DNA from: Erwinia sp. ErVv1
GTDB lineage: Bacteria > Pseudomonadota > Gammaproteobacteria > Enterobacterales > Enterobacteriaceae
Assembly (NCBI RefSeq): GCF_900068895.1
Contig: NZ_CDPK01000011.1
Span: 1 to 51,382, forward strand
Length of the DNA: 51,382 nt
Direction of reading: 5' to 3'
Positions within the stretch are counted from its first letter, which is position 1, and every line of letters begins with the position of its first letter. The notes under the pieces were generated by a model. It was not told the origin of the DNA, did not search any database, and saw only the letters and a program-made list of their open reading frames with translations. Shown here in pieces: positions 1 to 51,382 of this stretch. Position numbers and translations under genes: made by a program.

Positions 1-20
1 TAAACCAAGGTTTCCACGAA
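1..20. other. Putative DNA-invertase crossover site (right part), cut by the window edge
   Basis: The first 13 bases read TAAACCAAGGTTT, an imperfect palindrome centred on AA at 7-8. This matches, from memory, the core of hix/cix-type crossover sites, which are about 26 bp with a central dinucleotide flanked by AAACC and GGTTT. It lies about 67 bases upstream of an invertase gene, the usual arrangement in the P1, Mu and e14 systems. Only the right half and core are visible. Its partner and the invertible segment would lie outside the window to the left. Confidence 0.6.
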
Positions 21-86
21 AACAAACCCTGGCCCTGATAAACATCTTGCTGGCACACTTCATGACTTTTGTCGGGGGAGAAAATC

Positions 87-650
87 GTGCTAATTGGCTA
101 TATCAGGGTGTCAACAAATGAGCAGAACACCAGCTTACAGCGAATGGCTCTTCAGAGTGCAAATTGTGAGCAGATCTTTGAGGATAAAATCAGCGGTAAG
201 GCGACTGACAGGCCGGGGCTGAAAAAGGCTCTGCGCATGCTGCAGGCGGGGGACACGCTGATTGTCTGGAAGCTCGATCGGCTTGGGCGCAGTATGCGAC
301 ATCTGGTTATGCTGACGGAGCAGCTGCGCGAGCGGGACGTTAATTTTAAAAGTCTGACCGACAGCATTGATACCGCCACGCCAATGGGGCGCTTTTTCTT
401 CCATATCATGGGAGCGTTGGCCGAAATGGAGCGTGAGCTTATCGTTGAGCGCACCCGAGCGGGCCTGGCTGCAGCGCGTGAGCAGGGGCGAATTGGCGGG
501 CGTCGGCCGAAATTAACCCATGCGCAGTGGGAACAGATTGGTCGGTTGATCAAAGCGGGCCACAGCCGCGCGGAAATTGCCCGCATCTACGATGTGTCTG
601 AGAAAACGGTTTATAAATATCATCCGGCGCATGCGCTATGTGGGCGCTGA
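87..650 (+). CDS. Site-specific DNA invertase, Pin/Cin/Hin family serine recombinase
   Basis: This is a serine recombinase of about 187 residues that inverts a DNA segment between two crossover sites, typically switching phage tail-fibre genes with help from Fis. The N-terminus runs MLIGYIRVST, with catalytic Ser9. The family block KLDRLGRS and the stretch GRFFFHIMGALAEMERELI are present, followed by a C-terminal helix-turn-helix (about residues 140-182) containing GRRPKL and YDVSEKTVYK. GTG at 87 is preferred over an in-frame TTG at 69 because GGGGGAG sits six bases upstream and the N-terminus then matches Pin. A crossover-site core lies at 1-20. The last residues after YKYHPAHA differ from Pin. 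It is probably the edge of a prophage or remnant extending leftwards. Family is certain; which segment it inverts cannot be seen. Confidence 0.93.
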   Translation: MLIGYIRVSTNEQNTSLQRMALQSANCEQIFEDKISGKATDRPGLKKALRMLQAGDTLIVWKLDRLGRSMRHLVMLTEQLRERDVNFKSLTDSIDTATPMGRFFFHIMGALAEMERELIVERTRAGLAAAREQGRIGGRRPKLTHAQWEQIGRLIKAGHSRAEIARIYDVSEKTVYKYHPAHALCGR

Positions 651-696
651 TAGTGAGTTTCTTTCCGTGCGCAGCAGAAATAATAGCGCCCCTTTC

Positions 697-1536
697 CTAA
701 ACCAGCTTTTTCACCAGCGCCTCGCTATGCCGGATATGATCCCCGGCCCGCTCGGGATCGCGCTGTACCAGCGCCATAAACAGCAGGTCGGTCAGCGTTA
801 GCTGGGCGGTGGTGGAAGAGATTGCCGCGCTGCGCGTGGTCTGCTCCTCGGCTACCGTATAAAGACAGTGGTTAGCGCGCTGCTGTAGCGTGTTGGGAGT
901 AAAGCCGGTGAAGGCGAGCACGTTCGCCCCGGCGCGCTGGGCTTCCTGGGCCGCGAGGTTGATCTCGCGTCGCTCGCCGGTGTAGGAGATGGCTAACAGC
1001 AGATCGCCCGGGCCCAGCGCCTGTACGCTGGCCAGCAGGGCATGCATATCCTGTTCGGCGACCGCGCTCATGCCGATTTTCATCAGCTTCCAGGAGAAAT
1101 CCTTTGCCACCAGACCCGATGCGCCAATCCCCACCAGCACAATGCGATTGGCTTCCTGCAGCAGCCTCAGCGTCTCAAGCAGCATGGCCTCGCTGTTAAT
1201 ATCCAGCGTTGCGCGAATCGCTGACTGCTTCTCCATCAGCAGCTTTTCTCCCACCGCCTTCAGCGGATCGTCACTCAGGATCAGGTTGTGGACGGTGAGG
1301 GCATCTTTACCGGCCAGCGATTCGCTCAGCGCCAGCTTGAGGGCAGGAAAGCCTTTATAGCCCAGCTTTTGCGCGAATTTCACCACGCTTGACTGGCTGA
1401 CGCCGATCTCCTCCGCCAGCTTCTGTGAGCTGAGATGTCGTGCACGATCCGGCTGGGACAATACAAAATCAGCCACCCGACGCTCATTGAGCGCCAGACT
1501 GGGATAGAGCTGACGAATGCGCAGTAGTGAACTCAT
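697..1536 (-). CDS. yfhH: RpiR/MurR-family transcriptional regulator YfhH
   Basis: This DNA-binding regulator has an N-terminal RpiR helix-turn-helix (about residues 1-77, with LSSQKLAEEIGVSQSSVVKF) and a C-terminal sugar-phosphate-binding SIS domain (about 120-260). It is 279 residues, close to E. coli YfhH (282), and shares the ending HSEALVKKLV and the block KLGYKGFPALKLALSE, so it is YfhH rather than MurR. GGAGAG precedes ATG at 1536. In E. coli yfhH lies beside pgpC and far from murQ; here it is divergent from murQ with a 182-bp shared control region. I infer that it responds to MurNAc-6-phosphate or a related sugar phosphate and controls murQ, by analogy with MurR. Confidence 0.88.
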   Translation of the reverse strand: MSSLLRIRQLYPSLALNERRVADFVLSQPDRARHLSSQKLAEEIGVSQSSVVKFAQKLGYKGFPALKLALSESLAGKDALTVHNLILSDDPLKAVGEKLLMEKQSAIRATLDINSEAMLLETLRLLQEANRIVLVGIGASGLVAKDFSWKLMKIGMSAVAEQDMHALLASVQALGPGDLLLAISYTGERREINLAAQEAQRAGANVLAFTGFTPNTLQQRANHCLYTVAEEQTTRSAAISSTTAQLTLTDLLFMALVQRDPERAGDHIRHSEALVKKLV

Positions 1537-1658
1537 TGATTTATCTCTCCTGAGAGTAACAATTTCCTGAACGAAAGAGAGTGATAATAGCCTGCCGGTA
1601 GCGCTGCGGCACGGTTATCGCATAACATCATTAAAAGTGAGCCCCGATGCCCGACTGC

Positions 1659-1703
1659 GAATATAATATTCCTTACCAGGTTATATTACTGAATTAAAAA
1701 TTC
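1659..1703. promoter_or_regulatory. Paired palindromes in the yfhH-murQ control region
   Basis: Two short perfect palindromes lie just upstream of murQ: GAATATAATATTC (1659-1671) and GAATTAAAAATTC (1691-1703). Their centres are 32 bp apart, about three helical turns, so a dimeric or tetrameric regulator could bind both on one face. TTATAT between them could be a -10 element. Assignment as a YfhH operator is inference from position and from RpiR-family habits. Confidence 0.35.
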
Positions 1704-1718
1704 ACACATGAGCCCGTT

Positions 1719-2618
1719 ATGAATCTTGGTACCCTGATTTCGGAAACACGTAATAGTGAAACAATGGATCTCGACAGCCTCTCAACGCTTGAGATGGTAA
1801 CGGCATTCAATCAGCAGGATGCAAAGGTGGCGGAAGCCGTCCGTCTGACGCTGCCCCAGGTTGCGCAGGCCGTTGAGGCTGCTGCTGCCGCGTTTAGTGC
1901 AGGCGGGCGGCTGATTTATATGGGCGCAGGTACCAGCGGGCGTCTGGGCGTGCTCGATGCCTCTGAGTGCCCGCCAACCTTTGGCGTCCCTCACGGCCAG
2001 GTTATTGGGTTGATTGCAGGCGGCCCCGGTGCGCTGCTTAAGGCGGTGGAAGGCGCTGAAGACAGCGAGCAGCTGGGAATTGATGATTTGCAGGCGCTAA
2101 ACCTGACCTCAGCCGACATGGTTGTTGGGCTGGCCGCCTCTGGCAGAACGCCGTATGTGATAGGGGGATTACGTTTTGCCCGCCAGCTGGGCTGCCGTAC
2201 GGCGGCGGTTTCCTGTAACCCGGATTCGCCCATTGCCCGAGAGGCTGAAATTGCCATTTCTCCAGTGGTGGGGCCGGAGGCGCTGACCGGCTCAACCCGG
2301 CTGAAATCGGGTACGGCGCAGAAGCTGGTGCTGAATATGATCTCTACCGGCGCGATGGTTAAAGTCGGCAAGGTCTATCAGAATTTGATGGTGGATATGC
2401 AGGCAACCAACGTTAAGCTGGTCGATCGGGCCTGCCGGATGGTGTGTCAGGCCACCGGCTGTACGGCACAGGAAGCGGAGCATGCGCTAAAGCAGACCCA
2501 CTTTGAGGTTAAACCCGCCGTGCTGATGGTGCTTACCGGCCTTTCAGCCGCGCAGGCAAGCGCAGGGCTGGCAAAGCATAATGGATTTCTCCGTGCCGCC
2601 CTCGGAGATAAAGCGTAA
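1719..2618 (+). CDS. murQ: N-acetylmuramic acid 6-phosphate etherase MurQ
   Basis: MurQ cleaves the D-lactyl ether of MurNAc-6-phosphate to give GlcNAc-6-phosphate and lactate, in cytoplasmic recycling of the cell wall sugar. The protein has 299 residues (E. coli 298) and is a SIS-domain enzyme. Signature stretches include [20 protein letters not shown] (about 69-88) with the catalytic glutamate in ASECPP, a second acidic site in VEGAEDS, and [16 protein letters not shown]. The start at 1719 fits the E. coli N-terminus, though the ribosome-binding site is weak. No murP transporter is adjacent, so the substrate probably comes from anhydro-MurNAc recycling or a transporter elsewhere. It diverges from yfhH, its probable regulator. 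Confidence 0.95.
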
Positions 2619-2823
2619 GCGAACGCGCTGGTAACTCAATTGCGGCACAAATAGCGCAACCGTGGTACCTGTTACGCCCGGCTATTTAGCATTAGCGTTC
2701 ACAATGCAGAGTGACAGCAGCTACGGCAGGGCATCGCGTTGGCGTTCATCATTATCGCTGCTAAGGTATGAGTATCGTGCACGGCACAAAGTACAGAATT
2801 TAATGATATCCAGGGAGTAATGT

Positions 2824-4093
<1,270 letters not shown>

Positions 4094-4130
4094 ACAACGG
4101 CGCGTCATACCGCTCCACCACCGCACAATA

Positions 4131-4158
4131 TCAGCCCATCAGCCCATCAGCCCATCAG
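4131..4158. repeat. 8-bp tandem repeat at the 3' end of mltF
   Basis: The unit TCAGCCCA is repeated three times with a fourth partial copy (TCAG). The last copy overlaps the mltF stop codon (complement of 4155-4157). Changes in copy number could shift or extend the MltF C-terminus. Confidence 0.85.
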
Positions 4159-5612
4159 TTCAGCGCGATCTGCGGTTCCACCGCCGGATAGGCGTGGCCC
4201 AGCTGCGCCTCAAGTGCGGCCTGCTGGGCCAGCCTGCGCTCCTGCTCTTGTAAATATCCCGCCAGGCTGAGCTGGTAAATACGGATATTCTCCACGTAGT
4301 TATAGGCCTCCTGCCCGCGCGCATAGCCATAGCTGGTCTGGCTGTAATAGCGTTTCTGGCTGAGCATCGGCAGGCGCAGCTTCACGTCGGCCCAGCTATC
4401 CGGGTTGCCATTCTGCTTCTGCGTCAGCGTTCGCGCGTCCAGCATATGGGCATAGCCCATATTATAGGCCGCCAGCGCAAACCAGATCCGCTCATCTTCC
4501 GGGATCGTCTGCGGGATCTTTTCCATCATTCTTGTCAGGTATTCACTGCCGCCGCGAATACTTTGCTCCGGGTCGGTACGATCGCTGACCGACAGGCTCT
4601 CTGCCGTATTGCGCGTCAGCATCATCATGCCGCGTACGCCGGTAGGGGAGGTTGCCTGCGGGTTCCAGTGTGACTCCTGCCAGGAGATCGCGGCGAGCAG
4701 GCGCCAGTCGATGGCGCTGGCGTACTTTTCAAACAGCGGGCGAATGGCGGGCAGCGTGCCATCAATGGCGCGCAGGAAGGTGCGCGTATCAACATAGTCG
4801 AAGGTGCCGACATGTCCGAGATACTTCTCCTCCAGCCGTGCCATCGCCCCCTCTTCAGCCATCGCATTGAAGTAATCAAGCATCGCCGCATCCAGGCTGT
4901 CATCGCGGTCACGCTGAATATACCAGGTGACCGGCTCCTCTTCCGTGATATCAAACGCCACCGCCAGCTGCGGGTGGATCCGCTGGAGCAGGGCAATGGA
5001 GACGGAATCGCCCACGGTATAATCAAGTTTGCCGTCAGCGACCGCTTCCAGCAGCGTGCTGGGACTCTGATCGGTGGAGATGGCCCAGTCGAGATGCGGA
5101 TACTGCGCCTGCTTCATGTTTCGCAGCGTAGAGAGATAAGCAGAATCGGAGGCCACCGTCAGGCGCCCCTTCAGGTCTGCCAGACTTTTAGGGCGCGGTT
5201 GACCCATACGGTAAACCAGCTGCTGTGAAACGGAGTAATAGGCGGGTCCGGTACGAAAGTGTTTCAACCGGTCGCTGCTATAAATCAGTCCCGCCGCCAG
5301 CACGTCAGCCCGATCGTCGTCCAGGTCGTCAAACAGCTCACTCAAATTCTGACGAACGGTTACCTGCAGCTTAACGCCCAGATAGCGGGCAAAACGTTTC
5401 GCCAGCTCGTAATCCATACCGGCCGGTGCTTTATTGATGGTGTAGTAAGTCAGCGGGGAATTTAGCGTGCTGACACGCAGAACGCCCCGCGATTTTATCT
5501 GCTCAATACGGTCCTGCGACCCCCCATGCCAGGGGATCGCAGGCCACAGTGCCAGCGCGAGCAGCACGGTGATTAGCCCGATGAAAAGATAATTAAATTT
5601 TAGGTGTTTCAA
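4155..5612 (-). CDS. mltF: Membrane-bound lytic murein transglycosylase F
   Basis: MltF is an outer-membrane-associated enzyme that cleaves peptidoglycan to 1,6-anhydromuropeptides. An N-terminal hydrophobic segment (about residues 8-24) is followed by a periplasmic solute-binding-like domain (about 40-270, starting [10 protein letters not shown]) and a C-terminal lysozyme-like SLT domain (about 290-470). The catalytic Glu lies in [20 protein letters not shown], and [13 protein letters not shown] is typical. It has 485 residues against 518 in E. coli, the difference being a shorter C-terminal tail. The start is TTG at 5612, which gives [12 protein letters not shown], matching E. coli MKKLKINYLFIG. 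The gene diverges from purL. An 8-bp tandem repeat touches its stop codon. Confidence 0.93.
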
Positions 5613-5777
5613 ATAGTTATCTCTCTAATTCGCTCAGGTTTCTGCCTTTAGCGGCAGTATATGTTGTTTGTATTGGCTCCCGAGCGTGGGGCATTTTGCG
5701 CAACTCATGTCCCTTGCGCAACAGAATTAATATGGAATTGGGTGATTTTCAGCCAATTCCGCAGGTCGATATATTCT

Positions 5778-5816
5778 GCGCAAACGGTTTCGTAAAGGGC
5801 GGGGATTCTCTATAAT
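5778..5816 (+). promoter_or_regulatory. purL promoter with PurR operator
   Basis: GCGCAAACGGTTTCGT (5778-5793) matches the 16-bp PurR box with its central CG-containing palindrome. It overlaps the -35 position of a promoter whose -10 is TATAAT (5811-5816). This is the layout known for E. coli purL, where purine-loaded PurR represses de novo purine synthesis. Confidence 0.85.
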
Positions 5817-5882
5817 GGCCCCCGTTTTCCCTGTTGCGCCCAAAGAAGCGTCGCCCGGCGCTTCGAAGACGAGAGATCTTTG

Positions 5883-8800
5883 ATGATGGAAATTCTGCGT
5901 GGTTCGCCCGCTCTGTCGGCATTTCGTATTAACAAACTGCTGGCCCGCTTTCAGGACGCTCACCTGCCGGTGAGTGATATATACGCTGAGTACGTCCATT
6001 TCGCCGATGTCAGCGCGCCCCTAAATGCAGAAGACAAGGTTCGCCTGCAGCGCCTGCTGAAATATGGCCCCTCTCTCGCCGAACACACCCCCGAAGGGCG
6101 CCTGCTGCTGGTAACGCCTCGTCCCGGCACGCTCTCACCCTGGTCGTCAAAAGCGACCGATATCGCCCATAACTGCAGTCTGCCGCAGGTCAGGCGTCTT
6201 GAGCGGGGGCTGGCTTTTTACATTAAAGGCCCGTCATTGACCTCCGCACACTGGTCGCAGTTGGGTATGATGCTGCACGACCGGATGGTGGAAGTGGTGC
6301 TGACTGAGCTGAGCCAGGCTGAACAACTTTTTGTTCAGCACGAACCTGCGCCACTCCAGAGCGTCGATGCGCTGGGCGAAGGGCGTAGCGCCCTGGAGCA
6401 GGCCAACCGCAGGCTGGGCCTGGCGCTGGCAGAGGATGAAATCGATTACCTGCTTAGCGCATTTCAGACCCTCGGGCGCAATCCAAACGACATTGAACTC
6501 TATATGTTTGCTCAGGCAAACTCCGAGCACTGCCGCCATAAAATCTTCAACGCCGACTGGATCATTGACGGTGAGCAGCAGCCAAAATCGCTGTTCAAAA
6601 TGATCAAGAATACCTTCGAGAAAACGCCTGACTACGTGCTGTCTGCCTATAAAGATAACGCGGCGGTAATGGAAGGCTCGACGGTAGGTCGCTTCTACGC
6701 CGACGCCGAGCGGCATCAGTACGACTTTCATCAGGAACAGACCGACATCTTGATGAAGGTGGAGACGCACAACCACCCTACGGCAATCTCCCCCTGGCCG
6801 GGCGCCGCGACCGGTTCCGGCGGTGAAATTCGCGATGAGGGTGCGACAGGCCGCGGTGCTAAACCGAAGGCGGGGCTGGTGGGCTTCTCCGTCTCCAACC
6901 TGCGCATTCCAGGCTTTGAACAGCCGTGGGAAGAAGATTTCGGCAAGCCGGAACGCATCGTCACGGCGCTGGATATCATGACGGATGGCCCGCTGGGCGG
7001 CGCGGCATTCAATAATGAATTTGGACGTCCGGCGCTGAATGGCTACTTCCGCACCTATGAAGAAGAGGTAAACAGCCACAACGGCATTGAGCTGCGTGGC
7101 TACCACAAGCCGATTATGCTGGCGGGTGGCATGGGGAATATCCGCGCCGACCACGTACAGAAGGGTGAAATTACCGTGGGCGCGAAGCTGATCGTTCTCG
7201 GTGGCCCGGCGATGAATATCGGCCTGGGCGGCGGCGCAGCCTCCTCTATGGCGTCAGGGCAGTCTGATGCCGATCTGGACTTCGCCTCGGTACAGCGTGA
7301 CAACCCGGAAATGGAGCGTCGCTGTCAGGAAGTGATCGATCGCTGCTGGCAGCTGGGCGAGGACAACCCGATTCAGTTTATCCACGATGTGGGCGCGGGC
7401 GGCCTGTCAAACGCCATGCCGGAACTGGTTAGCGACGGCGGTCGTGGCGGTCGCTTCAACCTCCGCGACATCCTCAGCGATGAGCCGGGAATGAGCCCGC
7501 TGGAGGTATGGTGTAACGAATCGCAGGAGCGCTACGTGCTCTCCGTTTCGCCGGATAAGCTGGCGCAGTTTGATGCCCTGTGTAAGCGTGAACGCGCACC
7601 GTACGCGGTAATTGGTGAAGCGACCGAAGAGCTGCATCTGGCACTTTCCGACAGTCACTTCAACACGCAGCCTATTGATATGCCGCTGGACGTGCTGCTG
7701 GGCAAAACGCCAAAAATGACCCGCGACGTCAGTACGCTGAAAGCGGTGGGTGAGCCGCTGGATCGCCACGATATTACCCTGGCCGAGGCGGTCAGGCGTG
7801 TGCTTCATCTGCCGTCCGTGGCGGAAAAAACCTTTTTGATAACTATCGGTGACCGCTCGGTGACCGGGATGGTGGCTCGCGACCAGATGGTTGGTCCCTG
7901 GCAGATCCCGGTGGCTAACTGCGCCGTGACCACCGCCAGCCTCGACAGCTACTACGGTGAGGCGATGGCGCTGGGTGAGCGTGCGCCGGTTGCCCTGCTG
8001 GATTTTGCTGCTTCCGGTCGCCTCGCGGTGGGGGAAGCCCTGACCAACATTGCCGCCACGCAGATCGGTTCGCTGAAGCGTATCAAACTTTCCGCCAACT
8101 GGATGGCGGCGGCGGGTCACCCGGGTGAAGATGCCGGTCTGTACGAAGCGGTTAAGGCGGTAGGCGAGGAGCTTTGTCCGGCGCTGGGCATTACTATCCC
8201 GGTCGGCAAAGACTCCATGTCGATGAAAACCCGCTGGAAGCAGGGCAACGAACAGCGCGAAATGACCTCGCCTCTGTCGCTGGTGATCACCGCCTTCGCC
8301 CGCGTCGAGGATGTCCGCCGTACCGTGACGCCGCAGCTGCAACCCGGGCAGGATAACGCGCTGCTGCTTATCGACCTGGGTAAGGGGAATAACGCGCTGG
8401 GGGCGACCGCGCTGACGCAGGTTTATCGCCAGCTGGGCGACAAACCCGCGGATGTGCGCGATGCCAAACAGCTGGCGGGCTTCTTTAACGCCATCCAGAC
8501 GCTGGTGGCCGCGGGCAAACTGCTGGCCTACCACGACCGTTCAGACGGTGGCCTGCTGGTCACGCTGGCAGAGATGGCGTTTACCGGCCACTGTGGACTC
8601 CAGGTCGATATTGCCACGCTGGGCGATGATGCGCTGGCAGCGCTGTTCAACGAAGAGCTGGGCGCGGTTATTCAGATTGCCGCCGCCGATCGCGCTCAGG
8701 TTGAGCAGGCCTTTGCGGATAACGGCCTGGCCGACTGCGTTCACGTCCTTGGCAGGGCACAGGAAGGGGATCGTTTTGTTATCACCTCGGGCGAATCTGC

Positions 8801-9773
8801 GGTTTACAGCGAGAGCCGCACCCAGCTGCGCACCTGGTGGGCAGAAACCACCTGGCAGATGCAGCGACTGCGCGATAACCCGGACTGTGCCGATCAGGAG
8901 CATGAAGCGAAGAAAAACAGTCGCGATCCGGGTCTCAACGTCGCGCTGACGTTCAGGCCGGAAGAGGACGTTGCCGCACCGTTTATCGCCACCGGCGCGC
9001 GGCCAAAAGTGGCCGTTCTGCGCGAGCAGGGCGTTAACTCTCACGTTGAAATGGCGGCGGCTTTCCATCGGGCAGGCTTCGATGCCGTTGACGTGCATAT
9101 GAGTGACCTGCTGGCGGGGCGCACCGATCTGCAACGTTTCCAGACGCTGGTCGCCTGCGGCGGTTTCTCCTATGGCGACGTGCTGGGCGCGGGTGAAGGA
9201 TGGGCGAAATCCATCCTGTTCAATACTCGCGTGCGTGACGCATTTGAAGAGTTCTTCCACCGCCCGCAAACGCTGGCGCTGGGAGTGTGTAACGGCTGTC
9301 AGATGATGTCCAATCTGCATGAGCTGATCCCGGGTAGTGACGCCTGGCCACGCTTCGTGCGTAATCAGTCTGAACGGTTTGAAGCGCGCTTCAGCCTGGT
9401 AGAAGTGGCTGCCAGCCCGTCGCTACTGCTGGACGGCATGGTGGGGGCGCGTATGCCAATTGCCGTCTCTCACGGTGAAGGTTTCGTGGAGGTGCGGGAT
9501 GCGGCCCATCTGGCGAAGATTGAGCATCAGGGGCTGGTGGCGCTGCGCTTTGTCGATAACGCGGGCAACGTCACTCAGCAGTATCCGGCGAACCCAAATG
9601 GATCGCCGAACGGCATTACCGCGCTGACCAACGAAAGTGGGCGGGTGACGATAATGATGCCGCACCCTGAGCGCGTATTCCGTACGGTGAGTAACTCGTG
9701 GCATCCGGCGGAGTGGGGCGAAGACAGCCCGTGGATGCGTATTTTCCGCAATGCGCGCAAGCAGCTGGGTTAA
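5883..9773 (+). CDS. purL: Phosphoribosylformylglycinamidine synthase PurL
   Basis: This large single-chain FGAM synthetase converts FGAR, glutamine and ATP to FGAM in purine synthesis. It has 1296 residues (E. coli 1295). The order is an N-terminal domain, tandem PurM-like synthetase domains (signatures [53 protein letters not shown]) and a C-terminal class I glutaminase domain. The nucleophile cysteine lies in [13 protein letters not shown], with HPERVF near the end. ATG at 5883 is chosen because it gives [14 protein letters not shown] as in E. coli; an in-frame TTG precedes it. Transcription should be repressed by PurR at the upstream box. A long hairpin follows the stop. Confidence 0.98.
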
Positions 9774-9781
9774 TCGCTGTA

Positions 9782-9817
9782 GCCGGAAGCCTGCACGTGC
9801 TGCGTGCTGCTTCCGGC
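9782..9817 (+). repeat. Long nested hairpin downstream of purL (REP-like)
   Basis: GCCGGAAGC (9782-9790) pairs with GCTTCCGGC (9809-9817), and inside this GCACG pairs with CGTGC around a five-base loop. The context GCCGG...CCGGCCTCTTA recalls enterobacterial REP elements. No clear T-run follows, so it may stabilise the purL 3' end rather than act as an intrinsic terminator. Confidence 0.55.
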
Positions 9818-9966
9818 CTCTTACCGGCCCTTATCACGCCTTTACGGCATTTCATATACACGGTATTCCAGAGTAAGATCGCAACCGTCAACAGCGTCAG
9901 TTCGCTGGCGCGATAGCTCTGATGTGCTGGCTTTAGGGTCTTTCAAAAAAAGACGAAAGTTGATTT

Positions 9967-10596
9967 TCAGTAGTTATGAGCTAATTTTACCAAAAACGCC
10001 ATTTCTTCCGCCGTTTTTTGTCTTAACAGATTTAAATCAATACCCCCAAACTTTCTCATGAAAACCTGATCGGTTAGTCTTGAATTTACGATATTTTTCA
10101 ATTTATTTTTTTCATCCCGAGATTGCGAATAAGAAGATAATCTCTCAATCCGTTCTGATAAAGACTTATTGTTATACAGTATCTGTGAGATGCTACTTTG
10201 CGTACATTTCGGATCTAATTTCACCGCGCCAAGCCTCGATGATACTTTAAGAAAAATATCATCTCTCTGTTTATTGTTTATAATGTTACCCTGTTGTTCA
10301 CATGCTGCATCGATAGTTTTATTAACCTCGGAGGATAAAATACTTATCGTTTCCTCCTTAAACCACTCTGTTTTTCTACTGCCTTTAAGTGCTTTATCTA
10401 TTACTGAGTATAGATCTTTACTTTCAAATCTTTCCTTTTTTCCTTTAAAAGAGAAAGTAATAACTTCATTGTTTATCTTTAAAAGATTCCCGATAAATCC
10501 GTATTTTTTCTCAGAGCGAACCTCCAGGTTGCTGATTTTTCTGCTGCATATTTTTTTTACCAAAAAAGATGACACTCTCGAAATATTAGAAATCAT
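9967..10596 (-). CDS. Orphan A+T-rich hypothetical protein (209 aa)
   Basis: I do not recognise this protein. It has 209 residues, is rich in Lys, Ser, Ile and Asn, and shows no signal peptide or clear membrane segment. It begins MISNISRVSSFLVKK, a possible amphipathic basic helix. The C-terminal half (about 110-209) looks helical and charged. ATG at 10596 has GAGGTG about seven bases upstream, supporting real translation. Base composition is far below its neighbours: one counted 60-base line inside it is 35% G+C. It stands between purL and glmY, where E. coli has no protein gene, and the DNA upstream carries insertion-sequence scars. Recent transfer is likely. A secreted effector or defence/toxin role is possible but nothing in the sequence proves it. 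Confidence 0.65.
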   Translation of the reverse strand: MISNISRVSSFLVKKICSRKISNLEVRSEKKYGFIGNLLKINNEVITFSFKGKKERFESKDLYSVIDKALKGSRKTEWFKEETISILSSEVNKTIDAACEQQGNIINNKQRDDIFLKVSSRLGAVKLDPKCTQSSISQILYNNKSLSERIERLSSYSQSRDEKNKLKNIVNSRLTDQVFMRKFGGIDLNLLRQKTAEEMAFLVKLAHNY

Positions 10597-10700
10597 ATAT
10601 ACACCTCAAAATTTCAAATACGAATTAGAGCATAAATTAAAATTTTTTTTTATAAAAAAACGCTCTTACTCGGGGGCTGAAACCCAATCGAACGAAAACG

Positions 10701-10858
10701 GGCACTGTTGCGAAGATCCCTGCGTCGTAACAGCAAAGCGGCATATCGGTTTCTGGGACAGATGACGAAGGCAGGTATGCCAGGAAGAGAGGGTATTGAC
10801 TGAAAACCCGACAAGCCACAGGGCCGCTCGCCCCGAGTCTGATTTATTCAACAAAGCT
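10701..10858. mobile_element. Mosaic of insertion-sequence remnants (IS6/IS26-like and IS5/IS903-like)
   Basis: GGCACTGTTGCGAA at 10701-10714 resembles the IS26 terminal repeat (from memory GGCACTGTTGCAAA). Frame 10723-10803 translates as RRNSKAAYRFLG, an internal piece of IS26-type transposase, then QMTKAGMPGREGID and stop, which resembles the C-terminus of IS903-type transposase (NKMTKAGMPESVRIA). GATTTATTCAACAAAGC at 10841-10857 is the complement of the IS903 end GGCTTTGTTGAATAAATC. Two unrelated families are therefore fused within about 160 bp. No intact transposase remains. Confidence 0.65.
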
Positions 10859-10987
10859 ATCTTAATGGCCAGGATCCAATCTAAACGTACTACAATTTTC
10901 GATATCCATACTGACCCCTCAGAGCCTCAGCGCGTTGGGGGCGCTTTCCTGTCAGGAGCGCATATGCGTTAGGATGCATGGCGTAAG

Positions 10988-11005
10988 TGTTACAGATAAA
11001 CGACA
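10988..11005. promoter_or_regulatory. Putative GlrR binding site 1
   Basis: TGTT-N10-GACA matches the GlrR motif TGTC-N10-GACA with one mismatch. It is the farthest of three sites upstream of the glmY sigma-54 promoter. Confidence 0.55.
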
Positions 11006-11019
11006 GGACTCTAAATACC

Positions 11020-11037
11020 TGTCTTCAACTGGAGACA
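11020..11037. promoter_or_regulatory. Putative GlrR binding site 2
   Basis: TGTC-N10-GACA is a perfect match to the GlrR (QseF) motif. It lies 32 bp (three helical turns) from site 1, so the two sites face the same side of the helix. Confidence 0.7.
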
Positions 11038-11082
11038 TTTAACTTTATGTTTTATAGGTAATACTGTAATAAGCGTTAAAAA

Positions 11083-11100
11083 TGTTGCCCGATAGCGACA
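11083..11100. promoter_or_regulatory. Putative GlrR binding site 3
   Basis: TGTT-N10-GACA has one mismatch to the motif. It lies 63 bp (six turns) from site 2 and about 95 bp from the sigma-54 promoter, a normal enhancer distance. Confidence 0.55.
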
Positions 11101-11196
11101 CTTTGATTCTCAAAGGTGACGTTTTTGTTGCTTAGAAAACAAGTAATGCTATTCAGATTGCTGAAAAACATGGATATTAAATAAAAAATTCAGATA

Positions 11197-11212
11197 TGGC
11201 ACGATAATTGCT
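11197..11212 (+). promoter_or_regulatory. Sigma-54 promoter of glmY
   Basis: TGGCAC-N5-TTGCT is an essentially perfect -24/-12 element, with GG at 11198-11199 and GC at 11210-11211. It places the start of transcription at about 11223, where the GlmY-like sequence begins. TACACT at 11215 could serve as an overlapping sigma-70 -10, but no good -35 is seen. Confidence 0.85.
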
Positions 11213-11222
11213 ATTACACTGC

Positions 11223-11447
11223 CAGTGGCTCATTCACCTCGTTACGACAGCCCTGCGAAAGCGGACAAGCGCTTCATAACACATCGAATGACGCACAATA
11301 CGGTGCCTGCCGTCCACCAAACCGATAACAGTCCACTCTGTGGCTTTATCAAATTTCGGACGCAACGTTGAGTTAGGCACCACCTATTTCAGGGAGCGCA
11401 CGCTTCCGGGCAAATGGCAGATTCCCTGAATCTGCCATTTTTCGTTT
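11223..11447 (+). ncRNA. glmY: Small regulatory RNA GlmY
   Basis: The region directly upstream of glrK begins AGTGGCTCATTCACC, the recalled 5' end of E. coli GlmY. It contains CCGATAACAGTCCACTCTGTG and ends in an intrinsic terminator at 11412-11445. In E. coli GlmY sequesters the adaptor RapZ. That protects GlmZ from RNase E and so raises glmS expression when glucosamine-6-phosphate is low. Synteny (purL side, then glmY, then glrK) is as in E. coli apart from the inserted islet. A 3' segment, CAACGTTGAG followed by GCACCACC, looks like the equivalent part of E. coli GlmZ. A sigma-54 promoter and three GlrR-like sites place it under glrK-glrR control. Confidence 0.85.
11412..11445 (+). terminator. 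Intrinsic terminator of glmY
   Basis: AAATGGCAGATTC (11412-11424) pairs perfectly with GAATCTGCCATTT (11428-11440) around a three-base loop, followed by TTCGTTTT. Confidence 0.9.
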
Positions 11448-11517
11448 TGATAACAGCACTTCCCTCCCGCCTCCAGGTCAGCTAGCATCCAGACGTTGCG
11501 TTTTGTGAGGGTATTCC

Positions 11518-12948
11518 GTGAAAAAATGGCGTCTGTTCCCCCGCTCCCTTCGCCAGCTGGTGCTGATGGCGTTTCTGCTGGTGCTGCTTCCTCTGCTGGT
11601 ATTGGCCTGGCAGGCCTGGGAAAGTCTGTCTGCTTTGAGCGATCGCGCGGCAGAAACCAACCGTACCACCCTCACCGACGTTCGCCGCAGTGAAGCAATG
11701 GCACGCACCGCGCTGGAACTGGAGCGCAGCTACCGGCAATACTGCGTGCTCGACGATCCGATGCTGGCCAGGCTTTATCAGACCCAGCGGGCTAAGTATG
11801 CACGGATGCTGGATGCACACGGATCCGTGCTGCCGGACGTGCGCATCTACGATGCGCTGCGGCAGGGGCTGGTGCAGCTGAGTGATATCACCTGCGACAA
11901 CAGTAGCCCGGTCAAAGCCGCCTCCGACGGGCTGGAAGCCTTCTCCGCCGCCAATACCCAGCTGGTTCAGTCCACGCGGGAAGTGGTGTTCTCTCGCGGG
12001 TTGCAGCTTCAGCGGGAAATTGCCGAGCGGGGGCAGTATTTTGGCTGGCAGGCGCTGATCCTCTTTCTGCTCAGCCTCGGCCTGGTTCTGCTCTTCACCC
12101 GCATGATTATCGGGCCGGTCAAGGCGGTGGAGCGAATGATCAACCGTCTTGGCGAGGGCAAACCGCCTGGCTATAACCTCGCCGCAAAGGGGCCTCGAGA
12201 GCTACGTTCGCTGGGCCAACGCATTCTCTGGCTGAGTGAGCGGCTGGCCTGGCTGGAATCCCAGCGACATGAGTTTCTGCGTCATATCTCCCATGAACTG
12301 AAAACGCCCCTGGCCAGCATGCGTGAAGGTACGGCCCTGCTGGCTGATGAGATAGCCGGGCCGCTAACGCCGGATCAGCATGAGGTGGTGGGCATTCTTG
12401 ACGAAAGCAGCCGCCATCTCCAGCGGCTGATTGAACAGCTGCTGGACTATAATCGCAAACTTTCAGATGCACCGGTAGAACGGACCCCGGTGGCCCTTGC
12501 TCCCCTTGTGGACGCGGTCATCGCCACGCACAGCCTGACGGCGCGCGCCAAGGCGATGCGTACCGAAATTAACCTTGCCGAAGCGAGCTGCCTTGCCGAA
12601 CCTGCATTACTGATGCGTGCGATTGATAATCTTTACTCGAATGCAATACATTATGGCAGTGAATCCGGTACCATCTGGATCCGCAGCCGTCGGCAGGGCG
12701 GCAGGGTGCTGGTGGAGGTGGCGAACACCGGAACGCCGATCCCCGCCGCCGAGCAGGCGATGATATTTGAACCCTTCTATCAGGGTAGCCTCCAGCGTAA
12801 AGGCGCCGTGAAAGGCAGTGGCCTGGGCCTGAGCATCGCCAAAGACTCCATCCATCGGCTGGGAGGAGAACTCCAGCTGGTGGAAAGCAATGCGGCTGAT
12901 GTTTGCTTTCGTATCGAACTTAACACCCTCTCAGGGAACGAAAAATAA
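11518..12948 (+). CDS. glrK: Two-component sensor histidine kinase GlrK (QseE)
   Basis: GlrK is an inner-membrane kinase that phosphorylates GlrR to drive sigma-54 transcription of glmY. It has 476 residues (E. coli 475). Transmembrane helices lie at about 11-31 and 176-196, bounding a periplasmic sensor domain. A HAMP-like linker follows. The H-box is HISHELKTPLASM, with phospho-acceptor His259. An ATPase domain carries the N-box (DNLYSNAIHYG) and G-box (GSGLGLSIAKD). GTG at 11518 gives MKKWRLFPRSLRQLV. The gene overlaps qseG by one base (TAATG). It is first in glrK-qseG-glrR, directly downstream of its regulatory target glmY. Confidence 0.95.
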   Translation: MKKWRLFPRSLRQLVLMAFLLVLLPLLVLAWQAWESLSALSDRAAETNRTTLTDVRRSEAMARTALELERSYRQYCVLDDPMLARLYQTQRAKYARMLDAHGSVLPDVRIYDALRQGLVQLSDITCDNSSPVKAASDGLEAFSAANTQLVQSTREVVFSRGLQLQREIAERGQYFGWQALILFLLSLGLVLLFTRMIIGPVKAVERMINRLGEGKPPGYNLAAKGPRELRSLGQRILWLSERLAWLESQRHEFLRHISHELKTPLASMREGTALLADEIAGPLTPDQHEVVGILDESSRHLQRLIEQLLDYNRKLSDAPVERTPVALAPLVDAVIATHSLTARAKAMRTEINLAEASCLAEPALLMRAIDNLYSNAIHYGSESGTIWIRSRRQGGRVLVEVANTGTPIPAAEQAMIFEPFYQGSLQRKGAVKGSGLGLSIAKDSIHRLGGELQLVESNAADVCFRIELNTLSGNEK

Positions 12949-13694
12949 TGAAATCATCCCGCCTTTTTTCAGCCATGCGATCTGCCCCCTGCGCCAGGGT
13001 AGCACTGACGATACTGCTGGCAACGGCGTTGACGGCCTGTGTTAATAAAGCAGCCGATCCGGGCGTCAGTAATATGCATTCACTGCCCGAACCAGAAATC
13101 AAAGTGGTTAACTATTCGCTGGTGGCCTGCGAAGAGATCTGGGACGTGCCGGATAACAAAGTCATGGACAGCAGTCTCTACTGGCTAAGAGCCATCGACT
13201 GTGCGGTAAGGTTATCACCTGCGGAGGCACGCGCGCAGGCCAGACTCTGGCCGGCAGATGACTGGCAGAGCGCGTTTAAGCAGGCGATGCTGATGGATAA
13301 TGGCAACGAAACGCCGGTGGAGAGGCGGCAGTATTTGCAGCGGCTGGATGGGTTTATCGGCGATTATCCTGTTCCCCTGCGACCGCTAATACAGCTCTGG
13401 CGCGATAACCAGCTGGCGCAGCTCCAGCTGTCCGAAGCGCGCACGCGGTATCATCATCTGCAACAAAGCAGCGATGCCCAGCTTGATGCCCTGCGCCAGC
13501 AGTTGATTGCCCAGAATAAAGAGCTGGTGCTGGTCCGCCGCAAGCTGCAAACGCTGACCGATATTGAGCGACAGCTCTCCTCGCGCCGCTCGCCTGATAC
13601 CTCAGATAACGGCCACATTGATAAAAATGGCGCCGCACAGGGCGATAGTGTCGCAGTGCCGGATAACACAACCCAGGATGCCCCGCAGCCATGA
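12948..13694 (+). CDS. qseG: Outer-membrane lipoprotein QseG (YfhG)
   Basis: QseG is a lipoprotein known in E. coli to interact with the GlrK/QseE sensor and to influence its activity. The N-terminus has a type II signal peptide with lipobox LTAC, cysteine at about residue 31. The mature part is helical, with a coiled-coil-like stretch at about 150-215 (LQLSEARTRYHHLQQSSDAQ and following). The C-terminal 30 residues are polar and low-complexity. It has 248 residues versus about 237 in E. coli. It is translationally coupled on both sides: TAATG with glrK and ATGA with glrR. Confidence 0.9.
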   Translation: MKSSRLFSAMRSAPCARVALTILLATALTACVNKAADPGVSNMHSLPEPEIKVVNYSLVACEEIWDVPDNKVMDSSLYWLRAIDCAVRLSPAEARAQARLWPADDWQSAFKQAMLMDNGNETPVERRQYLQRLDGFIGDYPVPLRPLIQLWRDNQLAQLQLSEARTRYHHLQQSSDAQLDALRQQLIAQNKELVLVRRKLQTLTDIERQLSSRRSPDTSDNGHIDKNGAAQGDSVAVPDNTTQDAPQP

Positions 13695-15025
13695 TAAAAA
13701 AATCGGCGAATCTGCTGCTGGTGGATGATGATCCCAGCCTGCTCAAACTGCTAGGCATGCGGCTGACCAGCGAGGGCTTTAGCGTCTGTACCGCAGCCAG
13801 CGGGCCTGAAGCGCTGAAAATGCTGCTGAAAGAGCGAATCGATCTGGTCATCAGCGATCTGCGCATGGATGAGATGGACGGCCTTGCGCTGTTCAGTGAA
13901 ATCCAGCAGCAGCAGCCGGGCATGCCGGTGATCATCCTGACGGCGCATGGCTCCATTCCCGATGCCGTTTCCGCTACCCAGCAGGGAGTGTTCGGCTTTC
14001 TGACCAAACCGGTGGATCGCGACGCCCTCTATAGCGCCATCGATCAGGCACTCGCACACCGTGCGCCCGCCGGAGACGAAAGCTGGCGCGAGGGCATTGT
14101 GACCCGCAGCCCGCTGATGCTCCGTCTGCTGGAACAGGCGCGGATGGTAGCCCAGTCGGACGTCAGCGTGCTGATCAACGGGCAGAGCGGCACCGGCAAA
14201 GAGATTCTGGCGCAGGCTATTCATGCTGCCAGTCCACGCGCGAACAAGGCTTTTATCGCCATCAACTGCGGCGCACTGCCGGAGCAGCTGCTGGAGTCGG
14301 AACTTTTTGGTCATGCGAAAGGGGCCTTTACCGGCGCGGTCAGCAGCCGCGAGGGGCTGTTCCAGGCTGCGGAGGGAGGAACGCTGTTTCTGGATGAGAT
14401 CGGTGATATGCCACCGGCGTTGCAGGTAAAACTCCTGCGGGTGATCCAGGAGCGTAAAGTGCGGCCGCTGGGCAGTAACCGCGATCTGGATATCAACGTG
14501 CGGATTATTTCCGCCACGCATCGCGATTTGCCTAAGGCCATGGAGAAAAAGGAGTTCCGCGAGGATCTCTTTTACCGGCTGAATGTGGTAAACCTTAAGA
14601 TCCCCACGCTTCAGGAGCGGGCGGAGGATATTCCGCTGCTGGCAAACTATTTGCTTAAACAGTCTGCTGAACGCCATAAACCCTCGGTACGCCGGTTCTC
14701 CACCGAGGCGATGAAGCGGCTGATGGCCGCCAGCTGGCCAGGCAATGTCCGCCAGCTGGTTAACGTGATCGAGCAATGCGTGGCGCTAAGCACGGCTCCG
14801 GTCATCGGCGAGGCACTGGTTGAACAGGCGCTGGTGGGGGAAAATACCGCACTGCCCACCTTTGCGGAAGCCAGAAATCAGTTCGAGCTTAACTACTTAA
14901 GAAAGATTCTACAGATGACCAAAGGCAATGTGACTCACGCCGCCCGACTGGCGGGGCGTAACCGCACTGAGTTTTATAAGCTGCTGTCGCGGCACGAGCT
15001 GGATGCCTCAGACTTTAAGGAATAG
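13691..15025 (+). CDS. glrR: Sigma-54-dependent response regulator GlrR (QseF)
   Basis: GlrR activates sigma-54 promoters, above all glmY. It has 444 residues in three parts. The receiver domain (1-120) has phospho-acceptor Asp56 in ISDLRMDEMDG. The AAA+ domain has Walker A GQSGTGKE (164-171), the sigma-54 contact loop GAFTGA (211-216) and Walker B TLFLDEIGD (231-239). A C-terminal Fis-type helix-turn-helix (about 400-440) contains NVTHAARLAGRNRTEFYKLL. The start overlaps qseG by four bases (ATGA). Three TGTC-N10-GACA-like sites upstream of glmY are its expected targets. Confidence 0.97.
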   Translation: MIKKSANLLLVDDDPSLLKLLGMRLTSEGFSVCTAASGPEALKMLLKERIDLVISDLRMDEMDGLALFSEIQQQQPGMPVIILTAHGSIPDAVSATQQGVFGFLTKPVDRDALYSAIDQALAHRAPAGDESWREGIVTRSPLMLRLLEQARMVAQSDVSVLINGQSGTGKEILAQAIHAASPRANKAFIAINCGALPEQLLESELFGHAKGAFTGAVSSREGLFQAAEGGTLFLDEIGDMPPALQVKLLRVIQERKVRPLGSNRDLDINVRIISATHRDLPKAMEKKEFREDLFYRLNVVNLKIPTLQERAEDIPLLANYLLKQSAERHKPSVRRFSTEAMKRLMAASWPGNVRQLVNVIEQCVALSTAPVIGEALVEQALVGENTALPTFAEARNQFELNYLRKILQMTKGNVTHAARLAGRNRTEFYKLLSRHELDASDFKE

Positions 15026-15153
15026 TATTTTCCGTGCCGCTACCCCGGTGGGATATGGTAGCGTAGCATGCCGAAAAGAGACGGACCGCGCGGCGGTATC
15101 TGTCCGCTGCACATATACTGAATAGAAATTGCCCTCCCGGATGGGGGGACTGA

Positions 15154-15504
<351 letters not shown>

Positions 15505-15565
15505 GTCCCTGCCTTGCCGCCGGAGCGTTCGCCGCCCATCACGGACGGCGATCTCTGCCGGATGG

Positions 15566-16750
15566 TTAGAGAACCTTATGAGGCCCGAACACCTCATAGT
15601 GAATACGGGATGCGTCAATCCCCAGCTTCAGCAGCTGCTGTGCCACTGCCTGCATAAATCCCACCGGACCGCAGAGGTAATAGCGGCAGGCCGGATCGCT
15701 CAGCTGACTTTCCAGCGGCAGTAAATTCATCAAACCTTCCGTATCAAACTGACCGCTGTCCTGCTCACGCGGTGCGCGATACCAGATATGCTGTGAGAAA
15801 TCCGGCAGCCGCTGTGCTGTCGCGGCGACCTCATGCCGAAATGCATGCGCTGAGCCGTTATCCGCCGCATGGAACCAGTTAACATGGGCGGGGTGGCGCT
15901 GAGCCGCCAGCGCGTCCAGCATCGCCAGCACAGGCGTCTGGCCCACACCGGCGGAGATCAGCGTGACCGGCACCTCTGGCGTGACTGACAGAAAGAAATC
16001 GCCTGCCGGCGCGGCCAGCTGGATTTCATCACCTGGCTGCGCCTGATGATGCAGCCAGCCAGAAACGACGCCGCCGGGTTGATGACGAACGGCAATGCGG
16101 TAATCCCGACCATTAGGTGCGCGGGTCAGTGAATATTGCCGGATCGCCTGATGTTCAAACGTTTTCGCGCGCAGCCAGACGCCCAGATACTGTCCGGGCT
16201 GATAGTCCATCACGGGCTGACCATCCACCGGCTGCAGAATAAAGCTTTTGATGACGTCGCTCTCCTGGGTAATGGCGCCGATGCGAAAGGCCCGCGGTGC
16301 GCGCCAGCCGCCTGGCTTAGCTTCTGCCTGTTGATAAATCTGCGCCTCACGCTGGATAAAAACATTCGCCAGCACATTATAGGCTTTGCCCCAGGCCTCC
16401 AGCACCTCTTCGCCAGGGCTGAGCAGTTCATCCAGCGTTGCCAGCAGGTGCGTACCGACAATCTGATATTGATCGGGCTGAATGGCAAAGCTGGTGTGCT
16501 TCTGGGCGATTTTTTCCACCGCAGGCAGCAGGTCGGCGAGATTTTCAATATTGCAGGCGTAAGCGCAGAGAGCATTGAACAGCGCTTCAGGCTGGCTGCC
16601 ATTGCGCTGATTGCTCATATTGAAAATATCCTGAAGCTCTGGGTTATCACGAAGCATTCGATCGTAGAAGCGTAGGGTAAGGGTGGGACCGACAGCCAGC
16701 AGGGCGGGTATTGTGGCTTTCACGGCGGCAATCGTTTTAGCGTCTAACAT
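15566..16750 (-). CDS. hmp: Flavohemoglobin, nitric oxide dioxygenase Hmp
   Basis: Hmp converts nitric oxide to nitrate using O2 and NAD(P)H in the cytoplasm. It has 394 residues (E. coli 396). The N-terminal globin domain (1-140) holds the proximal haem His in QKHTSFAI. It is followed by an FAD-binding domain (about 150-255, with RQYSLT) and an NAD-binding domain (about 260-394, with [13 protein letters not shown] and [12 protein letters not shown]). ATG at 16750 is chosen because GGAGAG lies just upstream and [15 protein letters not shown] matches E. coli. The frame stays open further upstream, but that extension is not homologous. An NsrR-like half-site (AAGATGTAC on the minus strand, near 16789-16795) lies upstream; the second half is poor. 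The gene diverges from glyA. Confidence 0.95.
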
Positions 16751-16952
16751 AGGCTCTCCATGCGTTATGTATTGAGTTAACTTACCGTACATCTTATCGC
16801 GCGAAGGTTTGCGATGTAAAATTCTCCGCGCAGTTAGCAGGGGCATTAGGCTGCCCCGGCAGGCAACAGGTGAATCCTGGGGGAGGGGGCGATGACGAAA
16901 ATGCCGGACAATCAGGCTTGCAAAAAAGGTAACCAACCCTTGCCCGCTCTCA

Positions 16953-16968
16953 GGCCAATCGTTTGCGT
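16953..16968. promoter_or_regulatory. PurR-type operator upstream of glyA
   Basis: GGCCAATCGTTTGCGT matches the PurR box in its central and right parts, as in the known E. coli glyA operator. It lies about 114 bases before the glyA start. Confidence 0.65.
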
Positions 16969-17081
16969 AAAAAGCCTGCTTTGTGGCTACCCCTCGCCAG
17001 GTAAAACAGTTTACACTGTGTGTCTTCGCCCTAACGGGCCGTTAAATACCGATATGAAGTTAGCTGAGTCAGGAGATGCGG

Positions 17082-18335
17082 ATGTTAAAGCGTGATATGA
17101 ATATTGCTGATTACGATGCCGAATTGTGGCAGGCAATGGAGCAGGAAAAAGTGCGTCAGGAAGAGCATATTGAGCTGATTGCTTCCGAAAACTACACCAG
17201 CCCGCGCGTAATGCAGGCGCAGGGATCTCAGCTGACCAACAAATATGCCGAAGGTTATCCGGGCAAACGCTACTACGGCGGCTGTGAATACGTTGATATC
17301 GTTGAGCAGCTGGCTATCGATCGCGCTAAAGCCCTGTTCGGCGCCGACTATGCCAACGTGCAGCCTCACTCTGGCTCACAGGCCAACTTTGCGGTCTATA
17401 CCGCACTGCTACAGCCGGGCGATACCATTCTGGGTATGAATCTGGCGCACGGCGGCCACCTGACGCATGGCTCGCCGGTAAATCTCTCCGGTAAGCTGTA
17501 TAACGTGGTGCCGTATGGCATCGACGAAACCGGTAAAATTGACTACGAAGATCTGGCCGCCCAGGCGCAGAAGCATAAGCCAAAAATGATTATCGGTGGC
17601 TTCTCCGCCTATTCCGGTATTTGTGACTGGGCAAAAATGCGCGAAATTGCTGACAGCATCGGTGCCTGGCTGTTCGTGGACATGGCGCACGTGGCGGGCC
17701 TGATTGCGGCTGACGTTTACCCGAACCCGGTACCTCATGCCCACATCGTCACTACTACCACCCACAAAACCCTGGCAGGGCCGCGCGGTGGCCTGATCCT
17801 GGCGAAGGGCGGCGACGAAGATCTGTATAAAAAGCTGAACTCTGCCGTCTTCCCTGGTGGCCAGGGCGGCCCGCTGATGCATGTGATTGCCGGTAAAGCG
17901 GTCGCGCTGAAAGAAGCGATGGAGCCGGAGTTTAAGGTCTATCAGCAGCAGGTCGCGAAAAATGCTAAAGCGATGGTCGAGGTGTTCCTGGCGCGCGGCT
18001 ATAACGTGGTTTCAGGCGGCACCCATAACCACCTGTTCCTGCTGGATCTGGTTGATAAAAACCTGACCGGTAAAGAGGCGGATGCCGCGCTGGGTCGTGC
18101 AAATATCACCGTAAACAAAAACAGCGTGCCTAACGATCCGAAAAGTCCGTTTGTCACTTCCGGTATTCGTATCGGTTCCCCTGCGATTACCCGCCGGGGT
18201 TTCAAAGAGGCTGAAGTGCGTGAGCTGGCCGGTTGGATCAGCGATATTCTTGATAACATCGGTGATGAAGGCACCATCGAGCGCATCAAGAAACAGGTTC
18301 TGGCACTTTGTGCACGTTTCCCGGTGTATGCCTGA
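17082..18335 (+). CDS. glyA: Serine hydroxymethyltransferase GlyA
   Basis: GlyA interconverts serine and glycine with tetrahydrofolate and is the main source of one-carbon units. It has 417 residues, the E. coli length. The PLP lysine is in [15 protein letters not shown], and [19 protein letters not shown] is characteristic. ATG at 17082 is preferred over 17076 because AGGAG (17071-17075) then has a six-base spacing and the protein starts [15 protein letters not shown] PurR-like box upstream links it to purine control. A strong terminator follows. Confidence 0.98.
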
Positions 18336-18362
18336 CAGGCTCCCGCGCACCTGAAATGTGAT

Positions 18363-18390
18363 AACAACGGGACAAATTGTCCCGTTGTTT
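18363..18390 (+). terminator. Intrinsic terminator of glyA
   Basis: AACAACGGGAC pairs perfectly with GTCCCGTTGTT around a short AT loop, followed by TTTG. The stem is symmetrical, so it may work from either side. Confidence 0.85.
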
Positions 18391-18441
18391 GATCTTAAAC
18401 CCCACCTCTGACAGAGTAGCGCGCACATCGTCGGAGGGAAA

Positions 18442-19578
18442 ATGACCATTCGTTCTGCTTACTGGCTTGGCCTGGGCTATTTCACCTACTTTTTTGCCTG
18501 GGGCGTCTGGCTTCCTTTTTGGGCCGTCTGGCTTAAAGGCGCTGGCCTGACGGCTGAGAAAATCGGCCTGCTGCTCGGCTGCGGTATGATTGCCCGCTTT
18601 CTCGGCAGCCTGCTGATTGCTTCCCGCGTAACTCACCCCTCGCAGCTAATTACCGTACTTCGCCTGCTGGCACTGCTATCGCTGCTTTTTGTCCTCAGCT
18701 TCTGGGTAAGCGCCTTCTGGGTATGGCTGCTGCTGGTGATGATTGCCTTTAATCTGTTTTTCTCGCCGCTGGTTCCCCTTAGCGACGCGCTGGCATCGAC
18801 CTGGCTCAGCCAGATTGGCATGGCCTATGGGCCGGTCAGACTCTGGGGATCGCTGGCATTTGTGATCAGTTCCGCGCTTACGGGCGTGCTGGTGAATGCA
18901 TTCTCTTATCAGGCCGTGCTGGCAATGCTCTGCCTTGGCGTGGCGGCCATGTTCGCTGGTATGCTTATGCGCCCCTCCGTTATGCCGCAGGGCGACACGA
19001 AGCAAAATGTGCGGGCAGGGTGGCCGGAATGGCAGCGCCTGCTTCAGGAAAACGCGGTGTGGCGCTTTTTGCTGTGCGTCACGCTGATGCAGGGCGCACA
19101 TGCGGCCTACTACGGTTTTAGCGCCATTTACTGGCAGGAAGCGGGTTACACCGCCAGCGTGGTCGGCTATCTCTGGTCGCTGGGCGTCATCGCTGAGATC
19201 GTCATCTTCGCCTTCAGCCACCGGCTGTTTCGCCGCTGGAGTGCCAGCCAGCTCCTGCTGCTATCGGGCATATGCGCCATTATCCGCTGGAGCCTGCTGG
19301 GCGCGACGACGGCGCTCCCGTGGCTGATTGTGGCGCAAATCCTGCACTGCGGCAGCTTTACCGTTTGCCATCTTGCGGCCATGCGCTTTATCGCGGCGCG
19401 GCAGGGGGCCGAGGTCATCCGTCTGCAATCCATCTACTCTGCCCTGGCGATGGGCGGTGGTATCGCCGTTATGACTATGGTCTGCGGGGTGCTGTATCAG
19501 CCGTTACACGGAGGAATTTTTTGGGTGATGGCGGTGCTGGTGGTACCCGCGCTGTTTCTGCGGCCCAGGGTTTCCTGA
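18442..19578 (+). CDS. hcaT: MFS transporter HcaT
   Basis: HcaT is a 12-helix major-facilitator permease assigned in E. coli to 3-phenylpropionate uptake. It has 378 residues (E. coli 379). The characteristic stretches GYFTYFFAWG, RLWGSLAFVI, GAHAAYYGFSAIYWQ, VGYLWSLGVIAE and CHLAAMRFIAARQG are all present. The catabolic hca dioxygenase genes that follow it in E. coli are not here, so its real substrate in this organism is open. GGAGGG precedes ATG at 18442. It converges on csiE. Confidence 0.9.
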   Translation: MTIRSAYWLGLGYFTYFFAWGVWLPFWAVWLKGAGLTAEKIGLLLGCGMIARFLGSLLIASRVTHPSQLITVLRLLALLSLLFVLSFWVSAFWVWLLLVMIAFNLFFSPLVPLSDALASTWLSQIGMAYGPVRLWGSLAFVISSALTGVLVNAFSYQAVLAMLCLGVAAMFAGMLMRPSVMPQGDTKQNVRAGWPEWQRLLQENAVWRFLLCVTLMQGAHAAYYGFSAIYWQEAGYTASVVGYLWSLGVIAEIVIFAFSHRLFRRWSASQLLLLSGICAIIRWSLLGATTALPWLIVAQILHCGSFTVCHLAAMRFIAARQGAEVIRLQSIYSALAMGGGIAVMTMVCGVLYQPLHGGIFWVMAVLVVPALFLRPRVS

Positions 19579-19631
19579 ACGGCCAGGCGTTTCAGGCGCG
19601 TGACGCCAACGGCAAGGCCCGGGTGTGAAAT

Positions 19632-20900
19632 TTACGACTCCAGCAGCTGGCGAATTCGCTGCTGCTGGTGCGGCTGTAAAGGCAGCTCGGCGTGGATCAG
19701 CGGCGGCGAGTAGAGCGGCAGCGGGGTGGCATAGGGTGTCACCACCAGCGCAATGCCCTTTGGGGCACTGCTGCGCTGATATTCACCGACCTCAAGATAT
19801 TTAATGTTCAGCGGCATCAGCGTCAGCTCCCTCAGCTGTTGCTCAATCTGCTGTTCAAGCGCCGGGTTGCCGCCGGTCAGCAGCAGCACCTGTTTTTCCT
19901 GTAAAACGCTTTCCTGCATCAGCCAGGCGCCGAAGATGACGGTAATCAGACCCACCTCTTCGGGCGAAAAGGTCAGACAGTAGCGTTGTTCAAAACCGGC
20001 CAGCGCCTTTTGCGTGGTGCGAAGCAGTTTGGGGTAGAGGCGTCCCACCTCTTCCGTCAGGGTATTATCAATGCCAATGCCGAACAGGCATCGCTCCATC
20101 GCCTGCGCAAGGTGCGTATAGAGCTGATTGCAAATCCCCTCCTTATTGCTAAATCGCATACCGGAAAATGACTGAAAGCGCACAATTAACTCTTTTACCG
20201 CATGCAGCAAGGCCCGCTCGTGTTCATGCTGCGCCTCGTCGACAGAGGGAACGTGCATCTGACTGAACAGCAGCGCAAACAGCAGCACGTCACCGGGTTC
20301 CGATATCAGCCCGCTGTCCTGCCACCACTGCGCCATCATTTCATCGGCGACCTGATGCTCAATGCGTGCGGTAAGCCATACGCGCTGGGAAGGAGTAAAC
20401 GGCGTGCAGCAGCGATCGCACAGAATATGCTGCATAAAAAGCTGGAAAAACTGGCCGTCGCGCTCGGAGAACTCGCGTGAAAGCTTAAGTGCGCACTGGG
20501 TTAACAGCTGCTTTAGCTGCATCTCATCATACAGGGAGGCATCAATCGGGCAGGCCTGTAGCTGGAGCCTGATCGCCGGCGCAAAATGATGCTGGATAAA
20601 CGCAGGCGATAGCCGCAGCGCACGGCGCAGCCAGTAGACCAGGCAGAGCTTACGATCCAGCGCTTCCCCCTCTACGCGATAGTGGCCAGCCGGGCAGCAG
20701 GTAAGCTTCAGCCGGTGATAACGCTGGATTGCGGAGGCAACTTCAATAAGATCCTGTTCAGTGACGGAAGGATTCACGCCATTGAGCTGGCTCAGGGTCT
20801 CGAGGTTGGTGGAAGAGGCAGAAAGAAATAACGTCAAAAGGAGGTGGCAGTGACGCTGCGACGTGGAGAGGGCAGAATTCTCAACGGGGGGTGAACTCAT
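19632..20900 (-). CDS. csiE: Stationary-phase inducible protein CsiE
   Basis: CsiE is a cytoplasmic PRD-containing protein induced by carbon starvation through sigma-S and CRP in E. coli; its molecular role is unknown. It has 422 residues (E. coli 426). An N-terminal helix-turn-helix-like region (about 15-75) is followed by two PRD-like helical domains (about 170-310) and a C-terminal domain resembling an antiterminator/EIIB-type fold (about 325-422, VLLLTGGNPALEQQ). Its position beside hcaT is as in E. coli. ATG at 20900 is the first plausible start. Confidence 0.85.
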   Translation of the reverse strand: MSSPPVENSALSTSQRHCHLLLTLFLSASSTNLETLSQLNGVNPSVTEQDLIEVASAIQRYHRLKLTCCPAGHYRVEGEALDRKLCLVYWLRRALRLSPAFIQHHFAPAIRLQLQACPIDASLYDEMQLKQLLTQCALKLSREFSERDGQFFQLFMQHILCDRCCTPFTPSQRVWLTARIEHQVADEMMAQWWQDSGLISEPGDVLLFALLFSQMHVPSVDEAQHEHERALLHAVKELIVRFQSFSGMRFSNKEGICNQLYTHLAQAMERCLFGIGIDNTLTEEVGRLYPKLLRTTQKALAGFEQRYCLTFSPEEVGLITVIFGAWLMQESVLQEKQVLLLTGGNPALEQQIEQQLRELTLMPLNIKYLEVGEYQRSSAPKGIALVVTPYATPLPLYSPPLIHAELPLQPHQQQRIRQLLES

Positions 20901-21019
20901 TGTCTGCGGTCCCGGTAAATGTAACCTTCTAAGAATAGACTCTCCGCTACCTGCTGCTGGATCCTGCCGCTGATTTATTTAAAGCTTATTAGCCGGGTCA
21001 CAAATTTTGTTGATGAAGG

Positions 21020-21682
21020 ATGAGGAATTTTCAATTGTTATGTTATAACATATGCAAAAAGCTGGTGTTGTGCGTCATTCTGCTGGCGACAGCCACGCAG
21101 GCGCTGGCGCATCCCCACAGTTTTATTAGCATGCAGGTCACGCTGGTGCATAAAAATAACCTGCTTACCGGGTTAAAAATGCACTGGGTGATGGATGAAA
21201 TTACCTCTGCGGACCTGCTTTATGATGCGGGCGACGCGAAACCCGACAGCGTGGCGTGGAAAAAACTGGCGGCAGAAGTCATGGCAAACGTGCTGGGACA
21301 GCACTATTTCAGTGAGTTCTGGCATGAGGGCAAAGCGGTGAAGTTTGAAAACCTGCCCCCGGAGTATCACCTCTCCCGTCAGGGGTCTAAGGCGGTACTG
21401 GAGTTTATACTGCCGCTGGCTGAACCGCAGCCGCTGACGGGTCAGCGCTACCGGTTCTCGACCTTTGATCCAACCTATTTTGTGGATATGACTTACGATT
21501 CTGAACAATCCCTGCACGTGCCCGCTGAGCTGAAAAAACAGTGCAAAATGACGCTAAAGACGCCGAAACCCAACGCTGCGCTGCAGGCCTGGGCGCTGTC
21601 GCTGGATAAAGCTGATGCGCCGCGCGCAGATGATGATCTGGGCCGACAGTTTGCCCAGACGGTGACGCTGATATGTCGTTAA
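21020..21682 (+). CDS. Periplasmic DUF1007 family protein
   Basis: This 220-residue exported protein has a signal peptide ending in ATQALA, cleaved before HPHSFISMQV at about residue 31. The mature N-terminus HPHSF and the segment TFDPTYFVDMTYD are typical of DUF1007, a family usually encoded next to NicO-type nickel/cobalt exporters. The His-Pro-His start may bind metal. Its 3' end overlaps the following transporter gene by 10 bp, so the two are translationally coupled. The first ATG (21020) lacks a good Shine-Dalgarno sequence. A periplasmic metal-binding partner of the exporter is inference. Confidence 0.8.
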   Translation: MRNFQLLCYNICKKLVLCVILLATATQALAHPHSFISMQVTLVHKNNLLTGLKMHWVMDEITSADLLYDAGDAKPDSVAWKKLAAEVMANVLGQHYFSEFWHEGKAVKFENLPPEYHLSRQGSKAVLEFILPLAEPQPLTGQRYRFSTFDPTYFVDMTYDSEQSLHVPAELKKQCKMTLKTPKPNAALQAWALSLDKADAPRADDDLGRQFAQTVTLICR

Positions 21683-22758
21683 AATCACCTCTGAACCGAT
21701 CCCTTCGCGGCGGAATTTCGGCCTGGCCGCTACTTCTGCTGATTGTGGCCTTTGCCAGCATGGCGCTTGCCGTCTGGCAGTACTGGCCGCAGATTTTATT
21801 GCAGAGCATCCTGTGGCAGAAAGTGCTTCATCAGCAGATGACCACGCTACTGCAACAGGTCGCCAGCCATCCCCGACAGACGGGCCTGGCGCTAATGGGC
21901 TTTAGTCTGGCTTATGGCGTACTGCACGCGCTGGGGCCGGGACATGGCAAAGTGGTGATCGCCGCGTTTCTCGCCACCCATCCGACCAGGGTTAAAACCA
22001 GCCTTAAGCTCACGCTGGCGGCGTCGCTGGTGCAGGGATGTGTGGCGATTGCGCTGGTAACCGTGCTGCTGGGCGCATTGAAACTCTCCTCGCGCCAGCT
22101 GCATATCAGCAGCTACTGGCTGGAGAAGGGGAGTTATCTGCTGGTGGTGGGGCTGGGCCTGTGGCTCTGCTGGCGGGCAGCAGTAAGCCTCGGCCAGGCG
22201 CGGCGGGCTTCGCCCTTATACCGCCGGATGATGCCCGCCGGAAATCATCCGGCCAGGCTCCTGTCATCGGGTCGGCACCGGCTTATGCAGCAGACTGCTG
22301 GCACCCGGTCCGGCCAACAGACAATCTCCCACTCCCACCCGGTCAGCTGCGGCTGTGGGCATCAACACGTACCGGATGCCGCGCAGCTGGAAAAGGCGGT
22401 CAGCCTGAAAACTCAGGTGATGGTGGTGCTGTCGATGGGGCTTCGTCCCTGTTCGGGCGCCATTATGATGCTGCTGTTTTCTAAGGTAACGGGCGTCTAT
22501 CTGTGGGGGGTATTCTCCGCGCTGACGATGGCGGCAGGAACGGCGTTCACGGTGTCTGCCATGGCGCTGCTGGTGCAGGTTTCGCGTGCGCTGGCGCTAA
22601 AGCTTAGCCGCAAAGGCACATCGACGGGCTGGATAAGGCTGGGACGTCCGGTATTGTCGCTGGTCGGCGGCATACTGCTGATATTGATGGGCGGTGTGCT
22701 GTGGCTGAGTGCTCAGCCGGTGATGTCAGGCGGCATTCGGCCGATGTTTCTGCACTGA
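21673..22758 (+). CDS. NicO-family nickel/cobalt efflux transporter
   Basis: This is a 361-residue inner-membrane protein of the NicO/RcnA superfamily, expected to export Ni(II) or Co(II). About six or seven hydrophobic helices are visible. The family motif HALGPGHGKVVIAAFLATHP is at about 85-104, and the second motif is GLRPCSGAIMMLLF. The loop between them (about 178-245) is basic and ends with HSHPVSCGCGHQH, a His/Cys-rich stretch suited to metal binding. It overlaps the DUF1007 gene by 10 bp. A G+C-rich terminator follows. Metal specificity cannot be told from sequence. Confidence 0.87.
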   Translation: MSLKSPLNRSLRGGISAWPLLLLIVAFASMALAVWQYWPQILLQSILWQKVLHQQMTTLLQQVASHPRQTGLALMGFSLAYGVLHALGPGHGKVVIAAFLATHPTRVKTSLKLTLAASLVQGCVAIALVTVLLGALKLSSRQLHISSYWLEKGSYLLVVGLGLWLCWRAAVSLGQARRASPLYRRMMPAGNHPARLLSSGRHRLMQQTAGTRSGQQTISHSHPVSCGCGHQHVPDAAQLEKAVSLKTQVMVVLSMGLRPCSGAIMMLLFSKVTGVYLWGVFSALTMAAGTAFTVSAMALLVQVSRALALKLSRKGTSTGWIRLGRPVLSLVGGILLILMGGVLWLSAQPVMSGGIRPMFLH

Positions 22759-22796
22759 TGCCGGCATCGACAGACGACCTGTCGGGCGGGAAAGCA

Positions 22797-22838
22797 GGGC
22801 CCGGGCGCGGGAAAGTGTTTCCCCGCGCCCGGCCCCTT
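22797..22838 (+). terminator. Terminator after the NicO transporter
   Basis: CCGGGCGCGGG (22801-22811) pairs with CCCGCGCCCGG (22822-22832), followed by CCCCTTTA. It is a very stable stem with a short, impure T-tract. Confidence 0.7.
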
Positions 22839-22867
22839 TACCCCGTTTTCGGGATGGCCTGACCGGC

Positions 22868-23671
22868 TTAGCGCTTAAGCGCTTCGCTCAGTTCGTCACG
22901 CATGTTAGCCAGCATCGCTTTCACCACGCGTGGATTACCCGCAACGATGTTGCCGGAAGTCAGATAACCGTGTGCGCCAACAAAGTCAGTCACCAAACCG
23001 CCCGCCTCACGTACCAGCAGCTCGCCTGCTGCAAAGTCCCATGGCTTCAGGCCGATTTCAAAGAAGCCGTCTACGCGGCCAGCGGCCACGTAGGCAAGAT
23101 CCAGCGCGGCGGAACCGGTACGGCGGAAATCAGCACACTGGGAAAACAGCTTGCCAACGATATTGATGTAAGGGGTGGCGTGCTGCTTATGCTTAAATGG
23201 GAAACCGGTCGCCAGAATGGTGCCATCCAGATCGCGAGCGGTGCTGCCGCGCAGACGGTAACCGTTCAGCTGTGTACCCTGACCGCGCACCGCGCTGAAC
23301 AGCTCATTACGCATCGGATCGTAAACCACGGCGACTTCAGTACGGCCTTTGATGCGCACGGCGATAGAGACGGAAAAGTGAGGGAGACGCTTAATGAAGT
23401 TGGTGGTGCCATCCAGTGGATCGATAACCCATTGCACATCCTTGTCTTCACCGGCTAATTCACCACACTCTTCAGAAATGATGGTGTGTTGCGGATAAGA
23501 CTTGCGGATCACCTCGATAATCAGGCGCTCGGCGTCGCGGTCAACATTGGTAACGAAGTCGTTGCTGCCTTTCTGGCTGGTTTCAACGGCGTCTGGAGTT
23601 TCGTAGTTCTTGGCAATTAAATTACCGGCCTTGCGCGCAGCGCGCACGGCGATGTTGAGCATCGGATGCAT
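22868..23671 (-). CDS. suhB: Inositol-1-monophosphatase SuhB
   Basis: SuhB hydrolyses inositol monophosphate in vitro. In E. coli it also joins the Nus antitermination complex for rRNA synthesis. It has 267 residues (E. coli 267). Metal-binding motifs are present: EECGE (Glu), WVIDPLDGTTNF (Asp, Asp) and KPWDFAAGELLVREAGG (Asp). ATG at 23671 gives MHPMLNIAVRAARKAG. A -10 element (TATAAT, complement of 23715-23720) lies upstream. It diverges from trmJ as in E. coli. Confidence 0.97.
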   Translation of the reverse strand: MHPMLNIAVRAARKAGNLIAKNYETPDAVETSQKGSNDFVTNVDRDAERLIIEVIRKSYPQHTIISEECGELAGEDKDVQWVIDPLDGTTNFIKRLPHFSVSIAVRIKGRTEVAVVYDPMRNELFSAVRGQGTQLNGYRLRGSTARDLDGTILATGFPFKHKQHATPYINIVGKLFSQCADFRRTGSAALDLAYVAAGRVDGFFEIGLKPWDFAAGELLVREAGGLVTDFVGAHGYLTSGNIVAGNPRVVKAMLANMRDELSEALKR

Positions 23672-23714
23672 CGGTCTCTCTCACTGGATGTTAAAGAACG
23701 GGAAAACGGCGCGG

Positions 23715-23759
23715 ATTATAGCAGGGAGATCGTAAGAAGTCCTGAAAATATGCTAGTAT
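23715..23759. promoter_or_regulatory. Divergent suhB and trmJ promoters
   Basis: On the minus strand TATAAT (complement of 23715-23720) is a perfect -10 for suhB, 44 bases from its start codon. On the plus strand TGCTAGTAT near 23751-23759 is an extended -10-like element for trmJ. -35 elements are not obvious. Confidence 0.5.
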
Positions 23760-23789
23760 CCCCAAATTATCTCACAGACCAGAATTCCT

Positions 23790-24518
23790 ATGCTGCAAAA
23801 TATCCGAATCGTGCTGGTGGAAACCTCTCACACCGGTAACATGGGATCCGTCGCCCGCGCGATGAAAACCATGGGCCTGACCAACCTCTATCTGGTTAAT
23901 CCGCTGGTAAAACCCGACTCGCAGGCCATTGCGCTGGCCGCCGGCGCCAGTGACGTCATTGGCGAAGCGAAGATTGTCGATACGCTGGATGACGCGCTGG
24001 CGGGCTGTAGCCTGGTGGTTGGCACCAGCGCCCGCTCCCGCTCGCTGCCGTGGCCGATGCTCGATCCGCGTGAATGCGGCATCAAAAGCGTTGCGGAGGG
24101 GCAGCAGGCTCCGGTTGCGCTGGTATTTGGCCGCGAACGCGTGGGCCTGACCAACGATGAACTGCAAAAGTGCCACTATCACGTTGCCATTGCTGCCAAT
24201 CCTGAATACAGCTCGCTGAATCTGGCGATGGCGGTGCAGATCGTCGCTTATGAAGTGCGTATGGCCTGGCTCCAGCAGCAGGAAACGCCGAAGCCTGAGT
24301 ATGAGGAATCCCCCTATCCGCTGGTAGACGATCTCGAACGCTTCTATCAGCATATGGAGCAGATGATGGTCAGAAGCGGCTTTATCCGTGAAGGCAATCC
24401 CGGCCAGGTGATGAGCAAGCTGCGTCGCCTCTATACCCGGGCGCGTCCGGAGCGTGACGAGCTGAATATCCTGCGCGGCATGCTCTCTTCGGTGGAGAAG
24501 CCTAAGGGCGAAAAGTAG
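23790..24518 (+). CDS. trmJ: tRNA (cytidine/uridine-2'-O-)-methyltransferase TrmJ
   Basis: TrmJ uses S-adenosylmethionine to methylate the 2'-O of nucleotide 32 in several tRNAs. It has 242 residues (E. coli 246) and is a SPOUT-class enzyme. [20 protein letters not shown] is at the N-terminus, and the knot motifs [13 protein letters not shown] and [18 protein letters not shown] are intact. It precedes iscR by 165 bp, as in E. coli. Confidence 0.96.
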
Positions 24519-24546
24519 AGGTCGGCGGAGGGCGGAAAGCGGGCTA

Positions 24547-24621
24547 ATAGTTGAGTAAATTACCAGGTTAAATAGTTGAGTATTTTACTTGGTTAAATAG
24601 TTGACCAAATCACTCGGGAAT
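24547..24621 (+). promoter_or_regulatory. iscR promoter with three tandem 25-bp IscR-like sites
   Basis: The octamer ATAGTTGA recurs at 24547, 24572 and 24597, exactly 25 bp apart, each opening a 25-bp unit that fits the IscR type 1 consensus (ATASYYGACTRWWWYAGTCRRSTAT, from memory). The third unit carries TTGACC (24602), which with a 17-bp spacer and CAGACT could be the iscR promoter. I recall two such sites in E. coli; this has three. Binding of the [2Fe-2S] form of IscR here would repress the operon. Confidence 0.75.
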
Positions 24622-24683
24622 GGCAGACTTGCGGACATCATTTTGTTAAACCCCACCAGGGGACAACTGAGGTCGTTTACGCC

Positions 24684-25181
24684 ATGAGACTGACATCCAA
24701 AGGCCGTTATGCCGTTACCGCTATGCTTGATGTTGCGCTGCACTCTCATGAGGGGCCGGTGCCACTCGCGGATATTTCAGAGCGTCAGGGCATCTCCCTC
24801 TCCTATCTGGAACAGCTGTTCTCTCGCCTGCGCAAAAATGGTCTGGTCGCCAGCGTTCGCGGACCGGGTGGCGGTTATCTGTTGGGTAAAGCCTCGGATG
24901 CTATCGCCGTTGGCGCGGTGATCACCGCCGTGGATGAGTCAGTTGATGCCACTAAGTGCCAGGGCAAAGAGGGCTGTCAGGGTGGTCAACGCTGTCTGAC
25001 CCACGTACTTTGGCGCGATCTGAGTGAGCGCATTAGCGACTTCCTGAACAATATTACGCTGGCTGAACTGGTCAATAATCAGGATATCCTTGAGGTAGCC
25101 GACCGCCAGAACACCACTGAAAAAAATCGTGTGCCTGCCGGGCGCACGCATGAAACCATTAACGTCAACCTGCGTGCCTGA
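24684..25181 (+). CDS. iscR: Fe-S cluster-sensing transcriptional regulator IscR
   Basis: IscR is an Rrf2-family regulator whose [2Fe-2S] state represses isc and whose apo form activates suf in E. coli. It has 165 residues (E. coli 162). The winged helix (1-70) includes [20 protein letters not shown]. The cluster ligands Cys92, Cys98, Cys104 and His107 are all present in [20 protein letters not shown]. The C-terminal tail differs, as is usual. It is preceded by three tandem type 1 sites and followed by iscS after a structured 113-bp gap. It should therefore still sense cluster status, although the cluster-building genes normally downstream are missing here. Confidence 0.97.
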
Positions 25182-25194
25182 CGGTTGCTAAAGC

Positions 25195-25268
25195 TTCCTG
25201 CTGATTCCCGACTCCCCTTCGTGAAATCAGCAGGAACCTGTCGCCACACTGTCAGATTGCCCGACAGG
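25195..25268 (+). other. Two hairpins in the iscR-iscS intergenic RNA
   Basis: TTCCTGCTGATT (25195-25206) pairs perfectly over 12 bp with AATCAGCAGGAA (25225-25236). Directly after it, CCTGTCG (25237-25243) pairs with CGACAGG (25262-25268). In E. coli this gap also forms structure that protects iscR when RyhB triggers decay of the downstream message. No T-run follows, so termination is unlikely. Confidence 0.7.
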
Positions 25269-25294
25269 TTGTGAGCGATACGGAGCCGAACGTC

Positions 25295-26455
25295 ATGAAA
25301 TTACCGATCTACCTGGACTATGCCGCCACCACGCCTGCCGATCCGCGCGTGGCAGAGAAGATGATGCAGTTTCTCACCCTGGACGGAACCTTCGGTAATG
25401 CGGCTTCCCGCTCCCATCGCTACGGCTGGCAGGCGGAAGAGGCCGTTGACGTGGCCCGTAATCAGGTTGCCGATCTGATTGGCGCCGACCCGCGTGAGAT
25501 TGTTTTTACCTCCGGCGCGACCGAATCTGATAACCTCGCCATCAAAGGTGCTGCTCATTTTCATCAGGAAAAAGGGCGACACATCGTTACCTGCCAGACC
25601 GAACACAAAGCCGTGCTGGATGCCTGCTTGCAGCTTGAGCGCGAAGGCTTCGAGATAACCTGGCTTGCCCCGCAGCGCAGCGGTCAGATCGATCTCGCCT
25701 CCATTCAAAACGCCCTGCGTGAAGACACCATTCTGGTCTCTATCATGCACGTTAATAACGAAACCGGCGTCATCCAGAACATCGCCGCTATTGGCGAACT
25801 CTGCCGCGCGCGCGATATCCTCTTTCACGTTGACGCCACGCAGAGCGTGGGGAAACTCCCCATCGACCTCAGCCAGCTCCCGGTCGATCTGATGTCATTT
25901 TCCGCGCATAAACTCTATGGTCCAAAGGGGATCGGCGGGCTTTACGTGCGTCGCCAGCCCCGTATTCGACTGGAAGCGCAGATCCACGGTGGCGGCCACG
26001 AGCGCGGTATGCGTTCCGGCACGCTGCCGGTGCATCAGATTGTCGGTATGGGCGAAGCCTACGGTATTGCTAAAGAAGTAATGACGGCTGAAATGGCACG
26101 CATAGATCAGCTGCGATCGCGTCTGTGGCGGGGCATCAGCGAAATTGACGGGGTGTATGTGAATGGCGTTGCAGAAGGCGGCGCACCCAATATTCTGAAC
26201 GTCAGTTTCAGTAATGTTGACGGCGAGTCGCTGATCATGGGGTTGAAGGATCTCGCGCTCTCCTCCGGCTCTGCCTGTACCTCTGCCAGCCTGGAACCTT
26301 CCTACGTGCTGCGCGCGCTGGGGCTGTCTGAGGCGCTGGCGCACAGTTCGCTCCGTTTTTCGCTGGGGCGCTACACCACCGAAGAAGAAATTGACTATGC
26401 CGTTCAGCTGATCCAGCGGACTATTCGCCGCCTGCGTGAGCTCGCCGTGCGCTAA
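25295..26455 (+). CDS. iscS: Cysteine desulfurase IscS, lacking the C-terminal IscU-binding tail
   Basis: IscS takes sulfur from cysteine with PLP and passes it as persulfide to tRNA-thiolation, cofactor and Fe-S partners. ATG at 25295 ([20 protein letters not shown]) matches E. coli; an upstream in-frame start has no support. The body is collinear with E. coli, including the PLP lysine in [12 protein letters not shown] (about 206) and the catalytic cysteine in [15 protein letters not shown] (about 328). The protein has 386 residues rather than 404. After RLREL it ends AVR, where E. coli continues SPLWEMYKQGVDLNS and onward. That tail is part of the IscU docking surface in E. coli. No remnant of it is readable after the stop codon, so this is not a simple frameshift. 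A terminator and then pepB follow; iscU, iscA, hscB, hscA, fdx and iscX are not here. Confidence 0.96.
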
Positions 26456-26476
26456 GGCCATGCTTTTATGTCATTG

Positions 26477-26504
26477 ACGGGCCGGGTAAAACTGGCCCGT
26501 TTTG
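26477..26504 (+). terminator. Intrinsic terminator after iscS
   Basis: ACGGGCC pairs with GGCCCGT around a ten-base loop (GGGTAAAACT), followed by TTTGCGTTT. It closes the shortened isc transcript about 22 bases after the iscS stop. Confidence 0.75.
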
Positions 26505-26607
26505 CGTTTAATTGCGCTTTGGGTTAGACGAAAGCAAATAAAGGTTTATTGTAGTGACCGACGCATTCAAGACCAAATTCGATGAACAGCTCAAAAGGAG
26601 CCATGCG

Positions 26608-27891
26608 ATGACAACAACACCAATGAAAATAACACTGTCAACGACAGCGGCAGATCCACGCTGGGGAGAAAAGGCAACATTGACCAGCAACGACAGCGGC
26701 ATGACTATCCATCTTAACGGTGGCGATGCCCTGACCACTATCCAGCGCGCGGCGAGAAAAATCGATGCGCAGGGGATCCGGCACGTGAGTCTTAGTGGCG
26801 ACTGGGATCTGGAGAAAAGCTGGGCGTTCTGGCAGGGCTATCGCGGTCCCAAAGGCGAGCGTAAAGTCGAATGGGCCGATCTGAATGAGAGCGATCGCGC
26901 TGAATTTGATAACCGCCTTAAGATTATTGACTGGGTACGCAACACCATTAACCTGCCGGCTGAAGATCTCAGCCCTGAACAGCTGACCCAGCGCGCCGTC
27001 GATCTGCTGTCCGGCGTGGCTGGCGAAAGCGTGAGCTATCGCATAACCAAAGGTGACGATCTGCGCCAGCAGGGATATTCCGGACTGCATACCGTGGGCC
27101 GGGGATCGACCCGCGCACCTGCGCTGTTGGTGCTGGATTATAATCCGGGCGGGGATGAAAATGCCCCCGTATTTGCCTGCCTGGTCGGTAAAGGTATTAC
27201 CTTCGATACCGGTGGGTACAGCCTGAAGCCCAGCGGATCCATGGATTCGATGAAATCGGATATGGGCGGGGCCGCGACCCTGACCGGCGCACTGGCGCTG
27301 GCTATTGTTCGCGGACTGAAAAAGCGCGTCAAACTCTATCTCTGCTGCGCGGATAATATGGTCAGCGGCAACGCGCTGCGGTTGGGCGATATTATCCGTT
27401 ATCGCAACGGTAAAACCGTTGAGGTGATGAACACCGATGCGGAAGGTCGCCTGGTGCTGGCCGATGGCCTGATTGATGCCAGCCAGCAGGATCCGGAATT
27501 GCTGATCGATGCCGCCACCCTGACCGGCGCGGCGAAAACGGCGCTGGGTAATGATTATCACGCCCTTTTTAGCTTCGACGATTCGCTGGCTCAGTCGCTG
27601 CTCAGCAGCGCCGCGCATGAAAATGAGCCTTTCTGGCGTCTGCCGCTGGCGGAGTTCCACCGCGGCTACCTGCCCTCTAACTTTGCCGATCTGAACAATA
27701 TCGCGGCCCCGTCCCATACGGCTGGAGCCAGTTCGGCGGCGGCGTTTCTTTCTCACTTTGTGAGCCGTTATCAGCAGGGCTGGCTTCATATCGACTGCTC
27801 CGCCACCTACCGTAAGGGAGCGGTGGATCAGTGGTCCGCAGGTGCCACCGGCCTTGGCGTTCGCACGGTGGCTAACCTGCTGCTGAAATAA
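26608..27891 (+). CDS. pepB: Peptidase B (M17 leucyl aminopeptidase family)
   Basis: PepB is a cytoplasmic manganese-dependent aminopeptidase. ATG at 26608 is chosen because AAAAGGAG ends seven bases upstream. It then has 427 residues, the E. coli length, starting [20 protein letters not shown]. The metal-binding signature [16 protein letters not shown] is intact, as are [18 protein letters not shown] and [14 protein letters not shown]. In E. coli pepB is the last gene after iscX; here it follows the iscS terminator, so it needs its own promoter, which is not obvious. The gap to sseB holds a GGGCAGG/CCTGCCC hairpin. Confidence 0.96.
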
Positions 27892-28000
27892 TCCGTTGGT
27901 GATGCCTGAGGTTCCGGGGAGAGCACATCTCCTCGGGATCGGCAGATAACCCCGCAGGGCAGGCGGCGTCCTGCCCGTTAACGTTTAGTGAATCAGAGCC

Positions 28001-28771
28001 ATGAATGAAACCAACCCGCGCCTTGAAGAGGTGCTGAAACTGGCGGCCAACGAGCCGGCACACCGGCCCGAGTTTTTTACCCTACTGCTGGACGCCAGCG
28101 TCTGGGTTCCGGGCGAGAGCCCGGCACAGGGAGAAGGTGATGCGGCTCCGGCCGTGGAGATACAGCACTGGGAAAAGGACGACGGTACCAGCATCATTCC
28201 TTTTTTCACCTCACTCACCGCTATGCAGCAGGCAGTCAGCGGGGAGCAGCCCTTTTTGGTGATCCCGGTGCGCGCGTTATTCGAAATGACGCTGGGCGAA
28301 ACGCTGTTTCTTAACCCGAAGCTGCCGACCGGCAAGGAGTTTTCACCGCGTGAAATCGCCAGCCTGCTGGGGGAGAGCGGTAATGCGCTGAGTGAGCAAA
28401 CGGTCATTGAGGGAGGCACATCCCTGCTGCTCTCTGAACATGCCGAACCGCCCGCACAGATGATCGCCTCTCTGACTCAGCTGTTTGCGAAGCATAAACA
28501 GGTGCGCCACGCCTGGGTAGCCTTAATTAAAGAATCAGCCGATGCCTCCGCTAACCTGCTTATTGGCATTGAGGCAGACAGCGACATTGAAAATATCATC
28601 CAGGCGGCCGGTAGCGTCGCCACGGATACATTAACGGATGATGAGCCGGTAGATATTTGTCAGGTTGTCGAAAATGAAAAAGGCATCAGCCATTTTTTTA
28701 TCGCACATATTACCCCTTTTTATCAGCGGAAGTGGGGAAGCTTCCTCCGCGACTTCAAATTACCGCATTAA
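28001..28771 (+). CDS. sseB: SseB family protein (enhanced serine sensitivity)
   Basis: SseB has 256 residues (E. coli 258), is predicted to be cytoplasmic, and has an N-terminal SseB domain (about 8-130) and a C-terminal domain (about 145-250). In E. coli overexpression makes cells serine-sensitive. Its biochemical role is not established. The conserved blocks ANEPAHRPEFFTLLLDA and PFLVIPVRALFEMT support the assignment, as does its place after pepB. Confidence 0.93.
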   Translation: MNETNPRLEEVLKLAANEPAHRPEFFTLLLDASVWVPGESPAQGEGDAAPAVEIQHWEKDDGTSIIPFFTSLTAMQQAVSGEQPFLVIPVRALFEMTLGETLFLNPKLPTGKEFSPREIASLLGESGNALSEQTVIEGGTSLLLSEHAEPPAQMIASLTQLFAKHKQVRHAWVALIKESADASANLLIGIEADSDIENIIQAAGSVATDTLTDDEPVDICQVVENEKGISHFFIAHITPFYQRKWGSFLRDFKLPH

Positions 28772-28840
28772 TCTGATGGCGCTAATTTTACGCTGACTCA
28801 ATGACTCGCCCACATCAGGCTGCTGACCCACAGCGTTACC

Positions 28841-28903
28841 CGCCGCGATGATGGGCTATAACCCCATTCACCGCTGCAATGATGGCCATTACCCCATTCA
28901 CCG
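28841..28903. repeat. Direct repeat of about 30 bp between sseB and the FAD oxidase gene
   Basis: ACCCCATTCACCG occurs at 28861-28873 and 28891-28903, exactly 30 bp apart. Each copy is preceded by a related GATGATGG/AATGATGG block, giving about two copies of a 30-bp unit. Otherwise the 432 bp between sseB and the next start codon hold a candidate promoter and no convincing gene. Confidence 0.6.
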
Positions 28904-28974
28904 TCGTAATGTGCTTCGCTAATTAACTGCACGGAATACCGTTGCACGTTGCTACGTCAGCCGGGAGCGTTATT

Positions 28975-29003
28975 TTGACATTTTTTACATGTTAAAATAT
29001 CAA
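28975..29003 (+). promoter_or_regulatory. Candidate promoter of the FAD oxidase gene
   Basis: TTGACA (28975-28980) is a perfect -35. With a 17-bp T/A-rich spacer it is followed by TATCAA (28998-29003), a fair -10. Transcription would leave a leader of about 195 bases. Confidence 0.45.
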
Positions 29004-29203
29004 AAAAAGCAAAGTGAATGAATTAACTCATGACTACTATGGGTGGCATGAGTCACTATTATGCCTCTGGCGTGAATAATTTCCATTTGGGTGGTGTAAG
29101 TCAATTAGCAATATTTACCTTCTTCTTTAATTTCCTTCATCCTTATGAATCGGCTACTTTCCTGCATCTTATGACGTTATCCAAACTAAGACGGAGAAAT
29201 AGA

Positions 29204-30859
29204 ATGAGTAGCTATAACTTGATTGATAAAACCGATACCCGATTCGAAACGTTAAAAAAGGGGTTTAATTTACGCTGGCCCGAGCAGGGCAGTGGGGCAG
29301 ATTATATTTATGTCTGCAACAACAGTGGAGACGTCCTCTCTGCGGCTAATGCCGCTCTGGCGCGTAATCAGCGGATTACGGTGCGCAGTGGCGGTCACTG
29401 CTATGAAGGCTTTGTCAGCAACAAGCTGGCGGCGGATGGGACGCCCCCCCTGGCGATAATCGATCTCAGCCTGCTGGTGGGGATGGATTTTAGTGAAAAT
29501 GCTGATATCAGCTCACCCTGGGATACCAGCGCAAAGTACAAGTTTCGTGCGGCAAGTGGTAATCAAAACTGGGACGGCACCGTTAATTTATACAAACTGG
29601 CAAACCGCTCTATTCCCGGCGGCTCCTGCTACTCTGTCGGCGCTGGCGGTCATATCAGCGGGGGCGGATATGGGCTGCTCTCCCGCCTGCATGGTCTGAC
29701 GGTCGACTGGCTGTCGGGCGTGGATATACTGGTACCGGCGGCTGATGGAAAATCGCTCCTGGCAAAGCACGTGAGCCTGAAAAGTACCGGAAGCGATCGC
29801 GATCTTTTTATCGCCTGTCGCGGTGCGGGCGGGGGTAACTTCGGAATTATTCTTAACTACTACTTTGCCGAACTGCCTGCTGCACCTGAGCAGGTTTATC
29901 TGCTGTCGCTGGCCTGGCCATGGAGTACTTTTAAAGACAAAGCGCACTTTGGTCAGTTCCTGAATAGCTACTGGCAGTGGTTTAACACCCATGATTCAGA
30001 ATGGAACAGCCAGGATATCACGAAGGCTAACGGTGGACTCTTCTCATTACTGAAGCTCCAGCACCGCTCCACCGGCGACATTCATCTGCTTATTCAGTAC
30101 ACGGGCAATGATGGCCGGGTGGACGGCAGCGGGCAGGAAAAGCCCTTCTCTGACTTCGTGGACACCATGAACAAGGCGGCTGGCGTCGTGCCGGATGTTA
30201 TTGAGATGGGCATGACGTATGGGGTGGTAAACGCTCAGGCTGAAAGCAAAAGAAAGTTCAAAGACGCGGTCAAGGATGCGCGGCTAATCGACTGGCTGTA
30301 TGCCACCCAGACGCTCAATGGCTCAGGGGATAACCAGCGTGGCAAATATAAATCTGACCAGCAGATTGGTAATTTTGGCGCAACCGAGATTACCGCATTG
30401 TGGGAAGGGCTGAACGGCGCAGACGATCCTCTCCTTAATCAGGCGCTGGTGCAGATCGACTCTTACGGCGGCTGTATTAATACCAATGATGAAACCACCA
30501 ACCCGACCTCGGTATATCAGCGCAGCTCGTTGTTAAAGGCGCAGTTCCAGGTGTACTGGACCGATAAAGCGAACGATCAATACTGCATTAACTGGATGCA
30601 GAAGCTTTATTCCGCCTGTTTTGCCGATCAGGGCGGCAAACCTTACGGTAATGATGGCCGCTATCAGGGGTGCTACATCAACTACCCCGACACGGATATG
30701 AAATATACCGCCGCCGACCATGCGAAAGTTGATCCAGAGTGGTTAACACTTTATTACGGGGACAAAGCCGAGAGTCTGGTGAAAACCAAACAGGCAGTGG
30801 ATCCCAAAAATCTCTTCCGCCACGAGATGTCCATTCCCCTGGTGCTGCCTGCCAAATAG
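29204..30859 (+). CDS. FAD-linked oxidase with berberine-bridge-enzyme domain
   Basis: This 551-residue flavoprotein has an FAD-binding PCMH-type domain (about 25-220) and a C-terminal BBE domain (YYGDKAESLVKTKQAVDPKN near the end). RSGGHCYEGF places His65, and GGSCYSVGAGGHISGGGYG places Cys142, at the positions that bind FAD bicovalently in berberine bridge enzyme and glucooligosaccharide oxidase. It therefore probably oxidises a carbohydrate or alcohol with O2. Many BBE-like enzymes are secreted, but no signal peptide follows the start at 29204, which has GGAG seven bases upstream. An in-frame ATG at 29030 would add 58 residues with a hydrophobic patch but has no good ribosome site. It lies between sseB and sseA, which are neighbours in E. 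coli, so it is an insertion. The substrate is unknown. Confidence 0.88.
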   Translation: MSSYNLIDKTDTRFETLKKGFNLRWPEQGSGADYIYVCNNSGDVLSAANAALARNQRITVRSGGHCYEGFVSNKLAADGTPPLAIIDLSLLVGMDFSENADISSPWDTSAKYKFRAASGNQNWDGTVNLYKLANRSIPGGSCYSVGAGGHISGGGYGLLSRLHGLTVDWLSGVDILVPAADGKSLLAKHVSLKSTGSDRDLFIACRGAGGGNFGIILNYYFAELPAAPEQVYLLSLAWPWSTFKDKAHFGQFLNSYWQWFNTHDSEWNSQDITKANGGLFSLLKLQHRSTGDIHLLIQYTGNDGRVDGSGQEKPFSDFVDTMNKAAGVVPDVIEMGMTYGVVNAQAESKRKFKDAVKDARLIDWLYATQTLNGSGDNQRGKYKSDQQIGNFGATEITALWEGLNGADDPLLNQALVQIDSYGGCINTNDETTNPTSVYQRSSLLKAQFQVYWTDKANDQYCINWMQKLYSACFADQGGKPYGNDGRYQGCYINYPDTDMKYTAADHAKVDPEWLTLYYGDKAESLVKTKQAVDPKNLFRHEMSIPLVLPAK

Positions 30860-30907
30860 TGCAGTAAAGTCCAGGCAGGCACGGAAGCGGCCAAACTTTT
30901 CTACAGG

Positions 30908-30941
30908 CGAGTCGCATGCTGATTATGGTATGCGGCTCGCT
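30908..30941 (+). terminator. Hairpin downstream of the FAD oxidase gene
   Basis: GCGAGTCGCAT pairs with ATGCGGCTCGC (one wobble) around a loop of about 12 bases. No T-run follows, so its role as a terminator is uncertain; it could also serve the converging sseA. Confidence 0.4.
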
Positions 30942-31042
30942 GACAATATTCGCTGATGACACCAGTTAAGCTGCCTCTGATAAATGCCATCGGCTATCTG
31001 GCCGGGCAACGATGCCATAGCCCGGCGTGAATGGCCCGATGC

Positions 31043-31888
31043 TTAGCCGAGGGTAACCGGCAAATCATTTCGGCTTCCCCATTCCCCCCAGGAACCATCG
31101 TACAGTCGGACATTTTCCACACCCAGGCTGTTCAGCGCGAGGATCACCACCACGGCGGTCACGCCGGAACCACAGCTGGCCACCACGGGTTGGGTCAGGC
31201 TGACACCCTGCTGCTGGAAAATCGCTTTAAGCGCCGTCGCGGGCTTGAGTTCGCCGTTTTCCACCAGATCGTTCCACGGCACATTCAGGCTGCCAGGAAT
31301 GCGTCCTCGCAGCAAACCGGGACGCGGTTCATCCACTTCACCCCGAAACCGGTTTCCCGCCCGCGCATCGATAATCTGTGCGCTCTGCTCATGGCTTACC
31401 AGTAGCACGTCCGTTAAACGCACCACGGCATCATCGTCAAAGGCGGCCTCGAATTCGGCCTCAGGCAGATGTACTTCGCCGCTTTGCAGTGGCAAACCGG
31501 CTTGCTCCCATTTCTGCAACCCCCCGGCGAGAATCGACACCTGGCCCACGCCAGCCTGTTGCAGCATCCACCAGGCGCGCGGGGCAGAGAACAAATTACC
31601 CTCATCGTAAACCACCAGATGTTTATCACTGCTAATGCCCAGTTCGCGCATGGCGACGGCAAAGCTTTCTGCGCGGGGCATCATATGGGGATAAGGGCTG
31701 AGCGGGTCCGACAGCGCTTCAATATTGAAGAACGGCGCGTCAGGCAGATGTTTCGCCAGATACTCAGCCTGAATATCGCGCAGCTTCTCCTGGCCCGGGG
31801 GCAGCAGACGGGCATCAATGACCTGCACAGCGTCATCGGAGAGGTGTTCTGCCAGCCAGGCGGCGGTAACAAAAAATGAGCGATTCAT
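31043..31888 (-). CDS. sseA: 3-mercaptopyruvate sulfurtransferase SseA
   Basis: SseA is a two-domain rhodanese that transfers sulfane sulfur from 3-mercaptopyruvate to thiophilic acceptors. ATG at 31888 gives 281 residues, the E. coli length. The N-terminal rhodanese domain (about 5-140, with DEGNLFSAPRAWWML) is inactive; the C-terminal domain carries the catalytic cysteine in the loop CGSGVTA. VDEPRPGLLRGRIPGSLNVP is typical. It is convergent with the FAD oxidase gene. The yfhM and pbpC genes that separate sseA from ndk in E. coli are absent. Confidence 0.96.
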   Translation of the reverse strand: MNRSFFVTAAWLAEHLSDDAVQVIDARLLPPGQEKLRDIQAEYLAKHLPDAPFFNIEALSDPLSPYPHMMPRAESFAVAMRELGISSDKHLVVYDEGNLFSAPRAWWMLQQAGVGQVSILAGGLQKWEQAGLPLQSGEVHLPEAEFEAAFDDDAVVRLTDVLLVSHEQSAQIIDARAGNRFRGEVDEPRPGLLRGRIPGSLNVPWNDLVENGELKPATALKAIFQQQGVSLTQPVVASCGSGVTAVVVILALNSLGVENVRLYDGSWGEWGSRNDLPVTLG

Positions 31889-32085
31889 AGCGGCCTCGCT
31901 TAAGGTGATGAGAACAGTGAGTGTCAACGATCCTGGCGGGCATCACAAGATGTAATCCCCCAGGCTTCGCGCTGGCATGCAGAGATCGTACCTGGGACGA
32001 AAGCCGTTGAGAAATTGTGGGAATCAGGATCGCATTTTTTTAATAATATGTTGAATCTCCGATAGGCAACGCGAACGATGCCCCC

Positions 32086-32091
32086 TATAAT
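32086..32091 (+). promoter_or_regulatory. Candidate -10 element for ndk
   Basis: TATAAT lies 66 bases before the ndk start. The -35 position is poor. The rest of the 268-bp sseA-ndk gap shows no gene. Confidence 0.45.
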
Positions 32092-32156
32092 CGGCGCCAT
32101 TTTCCAGACCGGGGAACCTTTTCGCCGGCTACACTCGACATCAAACAGGGGTCCAT

Positions 32157-32588
32157 ATGACTATTGAACGTACTTTTTCCATCGTAAAGCCGAACGCGGT
32201 GGCAAAAAACGTGATTGGTGCCATCTTTAACCGTTTTGAAAGCGCTGGCTTCAAAATCGTTGGCAGCAAAATGCTGCACCTGAGCAAAGAGCAGGCTGAA
32301 GGCTTCTACGCTGAGCACCAGGGCAAACCTTTCTTCGACGGCCTGGTTGAATTCATGACCTCTGGCCCGGTAGTGGTTTCCGTGCTGGAAGGCGAAAATG
32401 CCGTACAGCGTCACCGCGATCTGATGGGCGCTACCAACCCGGCTAACGCGCTGGCAGGTACGCTGCGTGCAGATTACGCCGACAGCTTCACTGAGAACGC
32501 CACCCACGGTTCAGACTCTGCTGAATCTGCCGCGCGCGAAATCGCTTATTTCTTCGGCGAAAACGAAGTGTGCCCGCGTACCCGCTAA
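32157..32588 (+). CDS. ndk: Nucleoside diphosphate kinase
   Basis: Ndk balances NTP and dNTP pools by phosphotransfer through a phosphohistidine. It has 143 residues, the E. coli length. The active-site histidine sits in [12 protein letters not shown], followed by [10 protein letters not shown]. The N-terminus [20 protein letters not shown] is characteristic. Confidence 0.98.
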
Positions 32589-32641
32589 TCATTAGCGCAG
32601 ACTGAGGGCAGGGCGTTTACAATTTATTTTGGCTGCGTCCT

Positions 32642-32708
32642 TTGACCTTAAGTCGCTCGCGAGTACAATAATGCGCCCCTGGTGAGACTATGCTCATCAG
32701 GGGCGTTT
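32642..32708 (+). other. Promoter-like element immediately followed by a terminator hairpin
   Basis: TTGACC (32642-32647), a 16-bp spacer and TACAAT (32664-32669) form a good promoter. Its predicted start falls inside GCCCCTGGTGAG...CTCATCAGGGGC, a hairpin at about 32674-32703 followed by GTTTCATTT. The hairpin may simply terminate ndk, but the arrangement would also yield a very short RNA or attenuate transcription towards rlmN. Confidence 0.45.
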
Positions 32709-32853
32709 CATTTATATCCATCGTTCTGTCGGGCTTGCCATCTGACGCATACGCTGTGAAGCGTCAGGCGCGTTGCTATGTCGCGGCCCCGTCCCGAATG
32801 GGTATATACTTTTATCCCCTCTGCCATAACGTGTAATAACGAGGCCTGGAATT

Positions 32854-34023
32854 ATGTCTGAACATATTGTGAGTCCGTCGTCCGACGTCCCCGTCATCGC
32901 CGCCGCCAAAAAAGAAAAAATTAACCTGCTCGATCTTAATCGCCAGCAAATGCGCGAATTCTTCGCCAGCCTGGGTGAGAAACCCTTTCGCGCCGATCAG
33001 GTGATGAAGTGGATGTATCACTACTGCTGTGATGATTTCGACGAGATGACCGACATCAACAAGGTTTTTCGCGGCAAGCTGAAAGAGGTAGCTGAGATCC
33101 GTGCCCCGGAAGTGGCAGAAGAGCAGCGCTCATCGGATGGCACCATCAAGTGGGCGATTACCGTGGGGGGACAGCAGGTCGAAACCGTCTACATCCCCGA
33201 AAAGGATCGCGCCACGCTCTGCGTCTCTTCACAGGTTGGCTGCGCGCTGGAGTGTAAATTCTGCTCGACGGCTCAGCAGGGCTTTAACCGCAACCTCCGC
33301 GTATCTGAAATTATCGGTCAGGTCTGGCGCGCGGCCAAAATTATCGGCGCCTCGAAAGTGACCGGCCAGCGTCCTATTACCAATGTGGTAATGATGGGGA
33401 TGGGCGAACCGCTGCTGAACCTGAATAACGTTGTACCGGCCATGGAAATTATGCTGGATGATTTCGGCTTCGGTTTGTCAAAACGTCGCGTCACGCTCTC
33501 AACCTCCGGCGTGGTTCCTGCGCTGGACAAGCTGGGTGATATGATCGACGTGGCGCTGGCAATTTCGCTACACGCCCCGAATGACACAATTCGTGACGAA
33601 ATTGTGCCGATCAACAAAAAGTACAATATCGAGACTTTCTTAGGGGCGGTTAGCCGCTATATCGCGAAATCAAATGCTAATCAGGGCCGCGTGACGATTG
33701 AATATGTCATGCTCGATCAGGTCAATGACAGTACCGATAACGCGCATGAGCTGGCCGCACTGCTCAAGAATACGCCGTGCAAAATCAACCTTATTCCCTG
33801 GAACCCCTTCCCGGGGGCGCCCTATGGCCGCAGCTCCAACAGCCGGATCGATCGCTTCTCTAAGGTACTGATGGAATATGGGTTTACCACGATCGTGCGT
33901 AAAACCCGCGGAGATGATATCGACGCCGCCTGTGGTCAGCTTGCTGGCGAGGTGATTGACCGCACGAAGCGAACGCTGCGTAAAAAAATGGCGGGAGAGG
34001 CCATTTCTGTGAAAGCGCTCTGA
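32854..34023 (+). CDS. rlmN: Dual-specificity 23S rRNA/tRNA methyltransferase RlmN
   Basis: RlmN is a radical-SAM enzyme that adds the C2 methyl of A2503 in 23S rRNA and of A37 in some tRNAs. It has 389 residues. The [4Fe-4S] motif CX3CX2C is in [16 protein letters not shown], and the methyl-carrying cysteine is in [10 protein letters not shown] near the C-terminus. An N-terminal accessory domain (about 20-100) precedes the radical-SAM barrel. As a [4Fe-4S] enzyme it depends on cluster assembly, which is relevant to the reduced isc locus in this window. Confidence 0.97.
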
Positions 34024-34106
34024 AACCTGAGGCTTCATCGACGGGGCTGCTGTTGGACCTGAGGGGATTGGCGTAGGATAGTGCGCTTAACCTCAGGGAG
34101 GCCGGG

Positions 34107-34838
34107 ATGGGTAAAGGATTACTGGTATGGCTGATTGCCATACTTATGGCGGGGTGCAGCCCCGCCATGCCGCGCAGCGAACGGGTGCAAACCCGACTAC
34201 AGTTAGGGCTTGAATATCTGACTCAGGGTGACCTGATCGCTGCACAGCGCAACCTCCGCCAGGCGGCGGCGCTGGCCCCGCAGGACTATCGTACCCAGCT
34301 GGCGCTGGCTCGCTACCAGCAGCGGGGGGGGGATGATGAAGCCGCTACGGACTTTTATCGTTCGGCACTTGCTCTGGCTCCAGAAAACCGTGATGTAATC
34401 AATAATTACGGTGCGTTTCTCTGTCGTTTAGGGCAGTATGATGCGGCTCAACGTCAGTTCCGCAGGGCCGCAGAATTAACGTCAAACGGCGGACGTGCGG
34501 ATGCGTTAGAGAATGCCGGTTACTGCTATCTCATTGCGGGAGAGCAGAATAAGGCTGTCGTCGCGCTCACCCGTGCGACAATGCATCATCCGGATAAAGG
34601 CCTGGCGTTGCTGGCAGAAGCCGAAAGGCGATTTGGAAAGAGGGAGCTGGTTTCATCCCGGCTCCTGTTAGATGTTTATCAACGCAACTTTACTGCTTCG
34701 GCGGAAAGTCTGTGGTTAGAGATTCGCTTCGCCGCGCTGGCGCAGCATCCGGAGGGCGTCAGGCTTGCCGGGGAGCAGCTGGCGCGAAATTTTCCACAAT
34801 CGATACAGCACCTGCATTTTTTAGCTAATGAATACTGA
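34107..34838 (+). CDS. PilW/PilF-like TPR lipoprotein
   Basis: This 243-residue lipoprotein has signal peptide [17 protein letters not shown], with lipobox LMAGC (Cys17). It is followed by tetratricopeptide repeats at about 30-165 (for example [20 protein letters not shown] and [20 protein letters not shown]). Length, lipidation and TPR layout match PilF/PilW pilotins, which help type IV pilus secretins reach the outer membrane. The gene overlaps rodZ by 11 bp. No other pilus gene is visible, so function in pilus biogenesis is inference. Confidence 0.82.
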
Positions 34839-35817
34839 AGCCAATCAAGACAAAACAGCAGTAAATTCAACAGGCGAGCGCCTCCGCGGGGCCCGTGAAG
34901 AGATGGGACTCACTCAGCAGAACGTTGCTGAGCGCCTCTGCCTGAAACTTTCCACCGTCCGGGAGATAGAAGAGGACAAATCGCCGGCCAATCTGGCGTC
35001 GACCTTCCTGCGGGGTTACATCCGTTCTTACGCACGTCTGGTGCATGTACCTGAGGAAGAACTGCTGCCGATGATGGCCAAACAGGCCCCCGTCCGCGCG
35101 GCGAAAGTGGAACCGATGCAAAGTTTCTCTTTAGGGAAGCGGCGTAAAAAACGCGACGGCTGGCTGATGACCTTCACCTGGCTGGTGTTGTTTGTGGTGG
35201 TCGGTTTAACGGGTGCCTGGTGGTGGCAAAACCATAAGGCCGCGCAGGACGATCTGGTGTCAATGGCCGATCAGAACGCGTCTTCTGGCAGCGAAAACGG
35301 TCAGTCCATTCCTCTGACCGATAACAGCGCCGACGGCTCGCAGACGGCAGCCAGTGCACCGGTACAGAATGAACCCGCCCAGAACGCTGAACCTGCGCCT
35401 CAGGCGGCGCCCGCCGCCGCGCCTGCTGCCACTGCCCCGGCGGACAGTGCACCTGTGACGCAGCAGCCCGCTGCCGCTTCACCCGCACAGCAGGCCGATA
35501 ATAACGCAGCGGTGAGCGCCAGCGGGCAGATGCCCGTTGCCGCTGCCAGCGTAGACGCTTCCGCTGCTGACCGTAATGCGCTGGTACTGAACTTTCTTAA
35601 GGACTGCTGGCTGGAAGTGACCGATGCCTCGGGAAAAAAACTGTTCAGCGGCATGCAGCGCAGCGGTGGTAAACTCAGCCTCAATGGCACTGCTCCCTAT
35701 CGCCTGAAAATTGGCGCACCGAGCGCAGTCCAGATTCACTATCAGGGCCAGCCGGTCGATTTGAGTCGTTTCATCCGTACCAACCAGGTTGCTCGCCTGT
35801 CGGTGGGTGCGCAATAA
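34828..35817 (+). CDS. rodZ: Cytoskeletal protein RodZ
   Basis: RodZ links MreB to the elongation machinery that sets rod shape. It has 329 residues (E. coli 337). An N-terminal helix-turn-helix domain (about 15-85, [20 protein letters not shown]) is followed by a basic stretch (KRRKKRDG) and one transmembrane helix at about 112-132. Next comes a periplasmic Ala/Pro/Gln-rich linker (about 150-245), then the C-terminal DUF4115 domain ([20 protein letters not shown]). It overlaps the pilW-like gene and is followed by ispG after 38 bp. Confidence 0.95.
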
Positions 35818-35855
35818 CGCATCCTTCCGGTCGCGAGTGATTGTGGAGAAAAAAC

Positions 35856-36977
35856 ATGCATAACGAAGCACCCATCATCCGTCGCAAATCTACGCGCATT
35901 TACGTCGGCAAGGTGCCAGTGGGCGACGGTGCACCTATTGCCGTACAGTCCATGACGAATACCCGTACCACCGACGTGGCGGCAACGGTCGGCCAAATTA
36001 AAGCGCTTGAGCGTGTTGGCGTCGATATCGTACGCGTTTCCGTACCGACCATGGAGGCCGCAGAGGCTTTCCGTTTGATCAAGCAGCAGGTTAACGTCCC
36101 GCTGGTTGCCGATATCCATTTTGATTACCGTATTGCCCTTAAGGTTGCCGAGTACGGCGTTGACTGCCTGCGCATCAATCCGGGCAACATTGGTAACGAA
36201 GAGCGTATCCGCCAGGTGGTTGACTGCGCCCGCTACTACAACATTCCGATTCGCATTGGCGTCAACGCCGGGTCGCTGGAAAAGGACCTGCAGGAAAAGT
36301 ATGGCGAACCTACGCCTCAGGCGCTGCTTGAGTCGGCCATGCGCCATGTCGATCATCTCGATCGCCTCAATTTCGATCAGTTTAAAGTCAGCGTTAAAGC
36401 TTCAGATGTGTTCCTCGCCGTAGAATCCTATCGTCTGCTGGCTAAGCAGATCGATCAGCCTCTGCACCTGGGTATCACGGAAGCGGGCGGCGCGCGGGCA
36501 GGATCGGTGAAATCAGCGATCGGTCTTGGCCTGCTTCTCTCCGAGGGAATTGGTGACACGCTGCGTATTTCCCTGGCGGCCGACCCGGTGGAAGAGGTGA
36601 AGGTTGGGTTCGATATCCTGAAATCCCTGCGTATTCGCGCCAGGGGCATCAACTTTATTGCCTGCCCGACCTGTTCGCGTCAGGAGTTCGACGTGATTGG
36701 CACGGTTAACGCGCTCGAGCAGCGGCTGGAAGACATCATTACGCCGATGGACGTGTCAATCATCGGCTGCGTGGTTAACGGCCCCGGTGAGGCGCTGGTC
36801 TCCACCCTTGGGGTGACCGGCAGCAATAAAAAAAGCGGCTTTTATGAGGATGGCGTACGTCTTCGTGAGCGCCTGGACAATGACGATATGATCGATCAGC
36901 TGGAAGCACGTATCCGTGCAAAAGCAGCGATGATGGATGCGTCCCGTCGAATTGACGTCCAGCAGGTTGAAAAATAA
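35856..36977 (+). CDS. ispG: 4-hydroxy-3-methylbut-2-enyl diphosphate synthase IspG
   Basis: IspG is the [4Fe-4S] enzyme that converts MEcPP to HMBPP in the MEP isoprenoid pathway. ATG at 35856 has TGGAG seven bases upstream and gives 373 residues (E. coli 372). The cluster ligands are in [13 protein letters not shown] and [11 protein letters not shown]. The barrel motif [11 protein letters not shown] is intact. It is essential in E. coli, so this organism must supply it with clusters by some route other than an IscU encoded at this isc locus. Confidence 0.97.
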
Positions 36978-37022
36978 TCTGACGGCTGGCGGGTGAGTTA
37001 CGACTTACCGGCCGGAACTGAA

Positions 37023-37045
37023 CCTGGCGATTAAATTTCGCCAGG
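37023..37045 (+). other. Hairpin between ispG and hisS
   Basis: CCTGGCGA (37023-37030) pairs perfectly with TCGCCAGG (37038-37045). A weaker GGCGGGTGAGT/ACTTACCGGCC hairpin lies just before it. No T-run follows, so this is more likely a message-stability element or part of the hisS leader than a terminator. Confidence 0.5.
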
Positions 37046-37074
37046 GACTCCAGCTAAAGGGTGAGAGAAAAGTA

Positions 37075-38349
37075 GTGGCAAAAAATATCCAGGCTATTCG
37101 CGGCATGAATGATTACCTGCCTGCGGATACCGTTGTATGGCAGCGTATTGAACAGATCCTCAAGCAGGGGCTGTCCAGCTATGGCTACAGCGAAATCCGC
37201 CTGCCGATTGTAGAGCAGACCCCGTTATTCAAACGCGCTATCGGTGAAGTCACCGACGTGGTTGAAAAAGAGATGTACACCTTCGATGACCGCAATGGTG
37301 AAAGCCTGACGCTGCGTCCGGAAGGCACGGCGGGCTGCGTGCGCGCCGGCATCGAACACGGTCTGCTGTACAATCAGGAACAGCGTCTGTGGTATATCGG
37401 TCCGATGTTCCGCTACGAGCGTCCACAGAAGGGGCGCTACCGTCAATTTTATCAGATTGGTGCCGAAGTCTTTGGCCTGCAGGGCCCGGATATTGATGCC
37501 GAACTGATTATGATGACGGCGCGCTGGTGGAAAGCGTTAGGCATTGCCGATCACGTTCGTCTGGAGCTGAACTCCATTGGTTCCCTTGAGGCTCGCGCAA
37601 ACTATCGCGAGGCGCTGGTGGCCTTCCTCGAGCAGCATAAAGAGGTGCTCGACGAAGACTGCAAGCGTCGCATGTACAGTAACCCGCTCCGCGTGCTGGA
37701 CAGCAAAAATCCCGACGTGCAGACGCTGCTTAACGACGCGCCAGAACTGGGTGACTATCTGGATGCCGAATCCCGTGAGCACTTTGAAGGGATGCGTAAG
37801 CTGCTGGATGCGGCGGGTATCGCCTATACCGTTAATCAGCGGCTGGTGCGCGGACTTGATTACTATAATCGCACCGTTTTTGAATGGGTCACCAGTAGCC
37901 TTGGCGCGCAGGGGACCGTATGTGCGGGTGGGCGCTATGATGGCCTGGTGGATCAGCTCGGCGGACGCGCAACGCCAGCCGTAGGCTTTGCGATGGGACT
38001 GGAGCGTCTGGTACTTTTAGTCCAGGCGGTTAATCCTGAATTTGAACCGACGCGCATTGTCGATGTCTATGTTATCGCTTCGGGCCAGGGCGTGCAGTCT
38101 GCCGCGATGCAGCTGGCCGAGCAGCTGCGTGATGCCGACCCGTCACTTAAGCTGATGACCAACTTCGGCGGCGGCAACTTCAAGAAGCAGTTTGCCCGTG
38201 CCGATAAGTGGGGCGCGCGCGTCGCGCTGGTGCTGGGTGAAGACGAAGTCGCTAACGGTCAGGTCGTTATTAAAGATTTGCGCAACGGCGAGCAGCAAAC
38301 GCTGGCGCAGCGTGATGCTGCAGCAACGCTCGCGGTAATGTTGAAATAA
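37075..38349 (+). CDS. hisS: Histidyl-tRNA synthetase
   Basis: HisRS charges tRNA-His. It is a class II synthetase of 424 residues, as in E. coli. Motif 2 is [16 protein letters not shown]; the histidine-specific motifs [15 protein letters not shown] and AGGRYDGL are present; and motif 3 is in [12 protein letters not shown]. The C-terminal anticodon-binding domain spans about 330-424. GTG at 37075 gives [16 protein letters not shown]. It starts the hisS-yfgM-bamB run. Confidence 0.98.
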
Positions 38350-38380
38350 GCAGAATCGCGATTAAAAGGAGAAGGTTTGC

Positions 38381-39001
38381 GTGGAAGTATATAGCAACGA
38401 AAATGAACAGATCGACGCGGTAAAACAGTTCTTTGCCCAGAACGGCAAGGCGCTGGTTATCGGAGTGATTATTGGCATCGGTGCGCTGGCAGGCTGGCGC
38501 TACTGGAGCAGCCATGAAGATGGCGGCAGCCGTCAGGCCTCGGCGTCTTATCAGCAGGTTTCGACCGCGCTGGATGCCAGCAAGCCTGCAACGCTGGATG
38601 CGGCGGCCAAATTTGCCAGCGAAAACAGCAATACCTATGGTGCGCTGGCTTCGCTGGATCTGGCTAAGCGCTATGTGGATGCGAATCAGCTGGATAAAGC
38701 CGCCGAGCAGCTCCAGGTCGGGCTGAAAGATACCAACGATGCCAACCTTCAGGCGGTGATGAATATGCGTCTGGCGCGTATTCAGCTGCAGCAGAAGAAG
38801 CCGGATGAGGTGTTAAAAACCCTCGACAGCGTGAAGGGTGATGGCTGGACAGCGATTGTCGCCGACGTACGCGGAGAAGCTCTGCTGAGTAAAGGTGATA
38901 CCCACGGCGCGCGCGATGCCTGGAGTAAAGGCATTGCCTCTGATGCGTCACCGGCGCTGAAAGAGATGCTGCAAATGAAGATGAATAATCTGCCGGGCTA
39001 A
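38381..39001 (+). CDS. yfgM: Inner-membrane ancillary SecYEG translocon subunit YfgM
   Basis: YfgM is a single-pass membrane protein. In E. coli it associates with SecYEG and the chaperone PpiD and affects the Rcs response. It has 206 residues. A short cytoplasmic N-terminus is followed by a transmembrane helix at about 24-42 and a periplasmic TPR-like helical domain. The GTG start at 38381 follows GGAGAAGG. It sits between hisS and bamB as in E. coli. Confidence 0.94.
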   Translation: MEVYSNENEQIDAVKQFFAQNGKALVIGVIIGIGALAGWRYWSSHEDGGSRQASASYQQVSTALDASKPATLDAAAKFASENSNTYGALASLDLAKRYVDANQLDKAAEQLQVGLKDTNDANLQAVMNMRLARIQLQQKKPDEVLKTLDSVKGDGWTAIVADVRGEALLSKGDTHGARDAWSKGIASDASPALKEMLQMKMNNLPG

Positions 39002-39046
39002 CGTCCGGTGGTTTAAATTGCCTCAAACAGGCTCAAGAGGGATTTC

Positions 39047-40228
39047 ATGGAATTGCGTAAGATACTTCTGCCGGGACTGATCTCAGTCACCTTACTTAGC
39101 GGATGTTCATGGTTTAGCGGCGAAGAAGACGTGGTCAAAATGTCGCCGCTGCCAAAAGTAGAAAATCAGTTTACCCCGGAAAAAGTCTGGAGCACGTCGG
39201 TCGGTGACGGCGTAGGTGATTTCTACTCCAACCTGCATCCGACCTGGGCAGACAGTACCGTTTATGCGGCCGATCGCTTCGGCATCGTCAAAGCGCTAAA
39301 CGCGGGTGATGGCAAAGAGCAGTGGAAAGTCGATCTGTCAGAAAAAACCGGCTTTTTCTCTAAAAATCATCCCGCGCTGCTCTCCGGTGGCGTGACCGTC
39401 GACGGTGGACACGTCTACGTCGGCAGCGAACGCGCACAGGTTTATGCCTTAAACAGCAGCGACGGCTCCATTGCCTGGCAGGCTAAAGCGGCCGGTGAAG
39501 TGCTCTCACGTCCGGTGGTCAGTGATGGCCTGGTGCTGATCCACACCAGCAACGGTATGTTGCAGGGTCTGGACCAGACCAACGGCGCGGTGAAATGGAC
39601 GGTCAACCTTGACGTGCCAGCCCTGTCGCTGCGCGGTGAGTCAGCACCCGCGACCGCCTTCGGTGCGGCTATTGTGGGCGGTGACAACGGACGCGTCAGC
39701 GCGGTGATGATGAATCAGGGCCAGATTATCTGGCAGCAGCGTATTTCCCAGCCGACTGGCGCAACGGAAATTGACCGTCTGTCCGACGTGGATACCACCC
39801 CAATCGTCCTGAACGGCGTGGTCTATGCGCTGGCCTATAATGGCAATCTCAGCGCGCTGGATCTCCGCTCCGGCCAGATCCTGTGGAAGCGTGAAATCGG
39901 CTCTGTACACGATATGATCGTTGATGCGGGCCGTATCTACCTGGTTGATCAGGACGACCGCGTGGTGGCTCTGAGCACGGAAGGGGGCGTAACGGTCTGG
40001 CGTCAAAGCGATCTGCTGCACCGTAACCTGACCTCACCGGTGCTCTTCAACGGTTATATTGTGGTTGGCGACAGCGAAGGCTATCTGCACTGGATCAACA
40101 CTGACGATGGGCGTTTCGTTGCCCAGCAGAAAGTCGACAGCTCCGGCTTCCAGACCGAGCCAGTAGTCGCCAGCGACAAGCTGTTAATTCAGGCGAAGGG
40201 CGGCGAAGTTTACGCGTTTACCCGCTAA
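39047..40228 (+). CDS. bamB: Outer-membrane assembly lipoprotein BamB
   Basis: BamB is the beta-propeller lipoprotein of the BAM complex that inserts outer-membrane proteins. It has 393 residues (E. coli 392). The lipobox LLSGC gives Cys20, followed by eight PQQ-like blades, with repeats such as VYVGSERAQVYALNSSDGSI and GYLHWINTDDGRFV. GAGG precedes ATG at 39047. A terminator follows, separating it from der. Confidence 0.97.
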   Translation: MELRKILLPGLISVTLLSGCSWFSGEEDVVKMSPLPKVENQFTPEKVWSTSVGDGVGDFYSNLHPTWADSTVYAADRFGIVKALNAGDGKEQWKVDLSEKTGFFSKNHPALLSGGVTVDGGHVYVGSERAQVYALNSSDGSIAWQAKAAGEVLSRPVVSDGLVLIHTSNGMLQGLDQTNGAVKWTVNLDVPALSLRGESAPATAFGAAIVGGDNGRVSAVMMNQGQIIWQQRISQPTGATEIDRLSDVDTTPIVLNGVVYALAYNGNLSALDLRSGQILWKREIGSVHDMIVDAGRIYLVDQDDRVVALSTEGGVTVWRQSDLLHRNLTSPVLFNGYIVVGDSEGYLHWINTDDGRFVAQQKVDSSGFQTEPVVASDKLLIQAKGGEVYAFTR

Positions 40229-40252
40229 TACCTTCTTAGATCGTCACTCTGT

Positions 40253-40288
40253 AACGGCTCCTGATTCATCAGGGGCCGTTTCGTTTTT
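40253..40288 (+). terminator. Intrinsic terminator of bamB
   Basis: ACGGCTCCTGAT pairs with ATCAGGGGCCGT (one mismatch) around a tiny loop, followed by TTCGTTTTT. Confidence 0.8.
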
Positions 40289-40403
40289 CTCTGGGCGTGT
40301 TATTCTTGACGCCGTCAGCCTGAGCCCTTGCGGCAGCAACCTTTGTTTGTCGTATAGAATAAGGTGTATGTCAGGCGCTTAATTTTTGTAATGAGGCTTC
40401 AAT

Positions 40404-41894
40404 ATGGTACCTGTGGTCGCGCTGGTCGGGCGTCCCAATGTGGGAAAATCCACCCTGTTTAACCGTCTCACGCACACGCGAGATGCGCTGGTGGCGGATT
40501 TTCCTGGCCTTACGCGTGACCGAAAATACGGTCGTGCCGAGGTCGAAGGGCGGGAGTATATTTGCATTGATACCGGCGGTATTGATGGCAACGAAGAGGG
40601 CGTGGAAACGCGCATGGCCGAGCAGTCTCTGTTGGCGATTGAGGAAGCTGACGTGGTGCTGTTTATGGTCGATGCCCGCGCCGGTCTGATGCCTGCCGAT
40701 CAGGGCATTGCCCAACATCTGCGCTCGCGGCAGAAACCCACCTTTCTGGTGGCCAATAAAACCGACGGCATGGATCCTGATTCCGCCGTGGTTGACTTCT
40801 ATGCGCTGGGCCTGGGTGAAATTCACCCGATCGCCGCCTCTCACGGACGTGGCGTGACCAGCCTGCTGGAAATGGTCCTCCTGCCGTGGATGGAAGAAGT
40901 GGTGCCCCAGGCACCGCTGACCGAGGAAGAAGAGAACGCAGCCTACTGGGCGGCGCTGGAAGCCGAAGAGAGCGATGAGGCGCAGGAAGAGGCCGAGGAT
41001 GACTTTAACCCTCTCGATCTGCCGATCAAACTGGCCATCGTCGGACGCCCTAACGTGGGCAAATCGACGCTGACGAACCGTATCCTCGGCGAGGAGCGGG
41101 TGGTGGTATACGATATGCCGGGCACCACGCGCGACAGTATCTATATTCCCATGGAGCGTGACGGTCGTGAATATATTCTGATCGACACCGCCGGTGTGCG
41201 TAAGCGCGGAAAAATTACCGATACCGTTGAGAAATTTTCGGTCATCAAAACGCTTAAAGCCATCGAAGATGCCAACGTAGTGATGTTGATCATTGATGCC
41301 CGCGAAGGTATCTCCGATCAGGATCTGTCGCTGCTGGGCTTTATCCTTAACAGCGGTCGCTCACTGGTGATTGTGGTTAACAAGTGGGATGGCATGACGC
41401 AGGAAGCGCGCGATGAGGTGAAAGATGCGCTGGACCTGCGTCTGGGCTTTATCGACTTCGCCCGCGTGCATTTTATCTCTGCGCTACACGGCAGTGGGGT
41501 AGGTAACCTGTTTGAATCCGTTACCGAAGCCTATGACTGTTCAACCCGGCGTGTTAATACGTCAATGCTGACCCGCATTATGAACATGGCCGCTGACGAC
41601 CATCAGCCGCCGCTGGTTCAGGGCCGTCGCGTTAAGCTGAAATACGCCCACGCCGGTGGCTACAATCCACCGATTGTGGTTATCCACGGTAACCAGGTCA
41701 AAGATCTGCCGGATTCGTATAAACGCTATCTGATGAACTATTTCCGCCGCTCGCTGGAGGTGATGGGTACGCCTATCCGTATTCAGTTCAAAGAGGGCGA
41801 TAATCCGTTTGCCGGTAAACGCAACCTGCTGACGCCAAACCAGCAGCGCAAACGCAAGCGTCTGATGAGTCACCTGAAAAAGAACAAACGTTAA
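40404..41894 (+). CDS. der: Ribosome-associated GTPase Der (EngA)
   Basis: Der is an essential tandem GTPase for maturation of the 50S subunit. It has 496 residues (E. coli 490). Two G domains each begin with a P-loop, [15 protein letters not shown] and [15 protein letters not shown], separated by an acidic linker (about 165-200). A C-terminal KH-like domain ends in the basic tail [19 protein letters not shown] strong terminator follows. In E. coli yfgJ and then xseA come next; here gcd and a protease pair are in between. Confidence 0.98.
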
Positions 41895-41898
41895 ACCT

Positions 41899-41926
41899 GA
41901 AGGGGCCTGATGGCCCCTTTTTTTAT
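41899..41926 (+). terminator. Intrinsic terminator of der
   Basis: AGGGGCC pairs with GGCCCCT around TGAT, followed by a run of seven T. Confidence 0.92.
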
Positions 41927-42541
41927 CTGCCAGATACAGAATTTTCCTGAGCTTACACTATTTCAAACTCTTCAGAGTGCATAAAGATGCCAGTGCTGGA
42001 ATAGCCTGACAGATATCATGGTAATAAATAGCTTAACAGGCAGTTTGTAATAAGCCGCCCTAAAAAACATTAGCCTGGCCTCAGCTAATCCTGTAATTAT
42101 TATAAGGTTAATTAATCGCTTTTCTGCCCGCCATCCTCTGGGTTGCCATTCCGCTTGTTGTTTTAACTGAAAAATACCGAAATTATTCTTTAGATAAAAT
42201 GAATTATTGATTATATGAACTATTATTTCATTGAAATTACTGCTGTTACCAGAGCGGATTTTTGGTCTGTAAGTGTGTTATTTGTTAATTTTATGTTTAT
42301 AGCTTTATGAACCGCGTGGTACAATTTTTTGGTTAGCTGAGTGACACAGTTCTCCACCAGGGGACGAAAACTGCGGTATTGGTTAGCGAGAAACGGGGCA
42401 GACCCGTATCAAATTGTTAATTAAAATAAGCGACTAAAGAATAATGTTCTTTTCTTTCTGGTCCCGCGTCATCGGGTGTGGGTAACAGACAGAGAATGAA
42501 GATTGTGCTAAGGCCCTATTTAGTTCAGGAGTATTTTTATC
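41927..42541 (+). other. Long A+T-rich gene-free region before gcd
   Basis: About 615 bases hold no convincing gene and are markedly richer in A and T than the flanks. I see no perfect sigma-70 promoter and no clean CRP palindrome. TTAATTTTATGTTTATAGC and similar patches suggest curved DNA or H-NS binding. AGGAG at 42527-42531 is the gcd ribosome-binding site with a ten-base spacing. The length suggests complex control or a long leader for gcd. Confidence 0.5.
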
Positions 42542-44974
42542 ATGTCTCAAACGAACGCCCCGTCATCTAAATGGCTGGGCTTGTGGTGCTTTGTGCTGGG
42601 CTTACTGTTCCTTGCAACCGGCCTCTACTTTGTCATTGGTGGTGGGAAACTGGTTTCACTGGGTGGCAGCTGGTATTTCGTGATTGCTGGTATCGTCACC
42701 GTTCTCTCTGCTATTCAATTCTTCCGCCGTAAATCCTCTGCCGTTACCCTTTTTGTCCTGGTCTTTATTGGCTCTGCCATCTGGGCCGTGCAGGATGCGG
42801 GAATAGATTTCTGGCCGCTGGTGTCACGCCTGATGACGCTGGCGGGCTTCCTGCTGCTGGCGCTGGTTACGCTGCCGGCACTGCGTAAGCGCGAAGGGAA
42901 AACGCCAGCGACGAAGCCCGCATGGGCCATCGCCGCGCTGGTGGCTATCGGTATGGTCGCCACCTTCGTGCAGATGTTTCAGCCACACTCTCCCGTTGCT
43001 GACGGTAAAGAGCTGCCGCTGGTGCCGGTTAATAAAGCCGCTGAGCAAAAAAACTGGGATAACTACGGTAACACGCCGGGCGGCAGCCGCTTCGTCGCGC
43101 TGGATCAGATTACCCGCGATAACGTAAAAGATCTGAAGGTGGCCTGGACTTATCACACCGGTGATATCCCTGAAAGCCCTACGGGCAACGGCGCAGAAGA
43201 TCAGCAGACGCCGCTACAGATTGGCGATGTGCTCTATCTCTGTACCCCGCATAACAACGTTATCGCCGTTAATGCCGATACCGGTAAAGAGATCTGGAAG
43301 CGCGTCGTTAACGCTCAGGCGGAAGTCTGGAACCGCTGCCGTGGTCTGGCTTACTTTGATGCAACGAAGCCGCTGACCCAGCCTACCGTTCCAGGCTCTA
43401 CGCCGGTTCCTCAGCCTGCACTGGCAGCAGGTGATACCTGCCAGCGTCGTCTGCTGATGAACACCATTGATGCGCGCCTGATTGCTATCAACGCCGATAA
43501 CGGTGAGTTCTGCCAGAACTTTGGCGACCACGGCGTGGTCAATCTGAAAGATGGCCTGGGCCAGGCTGAAGATCCTAAATATCAGCTGACCTCTGCGCCA
43601 ACGCTTGCAGGCACCACCGTGGTGGTGGGCGGTCGCGTAGCGGATAACGTCCAGACCGATATGCCTGGCGGCGTGATTCGCGGTTTCGATGTGATCACCG
43701 GCGCGATGCGCTGGGCGTTCGATCCGGGTAAAGATGACCCAACGGCTAAGCTGAAGCCCGGCGAAACCTACGTGCGCAGTACGCCGAACTCATGGGGCCC
43801 GATGTCCTACGATCCCGGCATGAACACCGTATTTATGCCTATGGGCAGCTCGTCCGTTGACCTGTGGGGCGCAACCCGTACCGCGCTTAACCACAAATAT
43901 GGCGCCTCGGTTCTGGCCGTTGATGCAACCACCGGTAAAGAGAAATGGGTTTATCAGACCGTACATAACGATCTGTGGGACTTCGACTTACCGATGCAGC
44001 CAAGCCTTATCGACTTCCCGGAAAAAGATGGCACCACTAAACCCGCCGTGGTTATTGGGACCAAAGCAGGTCAGATCTACGTGCTGGATCGCCTGACCGG
44101 TAAGCCGCTGACCGAAGTGAAGGAGTTCCCGGTTAAGAAAGGGAACATTCCGAACGAGCAGTATACTGCCACCCAGCCTAAGTCCGTCGGGATGCCGCAG
44201 ATCGGTGCCGAAACGCTGACCGAATCTGATATGTGGGGTGCCACGCCATTCGACCAGCTGGCCTGCCGCATTGGCTTTAAATCAATGCGCTATGATGGCC
44301 TGTATACCGTACCCGGTACCGATAAAGCGCTTAGCTTCCCGGGCTCGCTGGGCGGCATGAACTGGGGTAGCCTCTCTACCGACCCTAATAACCATCTCAT
44401 CTTTGTGAATGATATGCGTCTGGGTCTGTGGGTGCAAATGATCCCAGCCAACACCGCGGCGATTTCACGTGGTAGCAACGGCGGTGAAGCGATTAACACC
44501 GGTATGGGAGCGGTACCGCTGAAAGGCACGCCTTACGCGGTAAATAAAAATCGCTTTATGTCTCCGCTGGGCATTCCCTGCCAGAAGCCACCGTTTGGTA
44601 CGCTTTCTGCGGTCGACCTGAAGACGCGTAAAGTGGTATGGCAGGTACCGGTTGGAACGGTACAGGATACCGGTCCATTCGGCATCAAAATGCACGTGAA
44701 GATGCCGGTGGGTATGCCAACGCTGGGCGGTACGCTGGCGACGCAGGGTGGGCTGGTGTTTATCGCTGGCACACAGGATTACTATCTGCGCGCATTCGAT
44801 ACTGCCACCGGTAAAGAAGTGTGGAAAGCACGCCTGCCGGTTGGTAGCCAGGGCGGCCCAATCAGCTACAAATCGCCTAAAACCGGAAAACAGTACATCC
44901 TGATTTCTGCTGGCGGTGCGCGTCAGTCCCCGGATCGGGGTGACTACGTGATTGCCTACGCACTGGATAAATAA
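42542..44974 (+). CDS. gcd: Membrane-bound PQQ-dependent glucose dehydrogenase
   Basis: Gcd oxidises D-glucose (and other aldoses) to gluconolactone in the periplasm, passing electrons to ubiquinone. It is the basis of gluconic-acid production and phosphate solubilisation in Erwinia and Pantoea relatives. It has 810 residues (E. coli 796). Five hydrophobic helices occupy about 1-145, followed by the quinoprotein beta-propeller (about 155-810), with KNWDNYGNTPGGSRFVALDQ, VYQTVHNDLWDFDLPMQPSL and GGTLATQGGLVFIAGTQDYY. It needs PQQ; no pqq genes lie in this window. A bidirectional terminator follows. Confidence 0.95.
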   Translation: MSQTNAPSSKWLGLWCFVLGLLFLATGLYFVIGGGKLVSLGGSWYFVIAGIVTVLSAIQFFRRKSSAVTLFVLVFIGSAIWAVQDAGIDFWPLVSRLMTLAGFLLLALVTLPALRKREGKTPATKPAWAIAALVAIGMVATFVQMFQPHSPVADGKELPLVPVNKAAEQKNWDNYGNTPGGSRFVALDQITRDNVKDLKVAWTYHTGDIPESPTGNGAEDQQTPLQIGDVLYLCTPHNNVIAVNADTGKEIWKRVVNAQAEVWNRCRGLAYFDATKPLTQPTVPGSTPVPQPALAAGDTCQRRLLMNTIDARLIAINADNGEFCQNFGDHGVVNLKDGLGQAEDPKYQLTSAPTLAGTTVVVGGRVADNVQTDMPGGVIRGFDVITGAMRWAFDPGKDDPTAKLKPGETYVRSTPNSWGPMSYDPGMNTVFMPMGSSSVDLWGATRTALNHKYGASVLAVDATTGKEKWVYQTVHNDLWDFDLPMQPSLIDFPEKDGTTKPAVVIGTKAGQIYVLDRLTGKPLTEVKEFPVKKGNIPNEQYTATQPKSVGMPQIGAETLTESDMWGATPFDQLACRIGFKSMRYDGLYTVPGTDKALSFPGSLGGMNWGSLSTDPNNHLIFVNDMRLGLWVQMIPANTAAISRGSNGGEAINTGMGAVPLKGTPYAVNKNRFMSPLGIPCQKPPFGTLSAVDLKTRKVVWQVPVGTVQDTGPFGIKMHVKMPVGMPTLGGTLATQGGLVFIAGTQDYYLRAFDTATGKEVWKARLPVGSQGGPISYKSPKTGKQYILISAGGARQSPDRGDYVIAYALDK

Positions 44975-45006
44975 CGCGTGGGGGAGTGATTCCCCGTAAC
45001 CCATAA

Positions 45007-45043
45007 TAAAAAGCCCCCGCCAGCGATGGCGGGGGCTTTTTTA
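45007..45043. terminator. Bidirectional terminator between gcd and the emfourin gene
   Basis: AAAAAGCCCCCGCC pairs with GGCGGGGGCTTTTTT around AGCGAT. A-tract and T-tract flank both sides, so it can stop transcription of both converging genes. Confidence 0.95.
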
Positions 45044-45056
45044 TGCCTCAGAAAGG

Positions 45057-45389
45057 CTACTGGCCGTGCTGCCAGAGCTGAACCAGCGCGGGAGGCGCCA
45101 GATCTTCCGGGATTTGCAGGACAATATTGCCAATCCGCTGGGGGGTGGCATAGCTAATCTCGATACGATAATAACGCTGGTCACCGCGTCCGGCAGTACT
45201 CTGCTCTCCGGGCGGGGTACCCAACGCCAGTGCCTGGCGAAGCACACTGCACACGTGTTGTTTTTGCGCGCCATCAAGCTGAGCAAGCGTAATGCGCCTC
45301 GGTTCTGCCAGCCGGGGAATAAACGCAAAACCGCCTTCGCGCGCAACATCAATTACGGCGTCGTCGCTCAGCTCGGGGAGGGAACTCAT
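45057..45389 (-). CDS. Emfourin-like inhibitor of the adjacent M4 protease
   Basis: This 110-residue acidic cytoplasmic-type protein has no signal peptide and begins MSSLPELSDDAVIDVAREGG. Its position (start codon overlapping the stop of an M4 protease gene by four bases, ATGA) and features such as PRLAEPRRI and YRIEISYAT fit emfourin. Emfourin is the protealysin inhibitor known from Serratia proteamaculans, where protease and inhibitor form a bicistronic operon. Inhibition of the partner is inferred from that family. Confidence 0.8.
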   Translation of the reverse strand: MSSLPELSDDAVIDVAREGGFAFIPRLAEPRRITLAQLDGAQKQHVCSVLRQALALGTPPGEQSTAGRGDQRYYRIEISYATPQRIGNIVLQIPEDLAPPALVQLWQHGQ

Positions 45390-46402
45390 GGCAGTACGCC
45401 GACCTGTTTCCAGGCGGTCTCGATGGCCTGACCTACCGACTGGTCAAAACGTTTTTTACCGTGCTGGATGGTCAGCTTTGCAAAGGTTTTGAAATCGGCA
45501 TTTTGTGGCAGACTTTTGTCACACACGGTATCGTACCAGGCCCAGCCCGCGCGTTCCCAGGCGTGGCCGCCCAGCGCCTTAGCCGCCAGATAGAATGCCC
45601 GGTTAGGGATACCGGAGTTAAGATGGACGCCGCCGTTATCATCGCGGGTCTGGACGTAATCTTTCATATTGGCAGGCTGCGGATCTTTACCCAGCAGCGG
45701 ATCGTCATAGGCGGTCCCTGGTTCGGACATCGACCGCAGACCCTTACCTTTAATGCCTTTTGCCAGCAGTCCTTCACCGATGATCCAGTCGGCGCTATCG
45801 GCAGTCTGTTTAAGGTGGAACTGTTTCACCAGTGAGCCAAACACATCGGAAAGGGACTCGTTCAGCGCGCCAGCCTGCTGGAAATAGATCAGTCCGGCTT
45901 CAGTTTCCGTCACCCCGTGAGAGAGTTCATGTCCCACGACGTCAATCGCGATGGTGAAGCGATTAAAGATTTGGCCATCGCCATCGCCAAAGACCATTTG
46001 CTGTCCGTTCCAGAAAGCGTTTTGGTAATTTTTGCCGTAGTGAACGGTTCCCTTCAGCACCAGCCCGTTGTTATCGAGAGAGTTACGCTGGTAGGCCTGC
46101 CAGAAAAAATCGTAGGTGACGCCAAGATAATCATAGGCTTCGGTCGTGGCGACATCGCCGGTAGCCGCGGCCCCTTCGCTACGCACCAGCTTGCCGGGCA
46201 GCGTCTCTTTCTGCTGCGCGTCGTAGATTTCTCGCTGAACTTTGCCTGCCGCTGCGGTTTTCGCACCCTGAGGTTTGATCCACTCTTCGGCCATCAGGGC
46301 CTGAACGTGGACCAGGGTTTGCCTGGCACAGTGCTGCTGAGCATCGGAACCGTTATCAATGATTTTGCGCAAAATATAGGGAGGAATGACGCCGTAATGC
46401 AT
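45386..46402 (-). CDS. Protealysin-like M4 (thermolysin family) metalloprotease
   Basis: This 338-residue neutral zinc protease lacks a signal peptide and has a short propeptide, as in protealysin (341 residues). The propeptide motif PPYILRKI is at 7-14. The zinc site is VGHELSHGVTE (HELSH at 158-162) with the third ligand Glu182 in GALNESLSD. The catalytic His is in DDNGGVHLNSGIPNRAFY. Homologues are found in Serratia and in Erwinia (PrtS-type), where they have been linked to bacterial invasion and host interaction. Export without a signal peptide is unexplained here. AAGGAG precedes ATG at 46402. It is co-transcribed with its likely inhibitor downstream. Confidence 0.93.
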   Translation of the reverse strand: MHYGVIPPYILRKIIDNGSDAQQHCARQTLVHVQALMAEEWIKPQGAKTAAAGKVQREIYDAQQKETLPGKLVRSEGAAATGDVATTEAYDYLGVTYDFFWQAYQRNSLDNNGLVLKGTVHYGKNYQNAFWNGQQMVFGDGDGQIFNRFTIAIDVVGHELSHGVTETEAGLIYFQQAGALNESLSDVFGSLVKQFHLKQTADSADWIIGEGLLAKGIKGKGLRSMSEPGTAYDDPLLGKDPQPANMKDYVQTRDDNGGVHLNSGIPNRAFYLAAKALGGHAWERAGWAWYDTVCDKSLPQNADFKTFAKLTIQHGKKRFDQSVGQAIETAWKQVGVLP

Positions 46403-46487
46403 TCGGAACTCCTTAATCGACAGTAGGTGTCAAAAAAGTATAGTTAACGAATCATAAGTATGCTTAAACTTTCCAGAAGTGAATGGC

Positions 46488-46514
46488 ACTGTCTGCTAAC
46501 CCTGTGCAGACAGT
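46488..46514. terminator. Hairpin between the M4 protease and xseA
   Basis: ACTGTCTGC (46488-46496) pairs perfectly with GCAGACAGT (46506-46514). It lies just past the xseA stop on the minus strand. A T-run is lacking, so its terminator role is uncertain. Confidence 0.5.
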
Positions 46515-46519
46515 ACCGT

Positions 46520-47890
46520 TCAGCCTTTAGGCTTACGCCGTGCTTTAAGTGGGGTAGTGGCGGTCACTTCGCTTTCAACCCAGCCGTCGTCCAGCCGGGT
46601 CTTCAGCCTGTCACCCTGATGAACCTGACGGGTTTTTCTCACCACCTGGCCTTCTGCGGAGGTGGTTACGCTGAAGCCACGCGCCAGCGTCGCCAGGGGA
46701 CTGACGCCTTCCAGCTGGGCGGCCAGCGTGGAAAACCGCTGTTTACTGCCGTTCATCTGCTGCTGCATCGCCTGCTGCAGGCGATACTGCCACTGCTGAA
46801 CCTGCTGCTGCGCACGATAAATTCGCTTTTGCGGCTGGAAAGCGCTCAGGCGCTGTAGCGCGCCTTCCTGCTTACGTCGCGCCTGACGCAGGCTGAGCTG
46901 CATGGCATCATCCAGACGGCGCTGAAGCCGCATCAGCCCGGTCTGCTGGCGAGCCAGACGTAGCTGAGGGTGCTGCTGTTGCAGACGATGATGCAGACGG
47001 GTAAAGGTGCGGTTCTGCTGGGCCAGGTAGTAGTCCATCGCCATCTCAAGGCGCTGCTGCTGATTTTGCAGCTGGCGCAGCAGTTCCAGCTGATTACGGC
47101 TCACCAGCTCGGCCGCCGCCGACGGCGTGGGCGCGCGCAGATCGGCTACAAAATCGGCGATGGTTACGTCGGTCTCGTGGCCGACCGCGCTGACAATGGG
47201 AATGCGGCTGGCAAAAATAGCGCGCGCCACCCGCTCATCGTTAAAGCTCCAGAGATCTTCAAGCGACCCGCCGCCGCGGCCGACAATCAGCACGTCACAC
47301 TCCGCGCGCGCGTTAGCCATTTCGATGGCGCGCACGATGCGGGCGGGCGCGTCTGCGCCCTGAACCGGCGTGGGGTAGATAACCACCGGCAGTGACGGAT
47401 CGCGTCGGTGAAGCACTCTCAGCACGTCATGCAGGGCGGCACCGGTCGCGGAAGTAATCACGCCCACCTGGCGGGCCGGGTCGGGCAGCGGCTGCTTAGC
47501 CTGCTGATCAAAGAGTCCTTCGCCCAGCAGCCGCTGGCGGAGCTGCTCAAACTGCTGCTGTAGTAAACCGTCACCCGCGGGCTGCATGCTCTCCGCAATC
47601 AGCTGATAGTCACCGCGAGGTTCATAGAGCGTAATGGTTGCCCGTACCAGCACCTGCTGACCGTTTTGCGGTCGGAAAGTCATGCGGCGGTTGCTGTTGC
47701 GGAACATAGCGCAGCGCACCTGGGCACCGTCATCCTTCAGGGTGAAATACCAGTGACCCGAAGAGGGCTGGGAGAAATTGGAGATCTCGGCGCTCAGCCA
47801 GACCTGGCCCATTTCCATCTCCAGCAGCTTACGCACCGTGGTATTAAGACGGCTGACGGTAAATATATTGGCGGTTGGCGGTAGCGACAT
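46520..47890 (-). CDS. xseA: Exodeoxyribonuclease VII large subunit
   Basis: XseA with XseB degrades single-stranded DNA from either end. It has 456 residues, the E. coli length. The N-terminal OB-fold (about 10-110, with [20 protein letters not shown]) is followed by the catalytic core with [33 protein letters not shown] and [20 protein letters not shown]. The long Gln/Arg-rich coiled coil at about 270-400 is typical. It is divergent from guaB with a 171-bp shared region. Confidence 0.97.
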
Positions 47891-47982
47891 GTGATGAAGA
47901 TCAAACTTTAAATCAGAGGGTTAATCAACCGATACTACATGGCTCATTGAGGGGATCAAGGTTTTTTCGTAAATAATGCTGG

Positions 47983-48008
47983 AGGCAATCGATTACGGCC
48001 TGTATAAT
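47983..48008 (+). promoter_or_regulatory. guaB promoter with PurR-type operator
   Basis: AGGCAATCGATTACGG (47983-47998) resembles the PurR box reported for guaBA. It lies directly before a perfect -10, TATAAT (48003-48008). Confidence 0.65.
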
Positions 48009-48061
48009 GCCGCGGCAATATTTTAAATTGTTCTCACGCACCCTGAGGTTGAGATATTGCC

Positions 48062-49528
48062 ATGCTAAGAATCGCTAAAGAAGCCCTGACATTTGACGAC
48101 GTCCTGCTCGTTCCCGCTCATTCGACTGTATTACCTAACACGGCCGACCTCAGCACCCAGCTCACTAAAACCATTCGCCTGAACATTCCCATGCTCTCCG
48201 CTGCTATGGATACCGTTACCGAAGCGGGCCTGGCCATTGCGCTGGCGCAGGAGGGGGGACTGGGCTTTATTCACAAGAATATGCCTATCGAACGCCAGGC
48301 AGAAGAAGTCCGTAAGGTGAAGAAGCACGAAAGCGGCGTAGTTACCGACCCGCAAACCGTGCTGCCGACGACCGCGCTGAGCGAGGTGAAAGCACTCACC
48401 CAGCGTAACGGCTTTGCGGGTTACCCGGTGGTAAACGATGATAACGAGCTGGTGGGGATCATCACCGGTCGTGACGTGCGGTTTGTCACCGACTTAAGCA
48501 AGCCGGTATCGGCGGTGATGACGCCGAAAGAGCGTCTGGTGACCGTGCGCGAAGGTGAATCTCGCGAAGTGGTTCTGCATAAAATGCATGAAAAACGCGT
48601 TGAAAAAGCGCTGGTAGTGGATGATAGCTTCCATCTGCTGGGGATGATCACCGTCAAGGACTTCCAGAAAGCCGAGCGTAAGCCTAACGCCTGTAAAGAC
48701 GAACATGGCCGCCTGCGCGTGGGTGCCGCCGTTGGCGCCGGTGCCGGTAACGAGGAGCGCGTGGACGCGCTGGTCGCGGCAGGTGTGGATGTGCTGCTGA
48801 TTGACTCTTCACACGGCCACTCCGAAGGCGTACTTCAGCGCATTCGCGAAACGCGCGCCAAATACCCCGATCTGCAAATCGTGGGCGGCAACGTGGCGAC
48901 CGGTGCTGGCGCGCTGGCGCTGGTGGAAGCGGGCGTAAGCGCGGTGAAAGTCGGCATCGGCCCTGGCTCAATCTGTACCACGCGTATTGTGACTGGCGTG
49001 GGCGTACCGCAGATCACCGCCGTGTCTGATGCGGTAGCGGCGCTGGAAGGAACCGGGATCCCGGTTATTGCTGACGGCGGTATCCGCTTCTCCGGCGATA
49101 TTGCGAAAGCAATTGCCGCAGGCGCCTCGGCGGTGATGGTCGGTTCGATGCTGGCCGGGACCGATGAGTCCCCGGGCGAGATCGAGCTTTATCAGGGACG
49201 CTCTTTCAAATCCTATCGCGGCATGGGTTCACTGGGCGCGATGTCCAAAGGCTCGTCGGATCGCTATTTCCAGACCGATAACGCCGCCGATAAGCTGGTG
49301 CCGGAAGGGATTGAAGGCCGCGTGGCCTATAAGGGCCTGCTGAAAGAGATCGTTCACCAGCAGATGGGCGGCCTGCGTTCCTGTATGGGCCTGACCGGCT
49401 GTGCTACTATCGACGAACTGCGTACCAAAGCGGAGTTTGTTCGCATCAGCGGCGCCGGGATCTCGGAAAGCCACGTGCACGATGTGACCATCACTAAAGA
49501 GTCTCCGAACTACCGCATGGGCTCCTGA
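48062..49528 (+). CDS. guaB: Inosine-5'-monophosphate dehydrogenase
   Basis: GuaB oxidises IMP to XMP with NAD, the committed step to GMP. It has 488 residues, the E. coli length. The catalytic cysteine is in [13 protein letters not shown]. Two CBS domains (about 95-205) interrupt the barrel. [18 protein letters not shown] and the flap region are intact. The frame opens with ATG at 48062, giving [18 protein letters not shown]. It forms the guaBA operon with guaA 156 bp downstream. Confidence 0.98.
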
Positions 49529-49684
49529 TATGGCTGCGGCGAACGGCTCAGCGTGCTGCCGTTCGCCGTCCGCATTGCTTATTGATCATCTGTCCACGGC
49601 GCGACGAGTAAAACCCCTGGTTGTCACCTGCCGTACAGAACCGATCGATTTTTATATTCATTTCTTTGCCGGAAAACGCATTAA

Positions 49685-51265
49685 ATGACGACGGAAAATA
49701 TTCATAAACATCGCATACTGATCCTCGATTTCGGTTCTCAATATACGCAGCTGGTTGCGCGCCGCGTGCGCGAGCTGGGCGTTTACTGTGAGCTCTGGGC
49801 CTGGGACGTTACCGAAGAGCAGATCCGCCAGTTCAACCCGAACGGCATCATTCTTTCCGGTAGCCCGGAAAGCACCACCGAACATGACAGCCCGCGTGCG
49901 CCAGAATATGTGTTCACCGCCGGCGTTCCGGTACTGGGCGTGTGCTACGGCATGCAGACCATGGCGCTCCAGCTGGGCGGCAAGGTAGAAGGGTCAAGCG
50001 AGCGTGAATTCGGCTATGCGCAGGTAGAACTGGCGGTGGAAAGCGCGCTAACCCGCGATATCGAAGACTCGCTCAGCGAGGCGGGTAAACCTCTGCTGGA
50101 CGTCTGGATGAGCCACGGCGACAAGGTTACCGCCATCCCGTCAGACTTCGTCACCGTTGCCAGCACCGAGACCTGCCCGTTTGCCATTATGGCTAACGAA
50201 GAGAAGCGTATGTACGGCGTGCAGTTCCACCCGGAAGTGACCCACACGCGCCAGGGGCTGCGCCTGCTGGAGCGTTTCGTACGCGATATCTGCCAGTGCG
50301 AAATGCTGTGGACGCCGGCAAAAATCATCGAGGATACCGTCGATCGCCTGCGTGAGCAGGTCGGCAATGACAAAGTGATCCTTGGCCTGTCCGGCGGGGT
50401 GGATTCATCGGTTACCGCCATGCTGCTGCATCGCGCCATCGGCGATCGTCTGACCTGCGTGTTTGTCGATAATGGCCTGCTGCGCCTTAACGAGGCCGAA
50501 CAGGTTATGGATATGTTTGGCGACCATTTCGGCCTGAACATTGTTCACGTTCCAGCCGAGGCACGTTTTCTGGACGCGCTGGCGGGCATTGACGAACCGG
50601 AAGCGAAACGCAAGACCATTGGTCGCGTGTTTGTGGAAGTGTTCGACGAGCAGGCAACCCGCCTGACCGAGGTGAAATGGCTGGCGCAGGGCACCATCTA
50701 TCCGGATGTGATTGAATCGGCCGCTTCCGCGACGGGTAAAGCCCACGTGATCAAGTCGCACCACAACGTCGGTGGCCTGCCGAAAGAGATGAAGCTGGGC
50801 CTGGTTGAGCCGCTGAAAGAGCTGTTCAAAGATGAAGTGCGCAAAATCGGCCTGGAGCTGGGCCTGCCGTACAACATGCTCTACCGTCATCCGTTCCCGG
50901 GGCCGGGTCTGGGCGTGCGCGTACTGGGTGAAGTGAAGAAAGAGTACTGCGATCTGCTGCGTCGTGCAGATGCCATCTTTATTGAAGAGCTGCATAAAGC
51001 CGACCTGTACAACAGGGTTAGCCAGGCCTTTACCGTGTTCCTGCCGGTACGTTCCGTCGGCGTCATGGGCGACGGTCGTAAATACGACTGGGTCGTTTCC
51101 CTGCGCGCGGTGGAAACCATCGACTTTATGACCGCCCACTGGGCGCATCTGCCTTACGAGTTCCTGGGTCGCGTTTCTAACCGCATCATCAACGAAATCG
51201 ACGGTATCTCCCGCGTCGTTTACGATATCTCCGGTAAGCCGCCGGCGACGATTGAGTGGGAATGA
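49685..51265 (+). CDS. guaA: GMP synthase (glutamine-hydrolysing)
   Basis: GuaA aminates XMP to GMP. It has 526 residues (E. coli 525). The N-terminal class I glutaminase (1-200) has its nucleophile Cys in [12 protein letters not shown] and HPEVTHT for the catalytic triad. The ATP-pyrophosphatase domain has the P-loop [15 protein letters not shown]. The C-terminal dimerisation domain ends PPATIEWE. A terminator follows, ending the guaBA operon. Confidence 0.98.
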
Positions 51266-51315
51266 TTTAACGTCTGGCAACAGCCTGCACGTAAAAGCAG
51301 TAAAACATCTCTAAG

Positions 51316-51343
51316 CCCGCGTAACTGCGGGCTTTTTTGTTTT
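51316..51343 (+). terminator. Intrinsic terminator of guaA
   Basis: AAGCCCGC pairs with GCGGGCTT around GTAACT, followed by a T-run. Confidence 0.9.
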
Positions 51344-51361
51344 TGTGTCTGGCGTTAGCTT

Positions 51362-51381
51362 GGGGGGGGGGGGGGGGGGGG
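51362..51381. repeat. Run of 20 G at the window end
   Basis: An uninterrupted run of 20 G occupies the last positions before a final T. Such runs are rare in enterobacterial chromosomes and are a known artefact of two-colour short-read sequencing. It may mark a contig end rather than real DNA. Confidence 0.9.
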
Positions 51382-51382
51382 T

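Follow-up and report, generated by a model that had tools for sequence, protein, structure and literature searches.

Most bacteria build their iron-sulfur clusters with a single system, usually SUF, and the enterobacteria are the two-system case, in which ISC does the housekeeping and SUF serves under stress (PMC11559095; this and the other papers given by PMC number are cited for the excerpts available). The locus described here shares with the E. coli K-12 isc operon the adjacency of iscR and iscS, trmJ and pepB as neighbours and IscR-like sites upstream; what it lacks by comparison are the six genes from iscU to iscX, the tail of IscS and, in the genome at large, cyaY. In Mycobacterium tuberculosis the suf operon is complete and isc is reduced to iscS (PMC10848736, PMC8300815). 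SUF is the main system there, as it probably is here, and in both IscS is kept without IscU, IscA, HscA and HscB. According to the same excerpts, however, no other isc gene neighbours iscS in M. tuberculosis, and its suf locus includes sufR but not sufA, whereas here iscS stays with iscR and the suf operon is of the E. coli SufABCDSE type. With SUF-only bacteria as described in the excerpts the likeness would be that of a single cluster system, SUF; the difference is that the SUF-only state appears here to have arisen within the two-system Enterobacterales, more than once, and that an iscRS residue stays, along with fossils in four relatives.

The window, by which we mean the whole stretch of 51,382 nucleotides that was analysed, comes from Erwinia sp. 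ErVv1 (contig NZ_CDPK01000011.1, positions 1 to 51,382), and the features of the locus all lie on its forward strand. The left border of the locus is trmJ (23790-24518), which is also the neighbour in E. coli and whose product is 83% identical to E. coli TrmJ. Three tandem 25-bp candidate sites resembling IscR type-1 sites (24547-24571, 24572-24596 and 24597-24621) lie upstream of iscR (24684-25181; 165 residues; TIGR02010 221.5 bits, cut-off 207.55), in which the ligands C92, C98, C104 and H107 are present. Then comes iscS (25295-26455; 386 residues; TIGR02006 662.7 bits, cut-off 643.2), in which the residues for catalysis and for TusA contact are present and the C-terminal IscU-binding tail is missing. 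An alternative GTG start for iscS may lie at 25271, besides the ATG at 25295. The right border of the lost segment is pepB (26608-27891; 427 residues, ATG start; NF003450 745.3 bits, cut-off 437). With E. coli K-12 proteins taken from NC_000913 as tblastn queries, the window matched TrmJ, IscR, IscS, PepB and SseB in that order (83, 76, 79, 75 and 67% identity) and gave no match to IscU, IscA, HscB, HscA, Fdx or IscX.

The preliminary description had read this region as an isc locus cut down to iscR and iscS, and the order trmJ, iscR, iscS, pepB agrees with it, as does the distance from the iscS stop to the pepB start, which is exactly the 152 bases it gave (26456-26607); this is the place of iscU-iscA-hscB-hscA-fdx-iscX in E. 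coli. Its statement that the gap contains no coding remnant was borne out for iscX, since alignment against the iscX of an ISC-bearing congener (G397) gave background only (z 1.2). The terminator it placed there has a counterpart in a terminator-like hairpin 3' of iscS (26476-26501; 10 pairs, 7 of them G-C, with a T-rich tail), but the consensus scan that found it returned 3 such sites in 24500-26650 against a shuffle mean of 2.1, and with a count so near the shuffle mean the scan is by itself no proof. IscR and IscS, which it called intact, both exceed their NCBIfam equivalog cut-offs, but IscS ends at residue 386, whereas that of E. coli has 404. A new terminator after iscS was rejected as a mark of loss, being too loose (21 of 45 ISC− loci and 3 of 19 ISC+ loci).

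The reduction of isc runs through the lineage, with several losses, and is not the oddity of one genome. IscU is missing from 36 of the 37 genomes of the genus; IscU, HscB and CyaY are each found in one genome only, G397, which has the whole isc operon between iscR and pepB, and IscS is found in 37/37. The genus of the window includes Erwinia persicina. In 36/36 ISC-less genomes pepB follows about 102-317 bases after iscS, and iscR stands ahead of iscS in 35 of them, the thirty-sixth (L154) ending at a contig edge. A genome of the same species as ErVv1 that is assembled in 2 contigs, G222, has the same iscS-pepB gap and no IscU. Because 36 of 37 genus genomes, this two-contig assembly included, are without IscU, we dismiss an assembly gap; chance and assembly error are in practice excluded.

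Beyond the genus, IscU was found in 277 genomes of a family sample of 392 and in none of the other 115. Twenty of these IscU-negatives comprise ten at 2.0 Mb or less, which are probably endosymbionts, and ten at 4.2-5.2 Mb, five of which belong to other genera. A scan for IscS in named genomes was analysed for its best 80 loci. Among these, iscU is present in 69, and iscR, iscS and pepB follow one another without a detected isc gene between them in 9: all five Pantoea-named loci among the best 80 (P. anthophila, P. agglomerans, P. stewartii, Pantoea sp. Eser and Pantoea sp. IMH), Erwinia persicina, an Erwinia MAG, Enterobacterales bin_27 (a MAG) and Lonsdalea quercina (Pectobacteriaceae). L109 ends at a contig edge, and L114 has no detectable iscU yet has iscA to iscX. 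The complete P. agglomerans chromosome NZ_CP090207.1 has the same local iscR-iscS-pepB order. The operon is kept in Mixta and Tatumella; in Erwinia sp. OLFS4 the genes from iscU to fdx are still there and iscX was not detected. The named-genome and genus samples overlap, as three named-genome loci (L048, L049 and L054) coincide at zero branch length with genus genomes (L143 = G411, L144 = G404 and L152 = G418).

The ErVv1 genome is a 4.72 Mb draft in 72 contigs with an estimated completeness of 100%. The preliminary description had reasoned that clusters must come either from Suf or from isc genes moved elsewhere, and the genome-wide search sustains the first of these: the sufABCDSE operon is complete (G000:C3, locus L034; 65-88% identity to E. 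coli), ErpA and NfuA are encoded, and IscU, HscB and the isc ferredoxin were not found, so that their relocation is ruled out at the sensitivity of the profiles. There were no matches in the genome to NifU_N (PF01592) for IscU, to HSCB_C (PF07743) for HscB or to fdx_isc (TIGR02007) for the isc ferredoxin, the last being without a match in G222 as well; E. coli, whose IscU was found, and G397 served as positive controls for these searches. None of the three A-type (PF01521) matches genome-wide is IscA, these being ErpA, SufA and NfuA by NCBIfam. IscX was sought in the window, where no match to it turned up. The best match to the HscA model TIGR01991 reached 623.6 bits, under the cut-off of 708.55, and comes from DnaK, which scores 1024.9 bits with the DnaK model and also passes the loose HscA subfamily cut-off NF003520 (631.3 vs 620 bits). 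G397 has a true HscA at 886.4 bits plus the counterpart of this DnaK at 621 bits, and in G222 the matches to the HscA model are also under the cut-off. TusA and ThiI are encoded in both ErVv1 and G222; the ErVv1 ThiI has a Pfam match well over the cut-off, and a partial stretch of it scored 259.9 against an NCBIfam cut-off of 264.5. From this gene content we infer that SUF would make all of the clusters.

Traces of how the operon was lost survive in four relatives (L121, L122, L125 and L128), where remnants of iscX lie between iscS and pepB in the expected place and on the expected strand (tblastn E 4e-8 to 4e-5; DNA alignment z 12-24 against shuffles). Those of L121 and L125 carry stop codons and an internal deletion; in L122 and L128 the match is confined to roughly the first 40 of the 66 residues, with no start codon ahead of it. 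The gap test covered 29 iscS-pepB gaps with 40 mononucleotide shuffles each, and weaker iscX signals (z 3.6-6.5) in six of them (L120, L131, L139, L146, L150 and L061) were not taken as proof. The Lonsdalea gap, compared with the Samsonia operon by tblastn and blastn, gave nothing convincing. On a tree of IscR and PepB (37 rows chosen from 64, IscS excluded), G397 with its full operon is sister to the four fossil-bearing relatives with support of 100/95. The fewest state changes on this tree number 5, their direction unspecified, with 12 of the 34 inner branches open. Forcing the 19 Erwiniaceae ISC− rows together, a group chosen after the first tree, cost 31.1 in lnL (p-AU 0.046), which is borderline evidence against a single Erwiniaceae ISC− clade. 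The proteins of the G397 operon cluster with those of Mixta, Tatumella and OLFS4 at 100/100, and this favours inheritance over regain. Given the fossils, the tree, the constraint test and this last grouping, we place, on present evidence, one loss in Lonsdalea, one in bin_27 and one, more likely two or more, in Erwiniaceae. Loss is on these comparisons recurrent, having struck Pantoea/Erwinia, the fossil clade, Lonsdalea and one MAG.

The C-terminal tail of E. coli IscS contributes to the interface with IscU, whose binding is reduced when residues 374-404 are removed; L386R and M389R do not abolish it (PMC2854127). The tail motif LW(E/D)M(F/Y)K.GVD...IEW.HH is present in 19/19 near ISC+ rows and in 0/45 ISC− rows, and in each of the 42 distinct IscS sequences taken from loci without IscU the IscU-binding tail has been lost or has degenerated; these sequences come mostly from one family and are non-independent. 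As a control for divergence we used 51 distant ISC+ IscS sequences (Vibrio, Shewanella, Aeromonas, Pasteurellaceae and others), whose mean identity to E. coli IscS is 0.791, as compared with 0.797 for the ISC− sequences. We called a position relaxed if it was at least 95% conserved in the near (19) and the distant (51) ISC+ sequences and retained by no more than 60% of the 42 ISC− sequences. Among the 198 positions so conserved, those relaxed were 6/11 in residues 380-404, 5/20 in residues 85-116 (F89, Y90, K95, K101 and R112) and 4/167 elsewhere (K221, E227, E309 and L342). For the tail alone the Fisher p is 2e-5, the rows being related; for the tail and residues 85-116 jointly it is 2e-7, with the same relatedness and with 85-116 named after inspection. 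IscS-like second copies in G395, G396 and G399 were set aside, the two that were scanned (G395 and G399) falling under the IscS cut-off.

The partner surfaces of IscS have fared unequally. In E. coli, R112E reduces IscX binding, the 220-227 patch serves both IscX and CyaY, and R225E/E227R abolishes the binding of CyaY and IscX and not that of ThiI (PMC2854127); K101 is near a second IscX site (PMC5801593). In the ISC− sequences this IscX/CyaY patch is relaxed. Ferredoxin is bound by arginines 220, 223 and 225, with K101 dispensable (PMC3750173), and as these arginines are kept in 42, 34 and 36 of the 42 ISC− sequences, the Fdx footprint has been relaxed in part only. TusA binding is abolished in E. 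coli by W45R/E49A/D52A, F89 and R116 affect the binding of ThiI, and mutation of S326 or L333 harms the IscU branch (PMC2854127). At the TusA site W45, E49, D52 and R55 are found in 42/42 ISC− sequences and D65 in 41/42 (one D65E). The ThiI footprint is imperfectly kept, in that F89 and R116 are lost in some rows (present in 21 and 32 of 42), with R340 in 40 and R220, R237 and M239 in 42/42. S326 and L333, read by eye, are still in the IscS of the window. The nine catalytic/PLP residues, Cys328, Lys206 and His104 among them, are kept in 42/42. Only K95R and E309D are typical of ISC− IscS at a 70% threshold, and so there is no sign of a newly conserved surface. On the whole, the pattern looks as would be expected if the ISC partners had been lost and the thiolation partners kept.

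Frataxin has gone the same way, cyaY being missing from the same 36 genus genomes as IscU; the two G397 loci share a contig and stand far apart on it, cyaY at 3.87 Mb and isc at 1.12 Mb. According to the excerpts of PMC4440780, every genome with cyaY also has iscU. CyaY and IscU likewise go together here; the difference from that report is that the dependence shows up as the two being absent together within one genus, in 36/36. CyaY binds and strongly inhibits SufS/SufSE in E. coli (PMC11446229). Such inhibition may have been a reason for the loss of CyaY beyond disuse.

In IscR, residues C92, C98, C104 and H107, which we take to be the three cysteines and the histidine that ligate its [2Fe-2S] cluster, are present in 44/44 ISC− and 19/19 ISC+ sequences. 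Type-1-like sites were sought at a threshold of 5 mismatches to the 25-bp consensus, and the numbers are raw match counts: before iscR there are two in 18 of 19 ISC+ loci and three in the other, and among 44 ISC− loci three in 34, four in 1, two in 8 and one in 1. In the suf promoter one identical 25-base stretch, which fits the IscR type-2 site pattern, recurs in 17 of the 19 genus genomes examined, and a 13-base Fur-box core overlaps it. In a set of 30 of the 38 SufB genomes plus E. coli, with G107 (81% complete) set apart, matches to this core number 10-13 in 9 ISC+ and 7-12 in 21 ISC− rows (p 0.039, uncorrected for kinship), ranges that overlap, the ISC− genome G020 keeping 11/13. This is suggestive only, but the Fur box in the suf promoter may be weaker in ISC− rows.

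Starting from what was observed, namely the absent genes, the lost tail, relaxation at specific sites, the fossils and the recurrence, we think it very likely that this lineage has abandoned ISC and is a SUF-only enterobacterium, in which IscS serves thiolation of tRNA and cofactors and IscR controls iscRS and probably suf. The isc operon would have been pruned to iscR-iscS after the lineage gave up the ISC machine, leaving SUF, made up of SufABCDSE and served by ErpA and NfuA as carriers, as the sole cluster assembly system found in a search that covered ISC and SUF components and, through NifU_N, NIF-type scaffolds; a further desulfurase route by CsdA/CsdE may exist. IscS would have been kept as sulfur donor for TusA and ThiI, and hence for tRNA s2U and s4U, thiamine and molybdopterin, and would feed thiolation only. 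IscR, presumably loaded by SUF, would have been kept as a [2Fe-2S] sensor that acts on its own promoter and, probably, on suf. Once IscU, IscX and Fdx had disappeared, constraint on the IscS tail and on the patch for IscX and CyaY would have fallen away, and CyaY would have been lost as well.

Other readings have to be set against this one. That six genes were simply dropped from a draft by an assembly or binning artefact is scarcely credible: the 72 contigs of the ErVv1 assembly might invite the thought, but the region is internal to a single contig, the two-contig genome of the same species likewise passes from iscS to pepB and is without IscU, the other ISC-less genus genomes and the complete P. 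agglomerans chromosome agree, and the gap of four relatives holds iscX fossils. It is also very improbable that a complete or diverged iscU-hscBA-fdx set has moved elsewhere in the genome. Operon relocation is common in principle, and the DnaK that passes the loose HscA cut-off could be taken for a part of such a set; against this, the NifU_N, HSCB_C and fdx_isc profiles found nothing in a genome estimated as complete while their controls were positive, and the HSP70 in question is DnaK, with its counterpart in G397 standing beside a true HscA.

The borderline constraint test and the change counts, which are blind to gain versus loss, would suit a history in which Erwiniaceae lost the operon once, early on, and G397 or other members that now have ISC regained it whole. 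We regard this history as improbable, in that the G397 operon sits in the ancestral place from iscR to pepB with proteins that group with those of Mixta, Tatumella and OLFS4, and the distant position of cyaY means that regain would need two insertions. A little less improbable, but still unlikely, is the reading in which ISC was streamlined and IscS still builds clusters without IscU, giving its sulfur straight to SufBC2D or to client proteins. In M. tuberculosis IscS reportedly contributes to cluster enzymes (PMC10848736, PMC8300815), and iscS is here still beside iscR, behind IscR-like sites. Speaking against it are the presence of both SufS and SufE, the TusA surface as the best-kept surface of IscS, and the lack of any new conserved surface beyond K95R and E309D.

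IscS without ISC is already known from M. tuberculosis; for the enterobacterial case we found no report of isc loss in Erwinia or Pantoea among the papers listed by full-text searches of openly available articles, and a genome survey may hold it. The excerpts of PMC2682760, PMC3694032 and PMC8593673 have no bearing on isc loss. A paper on an iscR deletion in Pantoea stewartii discusses suf as a second pathway and follows the E. coli model of IscR (PMC8882988); in its available text the terms 'isc operon' and 'iscS' are absent and isc loss is unmentioned.

The abandonment of ISC may be part of something wider. We offer, tentatively and at somewhat less than even confidence, the idea that free-living enterobacteria have repeatedly swapped housekeeping ISC for SUF and that the swap leaves a fixed signature: decay of iscU-iscX, loss of frataxin (perhaps as SufSE-inhibiting CyaY harms a SUF-only cell), melting of the IscS tail with the TusA surface frozen as IscS turns into a desulfurase for thiolation alone, the gain of a further IscR site ahead of iscR, and IscR taking over suf as the Fur box weakens. 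The two-system rule is, in any case, broken by 36 of 37 genomes of this genus and by all five Pantoea-named loci among the best 80. The lineage is a natural test of what each part does. The role of the IscS tail and any useful role of frataxin alongside SUF are testable in it, as is the need of Fur for IscU in obtaining its [2Fe-2S] cluster, which has been claimed for E. coli (PMC11001641).

Upstream of iscR, the window carries 25-bp IscR-like sites in tandem (24547-24621), and the number of such sites was compared across 63 iscR upstream regions. Three tandem copies precede iscR in 34 of the 44 ISC-less loci, which are those without IscU, and two copies precede it in 18 of the 19 loci that retain the operon. 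On the basis of these sequences, it is possible that the extra copy reflects a promoter duplication tied to isc loss.

We also compared the suf promoter region of the same genome (L034, 2050-2310) with those of loci L161-L190. The element ATCCCTGCAAAACAAGAGGTTGAAG upstream of sufA is unchanged in 17/19 genomes of the genus examined, and the Fur-box core adjoining it differs among the promoters compared; the core was not seen in the suf promoters of G004 (L186) and G026 (L190), two further ISC-less members of the family (7/13 matches).

An additional IscS/NifS-like desulfurase (45-50% identity) is encoded in three genomes of the genus, G395, G396 and G399 (L158, L159 and L160, respectively); the two of these proteins that were scanned, from L158 and L160, score under the IscS cut-off. 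Downstream of sseB in the window, a 609-aa ORF (29030-30859) matches Pfam BBE and FAD_binding_4, both above cut-off, and its predicted product is a berberine-bridge-type oxidase; no such gene was found next to sseB in the E. coli K-12 stretch (NC_000913).

In L114, from a gammaproteobacterial MAG, iscA to iscX directly follow iscS and iscU is undetectable, an absence that could be genuine or a gap. In the Lonsdalea quercina locus (L061, 9206-10014), isc genes are undetectable in the approximately 800 bp separating iscS from pepB, and this interval perhaps represents a more recent isc loss that is still in progress.
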